DNA of 64,000 nt from an uncultured Prevotellaceae bacterium (GTDB taxonomy: Bacteria > Bacteroidota > Bacteroidia > Bacteroidales > Bacteroidaceae): assembly GCA_947305005.1 (NCBI GenBank), contig CAMZCM010000001.1, forward strand, positions 216,724 to 280,723. Reading direction: 5' to 3'. A program made the translations under genes and the position numbers. The notes under the pieces were generated by a model. It was not told the origin of the DNA. It ran no database searches and saw only the letters and a list, made by a program, of their open reading frames with translations. Each line of letters starts with the position of its first letter. Positions within the stretch are counted from its first letter, which is position 1. Below, one piece after another: positions 1-64,000 of this stretch.

Positions 1-2496
1 ATCCTTCTCGGAGCTCTTTCTTTTGTCTCCTTTACCTTTGCACAGACATTGGATACAGATACCGCTTCGGTGTCACCTTCTCAGGCTTTGTATTCTTCTG
101 CTGAAGACGCATATACGCGTTTTTATTTGCAGAAATCCGATCCCTCCAGTAATAAGGATCAACTCTATCAAACGCTGATGGAATGCTTCAAGAATTATGT
201 CAAGTGTATGGAGGATGTTGATGAAACGCAGCAGGCCGATATGAAGGAGAAACTGCGCCGGTTACGTTCTGAGTTTGAGACAGCTGGTATTGAATATAGC
301 AGTAATGGAAACAACCGGATAGCGTATAAGTATCTTGAGTGTTATTTGAATATACCTCGCTTGCCGATATTTGACGGTGAGCGTTTTCCCCGTAGTGAAC
401 AATACCCTGCTTATGTTTTCATAGTGGCAGCTGAGTCTCACAATTCCCGCGACTATGAGGCTGCAGTATCTTACTTGCATGAATATATTGAATTAGGAGA
501 AAAGCAAAACCAACAAACTTGTTACGAGTTCTTGGCATCAGATCTTGAGTTACTAAAACGGTTTGATGAAGAAATGGCTGTCTTGGACGAAGGTATCATG
601 AACTATCCTCAGAGTTTGAAGATGATGAAGAGAGCCATCAATTTATATACCCAGTTCAACGAAAAAGACAAGGCTAAAGAAATGTTCAGCAAGGCAATCG
701 CATTGGCGCCGAATGATGCAGAGTTACTGCGTTTCAAGGCTGATATTGATTATCAGAATGACCGTTTTGCTGATGCTTTACCTATTTATCAGGCGTTCTA
801 TGAGCAGAATCCGAACGACCCCAATCGAGCGAAGAAGCTGGCCTTTTGCCATTACAACCTTGCTGGCTCAATGATTAATGAGAGTAATAAGGAGTCTGAC
901 GCTGAAAAGTTCAAAGCTCTACGCGATGGAGCAACGGAACATTTCAATCAGACTATAGCTCTGTTGGAACCGCTTAGCAAGAATGCAGAAGTGGTGAAAA
1001 GTGATCCCCTCGTGATTAATGCGTTGTCTGAGGCACTTACCCAAGTAGGACGAAGCTCTGATGCAGACCTGGTCCGTCAACAAGCTTCGCAAGAAACAAG
1101 TCTGATAGCTACAACCGCGAATAATTCATCAAAAACCGCACCGAATTTCAATGAGTGGTCCAAATCCAGATTGGAAAGGACATTGACTGAATGGGAACGT
1201 CGTGGTGAGTTTGAGCCAGCTGAAGAGTATGTAAAACGTGTGAATCCTGATACCCGCAAGGAATTGATTGCTCAAACGAGAAGCACTTTGGAGCAAGAGT
1301 ATATCCGAGAGTACAGTGACACTTATAATCTCGAAGATTTAACCATCAAGCCATACGATCCGGACCATCAGACATACTGCATTAAGACCAAGCAGGGCGA
1401 AATCTATTTGAAAGTGCCCATCGCAGGTAATGAGGCCAAGAAATTCAAAGATAGTTGGAGCGGCATTAAAATCCAATCTCCCCAGTTCAAAGTGGACAAG
1501 TCTGGCAAGTTGCTTTTGGCAACTGCCGTTTTTGCAACTCCAGAAGGACAATACTATCAATATGATGCCAATGAAACATTGGAATATGGAAAAGTAAAGA
1601 TTGCAAGACCTGAATGGAATGACGATGATTTGTTGGCAGATGTCGGTTCAAATGATACGCCGAAGGCACAAGCGAAGAAAAGCAATATTGATGAACCTAT
1701 TAACGTTGGAGAATCGACAGTTGATGTCAATATTCCAAAGACCAAAGAACTGAATGCAAATACTTTTGCCCTTATTATAGCCAATGAGAATTACACGAAA
1801 GTTGAAGGAGTTCCTTTTGCTCTCAATGACGGAAAATCTTTTATGCGCTATTGTCAGGATGTGCTGGGTGTTCCCTCGGAAAACATTGTGAGTGCTTTCA
1901 ATGCCACCTTCAGTGATATGATTGAAGCAATTGATCAAATCAAAAATTTGGAGGCTGCATTTGATGACATGAAGCTATTGGTTTATTATTCTGGTCATGG
2001 ACAGCCAGATCCCAGTTCCAAGGAAGCGTATCTGTTGCCTGTTGATGCTTCTCCACGTAATATGTCAACGTCGTATAAGCTTTCAAAATTTTATCAAGAG
2101 TTGACGGCATATAACCCTGCTTCAGTCACGGTGTTCTTGGATGCTTGTTTCAGTGGAGCCAAGAAAGATGGTCAAATCATGGATAAGGAAGCACGTGGCG
2201 TCGTTATCACTCCCCGTGATGAGGCTCCTGCTAGCAACATGGTTATTTTTGCTGCTTGCTCCGGTGACGAAACAGCCTATCCATATAAGAACCAGAAACA
2301 TGGATTGTTCACCTACTTCCTGCTGAAGAAATTGCAAGAGGATAAGGGTAAAACAACCTACAAACATTTGGCTGAATATATCAATAAAAACGTTAAGCAA
2401 CAGAGTATCCGACTTCCGAATGGCAAACTACAGACGCCAACCACGCGAAGTGCACTGCCGCCATCTGAATGGGGCAATTGGAGACTTGACAAATAA
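1..2496 (+). CDS. TPR and caspase-like (peptidase C14) secreted protein, 5' partial
   Basis: The gene is cut by the left window edge. The first in-frame codons (1-48) read I-L-L-G-A-L-S-F-V-S-F-T-F-A-Q-T, the hydrophobic core and cleavage region of a signal peptide, so the TTG at 49 is not the start. The first half holds helical TPR-like repeats (roughly bases 400-1080). The last 240 residues form a caspase/metacaspase-like domain: a strand F-A-L-I-I-A-N-E-N-Y, the His of YYSGHG (codon at 1996) and the Cys of DACFSG (codon at 2146) make the expected catalytic dyad, so it may be an active Arg/Lys-type cysteine peptidase. Only 9 bp separate it from the next gene, a DUF4384-like protein; this pairing suggests an exported peptidase module. 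The substrate cannot be told from sequence. Confidence 0.85.
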   Translation: MLLGALSFVSFTFAQTLDTDTASVSPSQALYSSAEDAYTRFYLQKSDPSSNKDQLYQTLMECFKNYVKCMEDVDETQQADMKEKLRRLRSEFETAGIEYSSNGNNRIAYKYLECYLNIPRLPIFDGERFPRSEQYPAYVFIVAAESHNSRDYEAAVSYLHEYIELGEKQNQQTCYEFLASDLELLKRFDEEMAVLDEGIMNYPQSLKMMKRAINLYTQFNEKDKAKEMFSKAIALAPNDAELLRFKADIDYQNDRFADALPIYQAFYEQNPNDPNRAKKLAFCHYNLAGSMINESNKESDAEKFKALRDGATEHFNQTIALLEPLSKNAEVVKSDPLVINALSEALTQVGRSSDADLVRQQASQETSLIATTANNSSKTAPNFNEWSKSRLERTLTEWERRGEFEPAEEYVKRVNPDTRKELIAQTRSTLEQEYIREYSDTYNLEDLTIKPYDPDHQTYCIKTKQGEIYLKVPIAGNEAKKFKDSWSGIKIQSPQFKVDKSGKLLLATAVFATPEGQYYQYDANETLEYGKVKIARPEWNDDDLLADVGSNDTPKAQAKKSNIDEPINVGESTVDVNIPKTKELNANTFALIIANENYTKVEGVPFALNDGKSFMRYCQDVLGVPSENIVSAFNATFSDMIEAIDQIKNLEAAFDDMKLLVYYSGHGQPDPSSKEAYLLPVDASPRNMSTSYKLSKFYQELTAYNPASVTVFLDACFSGAKKDGQIMDKEARGVVITPRDEAPASNMVIFAACSGDETAYPYKNQKHGLFTYFLLKKLQEDKGKTTYKHLAEYINKNVKQQSIRLPNGKLQTPTTRSALPPSEWGNWRLDK

Positions 2497-2505
2497 AAAC
2501 AATCT

Positions 2506-3408
2506 ATGATTATGAAGCGTTTTCTAACTGCTTTCTCTCTCCTGATGATCATGTTTGTCTCTGTGCATGCACAGAGTGACGATACGGTGGAATATACATA
2601 TGTCTATCATGCCTCGTACAACGAGAGTCGTCAGCAGGCAGAACAGAATGCCATCAATTGTGCCAAGGTCGAAGCTTTACGTAATCAATATGGTACTGTC
2701 CTCAGCGGTGCCTCTGCTACCAGCTTGATCACCAAGAATAAAATCACTGAATCCAAATTCGTATATATTGGTGGTGAAGGTGAAGTCAATGGGGAATGGA
2801 TTGCAGATTTGATGGAGCCAAAGATCACTACTACCTTGGAGGAGACTGGTCTTTGTGTGACCGCTACAGTAAAGGGTAAGGCACGAGAAATCACGAATAA
2901 TCCTATTGCATTTGAGGCCAAGGTTTTGCGAAATAAACCCGATGTGACCTTTGAAAGTACCGAATTTACTGCAGGCAATAATATCTATATCCACTTCACT
3001 TCGCCTGTGGATGGTTTTTTAACCATCTATCTACTTGATGGAGAAACGGCTTATTGTCTATTGCCTTATGCGAACACCAAGGATGGTATCTATCCTATTG
3101 TGCATGGCAAGGAATACATCTTCTTTAGTCGGGATGTATATGACGAAGATGATGATCTGAATGCAATTGATGAATATACTTTGACGGTTGAAGATAAACA
3201 CCAGGATCTGAATCAGCTCTATTTCATATTCTCTCCACAAAAGTTCACTAAGGCGGTGGACCGATTCAGAAAAACGGATAACGGCACCATCTATCCCCGT
3301 ATGCTTTCATGGGCCAATTTTCAGAAATGGATTATGCGAACCCGTAAAAACGACAAGGAAATGTCTGTTCAGACCAAGTACGTCGTCATTAATCCCATCA
3401 AGGATTAA
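2506..3408 (+). CDS. Secreted DUF4384-like protein, partner of the caspase-like protein
   Basis: The 300-residue protein starts with a clear signal peptide (KRFLTAFSLLMIMFVSVHAQ), so it is exported. ATG at 2506 or 2512 could be used. The N-terminal part (residues 25-110) resembles small periplasmic domains that begin with a Y-Y/A-E-A-A pattern; the middle (about 140-230) has a beta-rich stretch (VDGFLTIYLLDGETAYCLLPY) like DUF4384, a domain often found with caspase-like or kinase proteins. It follows the caspase-like gene by 9 bp and is probably co-transcribed. Its 3' end overlaps the convergent rsmA gene by 11 bp with no room for an intrinsic terminator between them. The domain assignment comes from pattern memory, not a search. 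Confidence 0.75.
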   Translation: MIMKRFLTAFSLLMIMFVSVHAQSDDTVEYTYVYHASYNESRQQAEQNAINCAKVEALRNQYGTVLSGASATSLITKNKITESKFVYIGGEGEVNGEWIADLMEPKITTTLEETGLCVTATVKGKAREITNNPIAFEAKVLRNKPDVTFESTEFTAGNNIYIHFTSPVDGFLTIYLLDGETAYCLLPYANTKDGIYPIVHGKEYIFFSRDVYDEDDDLNAIDEYTLTVEDKHQDLNQLYFIFSPQKFTKAVDRFRKTDNGTIYPRMLSWANFQKWIMRTRKNDKEMSVQTKYVVINPIKD

Positions 3409-4198
3409 GGAGACTAATCTTATTGGTCAATTCAATAAACTGTTCTATTGAGAGTTGCTCTGGCCGCAAGTTGAAAACTGGATTGGCCAGAAATGTCGTA
3501 TGGTCTGCGGTGGGGAACAGTTCAGTAAGAAGCGGACGGATGTTATTGCGGAGTGTCTTGCGCCGTTGATTGAAGGTGGTTTTCACAACCCTCTTGAATA
3601 GCGCTTCATCACAGCCCAGCTCTTTCGTATCATTGCGTTTCATACAGATGACAGCAGAACGAACCTTAGGCGGTGGATTGAAGACGTTGGCTTCAACCGT
3701 GAAAAGATATTCCGGCGTGTACCAAGCTTGGATAAGAACCGAAAGAATTCCGTATGCCTTGGTACCTGGATGTGCACAGATGCGATCAGCAACCTCTTTC
3801 TGAATCATTCCTGTACAGCAAGGAATCAAGTCTTTGTTATCCAGCATCTTGAAGAATATCTGGGAGGAGATGTTGTAGGGGTAGTTGCCAGTTAAGACGA
3901 AGGGCTGTCCATTGAAGGTCTTCTCAAGGTGCATCTTCAGAAAATCATCTTCGATGATGTTTTCTTCCAGTTGAGGCCACGTGCGGCGTAAATACTCAAC
4001 AGATTCAAAGTCAAGTTCCACCACTTTCAGCAGACGTGGTTTGGGCATCAGGAACTGTGTCATGACGCCCATGCCTGGGCCTACTTCAAGGACGGGTAAA
4101 TCAGGGCAGGCATCTACGGTATCGGCGATGCGGCGGGCGATGTCTAAATCCGTTAAGAAGTGTTGTCCGAGAAACTTTTTTGGCTTTACTGTATGCAT
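3398..4198 (-). CDS. rsmA: 16S rRNA (adenine1518/1519-N6)-dimethyltransferase RsmA (KsgA)
   Basis: Dimethylates two adjacent adenines in the helix 45 loop of 16S rRNA during small-subunit maturation, using S-adenosylmethionine. Signature segments are KPKKFLGQHFLTD at the N terminus, the SAM loop LEVGPGMGVMT, and the catalytic NYPYNISSQI (NLPY-type motif IV). A C-terminal helical domain follows, and the 266-residue length fits the family. The ATG at 4198 (MHTVKPKK...) is chosen over 4231 because family members begin just before KPKK and because the predicted transcript starts near 4223. The minus-strand promoter box TATCTTTG lies at 4236-4229. The gene is convergent with the DUF4384-like gene and overlaps it by 11 bp. 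Confidence 0.97.
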   Translation of the reverse strand: MHTVKPKKFLGQHFLTDLDIARRIADTVDACPDLPVLEVGPGMGVMTQFLMPKPRLLKVVELDFESVEYLRRTWPQLEENIIEDDFLKMHLEKTFNGQPFVLTGNYPYNISSQIFFKMLDNKDLIPCCTGMIQKEVADRICAHPGTKAYGILSVLIQAWYTPEYLFTVEANVFNPPPKVRSAVICMKRNDTKELGCDEALFKRVVKTTFNQRRKTLRNNIRPLLTELFPTADHTTFLANPVFNLRPEQLSIEQFIELTNKISLLNP

Positions 4199-4213
4199 GG
4201 GCAGTGAGAAATG

Positions 4214-4238
4214 TGTAACTTTGCGCTGCAAAGATACA
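4214..4238. promoter_or_regulatory. Symmetric divergent promoter pair for rsmA and the flippase-like gene
   Basis: TGTAACTTTGC (4214-4224) and GCAAAGATACA (4228-4238) form an 11-bp inverted repeat with one mismatch and a 3-bp centre. Each arm is a Bacteroidota -7 box: TAACTTTG (plus, 4216-4223) and TATCTTTG (minus, 4236-4229). Expected starts are near 4229 for the plus transcript and 4223 for the minus one. The two polymerase footprints would overlap almost completely, so firing is probably mutually exclusive. No clear -33 TTTG was found for either side. Confidence 0.6.
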
Positions 4239-4267
4239 TAAAAACATCATATCGAAAGATTGAAATC

Positions 4268-5260
4268 TTGAAAAGTTGGCGTTCCATTTTGAAAATCCTT
4301 TTGCCGCTTGTGATTGGCGGAGTGATTCTTTGGTGGATGTATCGTGGCTTTGACTGGGCTACGTTACATCGTGCCTTAATCAGTGAGATGGATTGGACAT
4401 GGATGTGGTTGTCCTTCCCTTTTGGCATCTTGGCTCAGGTCTTTCGTGCTTTGCGTTGGCGTCAGGTGCTGCGTCCCTTGGGTGAACAACCTCGTCTTCA
4501 AACCAGCATCAATGCCATCTTCCTCAGTTATGCCAGTTCTTTGGCCGTTCCGCGCATTGGTGAAGTGCTACGTTGTGGTGTGTTGAAACGTTATGACGGT
4601 GTCAGCTTTAGTCGTGGTGTGGGAACCGTAGTCACCGAGCGTGTCGTGGATATGGTGATGATTGCTTTGTTATCCTTGCTGGTCTTTGTCTTGCAGATTC
4701 CTGTGTTTGTGCAGTTTTTTGAACAGACTGGTGTCAATTTCGGCGCTTTCCTCGGTCAGTTCACGCTGACAGGATGGTTGGTAACCATTATCAGCGTCAT
4801 CCTGATGCTCGGCATGGGCGTGTATCTGTTGCGCCGCTATGAGCTCATGACAAAGACACGCTCTGTGCTGAAGGAACTGTCAGAAGGACTCTTGTCTATT
4901 CGTAAGATAAAAGGGAAGGGCGCTTTTCTTTTTTATAGTGTCGCCATTTGGGCATGCTATTTCTTTCATTTCTACCTCACCTTTTTCTGCTTCAAAAGCA
5001 CTGAGTCGCTAGGTCTCTCCGTAGCGATGGTTGCTTTTGTTGTTGGCACCTTCGCTGTTTTGGTGCCCACACCGAATGGTGCAGGACCTTGGCACTTTGC
5101 CGTGAAGACCGTGCTCATGCTTTACGGCGTCAATGGTGATGACGGCGCTCTGTTTGCCCTCATCGTTCACACCGTTCAGACCCTTCTTGTGGCAGTGCTT
5201 GGCTTATATGCCGTTGCAGCTCTTGCCATGACCAAGCCCATCAACAAAACATACAATTAA
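4268..5260 (+). CDS. Flippase-like / lysylphosphatidylglycerol synthase TM-region family membrane protein
   Basis: A polytopic inner-membrane protein of the YbhN / UPF0104 type, with about eight hydrophobic segments starting at LLPLVIGGVILWWMY. Family hallmarks are the stretch with RIGEVLRCGVLKRY, the TERVVDMVMI motif, and the late VLVPTPNGAGPWHFAV segment. Family members resemble the flippase part of MprF; the substrate here is unknown. An ATG exists at 4211, but it lies upstream of and inside the -7 box (4216-4223), so it cannot be in the transcript. The first plausible start downstream is TTG 4268 (then K-S-W-R-S-I-L-K); TTG 4289 is another option. It heads a plus-strand series, with pepD only 17 bp downstream. 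Confidence 0.8.
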   Translation: MKSWRSILKILLPLVIGGVILWWMYRGFDWATLHRALISEMDWTWMWLSFPFGILAQVFRALRWRQVLRPLGEQPRLQTSINAIFLSYASSLAVPRIGEVLRCGVLKRYDGVSFSRGVGTVVTERVVDMVMIALLSLLVFVLQIPVFVQFFEQTGVNFGAFLGQFTLTGWLVTIISVILMLGMGVYLLRRYELMTKTRSVLKELSEGLLSIRKIKGKGAFLFYSVAIWACYFFHFYLTFFCFKSTESLGLSVAMVAFVVGTFAVLVPTPNGAGPWHFAVKTVLMLYGVNGDDGALFALIVHTVQTLLVAVLGLYAVAALAMTKPINKTYN

Positions 5261-5277
5261 CATAAAAACTACTTCCT

Positions 5278-6735
5278 ATGGCAACGATTCAAGACTTAGA
5301 ACCTAAAGCCGTTTTTGGCAACTTCTACAAACTGACACAAGTACCTCGTCCCAGCGGACATCTTGAGAAAATCCAGCAGTTCCTGCTCGACTGGGCGAAG
5401 GAGCGCGGCATAGAAGCCTTCAAGGATGGCGGCGATAATATCGTAATGCGAAAGCCTGCCAGCCCGGGCTTTGAGAATCGCAAGCTTTGCACGATGCAAG
5501 CTCACATGGATATGGTTCCGCAGAAGACCGATGCAAGTACACATAATTTCGAGACAGACCCCATTGAGACATGGATTGATGGTGAATGGCTGAAGGCCAA
5601 AGGCACCACTCTTGGTTCCGACGATGGTATCGGTGTCGCATGCATCATGGCAGTCTTTGAGGATGACACCCTTCAACACGGTCCGCTGGAGGCGCTCATC
5701 ACTTCCGATGAAGAGACCTGCATGTGGGGCGTGAACCACTTGGCTGCAGACACCTTGAAAGGTGAGATTCTATTGAACATCGACCATGAGAGCGAGGGTG
5801 AGTTCTGCATCGGCAGTGCTGGTGGCGTCAACGTTACCGCTTCCCTTGGCTATAAAGAAGTTGAAACAGACAAAGATGACATCGCCCTGAAGGTGACCAT
5901 CAGTGGTTTGAAGGGGGGGCACAGCGGTCTTGAGATCAATCAGAACCGTGCCAACGCCAACAAACTGATGGCCCGTCTCGTTCGTCAGGCCATCCTTGAC
6001 GACGATGCTCGTCTAGCCACCTGGAAAGGTGGAAACATGCGCAACGCCATCCCTCGTACGGCTGAAACGGTGTTGACCATCCCCGCTGAGAACGAAGCGG
6101 ACATGCGCGAGTTGGCCGACTACTGTCAAAAGACCTTCACAGACGAATTCCGTGGGGTTGAGGATGCCGTGTATGTGACAGTGGAACGTGTGGAATTGCC
6201 CACTATGCAGGTTCCCGAGGAAGTGCAGGACAATCTCGTCAGTGCCATCCTCGCTTGTCACGATGGTGTGCTGCGTAATATTCCCAGCATTCCGCATGTT
6301 GTGGAGACCAGTTCTAACCTCGCCATTATCAATATTGGTGGCGGTCAAGCAGAAGTGCTTATCCTGGCCCGTTCCTCATGTGATAGCCAGTTGGAATATG
6401 AACAGGAGATGTTTGAGAGCACCTTTGGTATGGCCGGTATGAAAGTAGAATATAGTGGTCAGTATGGTGCATGGCAGCCCAACTTCGATTCTCCCATCGC
6501 TGCCCAGATGGCATCCCTTTATGAAAGGATGTATCAGAAACCGGCAAAGGTGGAAGTTGTACACGCAGGTCTGGAGTGCAGTATGATTGGACAGGTCTAT
6601 CCCCAAATGGACCTGATATCCTTCGGTCCTACCCTCCGTTCACCGCACACGCCCAATGAGCGTTGCAATATCCCCAGCGTAGGTCGTTTCTGGCCCTTCT
6701 TGAAGACCTTGCTGGCAGAGATTCCAGAGAAATAG
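5278..6735 (+). CDS. pepD: Cytosol non-specific dipeptidase / aminoacyl-histidine dipeptidase (M20 family)
   Basis: A zinc-dependent dipeptidase that cleaves dipeptides such as Xaa-His in the cytoplasm. The 485-residue length is typical of PepD. Metal-site motifs appear in order: MQAHMDMVPQK (first His and Asp), LGSDDGIGVA (bridging Asp), SDEETCMWG (catalytic and metal Glu pair), NIDHESEGE, and the C-terminal SPHTPNE (last metal His). GLKGGHSGLEI and NAIPR are the lid-domain signatures. No signal peptide. It begins 17 bp after the flippase-like gene and ends 13 bp before the macroglobulin gene, consistent with one transcript. Peptide supply is a common theme in amino-acid-fermenting Bacteroidota, but a link to its neighbours is only inferred. 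Confidence 0.96.
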   Translation: MATIQDLEPKAVFGNFYKLTQVPRPSGHLEKIQQFLLDWAKERGIEAFKDGGDNIVMRKPASPGFENRKLCTMQAHMDMVPQKTDASTHNFETDPIETWIDGEWLKAKGTTLGSDDGIGVACIMAVFEDDTLQHGPLEALITSDEETCMWGVNHLAADTLKGEILLNIDHESEGEFCIGSAGGVNVTASLGYKEVETDKDDIALKVTISGLKGGHSGLEINQNRANANKLMARLVRQAILDDDARLATWKGGNMRNAIPRTAETVLTIPAENEADMRELADYCQKTFTDEFRGVEDAVYVTVERVELPTMQVPEEVQDNLVSAILACHDGVLRNIPSIPHVVETSSNLAIINIGGGQAEVLILARSSCDSQLEYEQEMFESTFGMAGMKVEYSGQYGAWQPNFDSPIAAQMASLYERMYQKPAKVEVVHAGLECSMIGQVYPQMDLISFGPTLRSPHTPNERCNIPSVGRFWPFLKTLLAEIPEK

Positions 6736-6748
6736 TAAGACACTGCAT

Positions 6749-9700
6749 ATGAAAACGGTTTTTCTCTCTTTCGTCTTAGCCTTTATGCCTCTGTTCTCCT
6801 GGGCGCAGTCATATGATGCCCTTTGGAAAGCAGAGCAAAAGTTGGAGGCCGATGGTAAGCCTCAGTCGGCCTATGCCGCCGTGCAGAAGATCCTTCAGAA
6901 AGCGTTGGCGGAAGGAAAACAAGGGCAAGCCTTGAGCGCCCGTCTCCGTGCTGCAGCCTTGCATCAGGAATGGGCCCCCGACAGCTTTTTCGCGGATGTC
7001 CTGGAACTAGAGACGTTACGATCACAAGAAAAACAAGGCGAGGCTCGTGCCATCTATGCTTCCATCTTGGCCGAGATCTATGAGAAGAACCGTAATCGTG
7101 CCCAAGCCAATGGTCTGAAGCTTGCCAGCGAAGACATGAAAGAATGGACGCGTGAGCAGTATGACAGTGCCGCTACTGCGAACTGGAAAATGTCTCTTCA
7201 AGACATTCCCCTCCTCGCCAATGCCCGCAGCAAGGACTGGCTGCCCTTTGTGACACAAGCCGCGAACTCTGATTATTTCCGCCATGACCTGCTGCACATC
7301 CTCTGGCAGCGGATTCGTTCCCAACGTTATCAATGGTGGGATTCACAGAACGGAGAAGAGTTGCTGTCACTGGGCAATGCCGTCAAAGCAGAATATGTGC
7401 GGCTGGGTAATCGCGAAGCGGAATTGCTCATCGCTTTGGACATCGTAAATGTCAGGGAGCAATACCTTTTCCGACATATATCTACGGGTACTCAACTCAC
7501 CATCGATGCTTTGCTGTACCTCAAGAATCAGTATGCCGACTTGCCTCTCAGCACGGAAGTGATGCTGAGCCTTCTCGAGACAGGAGCCCCTGACTCGCTG
7601 AAAGTAATGTGGGCCACTGAGGCTCTTCAGCGCTATCCTCGTTATTCCCGTATCGGCGAGATCAAGAACCAACTGAATATTCTGCGTTGTCCTTCTGTCA
7701 CATGGACAGGCAACGAGGTTTATTATCCAGGTAAAACCTACACGTGGAAACTGACTCACCGCAATGCGACAGCTCTTCAACTGACAGTCTATCGTTTGAA
7801 AGACAGTTTCAACGAAGAGCAGATGAATCTTGGGAAGCAGTCTATTCGCAATTATTTGAAAGCAAACGGCACGGAAATCCAGCGTATTAACCGACAATTC
7901 AAGAAAGAGATTTCCTTTGAGACGGTAGAAGACTCTTTCACGTGGCAGGCTCCTGGTTTAGGACGTTATGCCGTCCTTTATACGGCCACTACAAACGAGA
8001 AAGAAGCTGTTCGCCAGACAACAAAAGAGCAGTTCCACTTGTTCCGCGTTTCCGCTTTGAAGACCCTCAATCGAACGCTCTCAGACAAACGATTGGAGGT
8101 AATTGTGGTAGATGCTTTCAGCGGACAGCCTGTTGAAGGTGCAGAGGTGAAACTGAATCAAGTGGATGCTCGTACCCAGAAGAATACCCTTCTCGCCAGT
8201 GGCAAGAGCGATGCTGAGGGACGCGTATTGTTGGATAAGCTATCGAATAAGGAACGAAGGAATACGATGAGGATTGAAGTCACGAAAGGTGATGACCGAT
8301 GGCTACCGACAGAACATTCTTATTTCACCTCATGGGTGAGTAGTCAGGAGAACCGTGTCAGTGTCCATCTCTATACTGATCGTGCCATCTATCGTCCTGG
8401 GCAAACCGTTCATGTCAGCGGCGTCGCCTATTCCCAACAGCATTGGGATGCCACCGTCCTGTGTGACAAGGAATATGAGTTGCTGCTACGCGATGTGAAT
8501 TGGAAGGAAGTAGGTAAGCAAAACGTGAAGACAGACAGCCTGGGCGTTTTTACCGCAGACTTCGTATTGCCTGAAGGTGGGCTTCCTGGTTCCTATCATA
8601 TTCAAACCCAAGGCGCTCAAGTGGGCTTCCGTGTAGAAGAGTACAAGCGTCCTACGTTTGAGGTGAAGATGGACGAGGCCCCTGCACTGCAATGGCCGCA
8701 GGACAGTATCACCCTCACGGGCAAGGCATTGGGCTACAATGGTGTGCCTGTTCGTTCGGCGCGTGTCACTGGTAACTATCAGTTCACGTACCCTTACTGG
8801 TGGTGGTATCGCCATGAGGATTCTCCACAACTGCCCATTGATACGGTGATGACAGATGATTCCGGTGTCTTTTGTGTACGCGTCCCGCTAAACGATATTC
8901 CGGCAGAGGCGTTGAAATACGGACTGAACCTCTCCTTGGATGTAGAGGTGCTTAGTACGGTTGGAGAAACACGTGAGGGTAGTAGTCGTGTTTCCCTTTG
9001 TACTACGCCTCTTCGTTTGAGTCTCTCCATGCAGGCACAACAGGAGCGTGACCATTTAAAAATTCCTTCCTTCAAACTGCTTACCTCGACAGGAAAACCA
9101 ACTGAAGGCACGGTCACATGTTCGATTCTCTCTGTTGGCACCAAAGAAGCCGTCTTATCGGACGTTGCTTCCACAGATATTGAAAAGGCCCTCCAGTCTC
9201 TTCCCTCTGGGGATTATGAGCTGTGCGCCTTTGCTCAAGCTGGAAAAGATACTGCTTCCGCTAAAGCCCGTTTTTATCTGTTCTCCATGTCGGACACGCG
9301 CCTGCCCCGTAAGGCTGACAAATGGCTCTATTGTCCAACCGATAGCTTTGATGCAGCACATCCTGCACGCATTCAAGTGGGCAGCAGCTTCAAGGACGTA
9401 GCACTATATTACAGTTTGGTGGGCCCCAATGGCGTTATCAAGGATGAGTTGCTTCCCATTTCCGATGAACTGTTCACGATTGATATTCCTTATCTTCCTG
9501 AATACGGCGACGGCGTGACGGCCTATTTTGCTTTTGTCAAGGAAGGCCAATGTTACTCAATGAATCGGGCGCTGAGGCTCACCTTGCCTGACCAGCGCTT
9601 GCGTTGGGAGTGGACTAGCTTCCGCGACCGTCTGCATCCTGGCGATCATGAGACGTGGACGTTGCGTTTGACCAAACCCGACGGCAGCCCCGCCAGTGCT

Positions 9701-12466
9701 CATCTCATGGCTACTATTTATGATGCCTCCTTAGACCAGTTGGCCCACCATGCCTGGAGCCTGCTTGTCAACCGCTCTCATCATCTCCGCACAATGCCTT
9801 GGCGATCACAACATTTCTTCCGCCATGGTAGTGCTTATGAAAACATGTATTTTGAGATGAAGAATTATCCCGTGAAAGATATGGCCTTTGATAGGATTGA
9901 TGAGATGTGGACATCTGGTTTGTCATTTGATCATCGGGTATATTATACCATTGGCAGGAAGGCCATGAAACTCAGTCGTGCCAATGATGCAGCGAAGGAG
10001 GAGATCTTATTGTCGGCTGCACCGATGGCCGTTATGAGAGAATATGCAGGCAGCGCAAAAGCATATGATGCCCTAGAGGATGAAAGTGACGAAGAAGCCC
10101 TTGACAATCCTGGCAGCGCGGATTCTGACATCAACGATAAAGTCTCTGCCGCCACGGCTATGCTTCGCACTAATTTCAATGAGACAGCGGCTTTCATGCC
10201 TCGTCTTCACTCTCATCCTGAGACGGGTGAAGTGACGCTTTCCTTCACACTACCTGAGAGCCTCACTACATGGCAGCTGTTGGGCGTTGCTCATACATCC
10301 GACATGATGACGGCCGACATTCAGGCTCAGACCATCGCCCGCAAAGAACTGATGGCCCGTCTGCATCTTCCACGTTTCTTGCGTGCAGGCGATGAAGGAA
10401 ATATCCGTGCCGTCATTCAGAACTTGACCGATGTTCCTGTGAAAGGAAAGGCTATTGTTGAAATCTTCCATCCTGAAACGGAGAAACTGATACTGAAGAA
10501 GGATGCCCTCTTCGAAGCTGCTGCTCAGGGGGAAACGGTTCTTTCCTTCGACTATACGCCCACGGAGGACCAACCCATTGTTGCTGTCCGTCTGACGGCT
10601 TCAACAACTCCTGCCAAAAAAAAGGGCCCGACCTTCTCCGATGGTGAGCAACACTATCTTCCCATTCTTTCTGCCAAGGAATGGATGACTGAGAGTGTAG
10701 AGATACAAGCTGACAGCGCAGGTACTTTCACTACGGATTTGTCATCACTCTTCAACCACAATGCCTCTTCTGCTACTCAGCGCCGTCTGACCGTTGAATA
10801 CACGACTCACCCCATCTGGAATGTTGTGCAAGCATTACCGGCACTACGTGAGTCCCAGTACGATGATGTCCTGTCTCTCACTTCCATTTTCTATGCCAAT
10901 ACGCTTGCAGGTTATATCGCAGCCACTACGCCCCGTCTTCAGGAGATTATTACGCTATGGAAACAACAGCCTCATGCAGCTCAGTCACCCCTCGCCAGCA
11001 ACGAGGAACTGAAGCAGATGATTCTTGATGAGACGCCTTGGCTGCGTGAGGCAGACAACGACCGCGAGCGTCAGGCTCAACTCATCGACCTGTTCAATCC
11101 CAATCTCCTTGAAAGTCGTATTGACGGGACTCTTCAGCGCCTGATCCAGCGTCAGGAATCTGATGGTGGCTTTGCCTGGTTCCCAGGGATGCATAGCAGC
11201 GAACTGATGACGCGTGTCGTCTGTTTCGAGTTGACACATCTTCGCGACCTCACTGATGCCTTCTCCTCGTTGTCTGATGCCACAGTCCAAAGAATCGACA
11301 ATTTGTTACATAATGCCTTCAATTATATCGCCAATGTGAACGCACGCCGCATCAAGGAGATGCAAAAGGCAGAAGCCAAAGGCGCAACCATCAATACGGG
11401 TGCTCGTATGCATTTGGACTATGTCTATATCACCCAACGTGCAGGTATCAAGTTGACCAAGGAACAACAATCAGATGTCCGTTACATCCTGAATCATCTC
11501 AAAGGTTCAGTCGCTGGGATGAGCAACGATGAGCGGGCAATGGCGGCTATCGTCCTTCAGGGCGGTGGGCATAGTAAGGAAGCACGACTCTATTTCGATT
11601 CCATGCGTGAGCACCTCACTACTACTGCCACTCGCGGCACCTTCTTCGACTATGCCGGCGGCAGCTTCACACCTACCAGTCACAAGGTATGTGTCCATAC
11701 GACCGCGATGGAAGCCGTTCGTCAGCTGGCCGCTAACGACAAGCCCCTCAACAGTGGCTTGCGCCGTTGGCTGCTGCAACAGAAACGCACCCAGATGTGG
11801 GAATCCTCCATCTGCACCGTCGATGCCATCTATGCATTGTTATACGATGCCGCTCCTGACCTCGAAAGCACTGCTAAGGATCAGTTGACCCTCAACTATC
11901 CGCGCCGCAAGGTCAGCGTGACAGCCAACAAGAGCTCTTCCCCTGCTGCTTTGGGTTACCTTCGCGAGACCTATACTGATGGCGCAGCTCCGAAGAGCAT
12001 CACCGTGAAGCGCAATAGCCCTGGCGAGGCGTGGGGAGCCGTCTATGCCCAATACCTCAGCCCCATCGCAGATGTCGCTGCACAATCCTCGGGACTTTCC
12101 GTCCGTTGTGAATGGAGCCAGCTATCACCTCGCTTGGGCGACGAGCTCACGACCCGCTATATCATCACCGCCGACCGCGACTATGAGTATGTCTGCCTGC
12201 GTGCTGACCGTCCCGCTGCCGCCGAGCCTGGTGCACAAGTGTCGGGCTACCGCTATCAGGGTGGCCTCGGCTATTATCGTGCCGTCCGCGATGCCCACAC
12301 CGATTATTTCTTTGACCGTCTGCCCAAGGGCACCTATGTCTTAGAAGAGAAGGCTTTCATTGACCGTACCGGTCGCTACACAACAGGTCTCACCACCATC
12401 CGTTGCCTCTATGCTCCAGAATATGGCGGCCACACCCAAGCGTTCGAATTGACCATTAACCATTAA
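6749..12466 (+). CDS. Alpha-2-macroglobulin family protein, thioester-less
   Basis: A 1905-residue exported protein with the signal peptide KTVFLSFVLAFMPLFSWAQS. The N-terminal 400 residues are helical. The MG2-type domain is marked by YTDRAIYRPGQTVHVSG near residue 545. The core A2M domain shows FMPRLHSHPETGEVTLSFTL then PESLTTWQLLGVAHT near 1150-1180, followed by the alpha/alpha toroid (DGGFAWFPG near 1470). Bacterial A2M proteins trap or inhibit proteases at the cell surface. The position where thioester forms carry CxEQ reads L-R-E-S-Q-Y-D-D (about residue 1365), so the covalent-trapping bond appears absent. The last codons (T-I-N-H) are read from an ATTAAC-type intergenic repeat, so the C terminus has probably been re-set by repeat sequence. 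Confidence 0.92.
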   Translation: MKTVFLSFVLAFMPLFSWAQSYDALWKAEQKLEADGKPQSAYAAVQKILQKALAEGKQGQALSARLRAAALHQEWAPDSFFADVLELETLRSQEKQGEARAIYASILAEIYEKNRNRAQANGLKLASEDMKEWTREQYDSAATANWKMSLQDIPLLANARSKDWLPFVTQAANSDYFRHDLLHILWQRIRSQRYQWWDSQNGEELLSLGNAVKAEYVRLGNREAELLIALDIVNVREQYLFRHISTGTQLTIDALLYLKNQYADLPLSTEVMLSLLETGAPDSLKVMWATEALQRYPRYSRIGEIKNQLNILRCPSVTWTGNEVYYPGKTYTWKLTHRNATALQLTVYRLKDSFNEEQMNLGKQSIRNYLKANGTEIQRINRQFKKEISFETVEDSFTWQAPGLGRYAVLYTATTNEKEAVRQTTKEQFHLFRVSALKTLNRTLSDKRLEVIVVDAFSGQPVEGAEVKLNQVDARTQKNTLLASGKSDAEGRVLLDKLSNKERRNTMRIEVTKGDDRWLPTEHSYFTSWVSSQENRVSVHLYTDRAIYRPGQTVHVSGVAYSQQHWDATVLCDKEYELLLRDVNWKEVGKQNVKTDSLGVFTADFVLPEGGLPGSYHIQTQGAQVGFRVEEYKRPTFEVKMDEAPALQWPQDSITLTGKALGYNGVPVRSARVTGNYQFTYPYWWWYRHEDSPQLPIDTVMTDDSGVFCVRVPLNDIPAEALKYGLNLSLDVEVLSTVGETREGSSRVSLCTTPLRLSLSMQAQQERDHLKIPSFKLLTSTGKPTEGTVTCSILSVGTKEAVLSDVASTDIEKALQSLPSGDYELCAFAQAGKDTASAKARFYLFSMSDTRLPRKADKWLYCPTDSFDAAHPARIQVGSSFKDVALYYSLVGPNGVIKDELLPISDELFTIDIPYLPEYGDGVTAYFAFVKEGQCYSMNRALRLTLPDQRLRWEWTSFRDRLHPGDHETWTLRLTKPDGSPASAHLMATIYDASLDQLAHHAWSLLVNRSHHLRTMPWRSQHFFRHGSAYENMYFEMKNYPVKDMAFDRIDEMWTSGLSFDHRVYYTIGRKAMKLSRANDAAKEEILLSAAPMAVMREYAGSAKAYDALEDESDEEALDNPGSADSDINDKVSAATAMLRTNFNETAAFMPRLHSHPETGEVTLSFTLPESLTTWQLLGVAHTSDMMTADIQAQTIARKELMARLHLPRFLRAGDEGNIRAVIQNLTDVPVKGKAIVEIFHPETEKLILKKDALFEAAAQGETVLSFDYTPTEDQPIVAVRLTASTTPAKKKGPTFSDGEQHYLPILSAKEWMTESVEIQADSAGTFTTDLSSLFNHNASSATQRRLTVEYTTHPIWNVVQALPALRESQYDDVLSLTSIFYANTLAGYIAATTPRLQEIITLWKQQPHAAQSPLASNEELKQMILDETPWLREADNDRERQAQLIDLFNPNLLESRIDGTLQRLIQRQESDGGFAWFPGMHSSELMTRVVCFELTHLRDLTDAFSSLSDATVQRIDNLLHNAFNYIANVNARRIKEMQKAEAKGATINTGARMHLDYVYITQRAGIKLTKEQQSDVRYILNHLKGSVAGMSNDERAMAAIVLQGGGHSKEARLYFDSMREHLTTTATRGTFFDYAGGSFTPTSHKVCVHTTAMEAVRQLAANDKPLNSGLRRWLLQQKRTQMWESSICTVDAIYALLYDAAPDLESTAKDQLTLNYPRRKVSVTANKSSSPAALGYLRETYTDGAAPKSITVKRNSPGEAWGAVYAQYLSPIADVAAQSSGLSVRCEWSQLSPRLGDELTTRYIITADRDYEYVCLRADRPAAAEPGAQVSGYRYQGGLGYYRAVRDAHTDYFFDRLPKGTYVLEEKAFIDRTGRYTTGLTTIRCLYAPEYGGHTQAFELTINH

Positions 12467-12545
12467 CAGATTAACAATTAACCTATAGGCCCTATAGGCC
12501 CTCTAAGATTTTTTATTTTTCACTTTTCACTCTTCATTCTTCACT
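12451..12545. repeat. AT-rich ATTAAC repeats, doubled CTATAGGCC and TTTTCAC heptamers
   Basis: Between the macroglobulin and surE genes, 12451-12482 contains repeated ATTAAC words. A doubled CTATAGGCC follows near 12483-12500, then a pyrimidine tract with TTTTCAC, TCTTCAT and TCTTCAC words (about 12511-12545) that runs right up to the surE TTG start. No Shine-Dalgarno sequence is present. The same heptamer family lies before mrp and the U32 gene. Confidence 0.7.
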
Positions 12546-13334
12546 TTGATACCTCCTCTCATCCTTATCACCAACGACGACGGCTATCAGGCCGCAGGCA
12601 TCCAAGCTCTGGCCCGCACGGTAGCACCTTTTGCGGAGGTCTATGTCGTGGCTCCTGATGGCGCCCGTTCTGGCTCTGCTGCGTCCATTACTAGCACGAT
12701 GCCCGTCATGCTGCGTACCATCACGCCGCTTCCTCAGGGCTATCCCGCCTCCACCCATCTCTTCGCTTGTTCAGGCACTCCGGTGGATTGCGTGAAGCTC
12801 GCTTGGGAACAGCTATTGCCCCAGCGTCCAGCCCTCATCCTCAGCGGCATCAATCATGGCGACAATGCTAGCATCAGCGTCCATTACAGCGGCACGATGG
12901 GCGCCGTCTTCGAAGGTTGCATGAAAGGTATCCCCAGCATCGGCCTTTCGTTGTGGCTTCAACGTGGGCAGCGCTATGAGGATCATCCTGTCGGTGACGA
13001 CACCCTCGCGGCCATCGCTACCCTCTGTCAGCGTGTCATAGAGAACGGGCTGCCTCAGGATGTCTGTCTCAATGTCAACCTGCCTACAGCTCATGTCTTT
13101 CGTGGTTGGCAAGTCTGTCGGCAGGCACGTGGTCAATGGACATCCGAGTGGGCTGATGCAGCCCATCCATTCGGTCAGAAAGCATATTGGCTTACGGGTA
13201 CTTTCACGGACCTGGAACCCGAAGCAACAGATACAGATTTCTCCGCCCTCCGTGCCGGTTATTGCTCCATCGTGCCTATTACGGTGGATATGACCGCTCA
13301 TGATGTGCTGGAAAAAATGAAACAATTGATATGA
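12546..13334 (+). CDS. surE: 5'/3'-nucleotidase SurE
   Basis: A metal-dependent nucleoside monophosphate phosphatase of the SurE family, cytoplasmic, about 262 residues. Motifs: ILITNDDGYQAAGI at the N terminus (the two Asp residues bind metal), VVAPDGARSGSAAS, the FACSGTPVDCVKLA segment, and SGINHGDNASISVHYSGTMGA with the metal-binding Asn. The protein starts almost directly with the first beta strand; no ATG is in frame upstream before the heptamer tract, so TTG at 12546 is the likely start. It overlaps lpxB by 4 bp (ATGA), which indicates translational coupling. Confidence 0.96.
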   Translation: MIPPLILITNDDGYQAAGIQALARTVAPFAEVYVVAPDGARSGSAASITSTMPVMLRTITPLPQGYPASTHLFACSGTPVDCVKLAWEQLLPQRPALILSGINHGDNASISVHYSGTMGAVFEGCMKGIPSIGLSLWLQRGQRYEDHPVGDDTLAAIATLCQRVIENGLPQDVCLNVNLPTAHVFRGWQVCRQARGQWTSEWADAAHPFGQKAYWLTGTFTDLEPEATDTDFSALRAGYCSIVPITVDMTAHDVLEKMKQLI

Positions 13335-14452
13335 GATATTACCTGATAGCAGGTGAGGCCAGTGGCGACCTTCACGCCTCCCACCTGATTACCGCATTAA
13401 AAGCCGAGGATCCTGAGGCCGAGTTCCGTGGCTTCGGAGGTGACCTGATGGAACAGGCTGGCATGACGCTTGTGCGGCACTACCGTGATTTGGCTTTCAT
13501 GGGCGTCTTCGCCGTGGTCATGCATCTGCGCACCATCCTGAAAGGGATGAAGCAGTGCAAACAGGATGTTGTGGATTGGAAACCTGATGTGGTCATTCTT
13601 GTCGATTATCCTGGCTTTAACCTCAAGATGGCCAAATTCATTCATGCCCAAGGCCTTTGCCCTGTCTATTATTATATCGCTCCCAAGCTTTGGGCGTGGA
13701 AGGAATGGCGCATCAAAGCTGTCCGCCGTGATGTCGATGAGATCTTCTCCATCCTGCCGTTTGAGGTCGATTTCTTCGAGAAGAAACACGGCTATCCCAT
13801 TCACTATGTGGGCAATCCTACCGTCGATGAGATTGCGGCTTATCAGAAAGCCCATCCCATGCAGGAGGAACGGAGAGAGAGCCTTATAGCCCTCCTTGCT
13901 GGCAGCCGCACCCACGAAATCCGTGATAACTTGCCTCGCATGATTGAGGCGGCACAGCCGTTCTTAGACCGTTACCGTCTCGTGATAGCCGGTGCTCCGG
14001 GCATTGAGCCGGATTTCTATCAGCAGTATATCGGGGGACACAATGTAGAGATTGTCTATGGACGTACCTTCGATCTCCTTTCCTCTGCCACTGCAGCCCT
14101 TGTTACTTCTGGCACAGCGACTTTGGAAACCGCCCTCTTCCGTGTGCCGCAGGTCGTCTGCTACTTTATGCAGATTCGTTGGCTGGCCAAACTAATCCGT
14201 AAAGTTCTCCTTAGAGTCCCCTATTTCTCGCTCGTCAATCTGGTAGCTGGACGAGAAGTCGTTCCTGAACTCTTGGCAGACCAGATGAACGTTACGAACT
14301 GCCGTCGTCACCTCGAAGCCGTCCTGCCAGGCGGCACCGACCGCAACGCCCAGCTGCAGGGCTATGAGGAGATGGCAGCCAGGCTAGGTGAGCCGGGTGC
14401 TCCACAACGAGCTGCTAAAATGATGGTGCAACAACTACGGCAAGTCAAATAA
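13331..14452 (+). CDS. lpxB: Lipid-A-disaccharide synthase LpxB
   Basis: A GT19 glycosyltransferase that joins UDP-2,3-diacylglucosamine and lipid X to make the lipid A disaccharide at the inner face of the cytoplasmic membrane. Signature segments are YLIAGEASGDLHAS at the N terminus, FRGFGGDLMEQAGM, the VILVDYPGFNLKMA segment, YYIAPKLWAWKEWR, HYVGNPTVDE, LLAGSRTHEIRDNLP, and LVTSGTATLETAL. The 373-residue length fits the family. It shares ATGA with surE and is followed after 30 bp by the GH16 gene. LPS of normal Gram-negative architecture is implied. Confidence 0.97.
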   Translation: MRYYLIAGEASGDLHASHLITALKAEDPEAEFRGFGGDLMEQAGMTLVRHYRDLAFMGVFAVVMHLRTILKGMKQCKQDVVDWKPDVVILVDYPGFNLKMAKFIHAQGLCPVYYYIAPKLWAWKEWRIKAVRRDVDEIFSILPFEVDFFEKKHGYPIHYVGNPTVDEIAAYQKAHPMQEERRESLIALLAGSRTHEIRDNLPRMIEAAQPFLDRYRLVIAGAPGIEPDFYQQYIGGHNVEIVYGRTFDLLSSATAALVTSGTATLETALFRVPQVVCYFMQIRWLAKLIRKVLLRVPYFSLVNLVAGREVVPELLADQMNVTNCRRHLEAVLPGGTDRNAQLQGYEEMAARLGEPGAPQRAAKMMVQQLRQVK

Positions 14453-14482
14453 AGATATTTCTTACATCATATAATTCAGACT

Positions 14483-15982
14483 ATGAGAATCGCCTCTTTC
14501 ATTTGCTTTCTTTTCCTTCTACCTGCTGTCATAGTAGCTCAGGAGAGACCTACAACCGATAGCTACGACGTCAATTTTGACCGTAGTACGAAGCGCACAC
14601 GTAGCGATCGTATTCTCAACTCCCTTACTATGGGAGGAAACACTGTGCAGGTCGATGATTCTCAGTACATGTATCATGACCTTACGGCACAACGTTTTGT
14701 CGTGCGACCAGGCCAGACAGTGACGCCTTACTTTGGCTTCACGGGCTCTTGGATGCAGGGCTATGTCTATATTGACCTTAACCGTAATGGGAGCTTCGAT
14801 GTGCAGCAGCCTGGCGCAAACGGCGAACTACAGGCTGGCAACGAGTTAGTGAGCTTTGCAGGAATGAATCTTAATGGCGGAAAATTCAACAGCGCGGGCG
14901 AGAGCCTTCAGAACCTCTCCGCAGTACAGCCACCGCAGTTCACCATACCCAATGACTTGACACCTGGCTACTACATGATGCGTTGGAAGATTGATTGGGA
15001 CAATTGTGATCCCGCTGGCCGCGTGGATGCACAAAACTCTATCATCAACAATGGCGGTGTAATTGCCGATGTCCTACTCTATGTCACAACGGAGCCTGTC
15101 GGTGACGCCTACCAACTCGTTTTTGCCGATGAGTTTAACCAGCCTGATGGCAGTAGCCCTGATGTTGACAAGTGGCGCGTCTCTACACGTCGGAAAAGCA
15201 CTTGGAACAGATGGATCGGTGATTCGCCAGATGTAGCCTTCATCCAAGGCGGACACCTTGTCTGTCGTGCTATTCCCAACCCTGATACCACCACAGATAA
15301 TATACCGATGCTCACTGGAGCGATAGAGACAAGGGATCTTTTTTCCTTCACATACGGAAAGGTTGAGGTGCGTTTACGTACTGAGCCTTACGCAGGTAAT
15401 TTCCCGGCAGCATGGATGATGCCGCAGCCACCATGTGAGAGTTGGCCGAATGCAGGAGAGATAGATATCTTTGAGGCAATTGATGCGCAGAACACCTCGT
15501 TTCACACAATTCATTCCCATTGGAGTTACGATTTAGGAAATAAAAGCAACCCAAAGAGTTCGTTCACGAAGAGTGTTACTGTTGGTCAATGGCATGTCTA
15601 TGGCCTTGAATGGACAGAGGAGCATCTCATCTTCACCGTTGACGGCGTCGGGGCAGGAACCTATGAGCGTAGCAACGATGAGGCTGTAGTTGAACAGGGA
15701 CAGTGGCCTTTTACTCATCCATTCTATCTCATCTTAAACCAGAGCGTTGGTGATGGTTCGTGGGCAAAGGCGGCAGATACTTCTCACACTTATGAAACCC
15801 GTTTCGACTATGTTCGTGTCTATCAGCAGATGAGTGATGATGCCATTCAGGATCTTGCGGATGATGCTTGTCATCGCACAGCCGATGCCGCCTATTATGA
15901 TCTCTCCGGACGTCCTTACACCTCCCGTCCTCATAGCCCGGGTCTCTATCTGCATGGCGGACGTAAAACCATCATTCGCTAA
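14483..15982 (+). CDS. Secreted glycoside hydrolase family 16 protein with C-terminal sorting-like tail
   Basis: Signal peptide at residues 1-20 (RIASFICFLFLLPAVIVAQ). Residues 40-205 form a beta-rich domain with YVYIDLNRNGSFD, a pattern seen in surface proteins of Bacteroidota. The GH16 domain (about 210-455) contains GEIDIFEAID: Glu326 would be the nucleophile, Asp328 the assisting residue and Glu331 the acid/base. GH16 enzymes cleave beta-1,3 or beta-1,4 glucans or galactans; the substrate here is not known. The last 30 residues, YYDLSGRPYTSR..PGLYLHGGRKTIIR, resemble the short sorting tail of Prevotella surface proteins and recur in two other proteins of this window. It lies 30 bp after lpxB, without a polysaccharide-utilisation SusC/D pair nearby. 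Confidence 0.88.
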   Translation: MRIASFICFLFLLPAVIVAQERPTTDSYDVNFDRSTKRTRSDRILNSLTMGGNTVQVDDSQYMYHDLTAQRFVVRPGQTVTPYFGFTGSWMQGYVYIDLNRNGSFDVQQPGANGELQAGNELVSFAGMNLNGGKFNSAGESLQNLSAVQPPQFTIPNDLTPGYYMMRWKIDWDNCDPAGRVDAQNSIINNGGVIADVLLYVTTEPVGDAYQLVFADEFNQPDGSSPDVDKWRVSTRRKSTWNRWIGDSPDVAFIQGGHLVCRAIPNPDTTTDNIPMLTGAIETRDLFSFTYGKVEVRLRTEPYAGNFPAAWMMPQPPCESWPNAGEIDIFEAIDAQNTSFHTIHSHWSYDLGNKSNPKSSFTKSVTVGQWHVYGLEWTEEHLIFTVDGVGAGTYERSNDEAVVEQGQWPFTHPFYLILNQSVGDGSWAKAADTSHTYETRFDYVRVYQQMSDDAIQDLADDACHRTADAAYYDLSGRPYTSRPHSPGLYLHGGRKTIIR

Positions 15983-16075
15983 AGCACGAGCTGCCTTTTG
16001 CTCATATCAGCATGAAAAATAGAGTTTTTAAGGAAAAAAAGCACAAGGATAGTCTCTTATTCATTATATAATGTG

Positions 16076-16083
16076 TAACTTTG
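16076..16083 (+). promoter_or_regulatory. Promoter -7 box of the mmd cluster
   Basis: TAACTTTG followed by CGC matches the Bacteroidota TAnnTTTG box. A start near 16089 gives a 40-nt leader to the ATG at 16129. It shows that the in-frame TTG at 16081 is promoter sequence and not a start codon. Confidence 0.7.
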
Positions 16084-16128
16084 CGCCGCATTTTCAAAAA
16101 CTATATAAACTCAACAATCAAAGTTGCA

Positions 16129-17700
16129 ATGAGCAAACAGACAGAAAAGATTCAGGAGCTGATTGAGCTCCGTGCCAAAGCTCGTCTGGGCGGCGGCGAG
16201 AAAGCCATTGAGAAGCAACATGAGCGTGGTAAATATACCGCTCGCGAGCGCATCGCTATGCTGCTCGATGAAGGTAGCTTCGAGGAAATGGACATGTTCG
16301 TAACACATCGCTGCCACAACTTCGGTATGGAGAAGAAGCAGTATATGGGCGACGGCGTCGTAACGGGTTATGGTACGATTGCAGGTCGCCTTGTTTATGT
16401 CTTTGCACAGGATTTCACCGTCAATGCTGGTTCTCTCTCCGAGACTATGGCCCAGAAGATCTGCAAGGTCATGGACCAGGCCATGAAGGTTGGTGCTCCC
16501 GTGATTGGTCTCAACGACTCCGGCGGTGCCCGTATCCAGGAAGGCATCAACGCACTGGCAGGTTACTCTGAGATTTTCCAGCGTAACATCATGGCCAGCG
16601 GCGTCATTCCCCAGATCAGCGGTATCTTCGGCCCTTGTGCCGGTGGCGCTGTCTATAGCCCCGCGCTGACCGACTTCACGCTGATGATGGAAGGAACGAG
16701 CTATATGTTCCTCACCGGTCCCGCCGTCGTAAAGACCGTGCTGGGCGAGGTGGTGACACAGGAAGAGTTGGGTGGTGCCAGCGTGCATAGCACCAAGAGC
16801 GGTGTGACCCACTTCACCGCCAAGACGGAGGAAGAGGCTATGGCTATGATCAAGCAGCTCCTCAGCTATCTCCCCCAGAACAATCTGGAGAAGACTCCGC
16901 GCGTAGAGTGCACTGACCCTATCGACCGCAAGGACGACTACCTCAACGAGATTATTCCCGACAACCCCAACATGCCTTATGACATGTACGAGGTCATTGC
17001 CAGCATCGTTGATGGCGGCGAGTTCTTCGAGGTTCAGCCCAACTTCGCTAAGAATATCATCGTAGGTTTCGCCCGCTTCAACGGCCAGAGCGTAGGTATC
17101 GTTGCCAACCAGCCCAAGCAGCTGGCCGGTGTGCTCGACTGCAATGCCAGTCGTAAGGGTGCCCGCTTCGTTCGTTTCTGCGACGCCTTCAATATTCCTA
17201 TCGTCACACTCGTTGACGTCCCCGGCTTCCTGCCCGGTACAGGTCAGGAGTACAATGCCGTCATCCTGCACGGTGCTAAGTTGCTCTACGCTTACGGCGA
17301 GTGCACTGTGCCCAAGGTGACCGTTACCCTGCGCAAGAGCTACGGTGGTTCTCACATCGTGATGAGCTGTAAGCAGCTTCGTGGTGATATGAACTACGCT
17401 TGGCCCAGCGCTGAGATCGCTGTGATGGGTGCTGCCGGTGCAGCTGCCGTCCTCTATGCCAAGGAAGCGAAGGCCATCAAGGAAGAGAAAGGCCCCGAAG
17501 CTGCTAAGGAATTCATCGCAGAGAAGGAGGCTGAATATACCAAGCTCTTCGCTAATCCCTATAACGCTGCCAAGTATGGCTACATCGACGATGTCATCGA
17601 GCCGCGCAATACCCGCTTCCGCGTCATCCGCGCTTTGGAGCAGCTCGCTGACAAGCGTATGCAGAACCCCGCTAAGAAGCACGGGAACATTCCTCTCTAA
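16129..17700 (+). CDS. mmdA: Methylmalonyl-CoA decarboxylase / acyl-CoA carboxylase carboxyltransferase subunit
   Basis: The carboxyltransferase subunit moves CO2 between methylmalonyl-CoA (or propionyl-CoA) and biotin on the carrier protein. The 523-residue protein has two crotonase-like halves: [26 protein letters not shown] at the start, [13 protein letters not shown] and [14 protein letters not shown] in the first half, and [30 protein letters not shown] (oxyanion-hole region) with [10 protein letters not shown] in the second. The start ATG at 16129 (M-S-K-Q-T) is downstream of the promoter box. Its neighbours are an OadG-like membrane subunit, a biotin carrier and the beta subunit, so the complex probably decarboxylates methylmalonyl-CoA and pumps Na+ in the succinate-propionate pathway. 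Confidence 0.95.
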
Positions 17701-17712
17701 CACATTTAGATT

Positions 17713-18051
17713 ATGAGTATATTAGCTATCAATTGGTCAACCGTGTGGCTGATGACAGGTCTGGGTATCGGGACTGTCTTCGTGATCCTGCTCGTACTCT
17801 TCTTTGTCCTGTCCATCTTCAGCACAGTGACCCGCAAGACTCGTGATAAGGTCCTGACGGGCGTCGAAGCCGTGAAGACTGTTGTGGAGAACGTGGTGGA
17901 GAAAGATGAAATGGCTGAGAACACACGCAATGCCGCCATCGCCACCGCAGTCTATCTCTACATGCAGGGACGCCACGACGAAGAAAGTGGCAAAATCACC
18001 ATCCGTCACACCAATTCCGCTTGGCACGCAGTGCTGAACAAACGACTTTAA
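17713..18051 (+). CDS. OadG-family small membrane subunit of the Na+-pumping decarboxylase
   Basis: A 112-residue protein with one N-terminal membrane helix (VWLMTGLGIGTVFVILLVLFFVLSIFS) followed by a charged cytoplasmic part ending in HTNSAWHAVLNKRL. The helix with conserved WLMTGLGIG and the position between the carboxyltransferase and biotin carrier genes fit the gamma/delta (OadG/MmdD) subunit, which anchors the carboxyltransferase and carrier to the membrane pump. Spacing is 12 bp on either side. The ATT/GGT-rich tail with 'AAIATAVYLYMQ' is seen in Bacteroidota members of this subunit. Confidence 0.85.
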   Translation: MSILAINWSTVWLMTGLGIGTVFVILLVLFFVLSIFSTVTRKTRDKVLTGVEAVKTVVENVVEKDEMAENTRNAAIATAVYLYMQGRHDEESGKITIRHTNSAWHAVLNKRL

Positions 18052-18063
18052 TTATCCAAAACA

Positions 18064-18822
18064 ATGAAAGAATTCAAATTCAATATCGACGGCAAGGAAA
18101 TCAAAGCCACTGTAGAGCCTCAGGAAGATGGCATGTTGGCTGTGACCGTCAATGATACCACTTACACTGTTGAGGTGCCCGAGTTGATGAAGCAGGCACC
18201 CCGTCCCGTTGTGAACCACGCTGCAGCTCCCGCTCCCGTGGCTACCAAACCCATTGCTGCTGCTCCTGTTGCTTCCAACGTTGTCGCTGCTCCGCTGCCT
18301 GGTACCATCACCAAGGTGCTCGTTAAGGAAGGCGATAAGGTGAAGAAGGGCGACACTCTGCTCACCATGGAGGCTATGAAGATGGAGAACAGCATCACCG
18401 CTGAGGCTGATGGCATCGTTCGTAAGGTTCATGTAGGTGTTGGCGCCAGCGTCAATCAGGGCGACGCCCTTGTCGATTTCGAAGGTCTTGCTGTGCCCCA
18501 GACAGCTCCTGCTGCACCTGCCTCAAAGCCCGCTGCCGCTCCTGCTCCTGCCGCTGCTCCCGCTCCCGCTCCCGCTGCAGCACCTGCCGCTGCCGCACCT
18601 GCTGCTGGCGCTCACACCGTTGAGGCTCCGCTGCCTGGCACCATCAAGCAGGTGCTCGTGGCCGTAGGTCAGGACATCGCCGCTGGCGATACCGTTGTCG
18701 TCATGGAAGCCATGAAGATGGAGAACAACATCACGGCAGAGTTCGGTGGAAAGGTGACTGCTGTGAAGGTCGCTGTCGGCGATCAGGTTCAGAGTGGACA
18801 AGTGCTCGTGGAAACGGCTTAA
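18064..18822 (+). CDS. mmdC: Biotin carboxyl carrier protein with two tandem biotinyl domains
   Basis: The carrier takes the carboxyl group from the carboxyltransferase to the membrane beta subunit. Residues 1-50 form a small N-terminal domain. Two complete biotinyl domains follow: residues about 75-141, with biotin lysine Lys106 in EAMKMEN, and about 187-252, with Lys218 in a second EAMKMEN. An Ala/Pro-rich linker of some 45 residues (about 140-185) separates them, like the flexible linkers of swinging-arm carriers. Family members in Bacteroides are usually near 140-170 residues with one domain, so this one is duplicated. The two domains differ clearly in sequence, so it is not a recent assembly artefact. 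12 bp follow the OadG-like gene; mmdB follows after 11 bp. Confidence 0.93.
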
Positions 18823-18833
18823 ATAATGAATAT

Positions 18834-20111
18834 ATGAAAAGTTATCTCAAGTTCTTAGGCCTTTTCGCAGCGCTTTTGCTCGTGCCTATGATGGCTTCTG
18901 CCCAAGACTTTGACTTTGCTTCAGCGATGACGAAGTTCTGGGACGATATGGCTATCACTAGCTTCTTCGTGGGTGAGGGCTGGAAGAATGCCGTGATGAT
19001 CTGCATCGCTTGCTTCCTCCTGTGGCTCGCCATCCGGAAGCAGTATGAGCCCCTGTTGCTGCTACCCATCGCCTTCGGTATGTTGCTGTCCAACATCCCC
19101 GATGCCGGCTTGTTTCACACTGAGATGTGGAACAATGAGTTCCTGAATTCCGAGAGCCCCTTCTACCACAGCTATCGTCATATCGTGGCTGAGGGCGGAC
19201 TGCTCGATATCCTTTATATTGGTGTGAAGATGGGTGTCTATCCCTGTCTCATCTTCCTCGGTGTAGGCGCTATGACCGACTTCGGTCCGCTGATTGCCAA
19301 CCCGAAGAGCCTGTTGCTCGGTGCTGCCGCACAGGTGGGTATCTTTGTGACCTTCATCTGTGCGCACCTCATGGGCTTCACCAGCCCCGAGGCTGCCAGT
19401 ATCGGCATCATCGGTGGCGCTGATGGTCCTACCGCTATCTTCCTCACCTCCAAGCTGGCTCCCCATCTCCTTGGTCCTATTGCCGTAGCTGCCTACAGCT
19501 ACATGGCTCTCGTGCCCGTCATCCAACCGCCTATTATGCGTGCTCTGACGACCGAGAAGGAACGCAAGATCCAGATGAAACAGCTTCGTGTGGTCAGCAA
19601 GCGTGAGAAGATTCTCTTCCCCATCATCGTGGCCATCATCGTCAGCCTCATCCTGCCGAGTGCCGCCACCCTCATCGGCTGCCTCATGTTGGGTAACCTG
19701 ATGAAAGAGAGCGGCGTCGTGGAGCGTCTGAGCAAGGCTGCCCAGAACGAGCTGAACAACATCGTGGTCATCTTCCTCGGCACTACTGTGGGTGCTACCG
19801 CTACCGCTGAAGCTTTCCTGAATTTCCAGACTATCGGCATCCTCGTTGTCGGCATCGTAGCCTTCGGCTTCGGTACTGCAGGTGGTGTGCTGCTGGCTAA
19901 GTTCATGAACCTGTTCGTGAAGGAGAAGATCAATCCGCTCATCGGTTCTGCCGGTGTCAGCGCTGTGCCTATGGCTGCCCGTGTCTCTCAGGCTGAAGGT
20001 GCCAAGGCCAATCCGCGTAACTTCCTGCTCATGCACGCCATGGGACCGAACGTCGCTGGTGTCATCGGCTCTGCTGTCGCTGCCGGTATCCTCCTCAGCT
20101 TCCTCGGCTAA
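18834..20111 (+). CDS. mmdB: Na+-translocating decarboxylase beta subunit (MmdB/OadB)
   Basis: The integral membrane pump subunit couples decarboxylation of carboxybiotin to Na+ export. The 425-residue protein has about nine to eleven membrane segments. Family signatures are [46 protein letters not shown] (re-entrant loop with the functional Asp) and [18 protein letters not shown] followed by [15 protein letters not shown] signal-like extension ([25 protein letters not shown]) precedes the canonical start, probably giving an extra cleaved or membrane segment, as in other Bacteroidota MmdB proteins. It is the last gene of the cluster and is followed by a strong terminator. Confidence 0.95.
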
Positions 20112-20131
20112 GATACATCTTATTATATAAA

Positions 20132-20170
20132 GCAACGCGGGAACGAAAAAACGTTCCCGCGTTGTTTGTT
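20132..20170. terminator. Rho-independent terminator after mmdB
   Basis: A 13-bp perfect stem, CAACGCGGGAACG (20133-20145) with CGTTCCCGCGTTG (20152-20164) around an A6 loop, is followed by a T-rich tract on the plus strand. It lies 21 bp after mmdB and 10 bp from the convergent glycosidase stop, so it may act in both directions. Confidence 0.88.
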
Positions 20171-20173
20171 GAT

Positions 20174-23100
20174 TTATTGATAGACAGCTTTCTTCTTAGG
20201 GCTGACATAGACCCCAGGTGTGGTAGGCTTATCGCTTAATATACGTCCTTGCAGGTCGTACCAGTTCTCCTTACCCTTCGTAGAGGAGGTTGGGGCAGGG
20301 CTTTGGATACCAGTCGTTTCTTCTACGCCATTAAAGACATATACCGATGAGCCCGACAGAGACAGCGTCAGCGGTGTGTCAATGTCAATGGGGGTGTCGG
20401 TGGTGAGCCCTCTTAGTCGGCTCTGCTTAAAGGCATCCGTCAAGGTGATGCTGGCGTGGATGTATGCTGGAATCTCAAGCGCCTCGCGTAGCGTGGTAGT
20501 GAAGGTCTGTGCTGAGGTTGCAGGGTTACGTAGCGCCAGCATCGCTTTCTCGCCGTTCCAGGCTGCCCATCCATAGACATTGGCTTTGCTGCCGTCCCAC
20601 GGATTGCCGCCGACCCAGTGTACATCAGGAAGCACATCCTCCTGTTCCTTCTGCCACTTGATGCATTCGGCGAGATCACCCCACAGCTTGCCGTTATTGA
20701 TACTGTTCATCAATGCAAAGTCGGCATAGATCTCCACCATTCCGCTACCACAGGCAAAGGCGCATCTCATTTCACGCACGATGTCATTGTAGTCCTGACT
20801 CATATTCGCCGCGCCACCGCCATACTTTGAAAGGATGAAGCCGTGAGTCATGAGGGTGTTGATGGGACAGAGTGGTGAGTTCTGCACGAAGTTCTGATAG
20901 ACAAGGCGGTCGCGATAGGTGATCCACTGCTCGCGTGTATTGCCTTGGTTGCCGGTTGTGCCCCAGTCGTTCTCCTGACGCCATACAGCATCCGTCGTCT
21001 GGAACCAGAAGGGCGATGCCCACGTGCCTACGGTGGTGTTCAGGAACACGTCGGGCTTCACCTTACGCAGTTCCTGCTCGATATTGATGATACCTTCGGC
21101 GTTCTCCTCGCCCGTAGCTCCAGCATCGGGACCGATGGAACTGAACTGGGCGCTGATGCCGTCGAATTTAAAGAAGTTGAAGTGATAGGTATTGAGCATA
21201 TAGCTCGTGCGGTCGAGGAATACGTTGTAGTAGTCCGGATTCGACAGCTGCATTCCTCCGCGCGAACTCCAATAGCTGCGGCGGTAGTTACCGCTCTGTC
21301 CGTAACCGCCTACAGGACCGAGCCAGGCACCGATATGCGAATCCATGCTCCACGCTTTGTCGCTAAGATCCTGGAAGCCGTTGGGGAAATTGGGGTTGAA
21401 TTCCCATGTACCGTAAGTATCCCATCCATCGTCCCACACGAAGGAGCCGATGCCCACTCCGTGCTTGTCAAAGAGCTTCGTCTTCCATTGGTTCAGGACT
21501 TCCATACATTGCGACTCGTTGAAGTTGGTGGTGTAGTCCGGATCGTTATTGCGGTTGATGTTCAGTTCGAACCACGAGTTGTACATGGGGAACGGACGCC
21601 AAGGCACAGCCCTCTCGCGCTCACTGTAGCAGAGGAAGGAGCGGCGTGCCTGCCCCGGGGCGATGAGACCGACAACGGTTCCCACCTTCCATGTCTTGCC
21701 TTTGGCCAGCGTCGTCTGTCGGCTCCACTCGCCCAGGATCTCCGTCTCCGTTGGTGCAGGCAGGTGGTAGTAGTATTTGAGCGCGTAGCTCAGGTTGATG
21801 TTACCCGAGGAGGTGTTGTCCGAGCCGTCGGAATTGAGTACTGCGAAGTAGCGTACCGTATAGTCGCCTGTTGCCGGTACGGTGAAGGTATAGATGTGAT
21901 CGGTCTTTGCAGTGCCTGAGAAGCCGCTATGGTAGTCCGAAGCCACCACATTGCCATCAGCATCCACCAAGTCCACGCCCGCCATGGTGAGCCCGTGATT
22001 GCCGGAGGCATACATGAACTGCGCGTTGAATGTACCATCACCGCGCGAGAAGCCGATGCTCTTCTGCATCACCTTGATTCTGTCGGACGTAAAGCCCAGC
22101 TCGTTGATACGAGGGGGAACTGCCGAGGGGGTGCTCCACGATGAGGGCGTCCACGCATCGGTGCGTGTGCCGCCCACCTCTAATAGCGGTGCCGTCACCG
22201 AGGCACTAGCAGAGGGCAGGACGTTGGCAGCCGTATTGCCGTCATAGGCAAGTTCGGGAGCTATCACGTCGCAAGTCCAGGTGATGGTGCCGTTGCTGTC
22301 GAACGCAGCGGTGATACCATCCGTCGCGGTGTCGCGGAAATAGCGCACCAGATAATAGCCGGCTTCAGGGATTCGAAGCGAATAGACGTTCTTGGATTTC
22401 TCCCCGCCGGTGTACCCCTTATGGTAATCCCTGGCTACCACTTTGCCTGTAGCGGGATTGATGACATCCACGCCGGCGATGTCCAGACGATGCCTGCCGC
22501 TGGTGTACTGGAAGGTCACCTTCTGCGTACCGCTCGCCATGATGGCCAGATAGCCCTGCGTGCCGCAGATGTCATTGGCAGTGAGGCCGAGGTTGAGGAT
22601 GCCTCGCGGCGTATCGGAACCAGGCGTCCAGTTGAAGCTCGTACTCGTCCAGCTACCATACACGAAAGGTTCGGTGTTCATGCCACCCACGATGCTGTTC
22701 TTGCCCATCGGAGTCTCCAGTCCGGCAAAAATCTTGTCGCTGGCAATCACCGCACCCCGTGTGTTGCCCACCACGGCCGGTGCCTGCTCACTCGAACTGT
22801 TATCCACCGTGTAGTGCATGGGGATGATGGCGTTCATGGCTGTATTCTTCACGGCAGTCAGTTCCAACTCCGTGCGAAGGTAGTGGGAGCCGTCGCGCAA
22901 TACTGCGCGCCATGTCAGCTGTAGGTTGCTATACGTGTAGTCGGCTTCCAGTGCCTTGCCTGGCAGCTTCAATGAGCCTTTGGCGGCTGTGGCATCAGCG
23001 GTCAGATCCACCATGCGCACTTCGCCCAATGTCATCTCCGAGGCTTTCACCTCTTTGCCGTCGCCCAAGCGAAGTTCAAACAGCTCCGAGCCGCCCTTCA

Positions 23101-23326
23101 ATCCCATGGCTTCACATCCGGCGAAGTGCATCGCACCATCGCTTTTGACGAAGGTGGCAGCGAAGAGGTCGTTGCCCATCGTATAGGTATCTGTAGCGTT
23201 CTGTTCTATGCTTTCCACCAACAGCGATGCCGTTCCTGCCTGTTGGGCTTGTGGAAAGATGACCTTCTGCGCATGGATGGCCAAAGGCAGAAGGAAGGCG
23301 AGAGCTAGAAAAACAGGAGTCTTCAT
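20174..23326 (-). CDS. Secreted GH36-like alpha-galactosidase family protein with duplicated insert domains
   Basis: A 1050-residue exported protein (signal peptide KTPVFLALAFLLPLAIHAQ). The catalytic barrel resembles clan GH-D: FVWDDGWDTYG near residue 632 and FFKFDGI with Asp722 as the likely nucleophile. Close relatives are often named 'enterotoxin' or alpha-galactosidase in gut Bacteroidota and Akkermansia. Between the N-terminal sandwich and the barrel lie two homologous inserts of about 70 residues: one with GRHRLDIAGVDVINPATGKV, the other with GNHGLTMAGVDLVDADGNVV, each ending in a Y.VRYF strand. They look like carbohydrate-binding or adhesive modules. The C terminus, WYDLQGRILSD...PGVYVSPKKKAVYQ, is a sorting-like tail. 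The substrate is not known; mucin- or plant-type alpha-galactosides are plausible. Confidence 0.82.
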   Translation of the reverse strand: MKTPVFLALAFLLPLAIHAQKVIFPQAQQAGTASLLVESIEQNATDTYTMGNDLFAATFVKSDGAMHFAGCEAMGLKGGSELFELRLGDGKEVKASEMTLGEVRMVDLTADATAAKGSLKLPGKALEADYTYSNLQLTWRAVLRDGSHYLRTELELTAVKNTAMNAIIPMHYTVDNSSSEQAPAVVGNTRGAVIASDKIFAGLETPMGKNSIVGGMNTEPFVYGSWTSTSFNWTPGSDTPRGILNLGLTANDICGTQGYLAIMASGTQKVTFQYTSGRHRLDIAGVDVINPATGKVVARDYHKGYTGGEKSKNVYSLRIPEAGYYLVRYFRDTATDGITAAFDSNGTITWTCDVIAPELAYDGNTAANVLPSASASVTAPLLEVGGTRTDAWTPSSWSTPSAVPPRINELGFTSDRIKVMQKSIGFSRGDGTFNAQFMYASGNHGLTMAGVDLVDADGNVVASDYHSGFSGTAKTDHIYTFTVPATGDYTVRYFAVLNSDGSDNTSSGNINLSYALKYYYHLPAPTETEILGEWSRQTTLAKGKTWKVGTVVGLIAPGQARRSFLCYSERERAVPWRPFPMYNSWFELNINRNNDPDYTTNFNESQCMEVLNQWKTKLFDKHGVGIGSFVWDDGWDTYGTWEFNPNFPNGFQDLSDKAWSMDSHIGAWLGPVGGYGQSGNYRRSYWSSRGGMQLSNPDYYNVFLDRTSYMLNTYHFNFFKFDGISAQFSSIGPDAGATGEENAEGIINIEQELRKVKPDVFLNTTVGTWASPFWFQTTDAVWRQENDWGTTGNQGNTREQWITYRDRLVYQNFVQNSPLCPINTLMTHGFILSKYGGGAANMSQDYNDIVREMRCAFACGSGMVEIYADFALMNSINNGKLWGDLAECIKWQKEQEDVLPDVHWVGGNPWDGSKANVYGWAAWNGEKAMLALRNPATSAQTFTTTLREALEIPAYIHASITLTDAFKQSRLRGLTTDTPIDIDTPLTLSLSGSSVYVFNGVEETTGIQSPAPTSSTKGKENWYDLQGRILSDKPTTPGVYVSPKKKAVYQ

Positions 23327-23366
23327 AGTGGTAAGTGTTAAAGGTATAACGATCAGGATTTCGTTG

Positions 23367-23374
23367 CAAAAATA
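23367..23374 (-). promoter_or_regulatory. Promoter -7 box of the GH36-like gene
   Basis: On the minus strand TATTTTTG matches TAnnTTTG, 41 bp upstream of the ATG at 23326. No convincing -33 TTTG is present at 19-21 bp, so the promoter may need an activator. Confidence 0.5.
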
Positions 23375-23509
23375 CTTATTATTTCAATATGACCACATAA
23401 AAAGGAGGGAAAAACAACAAACAGCAGCGTCTAATTATTTCTATTCACCGCAAAGCTGTTCTAAGATTTTTTCATTACAGCTTGTCCTGCTGTGGTGAAC
23501 AACTTACCA

Positions 23510-24715
23510 TCAGATTCCTTCTTTCAAAAACTTCCTCAACGAAAGGTGCGTGATTCCGTTCTCGTCGCGTTGAGTCAGCAAAGGAGTTGCGCTGATGACA
23601 TACTTGGGATGGTTGTCGCGAATTTTCTCCAGCGGCCCAAACTCACGATTGCGGGTGGACTGCTCTGAGACGATGTAGCTCGCCTGAACGTAAACGGTCT
23701 TACCAGGCTTGGTGCAGACAAAGTCCACTTCGCCTGCATTCAGCACTCCTACCTTCACGTCATATCCCAAATAGCACAGATGCTTATATACAGCGTTCTC
23801 GATAACTTTCTCAATGTAAGAATCCATGCCGCCATCAGCTTTCAGGTTGCGAAGTCCCAGATCATCCCAGTATATTTTCTCGTTCGACTGGAAGATTTTC
23901 TTCCCGTGGATGTCGTAACGCGGCACCACATCCAGCAGGAATGCTTCGGCATAGAATCCGCGATAGAGAAGGATGAGGTTCGAGGATACGTCCTCCTGCT
24001 GCGACTTCATATATTTCGAAATGCTGTTGGCCGAGGTGAGTTTACCTGTGGTATCGGCATAGAAAGCGATGAGATTGTTAAGGAAAGGTATGTTGCGGAT
24101 GTCGTGACGCTCAATGATGTCCTTGAGCATGATGGTGTTGAAGACACTGGTGAGGTAGGCCCACACCTGCTCGTCGCTGTCGATCCCCACTTTCCTGAGA
24201 CCAGGAAGGCCTCCGTAATTAAGGTAGGTCATCAGGCTCTCGTCGCTGTCCGCAAGGTCGTGGAACACTAGAAACTCCGAATAGGTCAACGGGTGGATGC
24301 GCACCTCCACGTGACGACCGGAAATCAGGGTTGCCAGCTCGCCGGATAGCATCTTGGAATTGCTCCCTGTGATGATAACGTCAGTATTGTCCTCGGTGTA
24401 CCAATTGCAGAGGCTTTCCTCAAAATGCTCAATCTCCTGCACCTCGTCGATGAGGATAAAGTTGTGCTTGCCCTCGACGAAATGCTCCTCAATCCAGGCA
24501 TCTAGGTCATCCTTGGTCTTGATGTCCTTGAAGGTCTTCTTCTCCTTGTCAATGTAGATGATATTAGCCTCTGGGTCGTCCTTGTGCCGTTGGATGAAGT
24601 CCTTCACTACATAACTTTTGCCTACACGACGGGCTCCGACAATGGCGATGATATTGCCCTTTCCTATCCAAGAATCTACAATATCAGCGTAATACTTTCT
24701 TGTTATCACTTCCAT
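23510..24715 (-). CDS. AAA_14 / DUF4143 family ATPase
   Basis: A 401-residue protein with Walker A IVGARRVGKSYVV near residue 25-37, Walker B FILIDEVQEIE near 95-105, and sensor IITGSNSKMLSGELATLISGRHVEV. The C-terminal half contains the DUF4143 restriction-endonuclease-like fold (VGVLNAGEVDFVCTKPGKTVYVQASY), with the E-V-D-F-V and Q-A-S-Y positions of a nuclease-like core. Such ATPases are found in many scattered copies in Prevotella and Bacteroides; their role is not established. There is no partner gene. Inverted copies of an ATTCACCGC repeat lie on both sides (23441-23455 and 24846-24867), which suggests the gene may be cargo of a non-autonomous element. Confidence 0.9.
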   Translation of the reverse strand: MEVITRKYYADIVDSWIGKGNIIAIVGARRVGKSYVVKDFIQRHKDDPEANIIYIDKEKKTFKDIKTKDDLDAWIEEHFVEGKHNFILIDEVQEIEHFEESLCNWYTEDNTDVIITGSNSKMLSGELATLISGRHVEVRIHPLTYSEFLVFHDLADSDESLMTYLNYGGLPGLRKVGIDSDEQVWAYLTSVFNTIMLKDIIERHDIRNIPFLNNLIAFYADTTGKLTSANSISKYMKSQQEDVSSNLILLYRGFYAEAFLLDVVPRYDIHGKKIFQSNEKIYWDDLGLRNLKADGGMDSYIEKVIENAVYKHLCYLGYDVKVGVLNAGEVDFVCTKPGKTVYVQASYIVSEQSTRNREFGPLEKIRDNHPKYVISATPLLTQRDENGITHLSLRKFLKEGI

Positions 24716-24735
24716 ATGATGACGCTTTTATGGCG

Positions 24736-24803
24736 CAAAGATAATAATTTTATTGTTTATAGACAACAAAAGTCGTATTTTTCTTATTTTTATTGTTTAT
24801 AGA
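24736..24803 (-). promoter_or_regulatory. Promoter and direct-repeat operator of the AAA/DUF4143 ATPase
   Basis: The minus-strand -7 box TATCTTTG is at 24743-24736, giving a leader of about 15 nt. The 16-bp word TTTTATTGTTTATAGA occurs twice as a direct repeat (24748-24763 and 24788-24803, 40 bp apart) around and upstream of the -33 area. Such placement suits a repressor or autoregulator site. Confidence 0.45.
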
Positions 24804-24871
24804 AAGAAATAGATGCCATTCAGGTGCATAAGAAATTATTGGTGTCTCTGGCGGTGAATAAAAATAGAAAA

Positions 24872-24899
24872 GGAGGCCGAGCTTTATAGCCCGGCCTCC
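24872..24899 (-). terminator. Terminator of the small-peptide operon
   Basis: GGAGGCCG and CGGCCTCC pair around a GC-TTTATA-GC apex with one A:C mismatch. Read on the minus strand, the stem is followed by TTTTCTATTTTTATT. It would end the transcript coming from 28990-25174, about 275 nt after the small gene. Confidence 0.7.
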
Positions 24900-25034
24900 A
24901 CAGTTGAAATAATTATACTACTCTAAATAATATGTTCTTAGAGCCAAAGGAAAACCTAGGAGTTACTATGTTTGAGGAATGCCTTAGGATTAAGTAGGGA
25001 CTGACTTCATGTCTGTTCGGACGGTGTCGTTTGT

Positions 25035-25104
25035 ACAGCGTTACCGCTGTTATTCACAACGTTCCGTTGTCCCCCGACGCGATGCGCTTAGTTTGAAGCG
25101 CATC
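25035..25104 (-). other. Three consecutive hairpins in the 3' untranslated region
   Basis: Between the small WDDD gene and its terminator there is a 270-bp gene-free stretch. It holds ACAGCG-TTAC-CGCTGT (25035-25050), ACAACG-TTC-CGTTGT (25056-25070) and GATGCGCTT-AGTTTG-AAGCGCATC (25081-25104). Each stem is perfect. Together they look like a structured RNA element. No Rfam-type family is recognised; no ORF fits the region. Confidence 0.4.
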
Positions 25105-25173
25105 CCTCAAAATCCTATGGCGTGACATTCTTCAAGTATGAAGCGACCAAAGGTCGAGCGCAGTCACCCCATT

Positions 25174-25374
25174 TTACTGATTTTGCCAATCGTCGTCCCA
25201 GACGTTGTAGCTACTTCTGTCTCGCTTGATGAGGACATCACCCGCATTGTCTATACTCTTGCCGTCCCTGCTTTCGTTAAACATTCTCATGGAATCAGCG
25301 ATGAGATGCTGTGTGTGGATGGTTGTTATCAGCATTCCTGGTTTGCAATATATCTTTTTCATAGTTGTATTCAT
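25174..25374 (-). CDS. Small Bacteroidales peptide with C-terminal W-D-D-D motif
   Basis: A 66-residue product (or 62 if the ATG at 25362, M-K-K-I-Y, is used). It matches a pattern common in Prevotella and Bacteroides genomes: start MKKxYxKPxM, a short hydrophobic strand, a small 'LIADS' segment, a charged middle, and an acidic, tryptophan-containing end VWDDDWQNQ. No signal peptide or membrane helix is evident. It lies 7 bp downstream of the large secreted-protein gene on the same strand and before a terminator, so it is very likely translated from that mRNA. The function is unknown; the recurring start and end suggest a conserved family and not a chance ORF. Confidence 0.72.
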   Translation of the reverse strand: MNTTMKKIYCKPGMLITTIHTQHLIADSMRMFNESRDGKSIDNAGDVLIKRDRSSYNVWDDDWQNQ

Positions 25375-25381
25375 TTATCAG

Positions 25382-28300
25382 TTACTTTACGATGATCTTG
25401 CCGTTCACGATATTCATGCCGCGCTGCAGCTTGTTCATGCGCTGACCTGCGAGGTTGAAGATGTTCTTGCCTGCGAATGACTCCTCGTTGATGGTCTTGA
25501 TGCCGTCAACATCACCGAAGTCGAAGGCGAGAGCCTTAACGCCTGCAACTGCAGTGTTGAGATAAGCCTTACCAGGAGCGAGATTGGCTGCTGTATATTC
25601 GTATAGTCCGATTACGTCACCAATCTTACCCAGAACGTAGGTGGTTCCTTCGCCAGGCTTTGCTTCTGCGGCTGCAACGGTACCCCTCAGGAGGTTATCA
25701 CCTGTATAGCTACCGTCACCCTCAGCAGGTGAGAGATAGATGGTACTATTCTCTGTTTGGCCATCTTTCTTCAGGATGGCAGCCTTTTCCTTAGGCAGTA
25801 TGCCATTCGTCACAATCGGCTCCATGTGTGCATACGTTCCATTCTCACTCTCTACGGCGTATGCCGTGACACCGTCAGGAATTGTTACAGGGAAGGGTAG
25901 GTAGATGGAGGCGTAAGCATCCGCACCGTCTGTGGTCAGATTCACCTTGTTGTAGTAGTCACCAACTTCGGTGATAATCCATGCGCTAGAGTATTTGTCT
26001 CCACTACCAGTAGTAGTGGTAAAGAAATTGGTTTTGCCTGCTTTGTCGAACGTGTCCTCTGCAGAGGTCTTAACTATAAGCGAACTCTCTTGAGGAGTTT
26101 TTCCATCAGTACGCCATCCAATAATCTGAACCTTACCAAAAGCTTGTTCAGCTGTTGCAGTATTGTAAGAATCACTTCCTTTTGGGAAATTCTGAATGGT
26201 CAGAGGATAGTTGGCATTTGATGTGATATCGGTCAATGTAGTTTCTCCTTTACCAGAATTAACACCAGAGGGACCACTGCCTTTCCAAACTAAATAATTC
26301 CCATTTGGCATCGCAAAGATGAACTTTCCTGCTGCATTCTTATGGCAGATAAACTTATAGTCATCCGTAATGGTAGATGACTTTGTTAAATGAATTTCTC
26401 CGTTATAGTTATACAAATAGCGAATTGTACCATCATTAGCATAGTTGGCGATAGTATATGTTTTACCTTCTTCAGGCTTGACGACTTCTGTTTGTTCAAG
26501 GTAAGTCGGATACCACGATGTTAGGTTCGTATATCCCATTGAATTATAGGTGCCACCTTCAAATGTGGCTAGTAAAGACCTTAATGCTGCTGCGTATTCA
26601 TTATCATATAAAGGATAACCCACTTGACCAGCGTGTTCAACATTCTCCTCAACGTTATTAGCTGTTAAATAATCATTGATGCGTTCTTCCCATGTAAAGT
26701 AATTGATGGTGAGTTGCTTGCCCTCCAGTGTCATCTCTGTTTCATAACCATCTACAGCTTCTGGCGTGAAATCAGCCTTTGCAACACTGGCGTCTTTGGT
26801 CATGAAATAGCAGCCTCCGTCAAATACTTTCAAATTACCAGTTGTTGAGGAACCCGTGTATGATACATAGTTCGTGCCTGGAGCATTCGTGATGGAGACG
26901 TTATAGACATCATAATCATCTTCATCTACAGCTTCGAAAGTCCAATATGCCTTCGTATTGTCCCTGTCGCCGTCCCAGTATGCGACCCTTCGTGGGTTGG
27001 TCGCAGAATCATAGTTGCCAGATCCTTTAATTGTGAATCCGCCATTCTGATTAGGATCTTGCACACATCCCATATAATATGCACCATAACCCGAGGGGAA
27101 ATTCATAAGCCATGCTGATTTTATAGACATGTCTGTACGAGCGAATGGAGTGGCATCCTTCGCTGTTATGCTCTTACCTGTAAGAGAAGTAACATTAGCG
27201 GTTGTTCCATCTGCCGTGATGTCTACCTTCCAGATGTATTTTGAAGTGCGGGACTCTTCATTAAGAAGTGTTGCATCTGCTGTATATGAGTCGTAATTTT
27301 CATCTCGGAACATATAAGTGCTGAGTCCCTTGTTCTTAATGAAATAATAACCGGATGAGGGAAGAGTGCTGGTCAAAAGGCCATCTACAGCTGCTTGAGC
27401 AGTGATGGTTCCTGTGGTCGTAAACGTAGAAGTGAAAGTTGTATATGCAGCAGTTGTCGGGAAACCTGTCTCATCAAGGTATGTTTCTTGGTCGCTACTG
27501 CTCAGCACGTAGGTGTTATACGACTTCTTAGTCTTTATTTCATCCATATCATATGCTACCGAGACCCCCTTAACAGGATATAGGTCAATAACATTATCCA
27601 GCGTTCGTGATGTTAAAGTTGCCCATGCAAAATCATAGCCGCCCGTTTTGTCATAGAAAGCAAGGTATTCATTATTATCCGATGTCATGGCAATGGCGGT
27701 GTTTGTATTTGACTTTGGACGAATATAGTATTTGCCGCTGCCTACTGATGTCTCCGAAATAACCCATTTGAATTTGTCATCATTAGCATCGAAGGACGTG
27801 TTTTTGCTGACGGCTGCCGCGTTATCATATTGCCAAGGCGATGATGCAGAAACCGAGCCTACACCTGATGCATAAAGATAACCGCCATCTTCAAGTGTCC
27901 TAATATAGTATGTGTTATTTGTGCCTGATACCCTTGTAAACAGGAAATCACCGCCGTCATCAGCCGTTGCACCTGTCTTACCTTTGGCAACCGTGAAGTC
28001 GGACTTTACATAGCAATAGTTATTCTTTGCATAACACCATCTATAAACGCCTTCTTCTACTACATTTGTCTTTGCAACAATCTTGATGGTGAAATCGGTT
28101 ACATTAATTCTGCATTGAGATGAGGTGTTGGCTGTGAAAATGATGGTTGTGCTCTGTTCGTTCAAGTCCGATACTGAAATATTTGCGGATGTGTTGTATG
28201 GGAAGCTTGTTGCAACTGCGCCCTTCGGTTTTACTGTTACTTCATAATCGTCTTGGACTGTAGCAGTAAAAGAATACTCCTTAATAGCATATCCGGCAGG

Positions 28301-28990
28301 TACAGATGCTATCAATACTCTAGAGTCGTTTGCACCCGCATTAATATAGCAATTCCAGTCACTGAGACTCTGGTCTACGCCAAAATCCAACGTGACAGGA
28401 ATCGTCGTGTTGGTGATACACTTCGCAACCCAATTTCCATGCGTTGCATCCTGTGTACCATTTGCAAAATAGAAATTACTACCATAGAAAGTACCACTAA
28501 AGCCAGAACTCAATGTGACCGTCGTTTCATCTTTGACTGTTATGGTAAAAGAAACTCCTGAAATATGACCTCCTTGCAGTTTAAATGAGGTAGAAGTAGA
28601 ATTGACATCTTCAGACCAATCTGCGGAACCTCCATCTGCAACTACTTGAGCATCACCTCCAGCGGGAGTAAATGTCAACGCGCCCGTGGTGGTTCCTGAG
28701 ATAGAATAGCTCACAATAGTTCCCAAGCCTGATACTGAAATCGTATATGTTCCTTCTGAATTGTCAGTTGGAGCATAAAGCTCTGTTCCTGCTACACCAA
28801 AGCCTTGTGCAAAAGTGATAGTAATCTTCTCATCAGTGGACTTATAGAATTTTCCCCATGAAGTCGTTACCTTGGACTGTGCATCATAAAAAGTACCATT
28901 TGAGCCACTTACTGTATATACAGTGTTTGTTGCCCACGCCCCACTGACTCCTGTCAGCAGGACACTTAATAAGAGTAGAAATTTTTTCAT
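25382..28990 (-). CDS. Large secreted/surface protein with C-terminal sorting-like tail
   Basis: A 1202-residue exported protein with signal peptide KKFLLLLSVLLTGVSGAWA. It is low in Cys, rich in Thr, Ser, Tyr and Asn and looks beta-rich throughout. Several segments resemble each other in the pattern 'Y.....NGxYL....G', such as YRWCYAKNNYCYVKSDF, GGYLYASGVGS and SGYYFIKNKGLSTYMF, which suggests repeated beta-trefoil-like or ricin-like modules. The C terminus IFNLAGQRMNKLQRGMNIVNGKIIVK is a classical Prevotella-type tail, consistent with type IX-like sorting to the cell surface. It has its own promoter (29131-29162) and a following small gene. Catalytic motifs were not seen; binding or adhesion is more likely than enzyme activity, but this is inference. 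Confidence 0.8.
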   Translation of the reverse strand: MKKFLLLLSVLLTGVSGAWATNTVYTVSGSNGTFYDAQSKVTTSWGKFYKSTDEKITITFAQGFGVAGTELYAPTDNSEGTYTISVSGLGTIVSYSISGTTTGALTFTPAGGDAQVVADGGSADWSEDVNSTSTSFKLQGGHISGVSFTITVKDETTVTLSSGFSGTFYGSNFYFANGTQDATHGNWVAKCITNTTIPVTLDFGVDQSLSDWNCYINAGANDSRVLIASVPAGYAIKEYSFTATVQDDYEVTVKPKGAVATSFPYNTSANISVSDLNEQSTTIIFTANTSSQCRINVTDFTIKIVAKTNVVEEGVYRWCYAKNNYCYVKSDFTVAKGKTGATADDGGDFLFTRVSGTNNTYYIRTLEDGGYLYASGVGSVSASSPWQYDNAAAVSKNTSFDANDDKFKWVISETSVGSGKYYIRPKSNTNTAIAMTSDNNEYLAFYDKTGGYDFAWATLTSRTLDNVIDLYPVKGVSVAYDMDEIKTKKSYNTYVLSSSDQETYLDETGFPTTAAYTTFTSTFTTTGTITAQAAVDGLLTSTLPSSGYYFIKNKGLSTYMFRDENYDSYTADATLLNEESRTSKYIWKVDITADGTTANVTSLTGKSITAKDATPFARTDMSIKSAWLMNFPSGYGAYYMGCVQDPNQNGGFTIKGSGNYDSATNPRRVAYWDGDRDNTKAYWTFEAVDEDDYDVYNVSITNAPGTNYVSYTGSSTTGNLKVFDGGCYFMTKDASVAKADFTPEAVDGYETEMTLEGKQLTINYFTWEERINDYLTANNVEENVEHAGQVGYPLYDNEYAAALRSLLATFEGGTYNSMGYTNLTSWYPTYLEQTEVVKPEEGKTYTIANYANDGTIRYLYNYNGEIHLTKSSTITDDYKFICHKNAAGKFIFAMPNGNYLVWKGSGPSGVNSGKGETTLTDITSNANYPLTIQNFPKGSDSYNTATAEQAFGKVQIIGWRTDGKTPQESSLIVKTSAEDTFDKAGKTNFFTTTTGSGDKYSSAWIITEVGDYYNKVNLTTDGADAYASIYLPFPVTIPDGVTAYAVESENGTYAHMEPIVTNGILPKEKAAILKKDGQTENSTIYLSPAEGDGSYTGDNLLRGTVAAAEAKPGEGTTYVLGKIGDVIGLYEYTAANLAPGKAYLNTAVAGVKALAFDFGDVDGIKTINEESFAGKNIFNLAGQRMNKLQRGMNIVNGKIIVK

Positions 28991-29130
28991 TTGTTGTTGA
29001 TTTAGTTATTGTTGTTAGAATTTGATCTCCTTTTGAAGAAGTCTGCACCTGCCCACCCAGGAATCCGCTGACCCGTAGCTTGTCTGGCAATTGTGCATAC
29101 AATATGCGTTCCTCTTTCGAGAAGACGGGG

Positions 29131-29162
29131 CAAATGTAGCGATAATTGTGTGAATCAGCAAA
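29131..29162 (-). promoter_or_regulatory. Promoter of the 1202-aa secreted protein
   Basis: On the minus strand, TTTG (29162-29159), a 20-bp spacer and TACATTTG (29138-29131) give a full Bacteroidota -33/-7 match. Transcription would start near 29124, with a leader of about 130 nt. Confidence 0.7.
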
Positions 29163-29209
29163 GGAAATCCTCAAAAATCATCATTTCCCTATGAAAATCA
29201 CTCATATAG

Positions 29210-29226
29210 AGTGTAAACTTTACACT
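29210..29226. promoter_or_regulatory. 17-bp perfect palindrome upstream of the promoter
   Basis: AGTGTAAA-C-TTTACACT is a perfect dyad, centred about 95 bp upstream of the predicted start. It could be an activator or repressor site. No cognate regulator is encoded nearby. Confidence 0.35.
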
Positions 29227-29281
29227 TGCAATATTGTATTATTTATACACCGCAAGCGCCGAGCGCGTGTTCGGAAATAGA

Positions 29282-29317
29282 ATTTCTGTGATTTCTGCGA
29301 TTTCTGCGATTTCTGCG
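29282..29317. repeat. 9-bp tandem repeat ATTTCTGCG, four copies
   Basis: The units at 29282-29290 (ATTTCTGTG), 29291-29299, 29300-29308 and 29309-29317 (ATTTCTGCG) are adjacent without spacers. It is a simple-sequence repeat in the 486-bp gene-free region 29234-29719. Confidence 0.8.
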
Positions 29318-29400
29318 AGACAATTCTTTTTCGATAGCGAAAATCCAGTGAATCGATTGGCCGTTTTTTTGCCTCCAGAAGCAAGGCCCTACAAATCTAA

Positions 29401-29574
29401 ATTTTTTATTCACTGCAAAGGCGCATGAAAAGGAACGAGAGGACATGAATCTTTGCGCCCTTTGCCTAAGCCAAAACCTCGCGTAGCGTTTTGGCTGGCT
29501 CCGCGGGCTTCCGCAGGACAAGCAGCAATGAAAAAATCTTTGCGGCTTCGCGAACTCTGCGGTGAATGAAAAAT
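29401..29574. repeat. 174-bp MITE-like element with 20-bp terminal inverted repeats
   Basis: The left end ATTTTTTATTCACTGCAAAG (29401-29420) and right end CTCTGCGGTGAATGAAAAAT (29555-29574) match in 17 of 20 positions when inverted. Inside lies a 9-bp hairpin, AGCCAAAAC/GTTTTGGCT (29469-29477, 29488-29496). The ATTCACCGC word is also found at 23441, 24846 and 36389, always between genes. No ORF is present; the element would need a transposase in trans. Confidence 0.5.
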
Positions 29575-29594
29575 GTGACTAGACCTGTGATTCC

Positions 29595-29700
29595 AAAGGT
29601 ATATACCTATAGCCCAAAAGGTATAGACCTATAGCCCAAAAGGTATAGACCTATAAGCCAAAAGGTATATACTTGTAGGCCAAAAGGTATAGACCTATAA
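29595..29700. repeat. Five tandem 22-bp iteron-like repeats
   Basis: Units begin AAAGG at 29595, 29617, 29639, 29661 and 29683, exactly 22 bp apart. Each contains a dyad AGGTATAtACCT or AGGTATAgACCT followed by ATAGCCC, ATAAGCC or GTAGGCC. There are no spacers, so this is not a CRISPR. The 22-bp period is close to two helical turns, which places all dyads on one face of DNA. It ends 20 bp from the HD gene's stop. Confidence 0.8.
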
Positions 29701-29719
29701 AACGCCACACTTTTAGGAG

Positions 29720-30340
29720 TCAGAAAAGGTGGTTGAAGAGTTGTTGGAGGCGAGGGGTGTCGTCCATGAGTTGGCGGAGCTGTTCCAGCCGTTGGGCGTT
29801 GGGTGAATCGGGGAACCACAGTTGGAGGTAGCCGTTGCGGCCGTACTTCTCATGCAGGTGTTCCAGCATACGTTGATAGTGCTGTTCACGGCTGAGGGTG
29901 GGGTAGTGGTCGATGCCAAACTGAATGGTGCGACGAACAATAGTCTCGGGGTCGATGAACCTGTCAGCCTCTGCCACAATGCGGCCGTATATGCTGCGTG
30001 GTGCATGGCCCGCCGATGCACGATGGTCTTCAGCGGCCTCGGCCATCGTCTGAATCTGTTCGGGTGTGAACCATCGTAGCAGGTGCTCATCATGAAGGAT
30101 AATACGTGCTGACACCTCATGATGATGTTCGCGGCCCTCGCAGAGGCCTGTATCATGATAGGCGGCGATGGCATAGACCATGTTGAGATCTACGTCCAGC
30201 CGCTCCGCTATCTCTAAGCTTTGACAAATGACCATTTCGACATGGTCGCGCTGGTGCGCTTTGTCGAAATGGTCATACTGTGGAATAATCGTTTGTTCGA
30301 CGTATTCACGCAGGTCCTGTTTCACTTCCTCTTTCTGCAT
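29720..30340 (-). CDS. HD-domain phosphohydrolase
   Basis: A cytoplasmic 206-residue protein. Metal-binding HD residues appear in order: His in KAHQRDHVEMV (near 31), the YHDTGLCEG HD pair (near 65), the EDHRAS His (near 109) and the ADRFIDPE Asp (near 128). The domain hydrolyses phosphomonoesters of nucleotides or related compounds; this single-domain form has no predictable substrate. It begins 28 bp after the OadA-like gene on the same strand, so the two are probably co-transcribed. No membrane helix or signal peptide. The 3' end abuts the 22-bp repeat array. Confidence 0.85.
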   Translation of the reverse strand: MQKEEVKQDLREYVEQTIIPQYDHFDKAHQRDHVEMVICQSLEIAERLDVDLNMVYAIAAYHDTGLCEGREHHHEVSARIILHDEHLLRWFTPEQIQTMAEAAEDHRASAGHAPRSIYGRIVAEADRFIDPETIVRRTIQFGIDHYPTLSREQHYQRMLEHLHEKYGRNGYLQLWFPDSPNAQRLEQLRQLMDDTPRLQQLFNHLF

Positions 30341-30368
30341 CGGTGAGCGAAACGATGAGTCTGCGTCC

Positions 30369-32156
30369 TTATTTGCTTTCGCGTTCGAGCCAGGCGATGG
30401 CCTGTCCCTTCACGACTTTCTTGCCCTGGTAGGCAGTGATGTCCACGAGCTTGCCGCCGAGACCGGTGGTGAGGGGGATGAACTTGCCCCACTGTGTCTG
30501 CAGGTAGCAGACGACATCACCTGCCTGATAGACGGTGCCGATGGCGGGTTCGGTGCAACGTGTTACACCTGCGTCGCCGCTGATCTCGTAGAGAATCTGG
30601 CCGTTCTCAGGAGCGGTGATAGCGTCAGCCTTGGCGTGCTTGAAGGCGGAAATCTCTTCGAGAGACACCTTCGGACCGGCCGTAGCCTGTGCCTTGGCTA
30701 CCTTGGCCTTCTCGAGGTCGGCAAGGAAGTTCTTCTTGGCCTGACCGCTCTTGTAGTTGCGATACTGTTCGGGGTGCATGGCAAGCTCGTAGAGCTCTTC
30801 GTCGTCCTGACCGCGATCCCAGCCGTTCTCTTCCATCTCCTTGATGAAGTCGGGGAGAGCGTTCTTGAGGAGCGTGTGAGGATCGGCATCGGTGAACTCG
30901 CGGCCCTGCTTCTTGGCCAGCTCCTTGAGTTCGGGGTCGATAGTGCCGGGAATCTTGCCGCTCTTGCCGAGGATCATACCCCACATGCTGTCGTCCATCA
31001 TCACGAAGCGACCCTTGCCCTGAGCCATCGTGAGCAGGTTCATGAGGGCGATGTTCTTGACATACTGGGAGAAGGGCGTCACCAATGGGGGATAACCCAC
31101 GCGAGGCCATACATAAGCTACCTCGTCGAAGAGCTTCACCAGAATCTCGTCGGTGGTCAGCTCACGCTCACCCTTTGCCTTCAGCGTCTGGTTGATGACG
31201 CCGTGGATGCCAGCGAGGTCGGCCATCATGGAACCCATCATGCCGCCCGGGAGACCGCAGCCGAGGAGCAGGGAGGACATGTGTTTGTTACCCGGGTTGA
31301 TGAAGTAACCGAGCCAGTCGTCGATGAACTCCTGCGTGAGGGAACGAGCCTGCATGTAGGCGTTCATATTGATTTCCTTCACCTCGAAGCCCTCGTTCTT
31401 CAACATCGACTGCACGCTGATGATATCCGGGTGAACCTTACCCCATGAGAGCGGTTCGATGGCGGTGTCGATGACGTCAGCGCCGTTGTTGCAGACTTCC
31501 AGAATGCTGGCCATGGAGAGGCCCGGGCCGCTGTGGCCGTGGTACTGGATGATGATGTCGGGGTGTTTGGTCTTGATGGCCTTGGTGAGCGCGCCGAGGA
31601 GGGCGGGCTGACCGATGCCGGCCATATCTTTCAAACAGATCTCTTCAGCGCCAGCGGCGATGACCTGATCGGCAATCTCGGAGTAGTACTCTACCGTGTG
31701 AACGGGGGAGGTGGTGATGCAGAGCGTAGCCTGCGGGGTCATGCCGGCAGCCTTGGCCCACTTCACAGAGGGGATGATATTGCGGACATCGTTCAAACCG
31801 CAGAAGATACGGGGGATATCCACGCCCTGAGCGTGCTTCACCTTGTATTGCAGTTCGCGGACATCGTCGGGCACAGGATACATACGGAGTGCGTTGAGAC
31901 CACGATCCAGCATGTGGGTCTTGATGCCCACTTCATTAAACGGCTTACAGAACGCGCGGACGGCAGCGTTAGGGTTCTCGCCAGCAAGGAGGTTGACCTG
32001 TTCAAAGGCACCACCGTTGGTTTCCACGCGATCGAAAACACCCATATCGATAATCACGGGTGCGATGCGTTCCAATTGATCTTTACGGGGTTGGAACTTG
32101 CCTGAGCTCTGCCACATGTCGCGGTAAACCAGACTGAATTGAATCTTTTTCTTCAT
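30369..32156 (-). CDS. oadA: OadA/PycB-type carboxyltransferase with degenerate biotinyl-like C terminus
   Basis: A carboxyltransferase for oxaloacetate/pyruvate chemistry. The TIM barrel (residues 1-300) shows the PycB/OadA start FSLVYRDMWQSSG (in place of the usual LRDAHQSL), VETNGGAFEQ, CLKDMAGIGQP with the catalytic Lys, and HGHSGPGLSM with metal-binding His residues. The conserved carboxyltransferase domain follows to about 470. The last 70 residues have the fold pattern of a biotinyl domain (GTVYQAGDVVCYLQTQWGKFIPLTTGLGGKLVDI), but the EAMKMEN lysine motif is replaced by L-Q-T-Q-W-G-K, so biotin cannot be attached in the usual place. It would need a separate carrier, such as the double-domain protein at 18064-18822. 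Possible jobs are Na+-pumping oxaloacetate decarboxylation or transcarboxylation. Confidence 0.88.
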   Translation of the reverse strand: MKKKIQFSLVYRDMWQSSGKFQPRKDQLERIAPVIIDMGVFDRVETNGGAFEQVNLLAGENPNAAVRAFCKPFNEVGIKTHMLDRGLNALRMYPVPDDVRELQYKVKHAQGVDIPRIFCGLNDVRNIIPSVKWAKAAGMTPQATLCITTSPVHTVEYYSEIADQVIAAGAEEICLKDMAGIGQPALLGALTKAIKTKHPDIIIQYHGHSGPGLSMASILEVCNNGADVIDTAIEPLSWGKVHPDIISVQSMLKNEGFEVKEINMNAYMQARSLTQEFIDDWLGYFINPGNKHMSSLLLGCGLPGGMMGSMMADLAGIHGVINQTLKAKGERELTTDEILVKLFDEVAYVWPRVGYPPLVTPFSQYVKNIALMNLLTMAQGKGRFVMMDDSMWGMILGKSGKIPGTIDPELKELAKKQGREFTDADPHTLLKNALPDFIKEMEENGWDRGQDDEELYELAMHPEQYRNYKSGQAKKNFLADLEKAKVAKAQATAGPKVSLEEISAFKHAKADAITAPENGQILYEISGDAGVTRCTEPAIGTVYQAGDVVCYLQTQWGKFIPLTTGLGGKLVDITAYQGKKVVKGQAIAWLERESK

Positions 32157-32200
32157 ATCTTTTATAGACGAATAGAATCTGTTATGCTGAAAAACGGAAG

Positions 32201-32208
32201 CAAAAGTA
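32201..32208 (-). promoter_or_regulatory. Promoter -7 box of the oadA-like operon
   Basis: TACTTTTG on the minus strand, 45 bp upstream of the ATG at 32156. Confidence 0.65.
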
Positions 32209-32272
32209 GTGATAATTTCTCAATCGTGAGACAAATTATCGAAAAAATCGTCGTTGAGGCCGAAACTTTCAC

Positions 32273-32280
32273 TAACTTTG
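32273..32280 (+). promoter_or_regulatory. Promoter -7 box of xseA
   Basis: TAACTTTG followed by CA, 20 bp upstream of the xseA ATG at 32301. It is divergent from the oadA promoter with 65 bp between boxes. Confidence 0.7.
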
Positions 32281-32300
32281 CACAGAATTAGACATTCATC

Positions 32301-33533
32301 ATGGATTCTTTGAGCTTATTTGAGCTGAATAACCTGGTGCGTTCTGTCTTGGAGCAGACGCTGGATGGGGAGTATTGGTTGGAGGCGGAGCTGTCCGAAG
32401 CACGCCTGGCAACGAATGGTCATTTCTATGTCGAGTTCATCCAGAAAGATGCATCGGGGCGCAACCTCTTAGCCAAGGCGCGAGGGACCATGTGGGCGCG
32501 CACTTATTCCTTGGTGGCACCGCTTTTTGAACGTGCCACGGGGGAACACTTGCGTGCCGGCATGAAAGTACGTGTTCAGGTGACGGTGGAGTTCCATGAA
32601 CTATATGGCTATTCACTGAATATCCTCAATATAGATCCTTCCTACACGCTCGGTGACATGGCTAAGCGTCGTCGTGAGATCCTGGCGCAACTGGAGGCGG
32701 ACGGAATTCTCGAGGATAACCAGCAGTTGCCGCTACCGTCGCTGTTGAAGCGCATCGCTGTCATCTCTTCTTCCAGTGCTGCGGGCTATGGCGACTTCTG
32801 TAATCAGCTGGATCATAACGATTACGGACTCTTCTTCGATGTGCGTCTGTTCCCCGCAGTGATGCAAGGCGCGAATGTCGAGGAGAGTGTAATGGCGGCG
32901 CTTGCAGCTATAGTCGATGAGGCTGAGCGCTGGGACTGTGTCGTCATCATTCGTGGCGGTGGTGCTACCAGTGACCTCTCCGACTTCGATTCTTATCCTC
33001 TGGCTGCAGCTGTGGCGCAGATGCCTATTCCCGTGATTGTCGGCATCGGTCATGAACGTGATGAGACCGTGCTGGACTTCGTGGCTCACACTCGTGTGAA
33101 GACGCCCACGGCCGCTGCGGCTTTCCTCATCGACCATGGTGCACAGGAACTGGCGCGCTTGGAGGAACAACAACGGCGTATCACGCAAGGCGTGGCGCTC
33201 CTTTGCGAACGTCAGCAACGACGCCTGGAGCAGTTGGCCGTACATCTGTCGGGCGCTCCTCGTCAACGTTTGCTCTCAGAAGGACATCGTGTGGACTTGC
33301 TGCAGAACCGCTTAAGGCAATCTGCTAAGTTTCAAGTGGAAAGCTCTAAGTTGAAGGTGCAGGGACTGGCGGCTCGTCTGGCAGCCCTTGACCCTGCCTT
33401 GCAACTGCGTCGTGGCTTCTCCCTGACTTATACCTCTGACGGACAGCTTATTCGCTCGGCTGCTGACCTGCACCCGGGCGACCGTCTCACGACCCGTCTG
33501 GCTGACGGATCGGTGACGTCTGAGGTCATATAA
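32301..33533 (+). CDS. xseA: Exodeoxyribonuclease VII large subunit
   Basis: With XseB it degrades single-stranded DNA from either end. The N-terminal OB domain starts FELNNLVRSVLEQTLDGEYWLEAELSE; the catalytic domain contains RIAVISSSSAAGYGDF, the core V-V-I-I-R-G-G-G-A motif, and IGIGHERDETVLDFVAHTRVKTPTAAA. The 410-residue length is slightly below the usual 440-450 of enterobacteria. Residues about 343-355 (K-F-Q-V-E-S-S-K-L-K-V-Q-G, 33328-33366) resemble simple-repeat-encoded peptide seen in coding regions of Prevotella, in the coiled-coil zone that binds XseB. The 36-bp gap to xseB supports an operon. Confidence 0.96.
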   Translation: MDSLSLFELNNLVRSVLEQTLDGEYWLEAELSEARLATNGHFYVEFIQKDASGRNLLAKARGTMWARTYSLVAPLFERATGEHLRAGMKVRVQVTVEFHELYGYSLNILNIDPSYTLGDMAKRRREILAQLEADGILEDNQQLPLPSLLKRIAVISSSSAAGYGDFCNQLDHNDYGLFFDVRLFPAVMQGANVEESVMAALAAIVDEAERWDCVVIIRGGGATSDLSDFDSYPLAAAVAQMPIPVIVGIGHERDETVLDFVAHTRVKTPTAAAAFLIDHGAQELARLEEQQRRITQGVALLCERQQRRLEQLAVHLSGAPRQRLLSEGHRVDLLQNRLRQSAKFQVESSKLKVQGLAARLAALDPALQLRRGFSLTYTSDGQLIRSAADLHPGDRLTTRLADGSVTSEVI

Positions 33534-33568
33534 ACAAATCCGAAACTATAATATTAATATTAAAAGGT

Positions 33569-33760
33569 ATGGAAGAGAAAACACTCACCTATGAGGTTGC
33601 CATGGAGCGGTTGGAGACGCTGGCAAAAGAGATGGAGACTGGCGATGTGGCCATTGACCAGCTGGCGACAAAACTGAAGGAGGCGCAACAGCTGCTGACG
33701 TTCTGCAAAGACAAGTTGACGAAAGCCGATGAGGAAGTTCAGAAACTCTTGGCCGAGTAG
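33569..33760 (+). CDS. xseB: Exodeoxyribonuclease VII small subunit
   Basis: A 63-residue helical protein with the XseB pattern: LTYEVAMERLETLAKEMETGDVAIDQLATKLKEAQQLLTFCKDKLTKADEEVQKLL. Its two helices bind the coiled-coil of XseA. It lies 35 bp downstream of xseA. The size and heptad-like spacing of Leu fit the family, and the start is the first ATG. Confidence 0.93.
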   Translation: MEEKTLTYEVAMERLETLAKEMETGDVAIDQLATKLKEAQQLLTFCKDKLTKADEEVQKLLAE

Positions 33761-33833
33761 TGATAAATGGCAATTTATGGCGCGATAAATCAATTTGTGT
33801 GGTAAAATGTTCGTCGGTTAAGAAGTTTTTCTG

Positions 33834-33841
33834 TACTTTTG
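33834..33841 (+). promoter_or_regulatory. Promoter -7 box of ilvE
   Basis: TACTTTTG followed by CGC, 28 bp upstream of the ilvE ATG; transcription would start near 33847. Confidence 0.7.
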
Positions 33842-33869
33842 CGCTCGAAACTTTTTAAGAAACGCAAAA

Positions 33870-34892
33870 ATGAAAGAAATGGACTGGAGTAATTTGTCCT
33901 TCGGTTATATGCCGACCGACTATAACGTTCGTTGCAATTACCGCAACGGCAAATGGGGTGAGATTGAAGTCACCTCTGAGACAACCATCAATCTGAGTAT
34001 GGCCGCTACCTGCCTGCACTATGGACAGGAGGCTTTTGAGGGCCTGAAGGCTTACCGCTGCCCCGACGGCAAGGTTCGTATCTTCCGTCCGGATGAAAAT
34101 GCAGCTCGTCTGCAGTCCACCTGCCGCGGCCTTGTGATGCCCGAGGTACCCACAGAACTGTTCATTGAGATGGTGAAGAAGGTGGTACGCCTGAATGAGC
34201 GCTTCATCCCGCCCTACGAGAGCGGCGCTACATTGTATATCCGTCCGCTTATGATTGGTACGACGGCTCAGGTGGGTGTTCATCCCTCCAGCGACTATCT
34301 GTTCATGATCTTCGTGACGCCCGTAGGTCCGTACTTCAAGGGTGGTTTCGCTACCAATCCCTATGTCATCACTCGTGACTATGACCGTTCCGCTCCTCTC
34401 GGAACAGGTTGCTATAAGGTCGGCGGTAACTACGCTGCCAGCCTGCGTGCGAACAAGTGGGCCCACGATCAGGGTTACAGCTGCGAGTTCTATCTCGACG
34501 CTAAGGAGAAGAAGTACATCGACGAATGCGGTGCTGCCAACTTCTTCGGTATCAAGAACAATACCTATGTCACCCCGCTGAGCACCAGCATCCTGCCCTC
34601 TGTGACCAACAAGAGCCTGATGCAGGTGGCTGAAGACCTCGGCCTGAAGGTAGAGCGTCGTCAGATTCCTCTGGAGGAGCTTTCGACCTTCGAGGAGGCC
34701 GGCGCCTGCGGCACCGCTGCCGTCATCAGTCCTATCGAGCGTATCGATGATCCCGAGACGGGTCACAGCTATGTCTTTGCCAAGGACGGCAAGCCCGGTC
34801 CCATCTCCACCAAACTCTATCAAAGGCTCATTGACATCCAGTATGGCATTGAGCCCGATGTGCACGGATGGACGATGGTGGTGATAGAATAA
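33870..34892 (+). CDS. ilvE: Branched-chain amino acid aminotransferase
   Basis: A PLP-dependent fold-type IV aminotransferase that interconverts Leu, Ile and Val with their 2-oxo acids. The 340-residue protein carries TCLHYGQEAFEGLKAYRC, the family II BCAT start, YIRPLMIGT, the G-CYKVGGNYAASL segment with the PLP lysine, and YIDECGAANFFGI, SLMQVAEDLGLKVERR and GTAAVISPI at the C-terminal half. This is the larger eukaryote-type (BCAT type II) class, which is common in Bacteroidota. It has its own promoter and is followed after 53 bp by a membrane protein gene. Confidence 0.96.
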   Translation: MKEMDWSNLSFGYMPTDYNVRCNYRNGKWGEIEVTSETTINLSMAATCLHYGQEAFEGLKAYRCPDGKVRIFRPDENAARLQSTCRGLVMPEVPTELFIEMVKKVVRLNERFIPPYESGATLYIRPLMIGTTAQVGVHPSSDYLFMIFVTPVGPYFKGGFATNPYVITRDYDRSAPLGTGCYKVGGNYAASLRANKWAHDQGYSCEFYLDAKEKKYIDECGAANFFGIKNNTYVTPLSTSILPSVTNKSLMQVAEDLGLKVERRQIPLEELSTFEEAGACGTAAVISPIERIDDPETGHSYVFAKDGKPGPISTKLYQRLIDIQYGIEPDVHGWTMVVIE

Positions 34893-34945
34893 TAAGTAGA
34901 TGCATGTGACCAACTCACTTATTTATTTACCTTTAAACATTTAAC

Positions 34946-35617
34946 ATGATGGAAAGAAAACTTGAAATTGTTCCCGCAATCACGGATGCTATTGCTATCG
35001 GTGTGAAGAATGCTGCTTCCCTCGTAGGTGCTGTCCTGCTCTGGGTCGTTACCATTTGGATTCCTTACCTCAATGTGGGCACTACCATTGCCATGAACAC
35101 CCTCCCGGGTAAGCTGGCAAAAGGAGAGATTATCAATCCGCTGTTCATCTTCGACTCTGTCTATCGTCGTAAGATGGGTGATTACTTCCTGCTTGAAGGT
35201 CTTCTGGCCATGATGTTGCTTCCCGCCTTCTTCTTCCTCGTCATCCCAGGTTTCGTTCTGAGCTTGATGTACAGTCTGGCTGTCTATATCATGTTGGATA
35301 AGGACGAGACTCCAATGGATGCCCTTGCACTCAGCAATAAGGCTACCTATGGTTTCAAGTGGAAGATTTTTGGTATTTCGTTTCTTTTCGCTATTGTCAT
35401 TGCTCTCACTTTTGCTATTGTCATGGGGATTGTGGGGCTGATCGATTCCAGCTTCATCAGCTTCATCTTTAGGATTGCCATCCTTGTCATCGCCTGTTCC
35501 TGTGGCATGGCTCTCAATGCAGTGATCTATCGCAATCTCTTCCTGGCTCCGCTGGAGGAACCTGCAGCACCTGCAGAACCCGCAGCTGAACCTGAGGCAG
35601 AACCCGCAGCAGAATAA
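34946..35617 (+). CDS. Hypothetical polytopic membrane protein with acidic Ala/Pro/Glu tail
   Basis: A 223-residue protein with no recognised family. Five hydrophobic segments are visible: ASLVGAVLLWVVTIWIPYL, LLAMMLLPAFFFLVIPGFVLSLMYSL (long, possibly two helices), IFGISFLFAIVIALTFAIVMGIVGL and FIFRIAILVIACSCGMAL. The last 25 residues are a repetitive E-P-A-A-E tail, cytoplasmic or periplasmic and disordered. A related layout is seen in DUF-type membrane proteins of 200-250 residues, but no function can be claimed. It is 10 bp from trmB, so they are co-transcribed. Confidence 0.8.
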   Translation: MMERKLEIVPAITDAIAIGVKNAASLVGAVLLWVVTIWIPYLNVGTTIAMNTLPGKLAKGEIINPLFIFDSVYRRKMGDYFLLEGLLAMMLLPAFFFLVIPGFVLSLMYSLAVYIMLDKDETPMDALALSNKATYGFKWKIFGISFLFAIVIALTFAIVMGIVGLIDSSFISFIFRIAILVIACSCGMALNAVIYRNLFLAPLEEPAAPAEPAAEPEAEPAAE

Positions 35618-35627
35618 ACGTTATTGA

Positions 35628-36386
35628 ATGAGTAAAGGCAAATTAGCCAAGTTCGCCGATATGGCGAGTTACCCTCACGTCTTCGAGTACCCTTTCTCGG
35701 TACTCGAAGACGTTCCTTTTGAACTGCGGGGACATTGGCACGAGCAGTTCTTCAAGAATGACCATCCGATTGTGTTGGAGTTGGGTTGCGGACGTGGCGA
35801 ATATGCCGTAGGGCTGGCTCGGCGTTATCCTGACCGTAACTTCATTGGCGTGGATATCAAGGGTGCCCGTATGTGGAGCGGTGCTACGGAATCCCTGAAG
35901 GAAGGGCTGACGAACGTCGCCTTCCTGCGCACGAATATCGAAATCATTGACCGTTTCTTCGCGCCGGGCGAGGTGCAGGAGATCTGGCTCACCTTCTCCG
36001 ATCCGCAGATGAAGAAGGCCACCAAGCGTCTCACCTCCACTTATTTCCTCAACCGTTATCGTCGCTTCCTTGTTGATGGCGGAGTGATTCACCTGAAGAC
36101 CGACTCCAACTTCCTCTTCACCTACACCAGGTATGTGGCTGAAGAGAATCAATTGCCCGTAGAAGAATGTACGGAAGATTTGTATGGAGGCGAAGCGTCA
36201 TCGCTTGACCTCTCTATCCGCACTTACTACGAGCAGCAGTGGCTCTCCCGCGGTCTCACCATCAAATACCTCCGTTTCCGTCTGTCGGCACAGGGGCTTC
36301 TGGTGGAACCTGATGTAGAGATAGAAATGGACAGCTACCGCAGCTATAACCGCGAAAAACGCAGTTCCCTCACGACATCGAAATAG
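35628..36386 (+). CDS. trmB: tRNA (guanine46-N7)-methyltransferase
   Basis: Methylates G46 in the tRNA variable loop using SAM. The 252-residue protein has the Bacteroidota TrmB N-terminal segment [19 protein letters not shown], the SAM-binding loop [27 protein letters not shown], the [14 protein letters not shown] [17 protein letters not shown] signature, and the [13 protein letters not shown] segment. An unusual perfect 14-bp hairpin (35678-35691 with 35699-35712) falls in codons 17-29. The start at 35628 follows the membrane protein by 10 bp. Confidence 0.95.
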
Positions 36387-36388
36387 AC

Positions 36389-36442
36389 ATTTTATTCACC
36401 GCAAACTTAGAGCGTCTTTGCGGACTTTGCGTTGGATAAAAT
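36389..36442. repeat. 54-bp inverted-repeat element of the ATTCACCGC family
   Basis: ATTTTATTCACCGCAAA (36389-36405) and TTTGCGTTGGATAAAAT (36426-36442) match in 15 of 17 positions when inverted. It begins 3 bp after the trmB stop, so it may also act as the operon's 3' hairpin. It belongs to the same family as 29401-29574. Confidence 0.5.
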
Positions 36443-36514
36443 AATACATGCGGTTTGCGTTGAATGGAATTAATAGGTGTCTGTAGACCCGAAATAATAA
36501 AGAGGAACAGAAAT

Positions 36515-36668
36515 AATGAAGGGGCGACTTGGAAAGCGTCGCCCCTATCACATTCGTTGATTAGAAAGTCGGTTCTTATAAGGTTATAGTGTAATAGCTT
36601 TTGGAGCGTCATCTACGCTAAGCTAATATATAGCGTTGTTTACAGTATCTCGTGTCCTTTTGATTTGG
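36515..36668 (-). ncRNA. Candidate small RNA, about 150 nt
   Basis: A minus-strand promoter (box 36681-36674) points into a stretch without a credible gene. The transcript would start near 36668, contain a 6-bp hairpin (ACGCTA/TAGCGT, about 36617-36640) and end at a terminator-like stem GGGGCGAC/GTCGCCCC (36521-36528 with 36538-36545), followed on this strand by TTCATTATTTCT. An 80-codon ORF exists from 36612, but it reads through this stem and the neighbouring repeat element and has no family features. The alternative is the remnant leader of a lost lipoprotein gene. Confidence 0.35.
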
Positions 36669-36673
36669 TAATG

Positions 36674-36739
36674 CAAAGGTACGTCAGATTGCTCAAAACT
36701 CCTTCTCAAATCTGCAAATGTATTTCTCAAATTTGCAAA
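36674..36739 (-). promoter_or_regulatory. Promoter with TGCAAA direct repeats, upstream of the candidate small RNA
   Basis: The minus-strand -7 box TACCTTTG is at 36681-36674. TGCAAA occurs at 36713-36718 and 36734-36739, 21 bp apart and at offsets 39 and 60 from the box. These offsets are identical to those of the promoter at 39366. Two AraC-type half sites are typically 21 bp apart. Confidence 0.5.
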
Positions 36740-36778
36740 AACAGAGAAAACAAGGAGCTTTGAGACAATCATTCATCT

Positions 36779-38395
36779 TTACTGCTGCTTCTTCTTCTGA
36801 TAGACACCAGGCAGATTGGCTAAGATACCATAAGCCACATCACCGTTGGCAATGAATGGCATTCCTTGCGTATGGAAGAACATCCAACTACCGGAGTCTA
36901 ATGTCTTCCAATTAGCTTCTAAGGTCACAGGATTTAAGTCACCTTCGCCCCAACCTTCACCGGTGCCTTCTTCACGAGAGGTGTAGGCATCCGTTATCTC
37001 AAAGTCTATGTAGCCGTTTTGATAGGTGATAGTACCGTCATAGCGCTGTCCCCAAGGCACGATAATCAGGGTCATCTGATTGTTTTTGATCTGGACAGCT
37101 ACACGTGTATTTTCCGGATCTCCGTCCATGTACCAACGCCAATCGCCCTGAATGTCTTGTAGAGTTGCAGAAATGGTAGCGCCTTGCTTATAGAGGATGT
37201 GCTGAACATAACCTGGACCTAGAATAGCCAGTGCTGTATTGTTGTATAATAATTTTGTCGTAAAACTTTCTTCATTATACGACAAGATTCCATTTTCCAA
37301 TGAGTAAGAACCTTCCCAACCATTCTCGCGAACCAGTGTCCAAGAACCGTCCTTCAGAAAATACTCTGAATGGGTCAACTTGTCATTGGTGAAAGTAAAG
37401 ACGTTCTTCACTTGTTCGCCTGTAGCTTCCCAAGTTCCAATCAGGTTATTATCACCGCTGCCGTTCTGATTATTGAGCAGTTCATCCATGATTTCGCGAC
37501 CTGTCTTGCCGTTGAGGCGCAGCATCTGCTGTGTAACGGTGGATTGACCGCCATCTGCATCGTGCGTAACAGATGCGCTTCCATCGCCGTTCATAACGAT
37601 GTCGCCGACACGCGTTTCTGAGGGACCATCCTGAACGAAGACCATCGTGACGCGGTTACCGCTGAGGGTATAAGTGAAGGGGGCACTTTCCTCAGTTACT
37701 GCCCAATTATTCTTGGCCTTCGCCTTAATTTCGCTAAAGGTTCCTTGACCGTTGGCGTTAAACACAATGACGTTGACTAGCAGTTTGTCAGCGCTCACTT
37801 CTGTGAGATACCAAGAACCAAGAATTTGCGTAGCCAAATCGCCGCTGTTGCCGCCTTCTCCATAGGTGTATGTCTTACTTTCGTCAGGATTGTTCTTGGG
37901 GGCGATGGTCACAGCCTTGTCTTTAATGGTGACAATGTACTCAGTGGTATATGGCTGGAGATCTCCTTGCTGACGCCACTGATTAGCATCCCAATCCCAG
38001 AAGCCGGTCCATGTATATGTTAGAACTAACACATTGTCTTTATAGGTATATGTACCTGTAGCACGACTTCTTTGTTCTGCGGGTGTTTGAAGCTTCTCAT
38101 AACTGGTCACAAAAGATCCGAGGGATTCAAACGTCATGTCACTCTTAAACTCGTAGGACTCTGTTTTTGTTACGGTGATTTTACCATATATCTCATTGCC
38201 AGCTCCTGTTTCCGTTGAACTCTTTGTCCACTTTCCTACTAATGCATTTGTAGGCGTCGGAGTTTCTTGATCTCCTGTTTTTTGGTTATCTTCTGTCTTA
38301 GGTTGGGGAGTCTCATCCTCTTCTCCACAAGATACAAAAGTGAAAGCACATATTGCGAATATTGCGAATGCTGCAAAACTAAGATATTTTTTCAT
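36779..38395 (-). CDS. Lipoprotein with several lipocalin-like modules
   Basis: A 538-residue protein with a signal peptide ending in the lipobox FVSC-GEE; Cys with acidic residues after it fits a Bacteroidota outer-membrane lipoprotein export signal. Four repeated modules begin at GKWTKSS (about residue 53), GSWYLTE (about 192), GTWEATG (about 319) and GDWRWYM (about 418), the last being followed by strands typical of a lipocalin-like barrel. The last 120 residues are clearly homologous to the neighbour at 38446-39303 (shared pattern of YQNG, NPVTLEA/NSVTLEG and a closing GxYxK). It lies 50 bp downstream of that gene with no promoter box between, so both are probably transcribed from the promoter at 39366. 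The function is unknown; surface binding of small ligands is possible. Confidence 0.82.
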   Translation of the reverse strand: MKKYLSFAAFAIFAICAFTFVSCGEEDETPQPKTEDNQKTGDQETPTPTNALVGKWTKSSTETGAGNEIYGKITVTKTESYEFKSDMTFESLGSFVTSYEKLQTPAEQRSRATGTYTYKDNVLVLTYTWTGFWDWDANQWRQQGDLQPYTTEYIVTIKDKAVTIAPKNNPDESKTYTYGEGGNSGDLATQILGSWYLTEVSADKLLVNVIVFNANGQGTFSEIKAKAKNNWAVTEESAPFTYTLSGNRVTMVFVQDGPSETRVGDIVMNGDGSASVTHDADGGQSTVTQQMLRLNGKTGREIMDELLNNQNGSGDNNLIGTWEATGEQVKNVFTFTNDKLTHSEYFLKDGSWTLVRENGWEGSYSLENGILSYNEESFTTKLLYNNTALAILGPGYVQHILYKQGATISATLQDIQGDWRWYMDGDPENTRVAVQIKNNQMTLIIVPWGQRYDGTITYQNGYIDFEITDAYTSREEGTGEGWGEGDLNPVTLEANWKTLDSGSWMFFHTQGMPFIANGDVAYGILANLPGVYQKKKQQ

Positions 38396-38445
38396 ATTGT
38401 TCGAATTAGTTAAGTGAATTATTTAGGTTACACAACGTAGGCTGT

Positions 38446-39303
38446 TTATTGCTTCTCATAGAAACCAGGACGACCTATAGTACCGAAGGCTTTGTTGCCG
38501 AGGACAATAAAGGTAAATGTTGCAGGATTATCCATATTGAAATTAGAGTCATCGAGGCTGCGTTCTTTCCATGCGCCTTCAAGTGTAACCGAGTTTAGCC
38601 TTTGCTCACCTTCAAAGTCATAATTCGTGTAGTAGTGCTCGATGTTGAATGTGAGTTCTCCATTCTGATAGGTGTAATTACCAGTGAATTTACGAGACCA
38701 CGGACAGATAATGAGTTGCAGTGAATTCCCTTGAATAGTAATGGCAGCACAGATGGGTTTGCCCTCTTCTGTTTCTTCCGAACGGCCCTGTTCTTCGTAC
38801 ATATACCATGTGCCATTGAGATTCGGTGTAGGAATGGTCTTGCCTTCCTTGACATAAATCTCAGGGAATGGGTCAACTTCTTGTTCATTAATAAAGTAAC
38901 TGGCTAGCACGATGCCGTCATAATAGGTCTCAGCCTTAAAAGAGTTGGTATAACTCTGTTCATCAATAGTTTCAGTATAGGACACAATACCGTTTTGAAG
39001 GGTGTAGGGACCTTCAAACTTGACTTGATTGTCTTGAAGGTGCTTAACTGTTAATTGAGTAGTGGTAAAGGTTAATGAGAAGTTGTTGGTCTTCCATGTG
39101 CCCACCAGATCATTCACAGAGGTGACAACGCCGCCTGTCACACCTGTTCCTCCATTTTGCCCACTGCCTCCAGTATCCTTATTTCCCGAGTTGTTATTGT
39201 CTTCGGTATTGGGCTTGGGAGAATCTTCTTCTTCTCCGCAAGAAACAAAGGTGAAAGCACAAGCGAATAGTGCTATCGCTGCTAAACTAAAAAACTTTTT
39301 CAT
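38446..39303 (-). CDS. Lipocalin-like lipoprotein, paralogue of the downstream gene
   Basis: The start ATG at 39303 (M-K-K-F-F-S-L-A-A-I-A) is chosen over 39348 because it gives a normal signal peptide with lipobox FVSC-GEEED. The mature protein has a Gly/Asn/Ser-rich linker of about 45 residues, then two modules, GTWKTNNFSL (about residue 70) and GTWYMYEEQ (about 170), matching the last two modules of the neighbour. 285 residues in all. Its N-terminal 25 residues are nearly the same as the paralogue's, which suggests duplication. The divergent gene encodes a membrane AraC regulator with direct repeats of AraC type between them, so control by that protein is likely. Confidence 0.82.
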   Translation of the reverse strand: MKKFFSLAAIALFACAFTFVSCGEEEDSPKPNTEDNNNSGNKDTGGSGQNGGTGVTGGVVTSVNDLVGTWKTNNFSLTFTTTQLTVKHLQDNQVKFEGPYTLQNGIVSYTETIDEQSYTNSFKAETYYDGIVLASYFINEQEVDPFPEIYVKEGKTIPTPNLNGTWYMYEEQGRSEETEEGKPICAAITIQGNSLQLIICPWSRKFTGNYTYQNGELTFNIEHYYTNYDFEGEQRLNSVTLEGAWKERSLDDSNFNMDNPATFTFIVLGNKAFGTIGRPGFYEKQ

Positions 39304-39365
39304 AATGTTAGGGATAAAGTTATTAATGATTGTTGATTGTTCTCTCATTCTACGATTGAATGATG

Positions 39366-39431
39366 CAAAGGTAGGTCGTTTGGTGATGATAGTTCTCCCA
39401 TATTTGCAAATTAACGTCCTATTTCTGCAAA
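39366..39431 (-). promoter_or_regulatory. Promoter with TGCAAA direct repeats for the lipoprotein operon
   Basis: The minus-strand -7 box TACCTTTG is at 39373-39366; the start would be near 39360 with a leader of about 57 nt. TGCAAA lies at 39405-39410 and 39426-39431, 21 bp apart and at offsets 39 and 60 from the box. Being between the operon and the AraC gene, these sites are good candidates for its binding. Confidence 0.55.
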
Positions 39432-39467
39432 AATGTTAAAAAATACGATTATTTCGTTACCTTTTAT

Positions 39468-39475
39468 TAACTTTG
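39468..39475 (+). promoter_or_regulatory. Promoter -7 box of the AraC regulator
   Basis: TAACTTTG ends only 4 bp before the ATG at 39480. The message would be leaderless or translation would start at an inner codon, such as the ATG at 39510. Confidence 0.6.
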
Positions 39476-39479
39476 CACC

Positions 39480-40556
39480 ATGATTCAACAATTGATTATC
39501 TCATTGCCCATGTTTGTCTGCGGAATTCTTTCCGCAGAACTCGCAGTGAGTCTTTGGTTGAGGTATGACCCTCCGAAGACCTGTCTGCAGGGATGGGCGT
39601 TGACGGCAACGGCTCTCTATGCTACACATTATGTGTTTTTCTCTGGGGCACCGGCATCCGTGATGCGTGTGGCAGATGCTGTCTATACGATGACGAACCT
39701 TGCCGTCTATCCTCTCTATCTGGTTTATATCTATGAACTGACAGACCCGCGCCCGTTGCGTCTTCGCAGGCGAGCGGTACTTCTCCTTTACTTTATTTCT
39801 GCTGTTTTTGGCGTGATTGCTTGGCATTTCTATGGAACACCCGCACAGGAATTGGTTCACAATATCTGTCGAGTGTTGTTTGCCATCAGTGTTGTGGTAA
39901 CGGTGGTCTTGGGTATCCGACGGATTCGTTCGTATCACCAGCTCCTGGACACCTTGTACGCCGATACTGAGGAACGCCAGTTGAAAGGAATTGGTGTCAT
40001 CCTTTATGTCCTGTTGGTGATGTCCCTCTCATCTATGGTGGTGAACTTCCTGGGACGCTATTATTTCATTGGCTCTAAATGGCTGGCCATTCCCTCCCTG
40101 CTGTTTTCATGCTTGATTTTTGCCATCGGACAGGTAGGTCTTCGACAGAAATACTCTATTCGCGATGTGGAAGCGGATGAGGCTAAGGAAGAACCAGAGG
40201 TACAGCCTGTTACTCCAGAAGAAGTCAAGGAGGAGGACGAGGAAAAGTCGGTAGAAACCTCTATGCTCATTCTCAAGCTCAGGACCTTGGTGGAGGATGA
40301 ACGCTTATTCACGCAACCGAACTTGAAGCTTGATGACGTGGCGCGCAGGTTAGGCACTAACCGCACCTATCTCTTGCGAGCCATGAAGCAGGATTTACAG
40401 CTCACTTTCTCTGAATATATCAACAAACAACGTATTGCTTATGCTCTTCAGCTGATGAAGGCACATCCGGATTGGACCAAGGACGATATTGCCGAGCAAG
40501 TGGGATATGCCTCTCTCAGTTCTTTCTATCGTAATCTTCACGAGTTAGGTGAATAA
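39480..40556 (+). CDS. Membrane-bound AraC-family transcriptional regulator
   Basis: The N-terminal 220 residues hold about six to seven hydrophobic helices (such as TALYATHYVFFSG, YPLYLVYIYEL and AVLLLYFISAVFGVIAWHF). A charged linker rich in Glu (about 226-260) follows, then an AraC-type double helix-turn-helix (about 262-358): LDDVARRLGTNRTYLLRAMKQ and the second helix with DDIAEQVGYASLSSFYRNLHEL. A membrane sensor fused to an AraC output has no diffusible ligand domain, so it presumably senses a membrane or external signal. It is divergent from the lipoprotein operon. The start may be at 39480 or at 39510 because of the close promoter box. Confidence 0.88.
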   Translation: MIQQLIISLPMFVCGILSAELAVSLWLRYDPPKTCLQGWALTATALYATHYVFFSGAPASVMRVADAVYTMTNLAVYPLYLVYIYELTDPRPLRLRRRAVLLLYFISAVFGVIAWHFYGTPAQELVHNICRVLFAISVVVTVVLGIRRIRSYHQLLDTLYADTEERQLKGIGVILYVLLVMSLSSMVVNFLGRYYFIGSKWLAIPSLLFSCLIFAIGQVGLRQKYSIRDVEADEAKEEPEVQPVTPEEVKEEDEEKSVETSMLILKLRTLVEDERLFTQPNLKLDDVARRLGTNRTYLLRAMKQDLQLTFSEYINKQRIAYALQLMKAHPDWTKDDIAEQVGYASLSSFYRNLHELGE

Positions 40557-40632
40557 CTATATTTTTCACTTTTCACTCCTTCATTTTTCACTTTTCACTT
40601 TTCACTTTTCACTTTTCACTTTTCACTCCTTC
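40557..40632. repeat. TTTTCAC heptanucleotide tandem repeat in front of mrp
   Basis: Two blocks: TTTTCAC x2 plus TCCTTCAT (from 40562), then TTTTCAC x6 perfect copies (40585-40626), then TCCTTC and the mrp ATG. The heptamers occupy the whole leader and the ribosome-binding position. They also form an open frame with the upstream start at 40549, which is not considered real coding. Confidence 0.8.
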
Positions 40633-41748
40633 ATGACTCTTTATCCCCAACTGATTATTGACGCCTTGAAAACCGTGCGCTACCCTGGCACGGGCAAGAA
40701 TATTATCGAGATGGAGATGTTAGAGGACGACATGCGCATTGCAGGGATGCATGTGAGTTTCTCCCTCATCTTCGATAAACCTACCAACCCTTTCCTCAAG
40801 TCGCTTGTGAAAGCCTCTGAGGCGGCCATCCACGCTTATGTCAGCAAGGATGTGGAAGTGGAGGTCAAGACAAAGACGCAGACCCCCGTCACCGTTCCCG
40901 ACGGCTCTCCGTCGGGTCAAACCAACCCTTATGCCCATCTTGGTAACATCATCGCCGTTTCATCCGGCAAGGGTGGGGTAGGCAAGAGCACGGTAGCTGC
41001 GAATTTGGCCATTGGTCTGGCTCGTCTGGGACATCGTGTAGGTCTGTTGGACTGTGACATCTTCGGTCCCTCGATGCCCAAGATGTTCAATGTCGAGGAT
41101 GCTCGTCCGTATAGCGAGGAGATTGATGGAAAGGCGCTGATCAAGCCCATTGAGCAGTACGGCGTGAAGATGCTCAGCATCGGCTTCTTCGTGGATCCTG
41201 CCACGCCGACGCTATGGCGCGGAGGTATGGCCTCAAACGCATTGAAACAACTGATAGGCGAAACGTCATGGGGTGACTTGGATTATTTCATTCTGGATAC
41301 GCCTCCGGGTACTTCGGATATTCATCTGACGTTGGTGCAGACACTGCCCATCACGGGCGCTGTTATTGTCTCCACACCGCAGCAGGTTGCCTTGGCAGAT
41401 GCCCGTAAAGGTATCAATATGTACATGAATGAGAAGGTGAATGTGCCTATCTTGGGCTTGGTAGAGAATATGAGTTGGTTCACGCCGGCGGAACTGCCCG
41501 ACAACCGTTATTATATCTTCGGACGTGAGGGCGTGAAACAACTGGCAGAGGAAATGAATGTGCCGCTGCTGGCACAGATTCCGCTCGTGCAGAGTGTCTG
41601 TGAGAATGGCGATGCGGGTACACCGCCTGTTCTGGACCCCTCCACGCTTACGGGTAATGCCTTTTTGCAATTCGCTGCACGGGTGGTGACGCAGACGGAT
41701 AAACGCAATGCCGAGCGTGAAAAAACAAAGGTCGTAGAGATGCATTGA
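40633..41748 (+). CDS. mrp: Mrp/ApbC-type iron-sulfur cluster carrier ATPase
   Basis: A P-loop ATPase of the Mrp/NBP35 family that carries and delivers Fe-S clusters. The N-terminal MIP18-like domain (residues 1-75) precedes the deviant Walker A motif SSGKGGVGKSTVAANLA and VGLLDCDIFGPSMPKMF, then FFILDTPPGTSDIHLT. The usual C-terminal CxxC pair is not seen; MSWFTPAELPDNRYYIFG lies where the cluster-binding cysteines usually fall, as in other Bacteroidota Mrp proteins. The start ATG at 40633 is chosen over 40549 because the extra 28 residues are encoded by the heptamer repeat. A 30-bp repeat module (40888-40917) gives V-T-V-P-D-G-S-P-S-G in the linker between domains. Confidence 0.92.
   Translation: MTLYPQLIIDALKTVRYPGTGKNIIEMEMLEDDMRIAGMHVSFSLIFDKPTNPFLKSLVKASEAAIHAYVSKDVEVEVKTKTQTPVTVPDGSPSGQTNPYAHLGNIIAVSSGKGGVGKSTVAANLAIGLARLGHRVGLLDCDIFGPSMPKMFNVEDARPYSEEIDGKALIKPIEQYGVKMLSIGFFVDPATPTLWRGGMASNALKQLIGETSWGDLDYFILDTPPGTSDIHLTLVQTLPITGAVIVSTPQQVALADARKGINMYMNEKVNVPILGLVENMSWFTPAELPDNRYYIFGREGVKQLAEEMNVPLLAQIPLVQSVCENGDAGTPPVLDPSTLTGNAFLQFAARVVTQTDKRNAEREKTKVVEMH
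40888..40917. repeat. 30-bp VTxPxGSPxG module in mrp
   Basis: It contains CCCGACGG-CTCT-pattern and CCGTCGGG as a hairpin, unlike the direct octamers in metA. The peptide V-T-V-P-D-G-S-P-S-G sits in the linker between the MIP18-like and ATPase domains, where length varies freely. Confidence 0.6.
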
Positions 41749-41750
41749 TA

Positions 41751-41812
41751 TTGAAGAACAGTAGCTCCGCATTTGCGGAGCTACTGTTCTTCAATTGCGG
41801 AGCTACTGTCGC
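41751..41812. terminator. Perfect 21-bp inverted repeat plus extra direct copy between mrp and trpS
   Basis: TTGAAGAACAGTAGCTCCGCA (41751-41771) has an exact inverted copy at 41774-41794 with a 2-bp centre. A further direct copy of TTGCGGAGCTACTGT follows at 41795-41809. The genes on both sides are convergent, so a hairpin here could end both transcripts, but the stem is far longer than usual and the repeated unit suggests a REP-like element. Confidence 0.6.
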
Positions 41813-41830
41813 GCAAAAATATAAGCTTTT

Positions 41831-44754
<2,924 letters not shown>

Positions 44755-44755
44755 A

Positions 44756-45052
44756 TCAGAAACGGAAAGTACCTGTGAGGAGGTAGTGCCAGAGGATAAT
44801 CAGTACGACGATGATAGCTACGGCAATGCCTGGGTGAAGACGTCGGCGGTTGGGGTCGGCTTTTTTTAAGTTCTGAGCGAACTTGCCGCGATAGGAATCG
44901 ATATCGGGCTTGTATTCTGGTGTCTCGCCACGCGCGATCTGTTCCTCGCGCTTGGCATCGGCAACGAGTTTGTTAAGTTTGTCCTGACGCTCCGAAGTAT
45001 AGATATGGACGCCACGGAAACGACGAGGTTCGCGAGTGGAGAATAGAGACAT
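44756..45052 (-). CDS. Hypothetical small membrane protein in the guaB-trpS operon
   Basis: A 98-residue protein. The first 70 residues are hydrophilic and basic (a helical segment DKLNKLVADAKREEQIARGE); one helix near the C terminus (HPGIAVAIIVVLIILWHYLLTG) would anchor it with the N terminus inside. No catalytic motifs. The 1-bp gap to mutL supports real translation. The start lies directly after a CTCTCAA-type heptamer tract with no other leader. A similar protein is found next to mutL in other Bacteroidales, but the function is unknown. Confidence 0.78.
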   Translation of the reverse strand: MSLFSTREPRRFRGVHIYTSERQDKLNKLVADAKREEQIARGETPEYKPDIDSYRGKFAQNLKKADPNRRRLHPGIAVAIIVVLIILWHYLLTGTFRF

Positions 45053-45078
45053 GAGAGTTGAGAGTTGAGGGTTGAGAG
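45053..45078 (-). repeat. CTCTCAA heptamer repeat abutting the small membrane gene start
   Basis: On the minus strand, CTCTCAA-CCCTCAA-CTCTCAA-CTCTC is followed at once by the ATG at 45052. The tract fills most of the 33-bp gap after the OstA-like gene. Confidence 0.7.
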
Positions 45079-45085
45079 ATGAGTG

Positions 45086-46762
45086 TTACCGGGCTTTGTC
45101 TGGCTTGCCTTTGCCTTTCTTAGACTTAGGCGCCGAGTGCTTGATACTGGGCTTGAGTTCCGTACCTGCTTTCTTGGGACGCCAGATAAAGATGTCTTCT
45201 TTGCTGACAGGCCTTATATAATCAAACCATTGGAAGTTCTCGAGATAGCGGTCTTTGGGAGGCACCAGAGCAAGAGGGTGCAAGGTCCCTTCAGCGGCCG
45301 GCATCCATATCTTATCCAGTTTTTCCTCGCCCATAAATAGCTTCAATTCCGTAGATTCAGAATGGAGCAGGCCAATCATGAGACTATCGGAGTCAAGGGG
45401 ATAGTAGTTGACAAGAACGTTGCCTTCCACCCACGTCACTTTCATCTTCCCGTCCAGGAAGTAGCTACGCATAATGTTGCCCGTCACCTGATTGTAAGAG
45501 ATGCTGTCCAGCCGATCGACAGACAGTGCCTGTCGGATGACGTAAGTGGAGTCGATGGTGGAGTCGTTGGTCCATGCTTTGATCTCTTCACCCAGTAGCT
45601 GTTGTCCTTGCTGCCAGAGGATGGGATCATAGTACATGGTGAGGCAGGAGTCCTTGGAGATATAGACCATGGAGTCGCAGACAGCCTGCACGTCAACACG
45701 ATAAGCGCGTACGTGATGATAGCCTCGCATCTCACGCCATACAGAGTCTGTGTCGATGTTGTAAGTGAACAACTTAAATGTATCGGCGTGACAATAGAAA
45801 GTGTCGCGTTGTGAGAAGTCGATGAGCACAGCGCTGTCGGCAGCCTCGGCATAACCGAGAGAGTCGCAGTATAAACCGTAGTTCCCTGTGAACATGTTCT
45901 TATCTACATTGTCCGTATAGACAACATTTCCGTAGGCTTTTGAGATACTGCCCTCTCCGATATAGTCCAAGCTGTCGCCCGTGATGACACGTCCTTTGTT
46001 GCTGACGATGGAGCGATCCAGCAGGTGAGCACGGTCAAGACGAGTGTCATAGGTGCCTCGCTCGCTGTAGATATGGTTGTCGCCGTTGTCTATATTGGAA
46101 GGGCCTACGATGCGCGCAATCTCTGTTCCCGTATTATAGTGCAGCGTGTCACTTACAAGCGTGAACTTGGGGTTCTGCAAATCTACGTTGTAGTTGAAGA
46201 TGGCCTCGCGGGTGGCAGGACTGTATTCTCCCCATTCGCTGGTGAGGGTGTTCTCTTTATCTACGAGTTTGCCTCCTTGGAAGAAATAACCGAGGTCGTA
46301 CTGACGGTCATAGTCCAAAGAATCGCAGTAGAGGCGGCTGTCAAAATGAGTAAGGATGACATTGTAACGTGCCATAGCCATCTGGTCTGTGCCGTCATAA
46401 TAGAGGACATCGGAGGTCAAGGTGAGCGTGTCTGCTTGGTTCATCTTGACATGACCGAAGGCATCGAAGGAGTTGTTCGCTTCATAGTAACATGCACTGT
46501 CGCAGGTGAGGATGACATCTTCGTGACGAAAACGCACGTTGCCACGAAGAATCTGGGCATCGGGATTGAGCTGTTGGTTATAAAACAGCTCATCAGAGTG
46601 AAGGAGGATAATGCGTGAGGTGCTTTTCTTGCGTGGCTTGTTATTGCGACGTGAAGACCCAGCTCCCTGCCCCTCTTTTGTCTGGAGGGGAGTAGATACA
46701 CTCGCTATTGAGCATATAGCTGTCAGAAGTGCAATGAGGATGATGGGAATGCGGGGCTTCAT
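45086..46762 (-). CDS. OstA/LptA-like exported protein
   Basis: A 558-residue protein with a signal peptide (KPRIPIILIALLTAICSIASV). The core (about 55-520) is a repeated beta-strand architecture of the OstA type: LRGNVRFRHEDVILTCDSACYYEANN, then ARYNVILTHFDSRLYCDSLDY and further V/L-rungs with paired D-S; such proteins form a jelly-roll that carries or exports lipopolysaccharide across the periplasm. It ends in a Lys-rich tail. The segment just after the signal peptide, T-P-L-Q-T-K-E-G-Q-G-A-G-S-S, is encoded by a half palindrome (46655-46694) that resembles the right arm of the element in the ABC-F gene. SurA-like PPIases lie 1 bp upstream, so all are likely to work in outer-membrane biogenesis. 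Confidence 0.85.
   Translation of the reverse strand: MKPRIPIILIALLTAICSIASVSTPLQTKEGQGAGSSRRNNKPRKKSTSRIILLHSDELFYNQQLNPDAQILRGNVRFRHEDVILTCDSACYYEANNSFDAFGHVKMNQADTLTLTSDVLYYDGTDQMAMARYNVILTHFDSRLYCDSLDYDRQYDLGYFFQGGKLVDKENTLTSEWGEYSPATREAIFNYNVDLQNPKFTLVSDTLHYNTGTEIARIVGPSNIDNGDNHIYSERGTYDTRLDRAHLLDRSIVSNKGRVITGDSLDYIGEGSISKAYGNVVYTDNVDKNMFTGNYGLYCDSLGYAEAADSAVLIDFSQRDTFYCHADTFKLFTYNIDTDSVWREMRGYHHVRAYRVDVQAVCDSMVYISKDSCLTMYYDPILWQQGQQLLGEEIKAWTNDSTIDSTYVIRQALSVDRLDSISYNQVTGNIMRSYFLDGKMKVTWVEGNVLVNYYPLDSDSLMIGLLHSESTELKLFMGEEKLDKIWMPAAEGTLHPLALVPPKDRYLENFQWFDYIRPVSKEDIFIWRPKKAGTELKPSIKHSAPKSKKGKGKPDKAR
46655..46694. repeat. Half-element of the palindromic family within the OstA-like gene
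   Basis: On the minus strand CTCCCCTC...GAGGGGCAGGGAG...GGGTC follows the layout of the right arm of the element at 60899-61014 (CTCCCTCCCT...AGGGAGGGCGGGG...AGTC). It is read in the same frame: TPLQTKEGQGAGSS against APSLQGRAGGESS. It sits just after the signal peptide, where tolerance to insertion is high. Confidence 0.4.
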
Positions 46763-46763
46763 C

Positions 46764-48134
46764 TTATTCTTTCACCCAGCCCGGGTATTCAAACTCACAG
46801 TTCACCCAATCAGGATTGATACGGATGTAGGTCGTTTGTTGCTTCTCACGAATCCATTTGTTGAGGAACTCATCGCTGCGTTTTTCCTGAACAATCTGCT
46901 GGAGGACCTGAAAGTCTTCAGCGATATTGGCAGCGTGAGCTTTGATGCGGCTCTTGAGCTTGATGATACAACATTGTTCCTTGCCCGCTTTGTCAATCAT
47001 CGTAAAAGGCTTGGACACCTCGCCTACGTCGAGGCCTTCTACCACACGAGCAATCTCTGTCGGCAGCTCTGCCATCTTGAAACGCGAGGTGCGGATGCGG
47101 CTTCCAGAGTGATCTATGGTGACATTGAACATCAAACCATTATTGTTGCGGGAGTCTTTATCATCGGATAGGTTAGAGGCTGCGTCTTCAAAAGAGAACT
47201 TCCTCTCACGGATATCAGCAGCGATGGAATCGAGGCGTGATAGGCTGGCGTCAATGTCTTTCTTTTCAACCCTTGGCTTCTTGAGGATATGGCGCAGTTT
47301 CAGCTTATCACCCTTTTTATCAATGAGCTGAATGATATGGAATCCGTATTGCGACTCTACAATCTTTGACACTTTCTTGGGGTCGGTGAGGCTCCAGGCT
47401 ACGTTGGCAAAAGCAGGATCCAGGTCCATCTTGCTCATATAGTCCATCTCGCCGCCTTGACGTGCCGAGCCCGGATCTTCGCTATACAGGATGGCCAATG
47501 TGGAGAAGCTGGAAGAACCGTCGTTGATACGTTTGGTATAATCGCGCAACTCGTTCTTGACGCGGTCGATCTCTTCCTGTTGAATACGTGGGTGTTCTGT
47601 CAAGAGCTCTACTTCCACCTGTGTAGGTATTAATGGCAGGGAATCTTCGGGGATGTCTTTAAAGAAATGACGTACTTCAGCGGGGGTGACCTTGATGTCC
47701 TTTGTCAAGTGCTCCTTGACCAGTTCCATGGTCTGGTTGTCCTTGACGAGGTCGTAGGTCTCTTCGCGAATCTGCGTCATCGTCATATTACGGTATTCTT
47801 CAAGTTTCTCCTTAGAACCTGCTGTCTGCACCCATTCGTTAACCTGGGCTTCAACGTAACGGTTGATCTGGTCGTCGGAAGCCTCGATACTGTCTATCTG
47901 TGCCTGATGGAGGAACAATTTCTGGATGGCGAGCTTCTCGGGAATCACACAATACGGATTACCACTGATACGTCCTGCTTGTGTGCGTACTTTCTCTACG
48001 TCACTGCGGAGAATGGCTTCATCGCCCACGACCCATATCACCTCGTCAACGATACTGTTGTTGGTTTGTGCCAACATGTTCCATTGTATTCCAACAAGGA
48101 GCAGGGAAAAAAAGAACAAACGTCTGGTGTTCAT
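46764..48134 (-). CDS. SurA-like periplasmic peptidylprolyl isomerase
   Basis: A chaperone/isomerase of outer-membrane proteins. 456 residues with a signal peptide (RLFFFSLLLVGIQWNMLAQ). The N-terminal SurA-type helical domain (about 25-170) contains DEVIWVVGDEAILRSDVEK. Two parvulin domains follow: about 175-280 (LTEHPRIQQEEI ... FSTLAILYSEDPGSARQGGEMDYM ... VESQYGFHIIQLIDKKGDK) and about 285-390 (LRHILKKPRVEK ... SLSRLDSIAADI...), the second being less conserved. It shares 1 bp with the preceding PPIase gene and lies 1 bp from the OstA-like gene, so the three are translationally linked. Confidence 0.9.
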   Translation of the reverse strand: MNTRRLFFFSLLLVGIQWNMLAQTNNSIVDEVIWVVGDEAILRSDVEKVRTQAGRISGNPYCVIPEKLAIQKLFLHQAQIDSIEASDDQINRYVEAQVNEWVQTAGSKEKLEEYRNMTMTQIREETYDLVKDNQTMELVKEHLTKDIKVTPAEVRHFFKDIPEDSLPLIPTQVEVELLTEHPRIQQEEIDRVKNELRDYTKRINDGSSSFSTLAILYSEDPGSARQGGEMDYMSKMDLDPAFANVAWSLTDPKKVSKIVESQYGFHIIQLIDKKGDKLKLRHILKKPRVEKKDIDASLSRLDSIAADIRERKFSFEDAASNLSDDKDSRNNNGLMFNVTIDHSGSRIRTSRFKMAELPTEIARVVEGLDVGEVSKPFTMIDKAGKEQCCIIKLKSRIKAHAANIAEDFQVLQQIVQEKRSDEFLNKWIREKQQTTYIRINPDWVNCEFEYPGWVKE

Positions 48135-49573
48135 CAGTGCTTATTAACTGTATTTAATGCGTCCTGAAAGACCTCAATCGTGTATTTCTTACGCAATTCA
48201 TCTACGAACTCCTGTTCCTTGACAGCCTGATAGTCGGTAACGACCTGAGCGTTCACATCTGTCCAAACCTGCGGGCCTTTCTTGAGCTTACGTCCCATCA
48301 CGGCAACAGCCGGATACTTGGCATTCAGACGTGTTTTCCCTTCTTTAATGCCAAAGGCGAGGGAGTCCACCATTGGATTGGCTCCTTGTTCAAACATCCT
48401 ACGCTCAAAACGTACCTGTACGCTGTCTTTGTTGAATTGTGTCTTGACGATATTGGCCCAGCTTTCTTCCGGTTTCTTCTTCAATGCGCTTTGCACTTGC
48501 TTTAAGAGCTCATTGGACTTTGCCTGAATCAGTGCGCCGGCGAAACGAGGCTTCTCAAAGGCGTATGCCTTCTTGTTCTTCTTGAAATGACGAATTAGAT
48601 TGACGGTATCTTTGGCGGCAGGTTCCCATACCTGACGCTGGCAGATCTCATAGAAGAGTAAACCATCGTGATATTCCTTGATAAGATATTTCAGTTCATC
48701 GTCTTGTGCCGCAAGGCGGTCAGACTCTTCGTCTAAGATCTGTTCTACCGTTTTTCCTGTATTAGTGGCCAGACTATCCACCACTTTGCTAGCAATCTGA
48801 TCCTTCATGCCACGAGCTTCCAAATACTGACGGATTCGGGGCGCTAAAGTATCATAAGGCTCTAAAGGCTTTTGATCCAGCAGCTTGATGATATGCCATC
48901 CCACCGTGGAGAGCATGGGCTCGCTCATCTCATCTTTCTTCAAAGCATAGCAGGCATCTTCCACTTCTTTTAGCAACTGATGCGGGCCTATCCAACCGAT
49001 GACGCCGCCACGCTGTGCGGAGCCTCGGTCCTCGGAAGCACTGGAGGCGACTTCCGCAAAGTCGGCACCGTCCATCAGCACGGTATAGATAGAGTCGATG
49101 CGTGCTTTGGCTTCAGCCTGTTGCTCGGGTGTGGCTTGTTGCATGACACGCACGAAGATATGTGCGGGGAGCAACAGTTCCTTGCCTTCCAACTGATCAA
49201 GCATTTGCTGGTAATAGCCACGCACCTCTCCTTCCTCTGCCTCGGCACTGACTAACAGTGGACGGATCTGTTGATCGCGGTAGGTGCGGAACTCCTCCTG
49301 ATAGGAGGTGAGGGTGTCATAGTGAGCATCAAGGGCAGCCTCGACTTTCAACTTATAGTTAATGAAGAGATCGACATATTCCTCTAAACTCTTCTTGTCT
49401 ATCACACCATCAGTATTGTTCTTGTTGAAGTTGTATTCGAACTCAGAACGGGGTACATCCTTTCCATTGATGCGCATGACAATGGGATCGTCCTGCTGAG
49501 CCATCACAGCTACAGAGGACAGGAAATAACAGACAAAAGATAACAGATAAATAAGATGCTTCATCGCCTTCAA
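48134..49573 (-). CDS. PpiC/SurA-type periplasmic peptidylprolyl isomerase
   Basis: A 479-residue exported PPIase; the signal peptide is KHLIYLLSFVCYFLSSVAVMAQ (start 49573 or M4 at 49564). The SurA-N-type region contains VMRINGKDVPRSEFEYNFNKNN, then a parvulin domain near 130-230 (LLPAHIFVRVMQQATPEQQAEAKARIDSIY ... EVASSASEDRGSAQRGGVIGWIGPHQ ... STVGWHIIKLLDQK). A second, degenerate half makes up the C terminus. It is the second gene of the guaB operon, 23 bp after guaB, and overlaps the SurA-like gene by 1 bp. Both PPIases presumably assist assembly of beta-barrel proteins. Confidence 0.9.
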   Translation of the reverse strand: MKAMKHLIYLLSFVCYFLSSVAVMAQQDDPIVMRINGKDVPRSEFEYNFNKNNTDGVIDKKSLEEYVDLFINYKLKVEAALDAHYDTLTSYQEEFRTYRDQQIRPLLVSAEAEEGEVRGYYQQMLDQLEGKELLLPAHIFVRVMQQATPEQQAEAKARIDSIYTVLMDGADFAEVASSASEDRGSAQRGGVIGWIGPHQLLKEVEDACYALKKDEMSEPMLSTVGWHIIKLLDQKPLEPYDTLAPRIRQYLEARGMKDQIASKVVDSLATNTGKTVEQILDEESDRLAAQDDELKYLIKEYHDGLLFYEICQRQVWEPAAKDTVNLIRHFKKNKKAYAFEKPRFAGALIQAKSNELLKQVQSALKKKPEESWANIVKTQFNKDSVQVRFERRMFEQGANPMVDSLAFGIKEGKTRLNAKYPAVAVMGRKLKKGPQVWTDVNAQVVTDYQAVKEQEFVDELRKKYTIEVFQDALNTVNKH

Positions 49574-49596
49574 TCTTACAAAGTTTCACTCTTTCA

Positions 49597-51093
<1,497 letters not shown>

Positions 51094-51103
51094 TTATTGC
51101 GTG

Positions 51104-51111
51104 CAAAAGTA
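51104..51111 (-). promoter_or_regulatory. Promoter -7 box of the guaB-trpS operon
   Basis: Minus-strand TACTTTTG, 28 bp upstream of the guaB ATG. No further box was found between guaB and trpS, so all seven genes may share it. Confidence 0.65.
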
Positions 51112-51157
51112 CTACTTTTCCACGAAATGGCCAAAAACGAAGAGACAAATTAACAAA

Positions 51158-53326
51158 TCAATTACCAAGTTCTGAAATGAACTTAATACGAACCAGGCGG
51201 ATTTGCTCCTCGTCATAGTCGTCCCCTAACTCATCCAAAGCATCATCGATATCGTCAGTTTCACTTTCGCGGAAGTATTCAAAGATATCATCAATCTGAT
51301 CGGTATCCATGATGGACTTCAGGAAATAGTCAATATCTAACTTGGTTCCGCTATCAACGATGGCATCGAGTTCGTCCAACAACTCATCAAAGTCCAGTCC
51401 CTTGGAACGGGCGATATCTTTGAGGTCAACCTTGCGATCAATAGACTGGATGATGCTGACCTTGTTCTTACTCTTATTGGGCACCGTTCTGACGCGTAAG
51501 TCATCGGGACGTTCAATCTCATTCTCTTCGCAGTGACGGTAGATGAGTTCGCAGAAAGCCTTGCCGTAGCGTTTGGCTTTTCCTTCACCTACGCCCGGAA
51601 TATTCTTTAGCTCTTCAATGGTGACGGGATAGACGGTGGCCATCGCCTCCAAACTTGAATCTTGGAAGATAACGTAAGGAGGAATACTCTTTTCGTGAGC
51701 CACCTTCTTGCGCAAATCCTTCAGCATCTTGAACAGCGTCTCGTCAAGCGCACAGGTCTGGGATTCATCAACATAGTCGCTGTCGAAGTCGTTGTCTTCG
51801 GATATCATGAAGGAAACGGGTTTCTTGATGAACTTAAGTCCTTCCGGCGTCAGCTTGAGCAGACCGTAATTCTCTACTTCCTTATAGATATAGCCTCCCA
51901 ACAGGGCTTGACGCAATATGGTGTTCCAGAATCGGGCGTCCTTTTGGTCTCCACAACCGAAGCAGTCCAAGTCATCGTGCATGTGAGCGATGACTTCTTC
52001 GGTGGGATTGCCTGTCAGGACGTTGATGACGTGATCGACCTTGAAGTTCTCCTTCACTGCTTGAATCACTTCCAATGCCATTTTCAATTCGTTCATGGCT
52101 TCGACCTTTGACTTTGGATGCAGGCAGTTGTCGCAGTTGTGGCAGTTCTCCTCGGGGTACTCTTCACCGAAATAATGAAGCAGTACACGTCGACGGCAAA
52201 TACTGGTCTCTGCATATGCAGCTGTTTCCTGCAACAACTGACGGCCGATATCCTGCTCTGCTACAGGCTTTCCTTCCATGAACTTCTCCAGTTTCTGGAG
52301 ATCCTTATAGGTGTAGAAGGTGATACATTTGCCTTCGCCGCCGTCACGTCCGGCACGACCGGTTTCCTGATAGTAGCCTTCCAGGCTCTTGGGGATATCG
52401 TAGTGGATGACAAAACGCACGTCTGGTTTGTCAATGCCCATACCGAAGGCGATGGTCGCCACGATGACATCGATGTCGTCCATCACGAAGTCATCCTGCG
52501 TCTGGGTGCGGGTCAGCGTGTCCATGCCGGCGTGATAAGCGCGAGCATTGATGTCATTGGCTCTCAATATCTCAGCCAGCTCTTCCACCTTCTTTCGGGA
52601 AAGGCAATAGATGATGCCACTCTTACCCGGATTCTGTCGGATGAACTTGATGATTTCTTTGTCGATCTCCTTCGTCTTGGGACGAACCTCATAATATAGG
52701 TTGGGACGATTGAAAGAGCTGACAAATTCCGTGCAGTCCAGAATGCCTAAGTTCTTTTTTATATCGCCTCTTACCTTATCAGTAGCTGTCGCTGTGAGCG
52801 CTACGACAGGCGCATTTCCTATGATGCTGATAATAGGACGAATACGGCGGTACTCAGGACGGAAGTCGTGTCCCCACTCGGATATACAATGTGCTTCATC
52901 AACGGCATAGAAGGAAATCTTGACTTGATGGAGAAATTCGATGTTATCGTCTTTTGTGAGGGACTCGGGAGCTACGTATAGCAATTTCGTGCGACCAGCA
53001 AGGACGTCTGTCTTGACTTGATCTAATGCAGCGCGGTTGAGAGATGAGTTCATGAAATGGGCGATGCCGTCATCGGCGCTGACCTGACGAATCGCATCGA
53101 CCTGATTCTTCATCAATGCAATCAATGGCGAGATGACGATGGCCGTACCGTCCATAATCAGGGCCGGTAACTGATAGCATAGCGATTTGCCGCCACCTGT
53201 TGGCATCAATACGAAAGTATCGCGCCCGTCCAAGACGTTGCGGATGATGGCTTCTTGGTCACCTTTGAAGGTGTCAAAGCCGAAATAATGCTTGAGTTGA
53301 GTAGTCAGGTCGATGTCTTTTTTCAT
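51158..53326 (-). CDS. recQ: ATP-dependent DNA helicase RecQ
   Basis: A 3'-5' helicase in recombination and fork repair. Helicase motifs: MPTGGGKSLCYQLPAL (Walker A), VDEAHCISEWGHDFRPEYRR (motif II with the aromatic-rich loop), ALTATATDKVR (III), YHAGMDTLTRTQTQ (IV-V), IAFGMGIDKPDVRFVIHYD and QETGRAGRDG (VI). A zinc-binding C4 site is visible as CRRRVLLHYFGE...CHNCDNC. The RQC and HRDC domains follow (EELKNIPGVGEGKAKRYGKAF). An acidic extension of about 100 residues ends the protein, which is longer (722) than the E. coli enzyme (about 610). It stands alone, with promoter 53355-53348. Confidence 0.97.
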   Translation of the reverse strand: MKKDIDLTTQLKHYFGFDTFKGDQEAIIRNVLDGRDTFVLMPTGGGKSLCYQLPALIMDGTAIVISPLIALMKNQVDAIRQVSADDGIAHFMNSSLNRAALDQVKTDVLAGRTKLLYVAPESLTKDDNIEFLHQVKISFYAVDEAHCISEWGHDFRPEYRRIRPIISIIGNAPVVALTATATDKVRGDIKKNLGILDCTEFVSSFNRPNLYYEVRPKTKEIDKEIIKFIRQNPGKSGIIYCLSRKKVEELAEILRANDINARAYHAGMDTLTRTQTQDDFVMDDIDVIVATIAFGMGIDKPDVRFVIHYDIPKSLEGYYQETGRAGRDGGEGKCITFYTYKDLQKLEKFMEGKPVAEQDIGRQLLQETAAYAETSICRRRVLLHYFGEEYPEENCHNCDNCLHPKSKVEAMNELKMALEVIQAVKENFKVDHVINVLTGNPTEEVIAHMHDDLDCFGCGDQKDARFWNTILRQALLGGYIYKEVENYGLLKLTPEGLKFIKKPVSFMISEDNDFDSDYVDESQTCALDETLFKMLKDLRKKVAHEKSIPPYVIFQDSSLEAMATVYPVTIEELKNIPGVGEGKAKRYGKAFCELIYRHCEENEIERPDDLRVRTVPNKSKNKVSIIQSIDRKVDLKDIARSKGLDFDELLDELDAIVDSGTKLDIDYFLKSIMDTDQIDDIFEYFRESETDDIDDALDELGDDYDEEQIRLVRIKFISELGN

Positions 53327-53347
53327 GAACTATTTATTCTGGCGCAA

Positions 53348-53355
53348 CAAAGTTA
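53348..53355 (-). promoter_or_regulatory. Promoter -7 box of recQ
   Basis: Minus-strand TAACTTTG, 22 bp upstream of the recQ ATG. Confidence 0.65.
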
Positions 53356-53406
53356 TAAACAATTTTACCTATTATGCAACTAATTTAGCTGTTTTTTATA
53401 GAAAAA

Positions 53407-53442
53407 AGCTCCAAAAGACTGTCGAAAACAGCTTTTGGAGCT
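53407..53442 (-). terminator. Terminator of the lptB-tig-clpP-clpX operon
   Basis: AGCTCCAAAAG-A-CTGT (53407-53422) pairs with ACAG-CTTTTGGAGCT (53428-53442) around CGAAA. On the minus strand it is followed by TTTTTTC. It lies 22 bp after the clpX stop and before the recQ promoter. Confidence 0.85.
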
Positions 53443-53463
53443 CCAGAATAGTTCTTTTTATAC

Positions 53464-54723
53464 TTAAATCCCCCTTTCGGCAACCGCCAAATTGGATCTT
53501 TCCAGTTGATGTTTGGCGTAGTCTAATGTCACCGTAAAGTGTTTCTCACCAGATGAGGGCAATTCAAACTGCGGGGTCATCATGATGGCTTCGACGATGC
53601 TGCGAAGACCACGGGCTCCTAGTTTGTACTCTACGGCTTTGTCCACGATATACTCCAACGCATCTTCTGCGAAGGTTAATTCAATGCCGTCCATCGCAAA
53701 TAGCTTTTGCTGCTGGCGGATGAGTGAATTCTTGGGCTCGGTGAGAATAGCGCGTAAAGCCTTGCGGTCAAGCTGATTCAGATAGGTCAGCACTGGCAAA
53801 CGGCCGATGATCTCGGGAATAAGACCAAACGATTTCAAATCCTGAGGGACTATGTATTTCATCAGGTCGTTGCGGTCGATGCGGGCTACGTTCTGGATGG
53901 AGTTGTATCCGACGACATGGGTGTTGAGACGTTGGGCAATCTTTCGCTCAATGCCATCGAAGGCACCGCCGCAGATGAATAGGATGTTGCGTGTATCAAC
54001 ATGAATATAATCTTGATCGGGATGCTTACGGCCGCCCTTTGGTGGAACGTTGACTATCGTGCCTTCCAACAACTTCAACAGACCTTGCTGGACACCTTCA
54101 CCGCTGACGTCACGGGTGATGCTGGGATTGTCGGCCTTACGGGCAATTTTATCGATTTCATCGATGAAGACAATACCGCGCTGTGTCGATTCAAGGTCAA
54201 AATCAGCAACTTGTAACAGACGTGACAGGATGCTCTCGACATCTTCGCCGACATAACCGGCTTCTGTGAACACGGTGGCATCAACAATGGTGAAAGGTAC
54301 TTTCAGAAGTTTGGCGATAGTACGTGCCATCAGCGTCTTACCTGTACCTGTCGGTCCGACCATGATGACGTTGCTTTTCTCAATCTCCACACCGTCGTCG
54401 GTCTTCTCCTGACAAAGGCGTTTGTAGTGGTTATAGACCGCCACGGAGAGATAGCGCTTCGCATCGTCCTGGCCAATTACATATTGGTCTAAGTAGGTCT
54501 TGATATCCGCAGGTTTAGGCAGATTCTTCCAGTCCAATCCATTTGAAGGGGCCGCACTGTTCAGGGATGACTTATTGCCTGCTGTCGCTTCCTTGACGAT
54601 GGTATGTGCCTGTTCGGCACATTCATCGCAGATACAGCCGTCCAAGCCCGTGATAATCAGGCGTACCTCAGCATCTGATCGTCCACAAAATGAACAGTGA
54701 TTATGTCCTTGTTTTTTCGCCAT
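53464..54723 (-). CDS. clpX: ATP-dependent Clp protease ATP-binding subunit ClpX
   Basis: A hexameric unfoldase that feeds substrates to ClpP. The N-terminal zinc-binding domain has Cys-x2-Cys ... Cys-x2-Cys ([17 protein letters not shown], then CICDECAEQ). The AAA+ core has [15 protein letters not shown] (Walker A), the pore loop [21 protein letters not shown] (Walker B) and the sensor-2 region near [14 protein letters not shown]. Length 419 fits the family. It is the last gene of the operon, 32 bp after clpP. Confidence 0.98.
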
Positions 54724-54755
54724 GCATTATATAATTATGGTACGCGCGCAATAAA

Positions 54756-55427
54756 CTAAGCTTTGCGTACGAGAATCGCGTCCACCATACCGTATTCTTT
54801 GGCTTCCTCTGCCGTCATCCAGTAGTTGCGGTCAGAGTCAGCCCACACCTTGTCGTATGGTGTGTGGCTATGGTCGGCGATAATCTGATACAGCTCTTTC
54901 TTGAGCTTCTGAATCTCGCGAGCCTCAATCTCGATATCCGAAGCCTGTCCCTGCACGCCACCCAGAGGCTGGTGAATCATCACGCGGCTATGGGGGAGGG
55001 CAGAACGCTTACCTTCCTTACCTGCCACAAGTAATACAGCGGCCATGGAAGCGGCCATACCTGTACAGATGGTGGCAACGTCGGAAGACACGAATTGCAT
55101 CGTGTCGTAGATGCCGAGTCCAGCGCTGACACTGCCGCCAGGGGAGTTCAGGTAGATACTGATGTCTTTGCCAGGATCTACGCTGTCCAAGTACAGTAGT
55201 TGTGCTTGCAAGGTGTTGGCGGTGTAGTCGTCGATCTGTGTGCCAAGGAAGATGATACGATCCATCATCAGACGAGAGAAGACATCCATCTGAGTGACGT
55301 TCAGCTGGCGCTCTTCCAGGATGTAAGGGTTCAGATACTGGTTCTGAACGCTCACGATGTCATCCAGCACCTGACCATTGAGGCCCAGGTGTCCTACGGC
55401 ATACTTACGGAAATCGGTGTGTTGCAT
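54756..55427 (-). CDS. clpP: ATP-dependent Clp protease proteolytic subunit ClpP
   Basis: A serine protease forming tetradecameric chambers with ClpX. 223 residues. The catalytic triad is visible: Ser in TGMAASMAAVLL, His in PHSRVMIHQPLGG, and Asp in WADSDRNYWMTAEEA. The handle region GQASDIEIEAREIQKLKKELYQI is present. The first 25 residues (MQHTDFRKYAVGHLGLNGQV) form an extension that may be a propeptide, as in other Bacteroidota ClpP. It is 2 bp downstream of tig. Confidence 0.98.
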   Translation of the reverse strand: MQHTDFRKYAVGHLGLNGQVLDDIVSVQNQYLNPYILEERQLNVTQMDVFSRLMMDRIIFLGTQIDDYTANTLQAQLLYLDSVDPGKDISIYLNSPGGSVSAGLGIYDTMQFVSSDVATICTGMAASMAAVLLVAGKEGKRSALPHSRVMIHQPLGGVQGQASDIEIEAREIQKLKKELYQIIADHSHTPYDKVWADSDRNYWMTAEEAKEYGMVDAILVRKA

Positions 55428-55429
55428 GA

Positions 55430-56782
55430 TTATTTCTCAAACAGTTTGTTGAATTGTTCCAGCGTGACACTCTTCTTTGTGAGCTTCACGACATCTTTGA
55501 GGGCTGCGCCCAGCTTCTCCTCGACGCAACGGGCTACGAGACCTTCCACTTGCTCTTTTTTCTTGAGTTGCTCCGTGGCGTAGTTGGTGATGATTTCATC
55601 GGGTACATTACCCATGCCATACTGTGCAAACTGCATACGGGTCTGGCGCTTAGCGGTTTCGAGGATGTCGTCCTGCTCCACCTTAATGCCAGTCTGGTCA
55701 GCCAGCTGCTCTTTGATGAGATGCCATTCCAACTCCTTGATGCTACCAGCGTAGTTTTGCTCTACGTACTCTTCGCCCTTGTCGGGGTTGTTGGCACGCA
55801 TAATGCGCTTGAGCAGTTCATCGGGCCATTCGAGGTCACCGATACGCTTCTCCAGATACTGACGAACGTCAATCATGAAGCGCAGCTGTGAGTCCTCAGC
55901 GAACTGATCTTCAAGCTGCTTCTTAACAGCAGTGCGGAATTCCTCTTCGCTCTTGATCTTACCCTCGCCGAACACGTTGTCGAACAGCTCTTGGTTCAGC
56001 TCAGACGGTACATAGCGGGTGATCTCAGTAATCTGGTAGCTGAAGTCGCCGCGTACGTTCTCAGCTTCTTCCTTAGTGATACCGAGGAGACTGGAGAGCT
56101 CAATGGCGCTGTTATCGTATGCCTTAGCGGGGTTGAAGGTGATAACGGTATTCACGCCGATACCCTCGAACTTCTTCTTCTCGTCATCGTTCTTGAAGTA
56201 GCCGGGCAGGATGACTGCGTCTTCTTTCTGGATGCCGCCTTCCTTGACATTACCTTTCTTGTCGAGCTCAGCGATGTGACCCTTTGTCATGTCACCATCC
56301 TGGAAGCTATCCACCTTGTCATAGTGGCCGCCGCGCTGTGCGTAAGCCTTCACCTGACCATCAACCATCTCATCGGTGACCTTGATGGTATAGAAAGGAA
56401 CTTTGTCTGCATCGGTCAGCTTGGCGTCGAACTGGGGAGCCAGGGCGATGTCGAAGATGAAGTCCAGCTTCTCGGCCTCGAAGTCGATAGCCTGCTGCTT
56501 CTCGCTGGCAAGGGGATCTCCCAGCATGTCAATCTTCTCCTCGCGCAGATAGCCATAGAGCTTCTCGCTCAATAACTTCTGTACCTCTTCAGCTGTGATT
56601 TCACTGCCAAAACGCTTCTTCATCAGGCTCATGGGAACCTGTCCAGGACGGAAGCCAGGGAGAGCGGCTTTTTTTCTATAGTCCTTGAGCGCTTTGTCAA
56701 CGCGCTCCTGGTAATCAGCTTTCTCAAAAGAAATGGTCAGCTCAGCTGCCACATTGGATGTCTTAGTGAATTGAATGTTCAT
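55430..56782 (-). CDS. tig: Trigger factor
   Basis: A ribosome-associated chaperone with peptidyl-prolyl isomerase fold. Residues 1-110 form the ribosome-binding domain with the signature GFRPGQVPMSLMKKRFG. The middle FKBP-like domain is degenerate (GGIQKEDAVILPGYFKND), as usual in Bacteroidota. The C-terminal helical cradle runs from about residue 270 to the end. 450 residues is normal. The spacing is 29 bp from lptB and 2 bp to clpP; no promoter box precedes tig, so it depends on the lptB transcript. Confidence 0.97.
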   Translation of the reverse strand: MNIQFTKTSNVAAELTISFEKADYQERVDKALKDYRKKAALPGFRPGQVPMSLMKKRFGSEITAEEVQKLLSEKLYGYLREEKIDMLGDPLASEKQQAIDFEAEKLDFIFDIALAPQFDAKLTDADKVPFYTIKVTDEMVDGQVKAYAQRGGHYDKVDSFQDGDMTKGHIAELDKKGNVKEGGIQKEDAVILPGYFKNDDEKKKFEGIGVNTVITFNPAKAYDNSAIELSSLLGITKEEAENVRGDFSYQITEITRYVPSELNQELFDNVFGEGKIKSEEEFRTAVKKQLEDQFAEDSQLRFMIDVRQYLEKRIGDLEWPDELLKRIMRANNPDKGEEYVEQNYAGSIKELEWHLIKEQLADQTGIKVEQDDILETAKRQTRMQFAQYGMGNVPDEIITNYATEQLKKKEQVEGLVARCVEEKLGAALKDVVKLTKKSVTLEQFNKLFEK

Positions 56783-56811
56783 TGATGATTATTTATGATG
56801 ATTGTTATTGC

Positions 56812-57675
56812 TTAGAGTTGTTGTTCGCGTTCGCGTTCCATTGACTCAAAGTCTTTCGGGCGTAGTACGAAACTATTGGTAAGGTATTTGGCTTTTACAG
56901 TCTCATTGGTGGCCAGCTCTTCCGGCGTACCTTTGAAACGAATGCGACCTTCGAAGAGCATGTAGGCGCGGTCGGTGATGCAGAGTGTCTCCTCCACGTT
57001 GTGGTCGGTGATGAGCACACCGATATTCATTCGTTTGAGCTTCCATACAATCAGCTGGATATCCTCGACGGCGATGGGGTCAACGCCGGCAAAGGGCTCG
57101 TCGAGCATCACGAACTTCGGGTCAATGGCCAGACAACGGGCAATCTCTGTACGTCGGCGTTCTCCGCCGCTGAGTCGGTCGCCCAGGTTTTTACGCACTT
57201 TTTGCAGACGGAACTCGCGGATGAGGCTTTCTAACTTATTTCGTTTGTATTCGTCGGTGCAGTCGGTACGCAATTCCAGCACACTGGCGATGTTGTCTTC
57301 AACGGACATCTTGCGGAAGATGCTGGCTTCCTGTGCCAGATAACCGATACCTTTCTTGGCGCGTTTATATACGGGCAGATCCGTAACTTCTTCATCGCCG
57401 ATGAACACACGTCCTTCGTTGGGAATCACCAGACCTGTAGTCATGTAAAATGATGTAGTCTTTCCGGCACCATTGGGTCCCAACAGCCCTACAATTTCGC
57501 CTTGGTCAACATGGAAGTTCACGTCGTCTGCGACCGTGCGTTTGCCGTAAATCTTCTTCAGATGCTCAGCGCATAGGCGTAGCGGCTCCGTTTGATGCGG
57601 GGCCACATAAGAAGGCAGCGAAGGGTCGTTCGCAGCATTGTCTAAACTCCCTTTTTGAAGGGTATCTTCTGCCAT
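56812..57675 (-). CDS. lptB: LPS export ABC transporter ATP-binding protein LptB
   Basis: The ATPase that powers LPS extraction from the inner membrane with LptFG. Motifs: [15 protein letters not shown] (Walker A), [17 protein letters not shown] (Q-loop), [16 protein letters not shown] (signature), [16 protein letters not shown] (Walker B) and [10 protein letters not shown] (H-loop). The true start is ATG 57675 (M-A-E-D-T-L-Q-K-G), 18 bp from the -7 box at 57701-57694; an in-frame ATG at 57912 lies beyond the promoter and in the divergent mlaE gene. An N-terminal extension of about 35 residues precedes the canonical ATPase start. It heads the tig-clpP-clpX operon. Confidence 0.95.
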
Positions 57676-57693
57676 AGGTCTAAAATGAGGGTG

Positions 57694-57701
57694 CAAAGGT
57701 A
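57694..57701 (-). promoter_or_regulatory. Promoter -7 box of lptB
   Basis: TACCTTTG on the minus strand; divergent from the mlaE box 75 bp away. The 118-bp gap between lptB and mlaE holds both promoters. Confidence 0.65.
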
Positions 57702-57776
57702 CATATTTATTGTCAATTTTCACCACCTGCGGCAAAAAAACTGTTGATTTACACAATGTTTTTAGTCTTTTTTGAC

Positions 57777-57784
57777 TACTTTTG
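57777..57784 (+). promoter_or_regulatory. Promoter -7 box of mlaE
   Basis: TACTTTTG followed by CGG; the mlaE ATG at 57793 is only 9 bp from the box. The leader would be a few nucleotides at most. It also shows that the TTG at 57772 is not a start. Confidence 0.65.
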
Positions 57785-57792
57785 CGGCCGTT

Positions 57793-58539
57793 ATGAAGTT
57801 TCTGATCACTCCTATCAAGACTTTTGGCCGCTATCTTCAGTTGATGGCGAAGGTCTTTAGTCGTCCCGAACGTTTCCGTATGTTCTTCAAACAATACATC
57901 ACGGAAATGCAAAAACTCGGTGTTGACAGCATCGGCATTGTCCTGATGATTTCATTCTTCATCGGAGCCGTGATTTGTATTCAGATGAAGGTGAATATCC
58001 AGAGCCCGTGGATGCCTCGTTTCACGACGGGTTACACCACTCGTGAGATTCTGCTCCTTGAGTTCTCATCCAGCATTATGTGTCTTATTCTTGCCGGCAA
58101 GGTGGGTTCCAATATCGCCTCTGAGATTGGCACGATGCGTGTCACTCAGCAGATTGATGCATTGGATATTATGGGGGTTAACTCTGCCTCGTTTCTCATC
58201 CTGCCTAAGATTGCGGGGTTGGTGACCATGATTCCCATCCTTGTCACCTTTTCTATGGTGGCTGGATTTGGTGGTGCTTATGCCATCAGTTTGGCCGGCA
58301 TTCTGACGCCGGAGGATTTGACTTACGGTCTGCAGCACTCATTCAATCAGTGGTTCGTGTGGATGTCCTTTATTAAATCGTTTTTCTTCGCTTATATCAT
58401 CGCCTCGGTGTCAGCTTTCTACGGCTACACGGTGGAAGGAGGTTCCGTAGAGGTCGGTAAGGCTTCCACGGACAGCGTCGTCCATTGTTCCATGCTGATT
58501 CTTTTTGCCGACATCTTCTTGACCCAGATACTCTCATGA
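57793..58539 (+). CDS. mlaE: ABC transporter permease MlaE (phospholipid transport)
   Basis: The permease of the Mla/Mkl-type lipid transport system in the inner membrane. 248 residues with the MlaE fold: the amphipathic start [31 protein letters not shown], the coupling-helix segment [29 protein letters not shown], then [21 protein letters not shown] and [29 protein letters not shown]. The start ATG at 57793 (M-K-F-L-I) is preferred. It overlaps mlaF by 4 bp (ATGA). No MlaD, MlaB or MlaC gene follows, so the remaining components must be elsewhere. Confidence 0.95.
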
Positions 58540-59291
58540 TAGAAATACAGTCTCTCTATAAATCCTTCGAGGACCGAGAAGTTCTCAAAGATATCAATAC
58601 CATTTTCAAGGAAGGTCAGACCAACCTGATTATCGGTCAGTCCGGCTCGGGAAAGACGGTGCTGATGAAATGTATCGTGGGCTTGTTTGAACCGAATCAG
58701 GGCAAGATCCTTTATGACGGACGTGACTTCGTGGCGATGAACAAGAAGGAGAAGGCTTTGCTTCGCCGCGAGATGGGAATGATTTTCCAGTCTGCCGCCC
58801 TCTTCGACAGTATGACGGTCCTTGAGAATGTGATGTTCCCGTTGGACATGTTTTCATCCATGAACCTCGTCGATCGTAAACGTCGTGCACAGCAATGTCT
58901 GGATCGTGTGAACCTCATTGATGCACAGGAGAAGTTCCCCAATGAGCTGTCGGGCGGTATGCAGAAACGTGTTGCCATAGCACGTGCCATCGCTCTGAAT
59001 CCTAAGTATTTGTTCTGCGATGAACCGAACAGCGGCCTCGACCCGAAGACCTCCCTTGTCATTGATGCCCTCATCCACGATATCACTGTGGAGTTCAACA
59101 TGACCACCATCATGAACACCCACGATATGAACTCCGTGATGGGTATTGGTGACAGCATTATTTTCATTAAGGAAGGACATCAGGAATGGACAGGTGACAA
59201 GACGCAGGTCGCCACCTCTGACAATCAAGCCCTCACCGACTTCATCTTCGCCTCCAACCTCTTGAAGAAAGCGCGTCAAGCGTTTGTGTAA
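58536..59291 (+). CDS. mlaF: ABC transporter ATP-binding protein MlaF
   Basis: The ATPase partner of MlaE. The 251-residue protein starts at ATG 58536 ([11 protein letters not shown]), inside the last codon of mlaE. Motifs: IGQSGSGKTVLMK (Walker A), FQSAALFDSMTVLENV (Q-loop), LSGGMQKRVAIARAI (signature), YLFCDEPNSGLDPKTS (Walker B) and NTHDMNSVMGIGD (H-loop). The N-terminal 17 residues of the longest ORF come from mlaE sequence and are not real. Confidence 0.95.
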   Translation: MIEIQSLYKSFEDREVLKDINTIFKEGQTNLIIGQSGSGKTVLMKCIVGLFEPNQGKILYDGRDFVAMNKKEKALLRREMGMIFQSAALFDSMTVLENVMFPLDMFSSMNLVDRKRRAQQCLDRVNLIDAQEKFPNELSGGMQKRVAIARAIALNPKYLFCDEPNSGLDPKTSLVIDALIHDITVEFNMTTIMNTHDMNSVMGIGDSIIFIKEGHQEWTGDKTQVATSDNQALTDFIFASNLLKKARQAFV

Positions 59292-59305
59292 ACTCAGATG
59301 CAAGT

Positions 59306-61270
59306 ATGATTTCCGTAGAACATCTTTCCGTTGAATTCAGTGCCCGTCCGTTGTTCACGGACGTAAGTTTTGTCGTGAATGATCGCGACCGCATTGCGCT
59401 GACGGGCAAGAACGGTGCGGGGAAATCTACACTCCTGAAAATCATAGCTGGACAGCAGGCGCCCACAGAGGGTGTCGTGGCTGTTCCGCGCGATACGTCA
59501 GTTGGCTATCTTCCTCAGGTGATGGAGCTGGCTAACGAACGTACGGTGATGGAGGAGACGTTGCTGGCTTTTGACCATATTCGCGACCTGCAAGCCGACA
59601 TCAATCGCATGAATGCAGAGATGGCTGAGCGTACCGACTATGAGAGTGAGGACTATCTCGCGCTGGTGGATCGCTACACACGTGCTGAAGAGCACTTCCA
59701 GATGATGGGTGGCCTGAACTTCCACGCAGAGGTGGAGCGAACGCTCCTTGGCCTCGGCTTTGAACGTTCTGAATTTGACCGTCCTACTGGCGAGTTGAGT
59801 GGTGGCTGGCGTATGCGTATTGAATTGGCGAAACTGTTGCTTCGTCAGCCCGATGTGCTGTTGCTTGACGAGCCTACCAACCACCTCGACATCGAGAGCA
59901 TCCAGTGGCTGGAACAGTATCTCGTGCAGCGAGCTGGCGCCGTGGTGTTAGTGTCACATGATCGCGCGTTCATTAATAATATAACAAACCGAACACTGGA
60001 AATCTCCTGTGGACGTATTTGGGACTACAAGGTCAAGTACGACGAGTATGTGCAGCTGCGGGCTGAGCGACGCGAACAGCAGTTGCGCGCCTACGAGAAC
60101 CAGCAGAAGGAGATTGCCGACCTCAAGGATTTCATTGAGCGCTTCCGCTATAAGCCTACCAAGGCGGTGCAGGTACAGGAGCGCATCAAACAGCTGAACC
60201 GCATCGTGCCCATCGAAGTGGATGAGGTTGATAACAGCGCCCTTCACCTGAAATTTCCACCTTGCCAGCGCTCAGGCGACTTCCCCTTGATTGTGGAAGA
60301 CCTGCGGAAAGCGTATGGAGAGAAGGAAGTCATCGCCCAAGTGAACCTCACTATTCGTCGTGGTGAGAAGGTGGCATTCGTGGGGCGCAACGGCGAGGGC
60401 AAATCCACGCTCGTGAAATGTATCCTTGGCGAGATACCCTTCGAGGGTAATCTGAAAGTGGGACATAATGCTCAGATCGGTTACTTCGCCCAGAACCAGG
60501 CGCAGCTCCTTGACCCAGAGCTCACGGTCTTCGACACCATTGACCGTGTAGCGCGTGGCGATGTCCGTATGCGCATCCGCGATATCCTCGGAGCCTTCAT
60601 GTTCGGCGGCGAAGCTTCGGACAAGAAGGTGAAAGTGCTGTCGGGTGGAGAACGCTCGCGTCTGGCAATGATCAAGCTCCTCTTGGAGCCCGTTAACTTC
60701 CTTATCCTCGATGAACCCACCAATCACCTTGACATGAAATCCAAGGATGTGCTGAAGGAGGCCATTGCTGCCTTTGATGGAACCGTCATCGTGGTCAGTC
60801 ATGACCGTCAGTTCCTCGACGGCCTGGTAGAGCGTGTCTATAGCTTCGGCGGCGGGCGTGTTCGTGAGCATATCGGAGGCATCTATGATTGGTTAAAGGA
60901 CTCTCCCCCCGCCCTCCCTTGTAGGGAGGGAGCAAATACCGCTGCTAATGGGAACCAAAGCCACTCTGGAAGTGTGACTGCTCCCTCCCTACAAGGGAGG
61001 GCGGGGGGAGAGTCTTCCTATTCCTCCTGGGAAGCCCAGAAGGCTGCCGCCCGCCAGCGCAAGAAACTGGAAAAAGCGGTCAGCGAGGCTGAGGAAAAGG
61101 TGGCGCAACTCGAGGCTGCCGTTCATCTTCTCGAAGACCAGCTTGCTACCCCCGAGGGTTCTTCCGATACCGCTCTCTATGAGAAATATGCTCGCTTCAA
61201 ACAACAACTCGAGGCTGCTGAGGAGGAATGGATGACCGCCTCCGAAGCCCTTGCCGATACAACATTTTGA
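59306..61270 (+). CDS. ABC-F family ATPase carrying an in-frame palindromic element
   Basis: A soluble duplicated ABC protein acting at the ribosome (translation or antibiotic protection). Two ATPase cassettes are complete: LTGKNGAGKSTLLKI with LSGGWRMRIELAKLLL and LLLDEPTNHLD in the first (residues 1-235), and FVGRNGEGKSTLVK with LSGGERSRLAMIKLLL and LILDEPTNHLD in the second (about 320-530). The inter-domain linker is the long helical arm at 240-300. Between cassette 2 and the C-terminal coiled coil (about 572-640) lies a perfect 36-bp inverted repeat element (60899-61014), read as D-S-P-P-A-L-P-C-R-E-G-A ... A-P-S-L-Q-G-R-A-G-G-E-S with no frameshift or stop. The 654-residue length is close to normal for the group. 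Confidence 0.92.
   Translation: MISVEHLSVEFSARPLFTDVSFVVNDRDRIALTGKNGAGKSTLLKIIAGQQAPTEGVVAVPRDTSVGYLPQVMELANERTVMEETLLAFDHIRDLQADINRMNAEMAERTDYESEDYLALVDRYTRAEEHFQMMGGLNFHAEVERTLLGLGFERSEFDRPTGELSGGWRMRIELAKLLLRQPDVLLLDEPTNHLDIESIQWLEQYLVQRAGAVVLVSHDRAFINNITNRTLEISCGRIWDYKVKYDEYVQLRAERREQQLRAYENQQKEIADLKDFIERFRYKPTKAVQVQERIKQLNRIVPIEVDEVDNSALHLKFPPCQRSGDFPLIVEDLRKAYGEKEVIAQVNLTIRRGEKVAFVGRNGEGKSTLVKCILGEIPFEGNLKVGHNAQIGYFAQNQAQLLDPELTVFDTIDRVARGDVRMRIRDILGAFMFGGEASDKKVKVLSGGERSRLAMIKLLLEPVNFLILDEPTNHLDMKSKDVLKEAIAAFDGTVIVVSHDRQFLDGLVERVYSFGGGRVREHIGGIYDWLKDSPPALPCREGANTAANGNQSHSGSVTAPSLQGRAGGESSYSSWEAQKAAARQRKKLEKAVSEAEEKVAQLEAAVHLLEDQLATPEGSSDTALYEKYARFKQQLEAAEEEWMTASEALADTTF
60899..61014. 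repeat. 116-bp palindromic element with perfect 36-bp terminal inverted repeats, in frame in the ABC-F gene
   Basis: The arms 60899-60934 and 60979-61014 are exact reverse complements over 36 bp. Each arm also folds on itself (CCCTCCCT/AGGGAGGG). A 44-bp centre separates them. The reading frame is open through the whole element. The first 20 bp of a second copy lie at 63960-64000 in the U32 gene, in the same frame. Confidence 0.85.
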
Positions 61271-61291
61271 CTTAAAAAACATCTTACATAA

Positions 61292-62239
61292 ATGCCTTTA
61301 ACCCTTCCTGACAGGCTTCCTGCCATCTCCCTTCTTGAGAAAGAAAACATCTTCGTGATGGACACTTCACGCGCCTCCACGCAGGACATCCGTCCCTTGC
61401 GTATCGTGGTGCTGAACCTGATGCCGATCAAGATTACTACTGAGACCGACCTCGTGCGTGTGCTCTCCAATACGCCCTTGCAGCTCGACCTCACGTTCAT
61501 GAAGATCAAGAGTCACACCTCTAAGAACACGCCCATCGAGCACATGAAAGCGTTCTATAAGGACTTCGAACTCCTCCGCTCTCAGAAGTTTGACGGCATG
61601 ATCATCACAGGTGCTCCTGTTGAGCACCTTGAGTTCGACGATGTGACTTACTGGGATGAGATGACAGACATCTTTGACTGGGCTCGCACACATGTCACCT
61701 CTACGCTGTATATCTGTTGGGCTGCACAAGCAGGTCTTTATTATCATTATGGTGTGCCCAAGTACCCACTGCCTGCCAAGATGTTCGGTATCTTCCCGCA
61801 GACACCCTTGCTGCCCAGCCTTCCCATTTTTCGCGGCTTCGACGATGTCTTCCAGATGCCGCACAGCCGCCACACGGAGATCCGTCGCGAGGACATCGAA
61901 GCAGTTACACTTCCCGAGGGCTCTCCCGAGGGTGTCCACCCCCTCACCATCATCGCTGAAAGCGAGGAGTCAGGCGTCAGCATCGTGATGGCGCGTGGTG
62001 GACGTGAATTCTTCATCACGGGTCATGCCGAGTACTCCCCGCTGACCCTCGACACCGAGTATCGTCGCGACCTCGGCAAGGGCCTCCCCATCGACAAGCC
62101 TCGCCATTATTATCGCAACGATGACCCCGACCAAGGACCGCTTGTCAGCTGGCGTGCTCACGCCAACCTGCTCTTCACCAATTGGCTCAACTACTACGTC
62201 TATCAGGAGACTCCTTACGATATCGAAGATATTCACTAA
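61292..62239 (+). CDS. metA: Homoserine O-acyltransferase MetA (MetAS)
   Basis: Acylates homoserine (acetyl- or succinyl-CoA) in methionine synthesis. The 315-residue protein has the family signatures PLRIVVLNLMPIKI with the Lys near residue 46, TGAPVEHLEFDDVTYW, LYICWAAQAGLYYHYGV (nucleophilic Cys near 142), PRHTEIRREDI-like SRHTEIRREDIE, and FFITGHAEYSPLTLDTEY (catalytic His/Glu). Between REDIE and the next strand lies an extra stretch L-P-E-G-S-P-E-G encoded by a 30-bp repeat module (61904-61933), almost identical to one in the U32 gene. Relatives normally have a shorter loop here. Confidence 0.95.
   Translation: MPLTLPDRLPAISLLEKENIFVMDTSRASTQDIRPLRIVVLNLMPIKITTETDLVRVLSNTPLQLDLTFMKIKSHTSKNTPIEHMKAFYKDFELLRSQKFDGMIITGAPVEHLEFDDVTYWDEMTDIFDWARTHVTSTLYICWAAQAGLYYHYGVPKYPLPAKMFGIFPQTPLLPSLPIFRGFDDVFQMPHSRHTEIRREDIEAVTLPEGSPEGVHPLTIIAESEESGVSIVMARGGREFFITGHAEYSPLTLDTEYRRDLGKGLPIDKPRHYYRNDDPDQGPLVSWRAHANLLFTNWLNYYVYQETPYDIEDIH
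61904..61933. repeat. 30-bp VTxPxGSPxG module in metA
   Basis: It matches 27 of 30 bases of 63039-63068 in the U32 gene and about 24 of 30 in mrp (40888-40917). All three copies are read in the same frame: V-T-L-P-E-G-S-P-E-G here, V-T-V-P-E-G-S-P-E-G in U32 and V-T-V-P-D-G-S-P-S-G in mrp. Confidence 0.75.
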
Positions 62240-62240
62240 A

Positions 62241-62357
62241 AATAATGAAAAGTGAAAAGTGAAAAATTCATTTTTCTTGTGCAGGCTGTAGGAATAGCTC
62301 ATTGCTTGAGGAAATCTTTATTTTTCATTCTTTCACTTTTCACTTTTCACTTAATTC
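62241..62357. repeat. Inverted AAAGTGA / TTTTCAC heptamers between metA and the U32 gene
   Basis: GTGAAAA words at 62247-62263 are inverted relative to TTTTCAC words at 62325-62351. The latter end 6 bp before the U32 ATG. The pair could form a long hairpin of about 20 bp; the space between holds no ORF. This is the whole intergenic gap. Confidence 0.65.
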
Positions 62358-64000
62358 ATGAGAACGATTGAGCTCCTTTCTCCCGCCCGTAATCTGGAGT
62401 GCGGCATCGAAGCCGTTCGCCACGGAGCCGATGCGGTCTATATCGGTGCGCCCCGTTTTGGCGCCCGTGTGGCTGCAGGCAACAGCGTGGAGGATATCGC
62501 GGAGCTCGTGCGCTTTGCTCATCCCTTCGGTGTCCGTATCTATGTCACGGTGAACACCTTATTATATAATGAGGAGTTGGCAGAGGTCGATGCACTGATT
62601 GGGGAATTGCAAGCAGCGGGCGTGGATGCTCTGATTGTTCAGGACCCACGTCTGGTAGAATTGAATCGTGGACGTATTCCCCTTCACGCTTCCACACAGA
62701 TGGACAACCGTACCATCGACGATGTTCGTGCGCGTCAGGCCGCTGGCTACACGCAGACCGTCCTTGCCCGCGAGCTTTCTTTGGACGATATTCGTGCCAT
62801 CCACGCTGCTGTCCCTGAGATGCCGTTGGAGGCTTTTGTCCACGGAGCGCTCTGTGTCAGCTATAGCGGTCGTTGCTATGCCAGTGAGTACTGTTTCGGC
62901 CGTAGCGCCAATCGCGGTGAGTGCGCCCAATTCTGTCGCTTGCCCTTTGACCTCATTGATGCAGATGGTAAGATCGTTACCGTTCCCTCGGGTTCTGTTA
63001 CGGTTCCCTCGGGTTCTGTTACGGTTCCCGAGGGTTCTGTTACGGTTCCCGAGGGTTCTCCCGAGGGTAGTGAGGCCCTTCGCCAGCGTCACCTCCTCTC
63101 CCTAAAGGATATGAACCGCTCCGCAGACCTCGAAGCCATGATGGACGCAGGCATCACCTCCTTCAAGATAGAAGGGCGCCTGAAGGATGTCGCTTATGTC
63201 AAGAATATCACCGCTTACTACCGTCAGCGCATTGACGCCATCATAGCTCGCCGCTCGGACGACTACTGCCGCTCTTCCTTTGGCGCCAGCACCGTCACCT
63301 TCACGCCCAATCCGCTGAAGAGCTTTAATCGCGGCTTCACCGACTATTATCTTCATGGTCGCACATCTGCTCCTGTCTATCAGCCTTTTACGCCTAAGTC
63401 TCTTGGCGAGCCGGTGGGACATGTGAAAGAGATTGTGTCCTTTGGCAACCCCTCGCTCTCTGTGGCTGGAACAGCTACCTTCGCTAATGGCGACGGCCTC
63501 TGTTTCTTCGCGCCCGACGGCCATCTGCAGGGCTTTCGTGTGAATCGCATTGACCAGCAAGGGCGACTCTTCCCAGCCGATGCCTCTGTGCTTACGAAGC
63601 TGGCGAAGGGAACAGCGCTCTATCGTAACTACGATGCCGCTTTCGAGCATCAGCTGTCGCGCCCCACTGCCGACCGCCGCATCGCTGTCAGTTGGTTGTT
63701 GGAAGATACAGAGGATGGGTTCCGGCTCACCCTTTCTCTGATACCCAATGGCATCAGAGAAAGGGTGAGCACATTCTCCTATCCTCACGAACTCGCACGC
63801 ACTCCGCAAGCTGACAATATTCGTCGGCAACTCATGCGGCTCGGCGACACACCCTATACCTGCACCGAAGAAGATGTGGAAATCCGCCTCTCCGACAACT
63901 GGTTTATCCCCGCTTCTGTGCTGGGTGAGTGGAGAAGGCAGGTGGTAGGGGAATTTCAAGACTCTCCCCCCGCCCTCCCTATCAGGGAGGGGGTGAATAC
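62358..64000 (+). CDS. U32 family peptidase / collagenase-like protein, 3' partial
   Basis: The ATG at 62358 (M-R-T-I-E-L-L-S-P-A-R-N) starts an open frame that runs beyond the window. U32 signatures: IELLSPARN, HGADAVYIGAPRFGAR, YVTVNTLLYNEEL, GVDALIVQDP, PLHASTQMDN, VLARELSLDDI, FVHGALCVSYSGRCYASEYCFGRSANRGECAQFCR with the cysteines of a [4Fe-4S]-like site, and LLSLKDMN with FKIEGRLKD. Related enzymes hydroxylate tRNA or 23S rRNA (TrhP, RlhA) or act as proteases; the present one resembles the long Bacteroidota form with a C-terminal extension. It contains three foreign-looking insertions: four 21-bp repeats (62976-63067), an 18-bp inverted repeat (63725-63770) and the start of a palindromic element (from 63960). 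Confidence 0.9.
   Translation, partial: MRTIELLSPARNLECGIEAVRHGADAVYIGAPRFGARVAAGNSVEDIAELVRFAHPFGVRIYVTVNTLLYNEELAEVDALIGELQAAGVDALIVQDPRLVELNRGRIPLHASTQMDNRTIDDVRARQAAGYTQTVLARELSLDDIRAIHAAVPEMPLEAFVHGALCVSYSGRCYASEYCFGRSANRGECAQFCRLPFDLIDADGKIVTVPSGSVTVPSGSVTVPEGSVTVPEGSPEGSEALRQRHLLSLKDMNRSADLEAMMDAGITSFKIEGRLKDVAYVKNITAYYRQRIDAIIARRSDDYCRSSFGASTVTFTPNPLKSFNRGFTDYYLHGRTSAPVYQPFTPKSLGEPVGHVKEIVSFGNPSLSVAGTATFANGDGLCFFAPDGHLQGFRVNRIDQQGRLFPADASVLTKLAKGTALYRNYDAAFEHQLSRPTADRRIAVSWLLEDTEDGFRLTLSLIPNGIRERVSTFSYPHELARTPQADNIRRQLMRLGDTPYTCTEEDVEIRLSDNWFIPASVLGEWRRQVVGEFQDSPPALPIREGVN
62976..63067. repeat. Four 21-bp tandem repeats inside the U32 gene, ending in the 30-bp module
   Basis: Units GTTACxGTTCCCxxGGGTTCT at 62976, 62997, 63018 and 63039, each 21 bp (7 codons, V-T-V-P-x-G-S). 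Units 1-2 contain CCCTCGGG and units 3-4 its reverse complement CCCGAGGG; a last CCCGAGGG is at 63060-63067. It sits after I-D-A-D-G-K-I and before the H-L-L-S-L-K-D core motif. Confidence 0.85.
63725..63770. repeat. Perfect 18-bp inverted repeat in the U32 gene
   Basis: GCTCACCCTTTCTCTGAT (63725-63742) and its reverse complement (63753-63770) enclose 10 bp. The frame stays open (R-L-T-L-S-L-I-P-N-G-I-R-E-R-V-S). It is a second, unrelated palindrome in this gene. Confidence 0.8.
63960..64000. repeat. Left end of a second copy of the palindromic element, in the U32 gene
   Basis: GACTCTCCCCCCGCCCTCCCT (from 63960) is the same as the first 21 bases of the element at 60899, followed by a variant stem loop (ATC in place of TGT) and AGGGAGGG. 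The frame is the same: D-S-P-P-A-L-P-I-R-E-G-V-N. The rest lies beyond the window. Confidence 0.8.

Follow-up and report, generated by a model that had tools for sequence, protein, structure and literature searches.

In REPs, GGAG is an alternative to the GTAG tetranucleotide. REP dimers of the GTAG and CGTC superfamilies were described by Di Nocera et al. in 2013 (PMC3733652). In the available portion of PMC3733652, REPs are short one-sided stem-loops arranged as facing dimers, most of them with spacers of 20 to 100 bp. The same portion places dimers inside genes as well, including repair genes such as uvrA and DNA polymerase I, states that REP termini may supply stop codons and that CGTC types have no known transposase, and identifies some dimers with the Rickettsia elements RPE-4 and RPE-6. 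Inverted REP pairs are called REPINs in the excerpts of PMC6006769, which also describe the tnpAREP genes of subclass 2.6 of Bacteroidetes, tyrosine transposase genes flanked by atypical hairpins with copies elsewhere; as far as these excerpts go, REP-like repeats are already known as such in this phylum.

Here we analyze a repeat found in a 64,000-nucleotide stretch of the genome of an uncultured Prevotellaceae bacterium (the window). Porphyromonas gingivalis belongs to the same order as this source organism. Its BrickBuilt MITE is, like our repeat, a short non-autonomous family but is always intergenic according to the available text of PMC4596501, whereas the repeat described here lies mostly in or at genes. 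Rickettsia palindromic elements, as described in part of PMC10969869, share with it in-frame palindromic repeats in unrelated genes and a recurring peptide; in contrast, they belong to another phylum, and in our case single arms recur rather than the whole element (the two were compared by description). The coding palindromes of Nematomorpha mitochondria likewise consist of coding inverted repeats whose arms change together, but in the excerpts of PMC6649704 both arms encode host residues specific to each site, while the arms considered here form one repeat family. The closest known kind of repeat is the REP dimer. Among the open-licence literature matches listed, no title pointed to such a repeat in genes of Bacteroidales. 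Our repeat shares the layout of these dimers but has another tag, is located mostly in genes or at gene starts, and has middles made of host sequence in several enzymes.

A preliminary description of the window had reported that an ABC-F gene contains, in frame, a 116-bp element whose 36-bp inverted ends are perfect, and that the start of a second copy is read as the same peptide in the same frame of a U32 gene. Coordinates and open frame agree with the first statement and the U32 frame with the second (Table 1). The ABC-F open frame spans 654 amino acids and reads through both arms (...DWLKDSPPALPCREGANTAANGNQSHSGSVTAPSLQGRAGGESSYSSWEAQK...), which are 36 nt each, 100% complementary, and separated by a 44-nt spacer. 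The element is located between the second ABC domain and the C-terminal stretch of the protein, where PF16326 matches residues 586 to 644 only below its cut-off. The outer bases of the middle are similar to the inner tails of other arms and the remainder is unshared; a related middle is present in the ABC-F ortholog of one relative, G084. When folded as RNA, the segment reaches −100 kcal/mol compared to a shuffle mean of −55 (n = 200; z = −11.0), with none of the 200 shuffles as stable, and an Rfam scan of positions 58000 to 64000 returned no family at threshold. By eye, 8 of the 29 extracted ABC-F linkers, the source genome included, carry GACTC- or GACCC-type arms, and between the source genome and G040 the loop sequence differs on both arms together. 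In sister species (G120, G114, G135, and G105; loci L147, L148, L152, and L173), the ABC-F linker carries a different palindrome, of the GGCCCCC... type.

Table 1. Features of the two repeat-bearing genes in the window.
Feature	Position	Strand	Remark
ABC-F ATPase gene, element-bearing	59306..61270	+	PF00005 twice, PF12848
ABC-F left arm, read DSPPALPCREGA	60899..60934	+	36 mirrored bases out of the ~50-base repeat unit
ABC-F middle, 44 bp	60935..60978	+	read NTAANGNQSHSGSVT including arm ends
ABC-F right arm, inverted copy of the repeat	60979..61014	-	gene-sense reading APSLQGRAGGES
U32 peptidase gene, truncated by window end	62358..64000	+	C-terminus at the start of contig C10, same assembly
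U32 left arm of second pair, same frame as ABC-F copy (DSPPALPIREGVN)	63960..64000	+	sequence and frame

The U32 frame reads ...EFQDSPPALPIREGVN up to the end of the window, where contig C1 ends as well. Contig C10 opens with a full element that continues in frame into the conserved U32 C-terminus (DSPPALPIREGVNTLSEESDCNSGKVTAPSLIGRAGGES...APLMTCRHCLRFALGYC). The contig break at position 64000 falls inside the repeat, and the end of C1 and positions 1 to 120 of locus L049 are alike but not identical. We infer from the sequence that the two contig ends belong together; their differences may reflect distinct strains or copies.

Other repeats are present in the same region. An 18-bp perfect inverted repeat with a 10-bp loop is located in the U32 coding sequence (63725 to 63770), in a stretch of about native length. 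No further copy of its 14-base core was found in the source-genome stretches searched, and it may have arisen by conversion of host codons into a palindrome. A further in-frame repeat is based on CCCGAGGG/CCCTCGGG, is read as VPEGS or PEGSPEG, and occurs at positions 62985 to 63067, 61913 to 61932, and 61151, as well as in L036 and L039. It is tandem in U32 and AroE and is also found in MetA and ABC-F; CCCGAGGG has 29 sites in the source-genome stretches when strands are counted separately. Last, a 19-bp inverted repeat (TGAAAAGTGAAAAGTGAAA) lies in the metA-U32 gap (62246 to 62352).

When queried by BLAST with the element or its arms, the source assembly (2.45 Mb, 85.6% complete) returned 95 matches. 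Twenty-seven regions were fetched around them, and 26 of these together with the window, 406,659 bases in total, were analyzed, revealing ~40 unrelated sites with the repeat. Among the 41 entries examined (the U32 copy was entered twice), 21 fall within genes, 17 span a gene start, and 3 are in intergenic DNA (L043, L045, and L050:7039); site classes and frames are hand counts from open frames. In the start-bridging layout, the left arm is upstream, the start codon lies in the middle, and the right arm is fused to the N-terminus, in genes that we take to be folD, aroE, ubiE, argB, and leuA. Gene names come from Pfam only for ABC-F and U32; the others are our own presumed identifications.

The profile built from 54 source-genome arms consists of an outer purine (53 of 54 arms), GACTC-like bases, a run of C, a hairpin CCCTCCCT-loop-AGGGAGGG, and a tail. 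The outer edge is sharp and the inner tail fades near position 49, the unit being ~50 bp long. Its stem can be drawn with 8 bp and a 3-base loop or with 7 bp and a 5-base loop. By eye, the middles vary in length and sequence among source-genome copies, and neither direct repeats nor a target duplication were seen beside the arms. Inverted duplication of the flanks was also considered and rejected since the outer flanks of the two arms are unlike by eye. A palindrome could in principle form with no mobility at all if host codons were made palindromic in place by template switching (compare the case in the available part of PMC6649704), and the separate 18-bp inverted repeat of U32 may be such a case. 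However, the same arm is present at ~40 unrelated sites and adds residues relative to orthologs, and we consider this origin of the arms highly improbable. As an explanation of how arms stay alike, template switching may apply.

To describe arm orientation, loci were scanned with a 46-bp arm profile, arms within 300 bp of each other being treated as a neighbor pair. The 27 source-genome stretches contain 74 arms; 32 of 33 neighbor pairs have GACTC pointing outward and one is tandem. Nine of the 74 arms have no partner within 300 bp, one of them being cut by a contig end and some having decayed partners. In 157 loci of relatives (1.32 Mb), 58 arms were detected in 26 loci, and all 21 distinct pairs are outward; 16 of the 58 arms have no partner within 300 bp, of which one is probably double-counted (L068 and L170). 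By arm count, 8 of these 21 pairs come from loci L059 to L065, which were fetched through a whole-element match, a choice favoring outward pairs; the remaining loci were fetched for ABC-F, LeuA, or Y1_Tnp. Overall, 53 of 54 neighbor pairs are outward and none is inward (p about 2e-16), and the gap between profile matches is 19 to 98 bp. Independent insertion of single arms, with pairs retained through masking of each arm by its complement in mRNA or DNA, would account for partnerless arms and for the right-arm-only LeuA forms (P0007, P0016, and G018) and mixed-subfamily pairs considered below. Yet an inward pair is equally complementary; selection for complementarity alone therefore fails to explain 53 outward pairs against no inward one, and we regard this scenario as rather unlikely.

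The facing, short-spacer layout, seen in 53 of 54 pairs with gaps of 19 to 98 bp, is common to our repeat and REP dimers. The tag differs: in the 54-arm profile it is GACTC and not GTAG or CGTC. No GTAG tag stands beside the hairpin, the outer end being purine-GACTC, and the CGTC (or TGTC/CCTC) tag, as defined in the available text of PMC3733652, is absent at the ends of the profile. CGTC REPs have an 8- to 9-bp stem and a loop of 4 to 5 bases, compared to 8 bp plus 3 or 7 bp plus 5 here. REPs are mainly intergenic according to the same text, while our copies are mostly in genes or bridge a gene start. Furthermore, that portion of PMC3733652 contains no description of REP spacers as host codons, whereas the middles here are host sequence in several enzymes.

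Comparison with homologs showed that, in LeuA, UvrA, and Mfd, the aligned stretch between the arms is conserved host sequence. In LeuA (16 homologs aligned out of 120 listed), the source protein has YVFELLDSLKDL between the arms and the arm-free P0067 has YVFKLMDSLATL. At the DNA level, 25 of the 30 fetched LeuA loci matched the search pattern; by eye, 9 of them have both arms, 14 have no recognizable arm, G018 has the right arm only, and G048 has a left-arm-like stretch. The UvrA middle SHTLQWLLGLDT corresponds to SHTLQWLLGLET in P0312, which is without recognizable arms (best 120 homologs listed), and its counterparts are SHTLAFLNG in P0303 and SYTVRYLLG in P0319, both also without recognizable arms. 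In Mfd, for which 12 distinct segments were matched, a stretch consisting of LIDAQTFE and FKRIEL lies between the arms; the counterpart in P0185 has no recognizable arms, and P0164 has a decayed right arm at most. The source LeuC protein exceeds 10 of the 15 other matched forms by 24 residues, matches having been obtained at 16 of 30 loci; its middle is of native length but of different sequence. Against PDB sequences, UvrA residues 579 to 640 were left unaligned. The best PDB sequence match of a TonB receptor ends at the left arm; this possible host-middle case is our reading alone and was left out of the count. The predicted LeuA structure has a mean pLDDT of 50.6, too low to use; values below 50 for the arms and 86 for middle residues 201 to 210 are a hint only.

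Because LeuA, UvrA, and Mfd have host sequence between the arms, the recurring entity is the arm and not the 116-bp element. The latter is no fixed unit, its 44-bp middle being unshared by the other source-genome copies by eye. The preliminary description's proposal of a Bacteroidota counterpart to Rickettsia palindromic elements stands insofar as an in-frame repeat, predicted to be translated, occurs in many unrelated genes, and falls with respect to the 116-bp unit. It had also suggested a comparison with relatives, and insertion-free orthologs do exist.

The leuD-leuA junction differs from these cases. The two genes overlap in G095, G119, and G055, stand apart in G000, G040, G133, G120, G114, and G135 (6 of 25 matched rows), and have the appearance of a decayed copy between them in G043 and G016. 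In the source genome, the left arm provides LeuD with its last residues and stop codon, and the middle has no clear native counterpart. Therefore, at this junction the data favor insertion as a single block, that is, of a MITE or an RPE-like element that measures ~116 bp and brings its own middle. The perfect 36-bp ends in ABC-F, the loops shared within pairs (below), the related middle in G084, and the partial conservation of arm tails also agree with a block; but source-genome middles differ in length and sequence, those of LeuA, UvrA, and Mfd are host sequence, and one-arm LeuA forms exist. As a general account, block insertion appears unlikely.

Arm states differ among near-identical LeuA proteins, which indicates recent turnover. 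Outside the segment, G133, P0007, and G135 share 99.2 to 99.4% identity; the first has both arms, the second just the right one, and the third none. In a second group (98.5 to 99.6% identity outside the segment), G120 has both arms, P0016 just the right one, its segment reading TYVFQLLDSIKDLI, and P0009 two arms of another subfamily. In both comparisons, the left arm contributes 16 extra residues (48 bp). Such differences could be due to exchange of alleles between species, the insertions themselves being old and present mobility small. Between G133 and G135 (L178 and L195), the middle differs along with the arms: 34 of 47 aligned bases agree (72%), against 98.2% identity in the longest flanking block (1,080 bp). 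The LeuA DNA of the two is 98% identical, its one short diverged patch lying at the arm-bearing segment; judging from this alignment, the difference probably reflects exchange with another LeuA allele rather than a clean insertion. On the other hand, G120 and P0009 share the same NYVFQLLDSIKDLI middle but bear arms of different subfamilies on either side of it, and ~40 sites in one genome compared to no match in 44 of 81 genomes imply spread at some time. Allele exchange as the whole explanation is improbable.

Arms within a pair tend to have equal loops. This was the case in 11 of 17 legible pairs, one of which, in L050, is ~400 bp wide, against 5.7 expected (p = 0.0004; 200,000 shuffles). 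Uncommon loops were equal in 4 pairs against 0.41 expected (p = 0.0001; 200,000 shuffles). Mixed-subfamily pairs also exist, for example, in LeuA of the source genome, and fit separate arrivals.

Reading frames of the left arms inside genes are biased, as the preliminary description had anticipated for coding copies: by hand count, 13 of 18 are read as DSPPALP, 4 as TLPPPSL, and 1 as LSPRPP [P(at least 13 at one third) = 0.0009; damaged arms of L055 excluded]. The accompanying suggestion that the left arm had evolved one special open frame was not borne out. The first 45 bases of the consensus left arm are open in all three forward frames, those of the ABC-F copy in two, and all three frames are found in real genes. 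On the basis of these open frames, ribosomes are predicted to read arms in genes as additional peptide.

At E 1e-6, the element matches 37 of 81 genomes of the genus, source included, and 44 have no match; this distribution excludes the assembly artefact that the preliminary description had named as a risk. In the family, matches were found in 20 of 301 genomes drawn, belonging to 6 of 30 genera. The eight closest named records by ABC-F (77 to 85% identity) are Bacteroidales, Bacteroidaceae, or Prevotellaceae assemblies, two of them with rumen and two with a deer host in the title. Several candidate movers were considered. A tyrosine transposase in the source assembly (85.6% complete) was rejected, as the sole Y1_Tnp match, in L031, is a false one to a cytidylate kinase that Pfam scores barely above the cut-off. 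According to hand-compiled genome lists, Y1_Tnp (at least 37 bits) is not associated with the repeat (p = 0.53; found in 4 of the 37 genomes with the repeat and 8 of the 44 without it), and a reverse transcriptase, present in 7 of 37 and 15 of 44 genomes (p = 0.14), was rejected as well. No arms were found in 12 loci around the strongest Y1 matches. Compared by description with the tnpAREP subclass 2.6, or RAYT, hairpins in the excerpts of PMC6006769, the repeat thus differs in lacking a Y1_Tnp association across the 81 genomes. No parent transposon was found in the 27 source-genome stretches read. Carriage by phages was rejected in view of no exact 21-base match in viral_contigs and no blastn match at 1e-5 in a phage collection.

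Our preferred reading, to which we assign a probability of roughly one half, is that the element is a facing pair of ~50-bp hairpin repeats, two copies of which joined in one event and were kept where both read in frame. Two copies would join opposite strands of a target 20 to 100 bp apart in a single event, a twin insertion, leaving host codons in the loop between the facing copies. Copies that break the frame would be lost by selection, and flexible peptides rich in Pro, Gly, and Ser would be tolerated as disordered linkers. The arms could afterwards be kept alike by hairpin-stem repair or conversion. Twin joining is the simplest account because it covers the outward pairs, host-codon middles, sharp outer edge, fading inner tail, and shared loops. 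That a mobile repeat enters genes in this manner, with both copies in frame around host codons, we propose only tentatively; that a mobile repeat rewrites proteins without breaking them is likely.

To our knowledge, the question whether the REP dimer or its single units move has not been resolved in every family. Because host codons record the sequence present between the arms before insertion, the question of dimer versus unit becomes testable here. If correct, twin insertion would be a mode of entry distinct from that of transposons inserting as a single block, and would continually supply conserved bacterial enzymes with paired loop insertions. The paired in-frame insertions of enzymes such as LeuA, LeuC, UvrA, and Mfd are relevant to the origin of protein loops and N-terminal extensions, as well as to gene prediction and domain models in this group.
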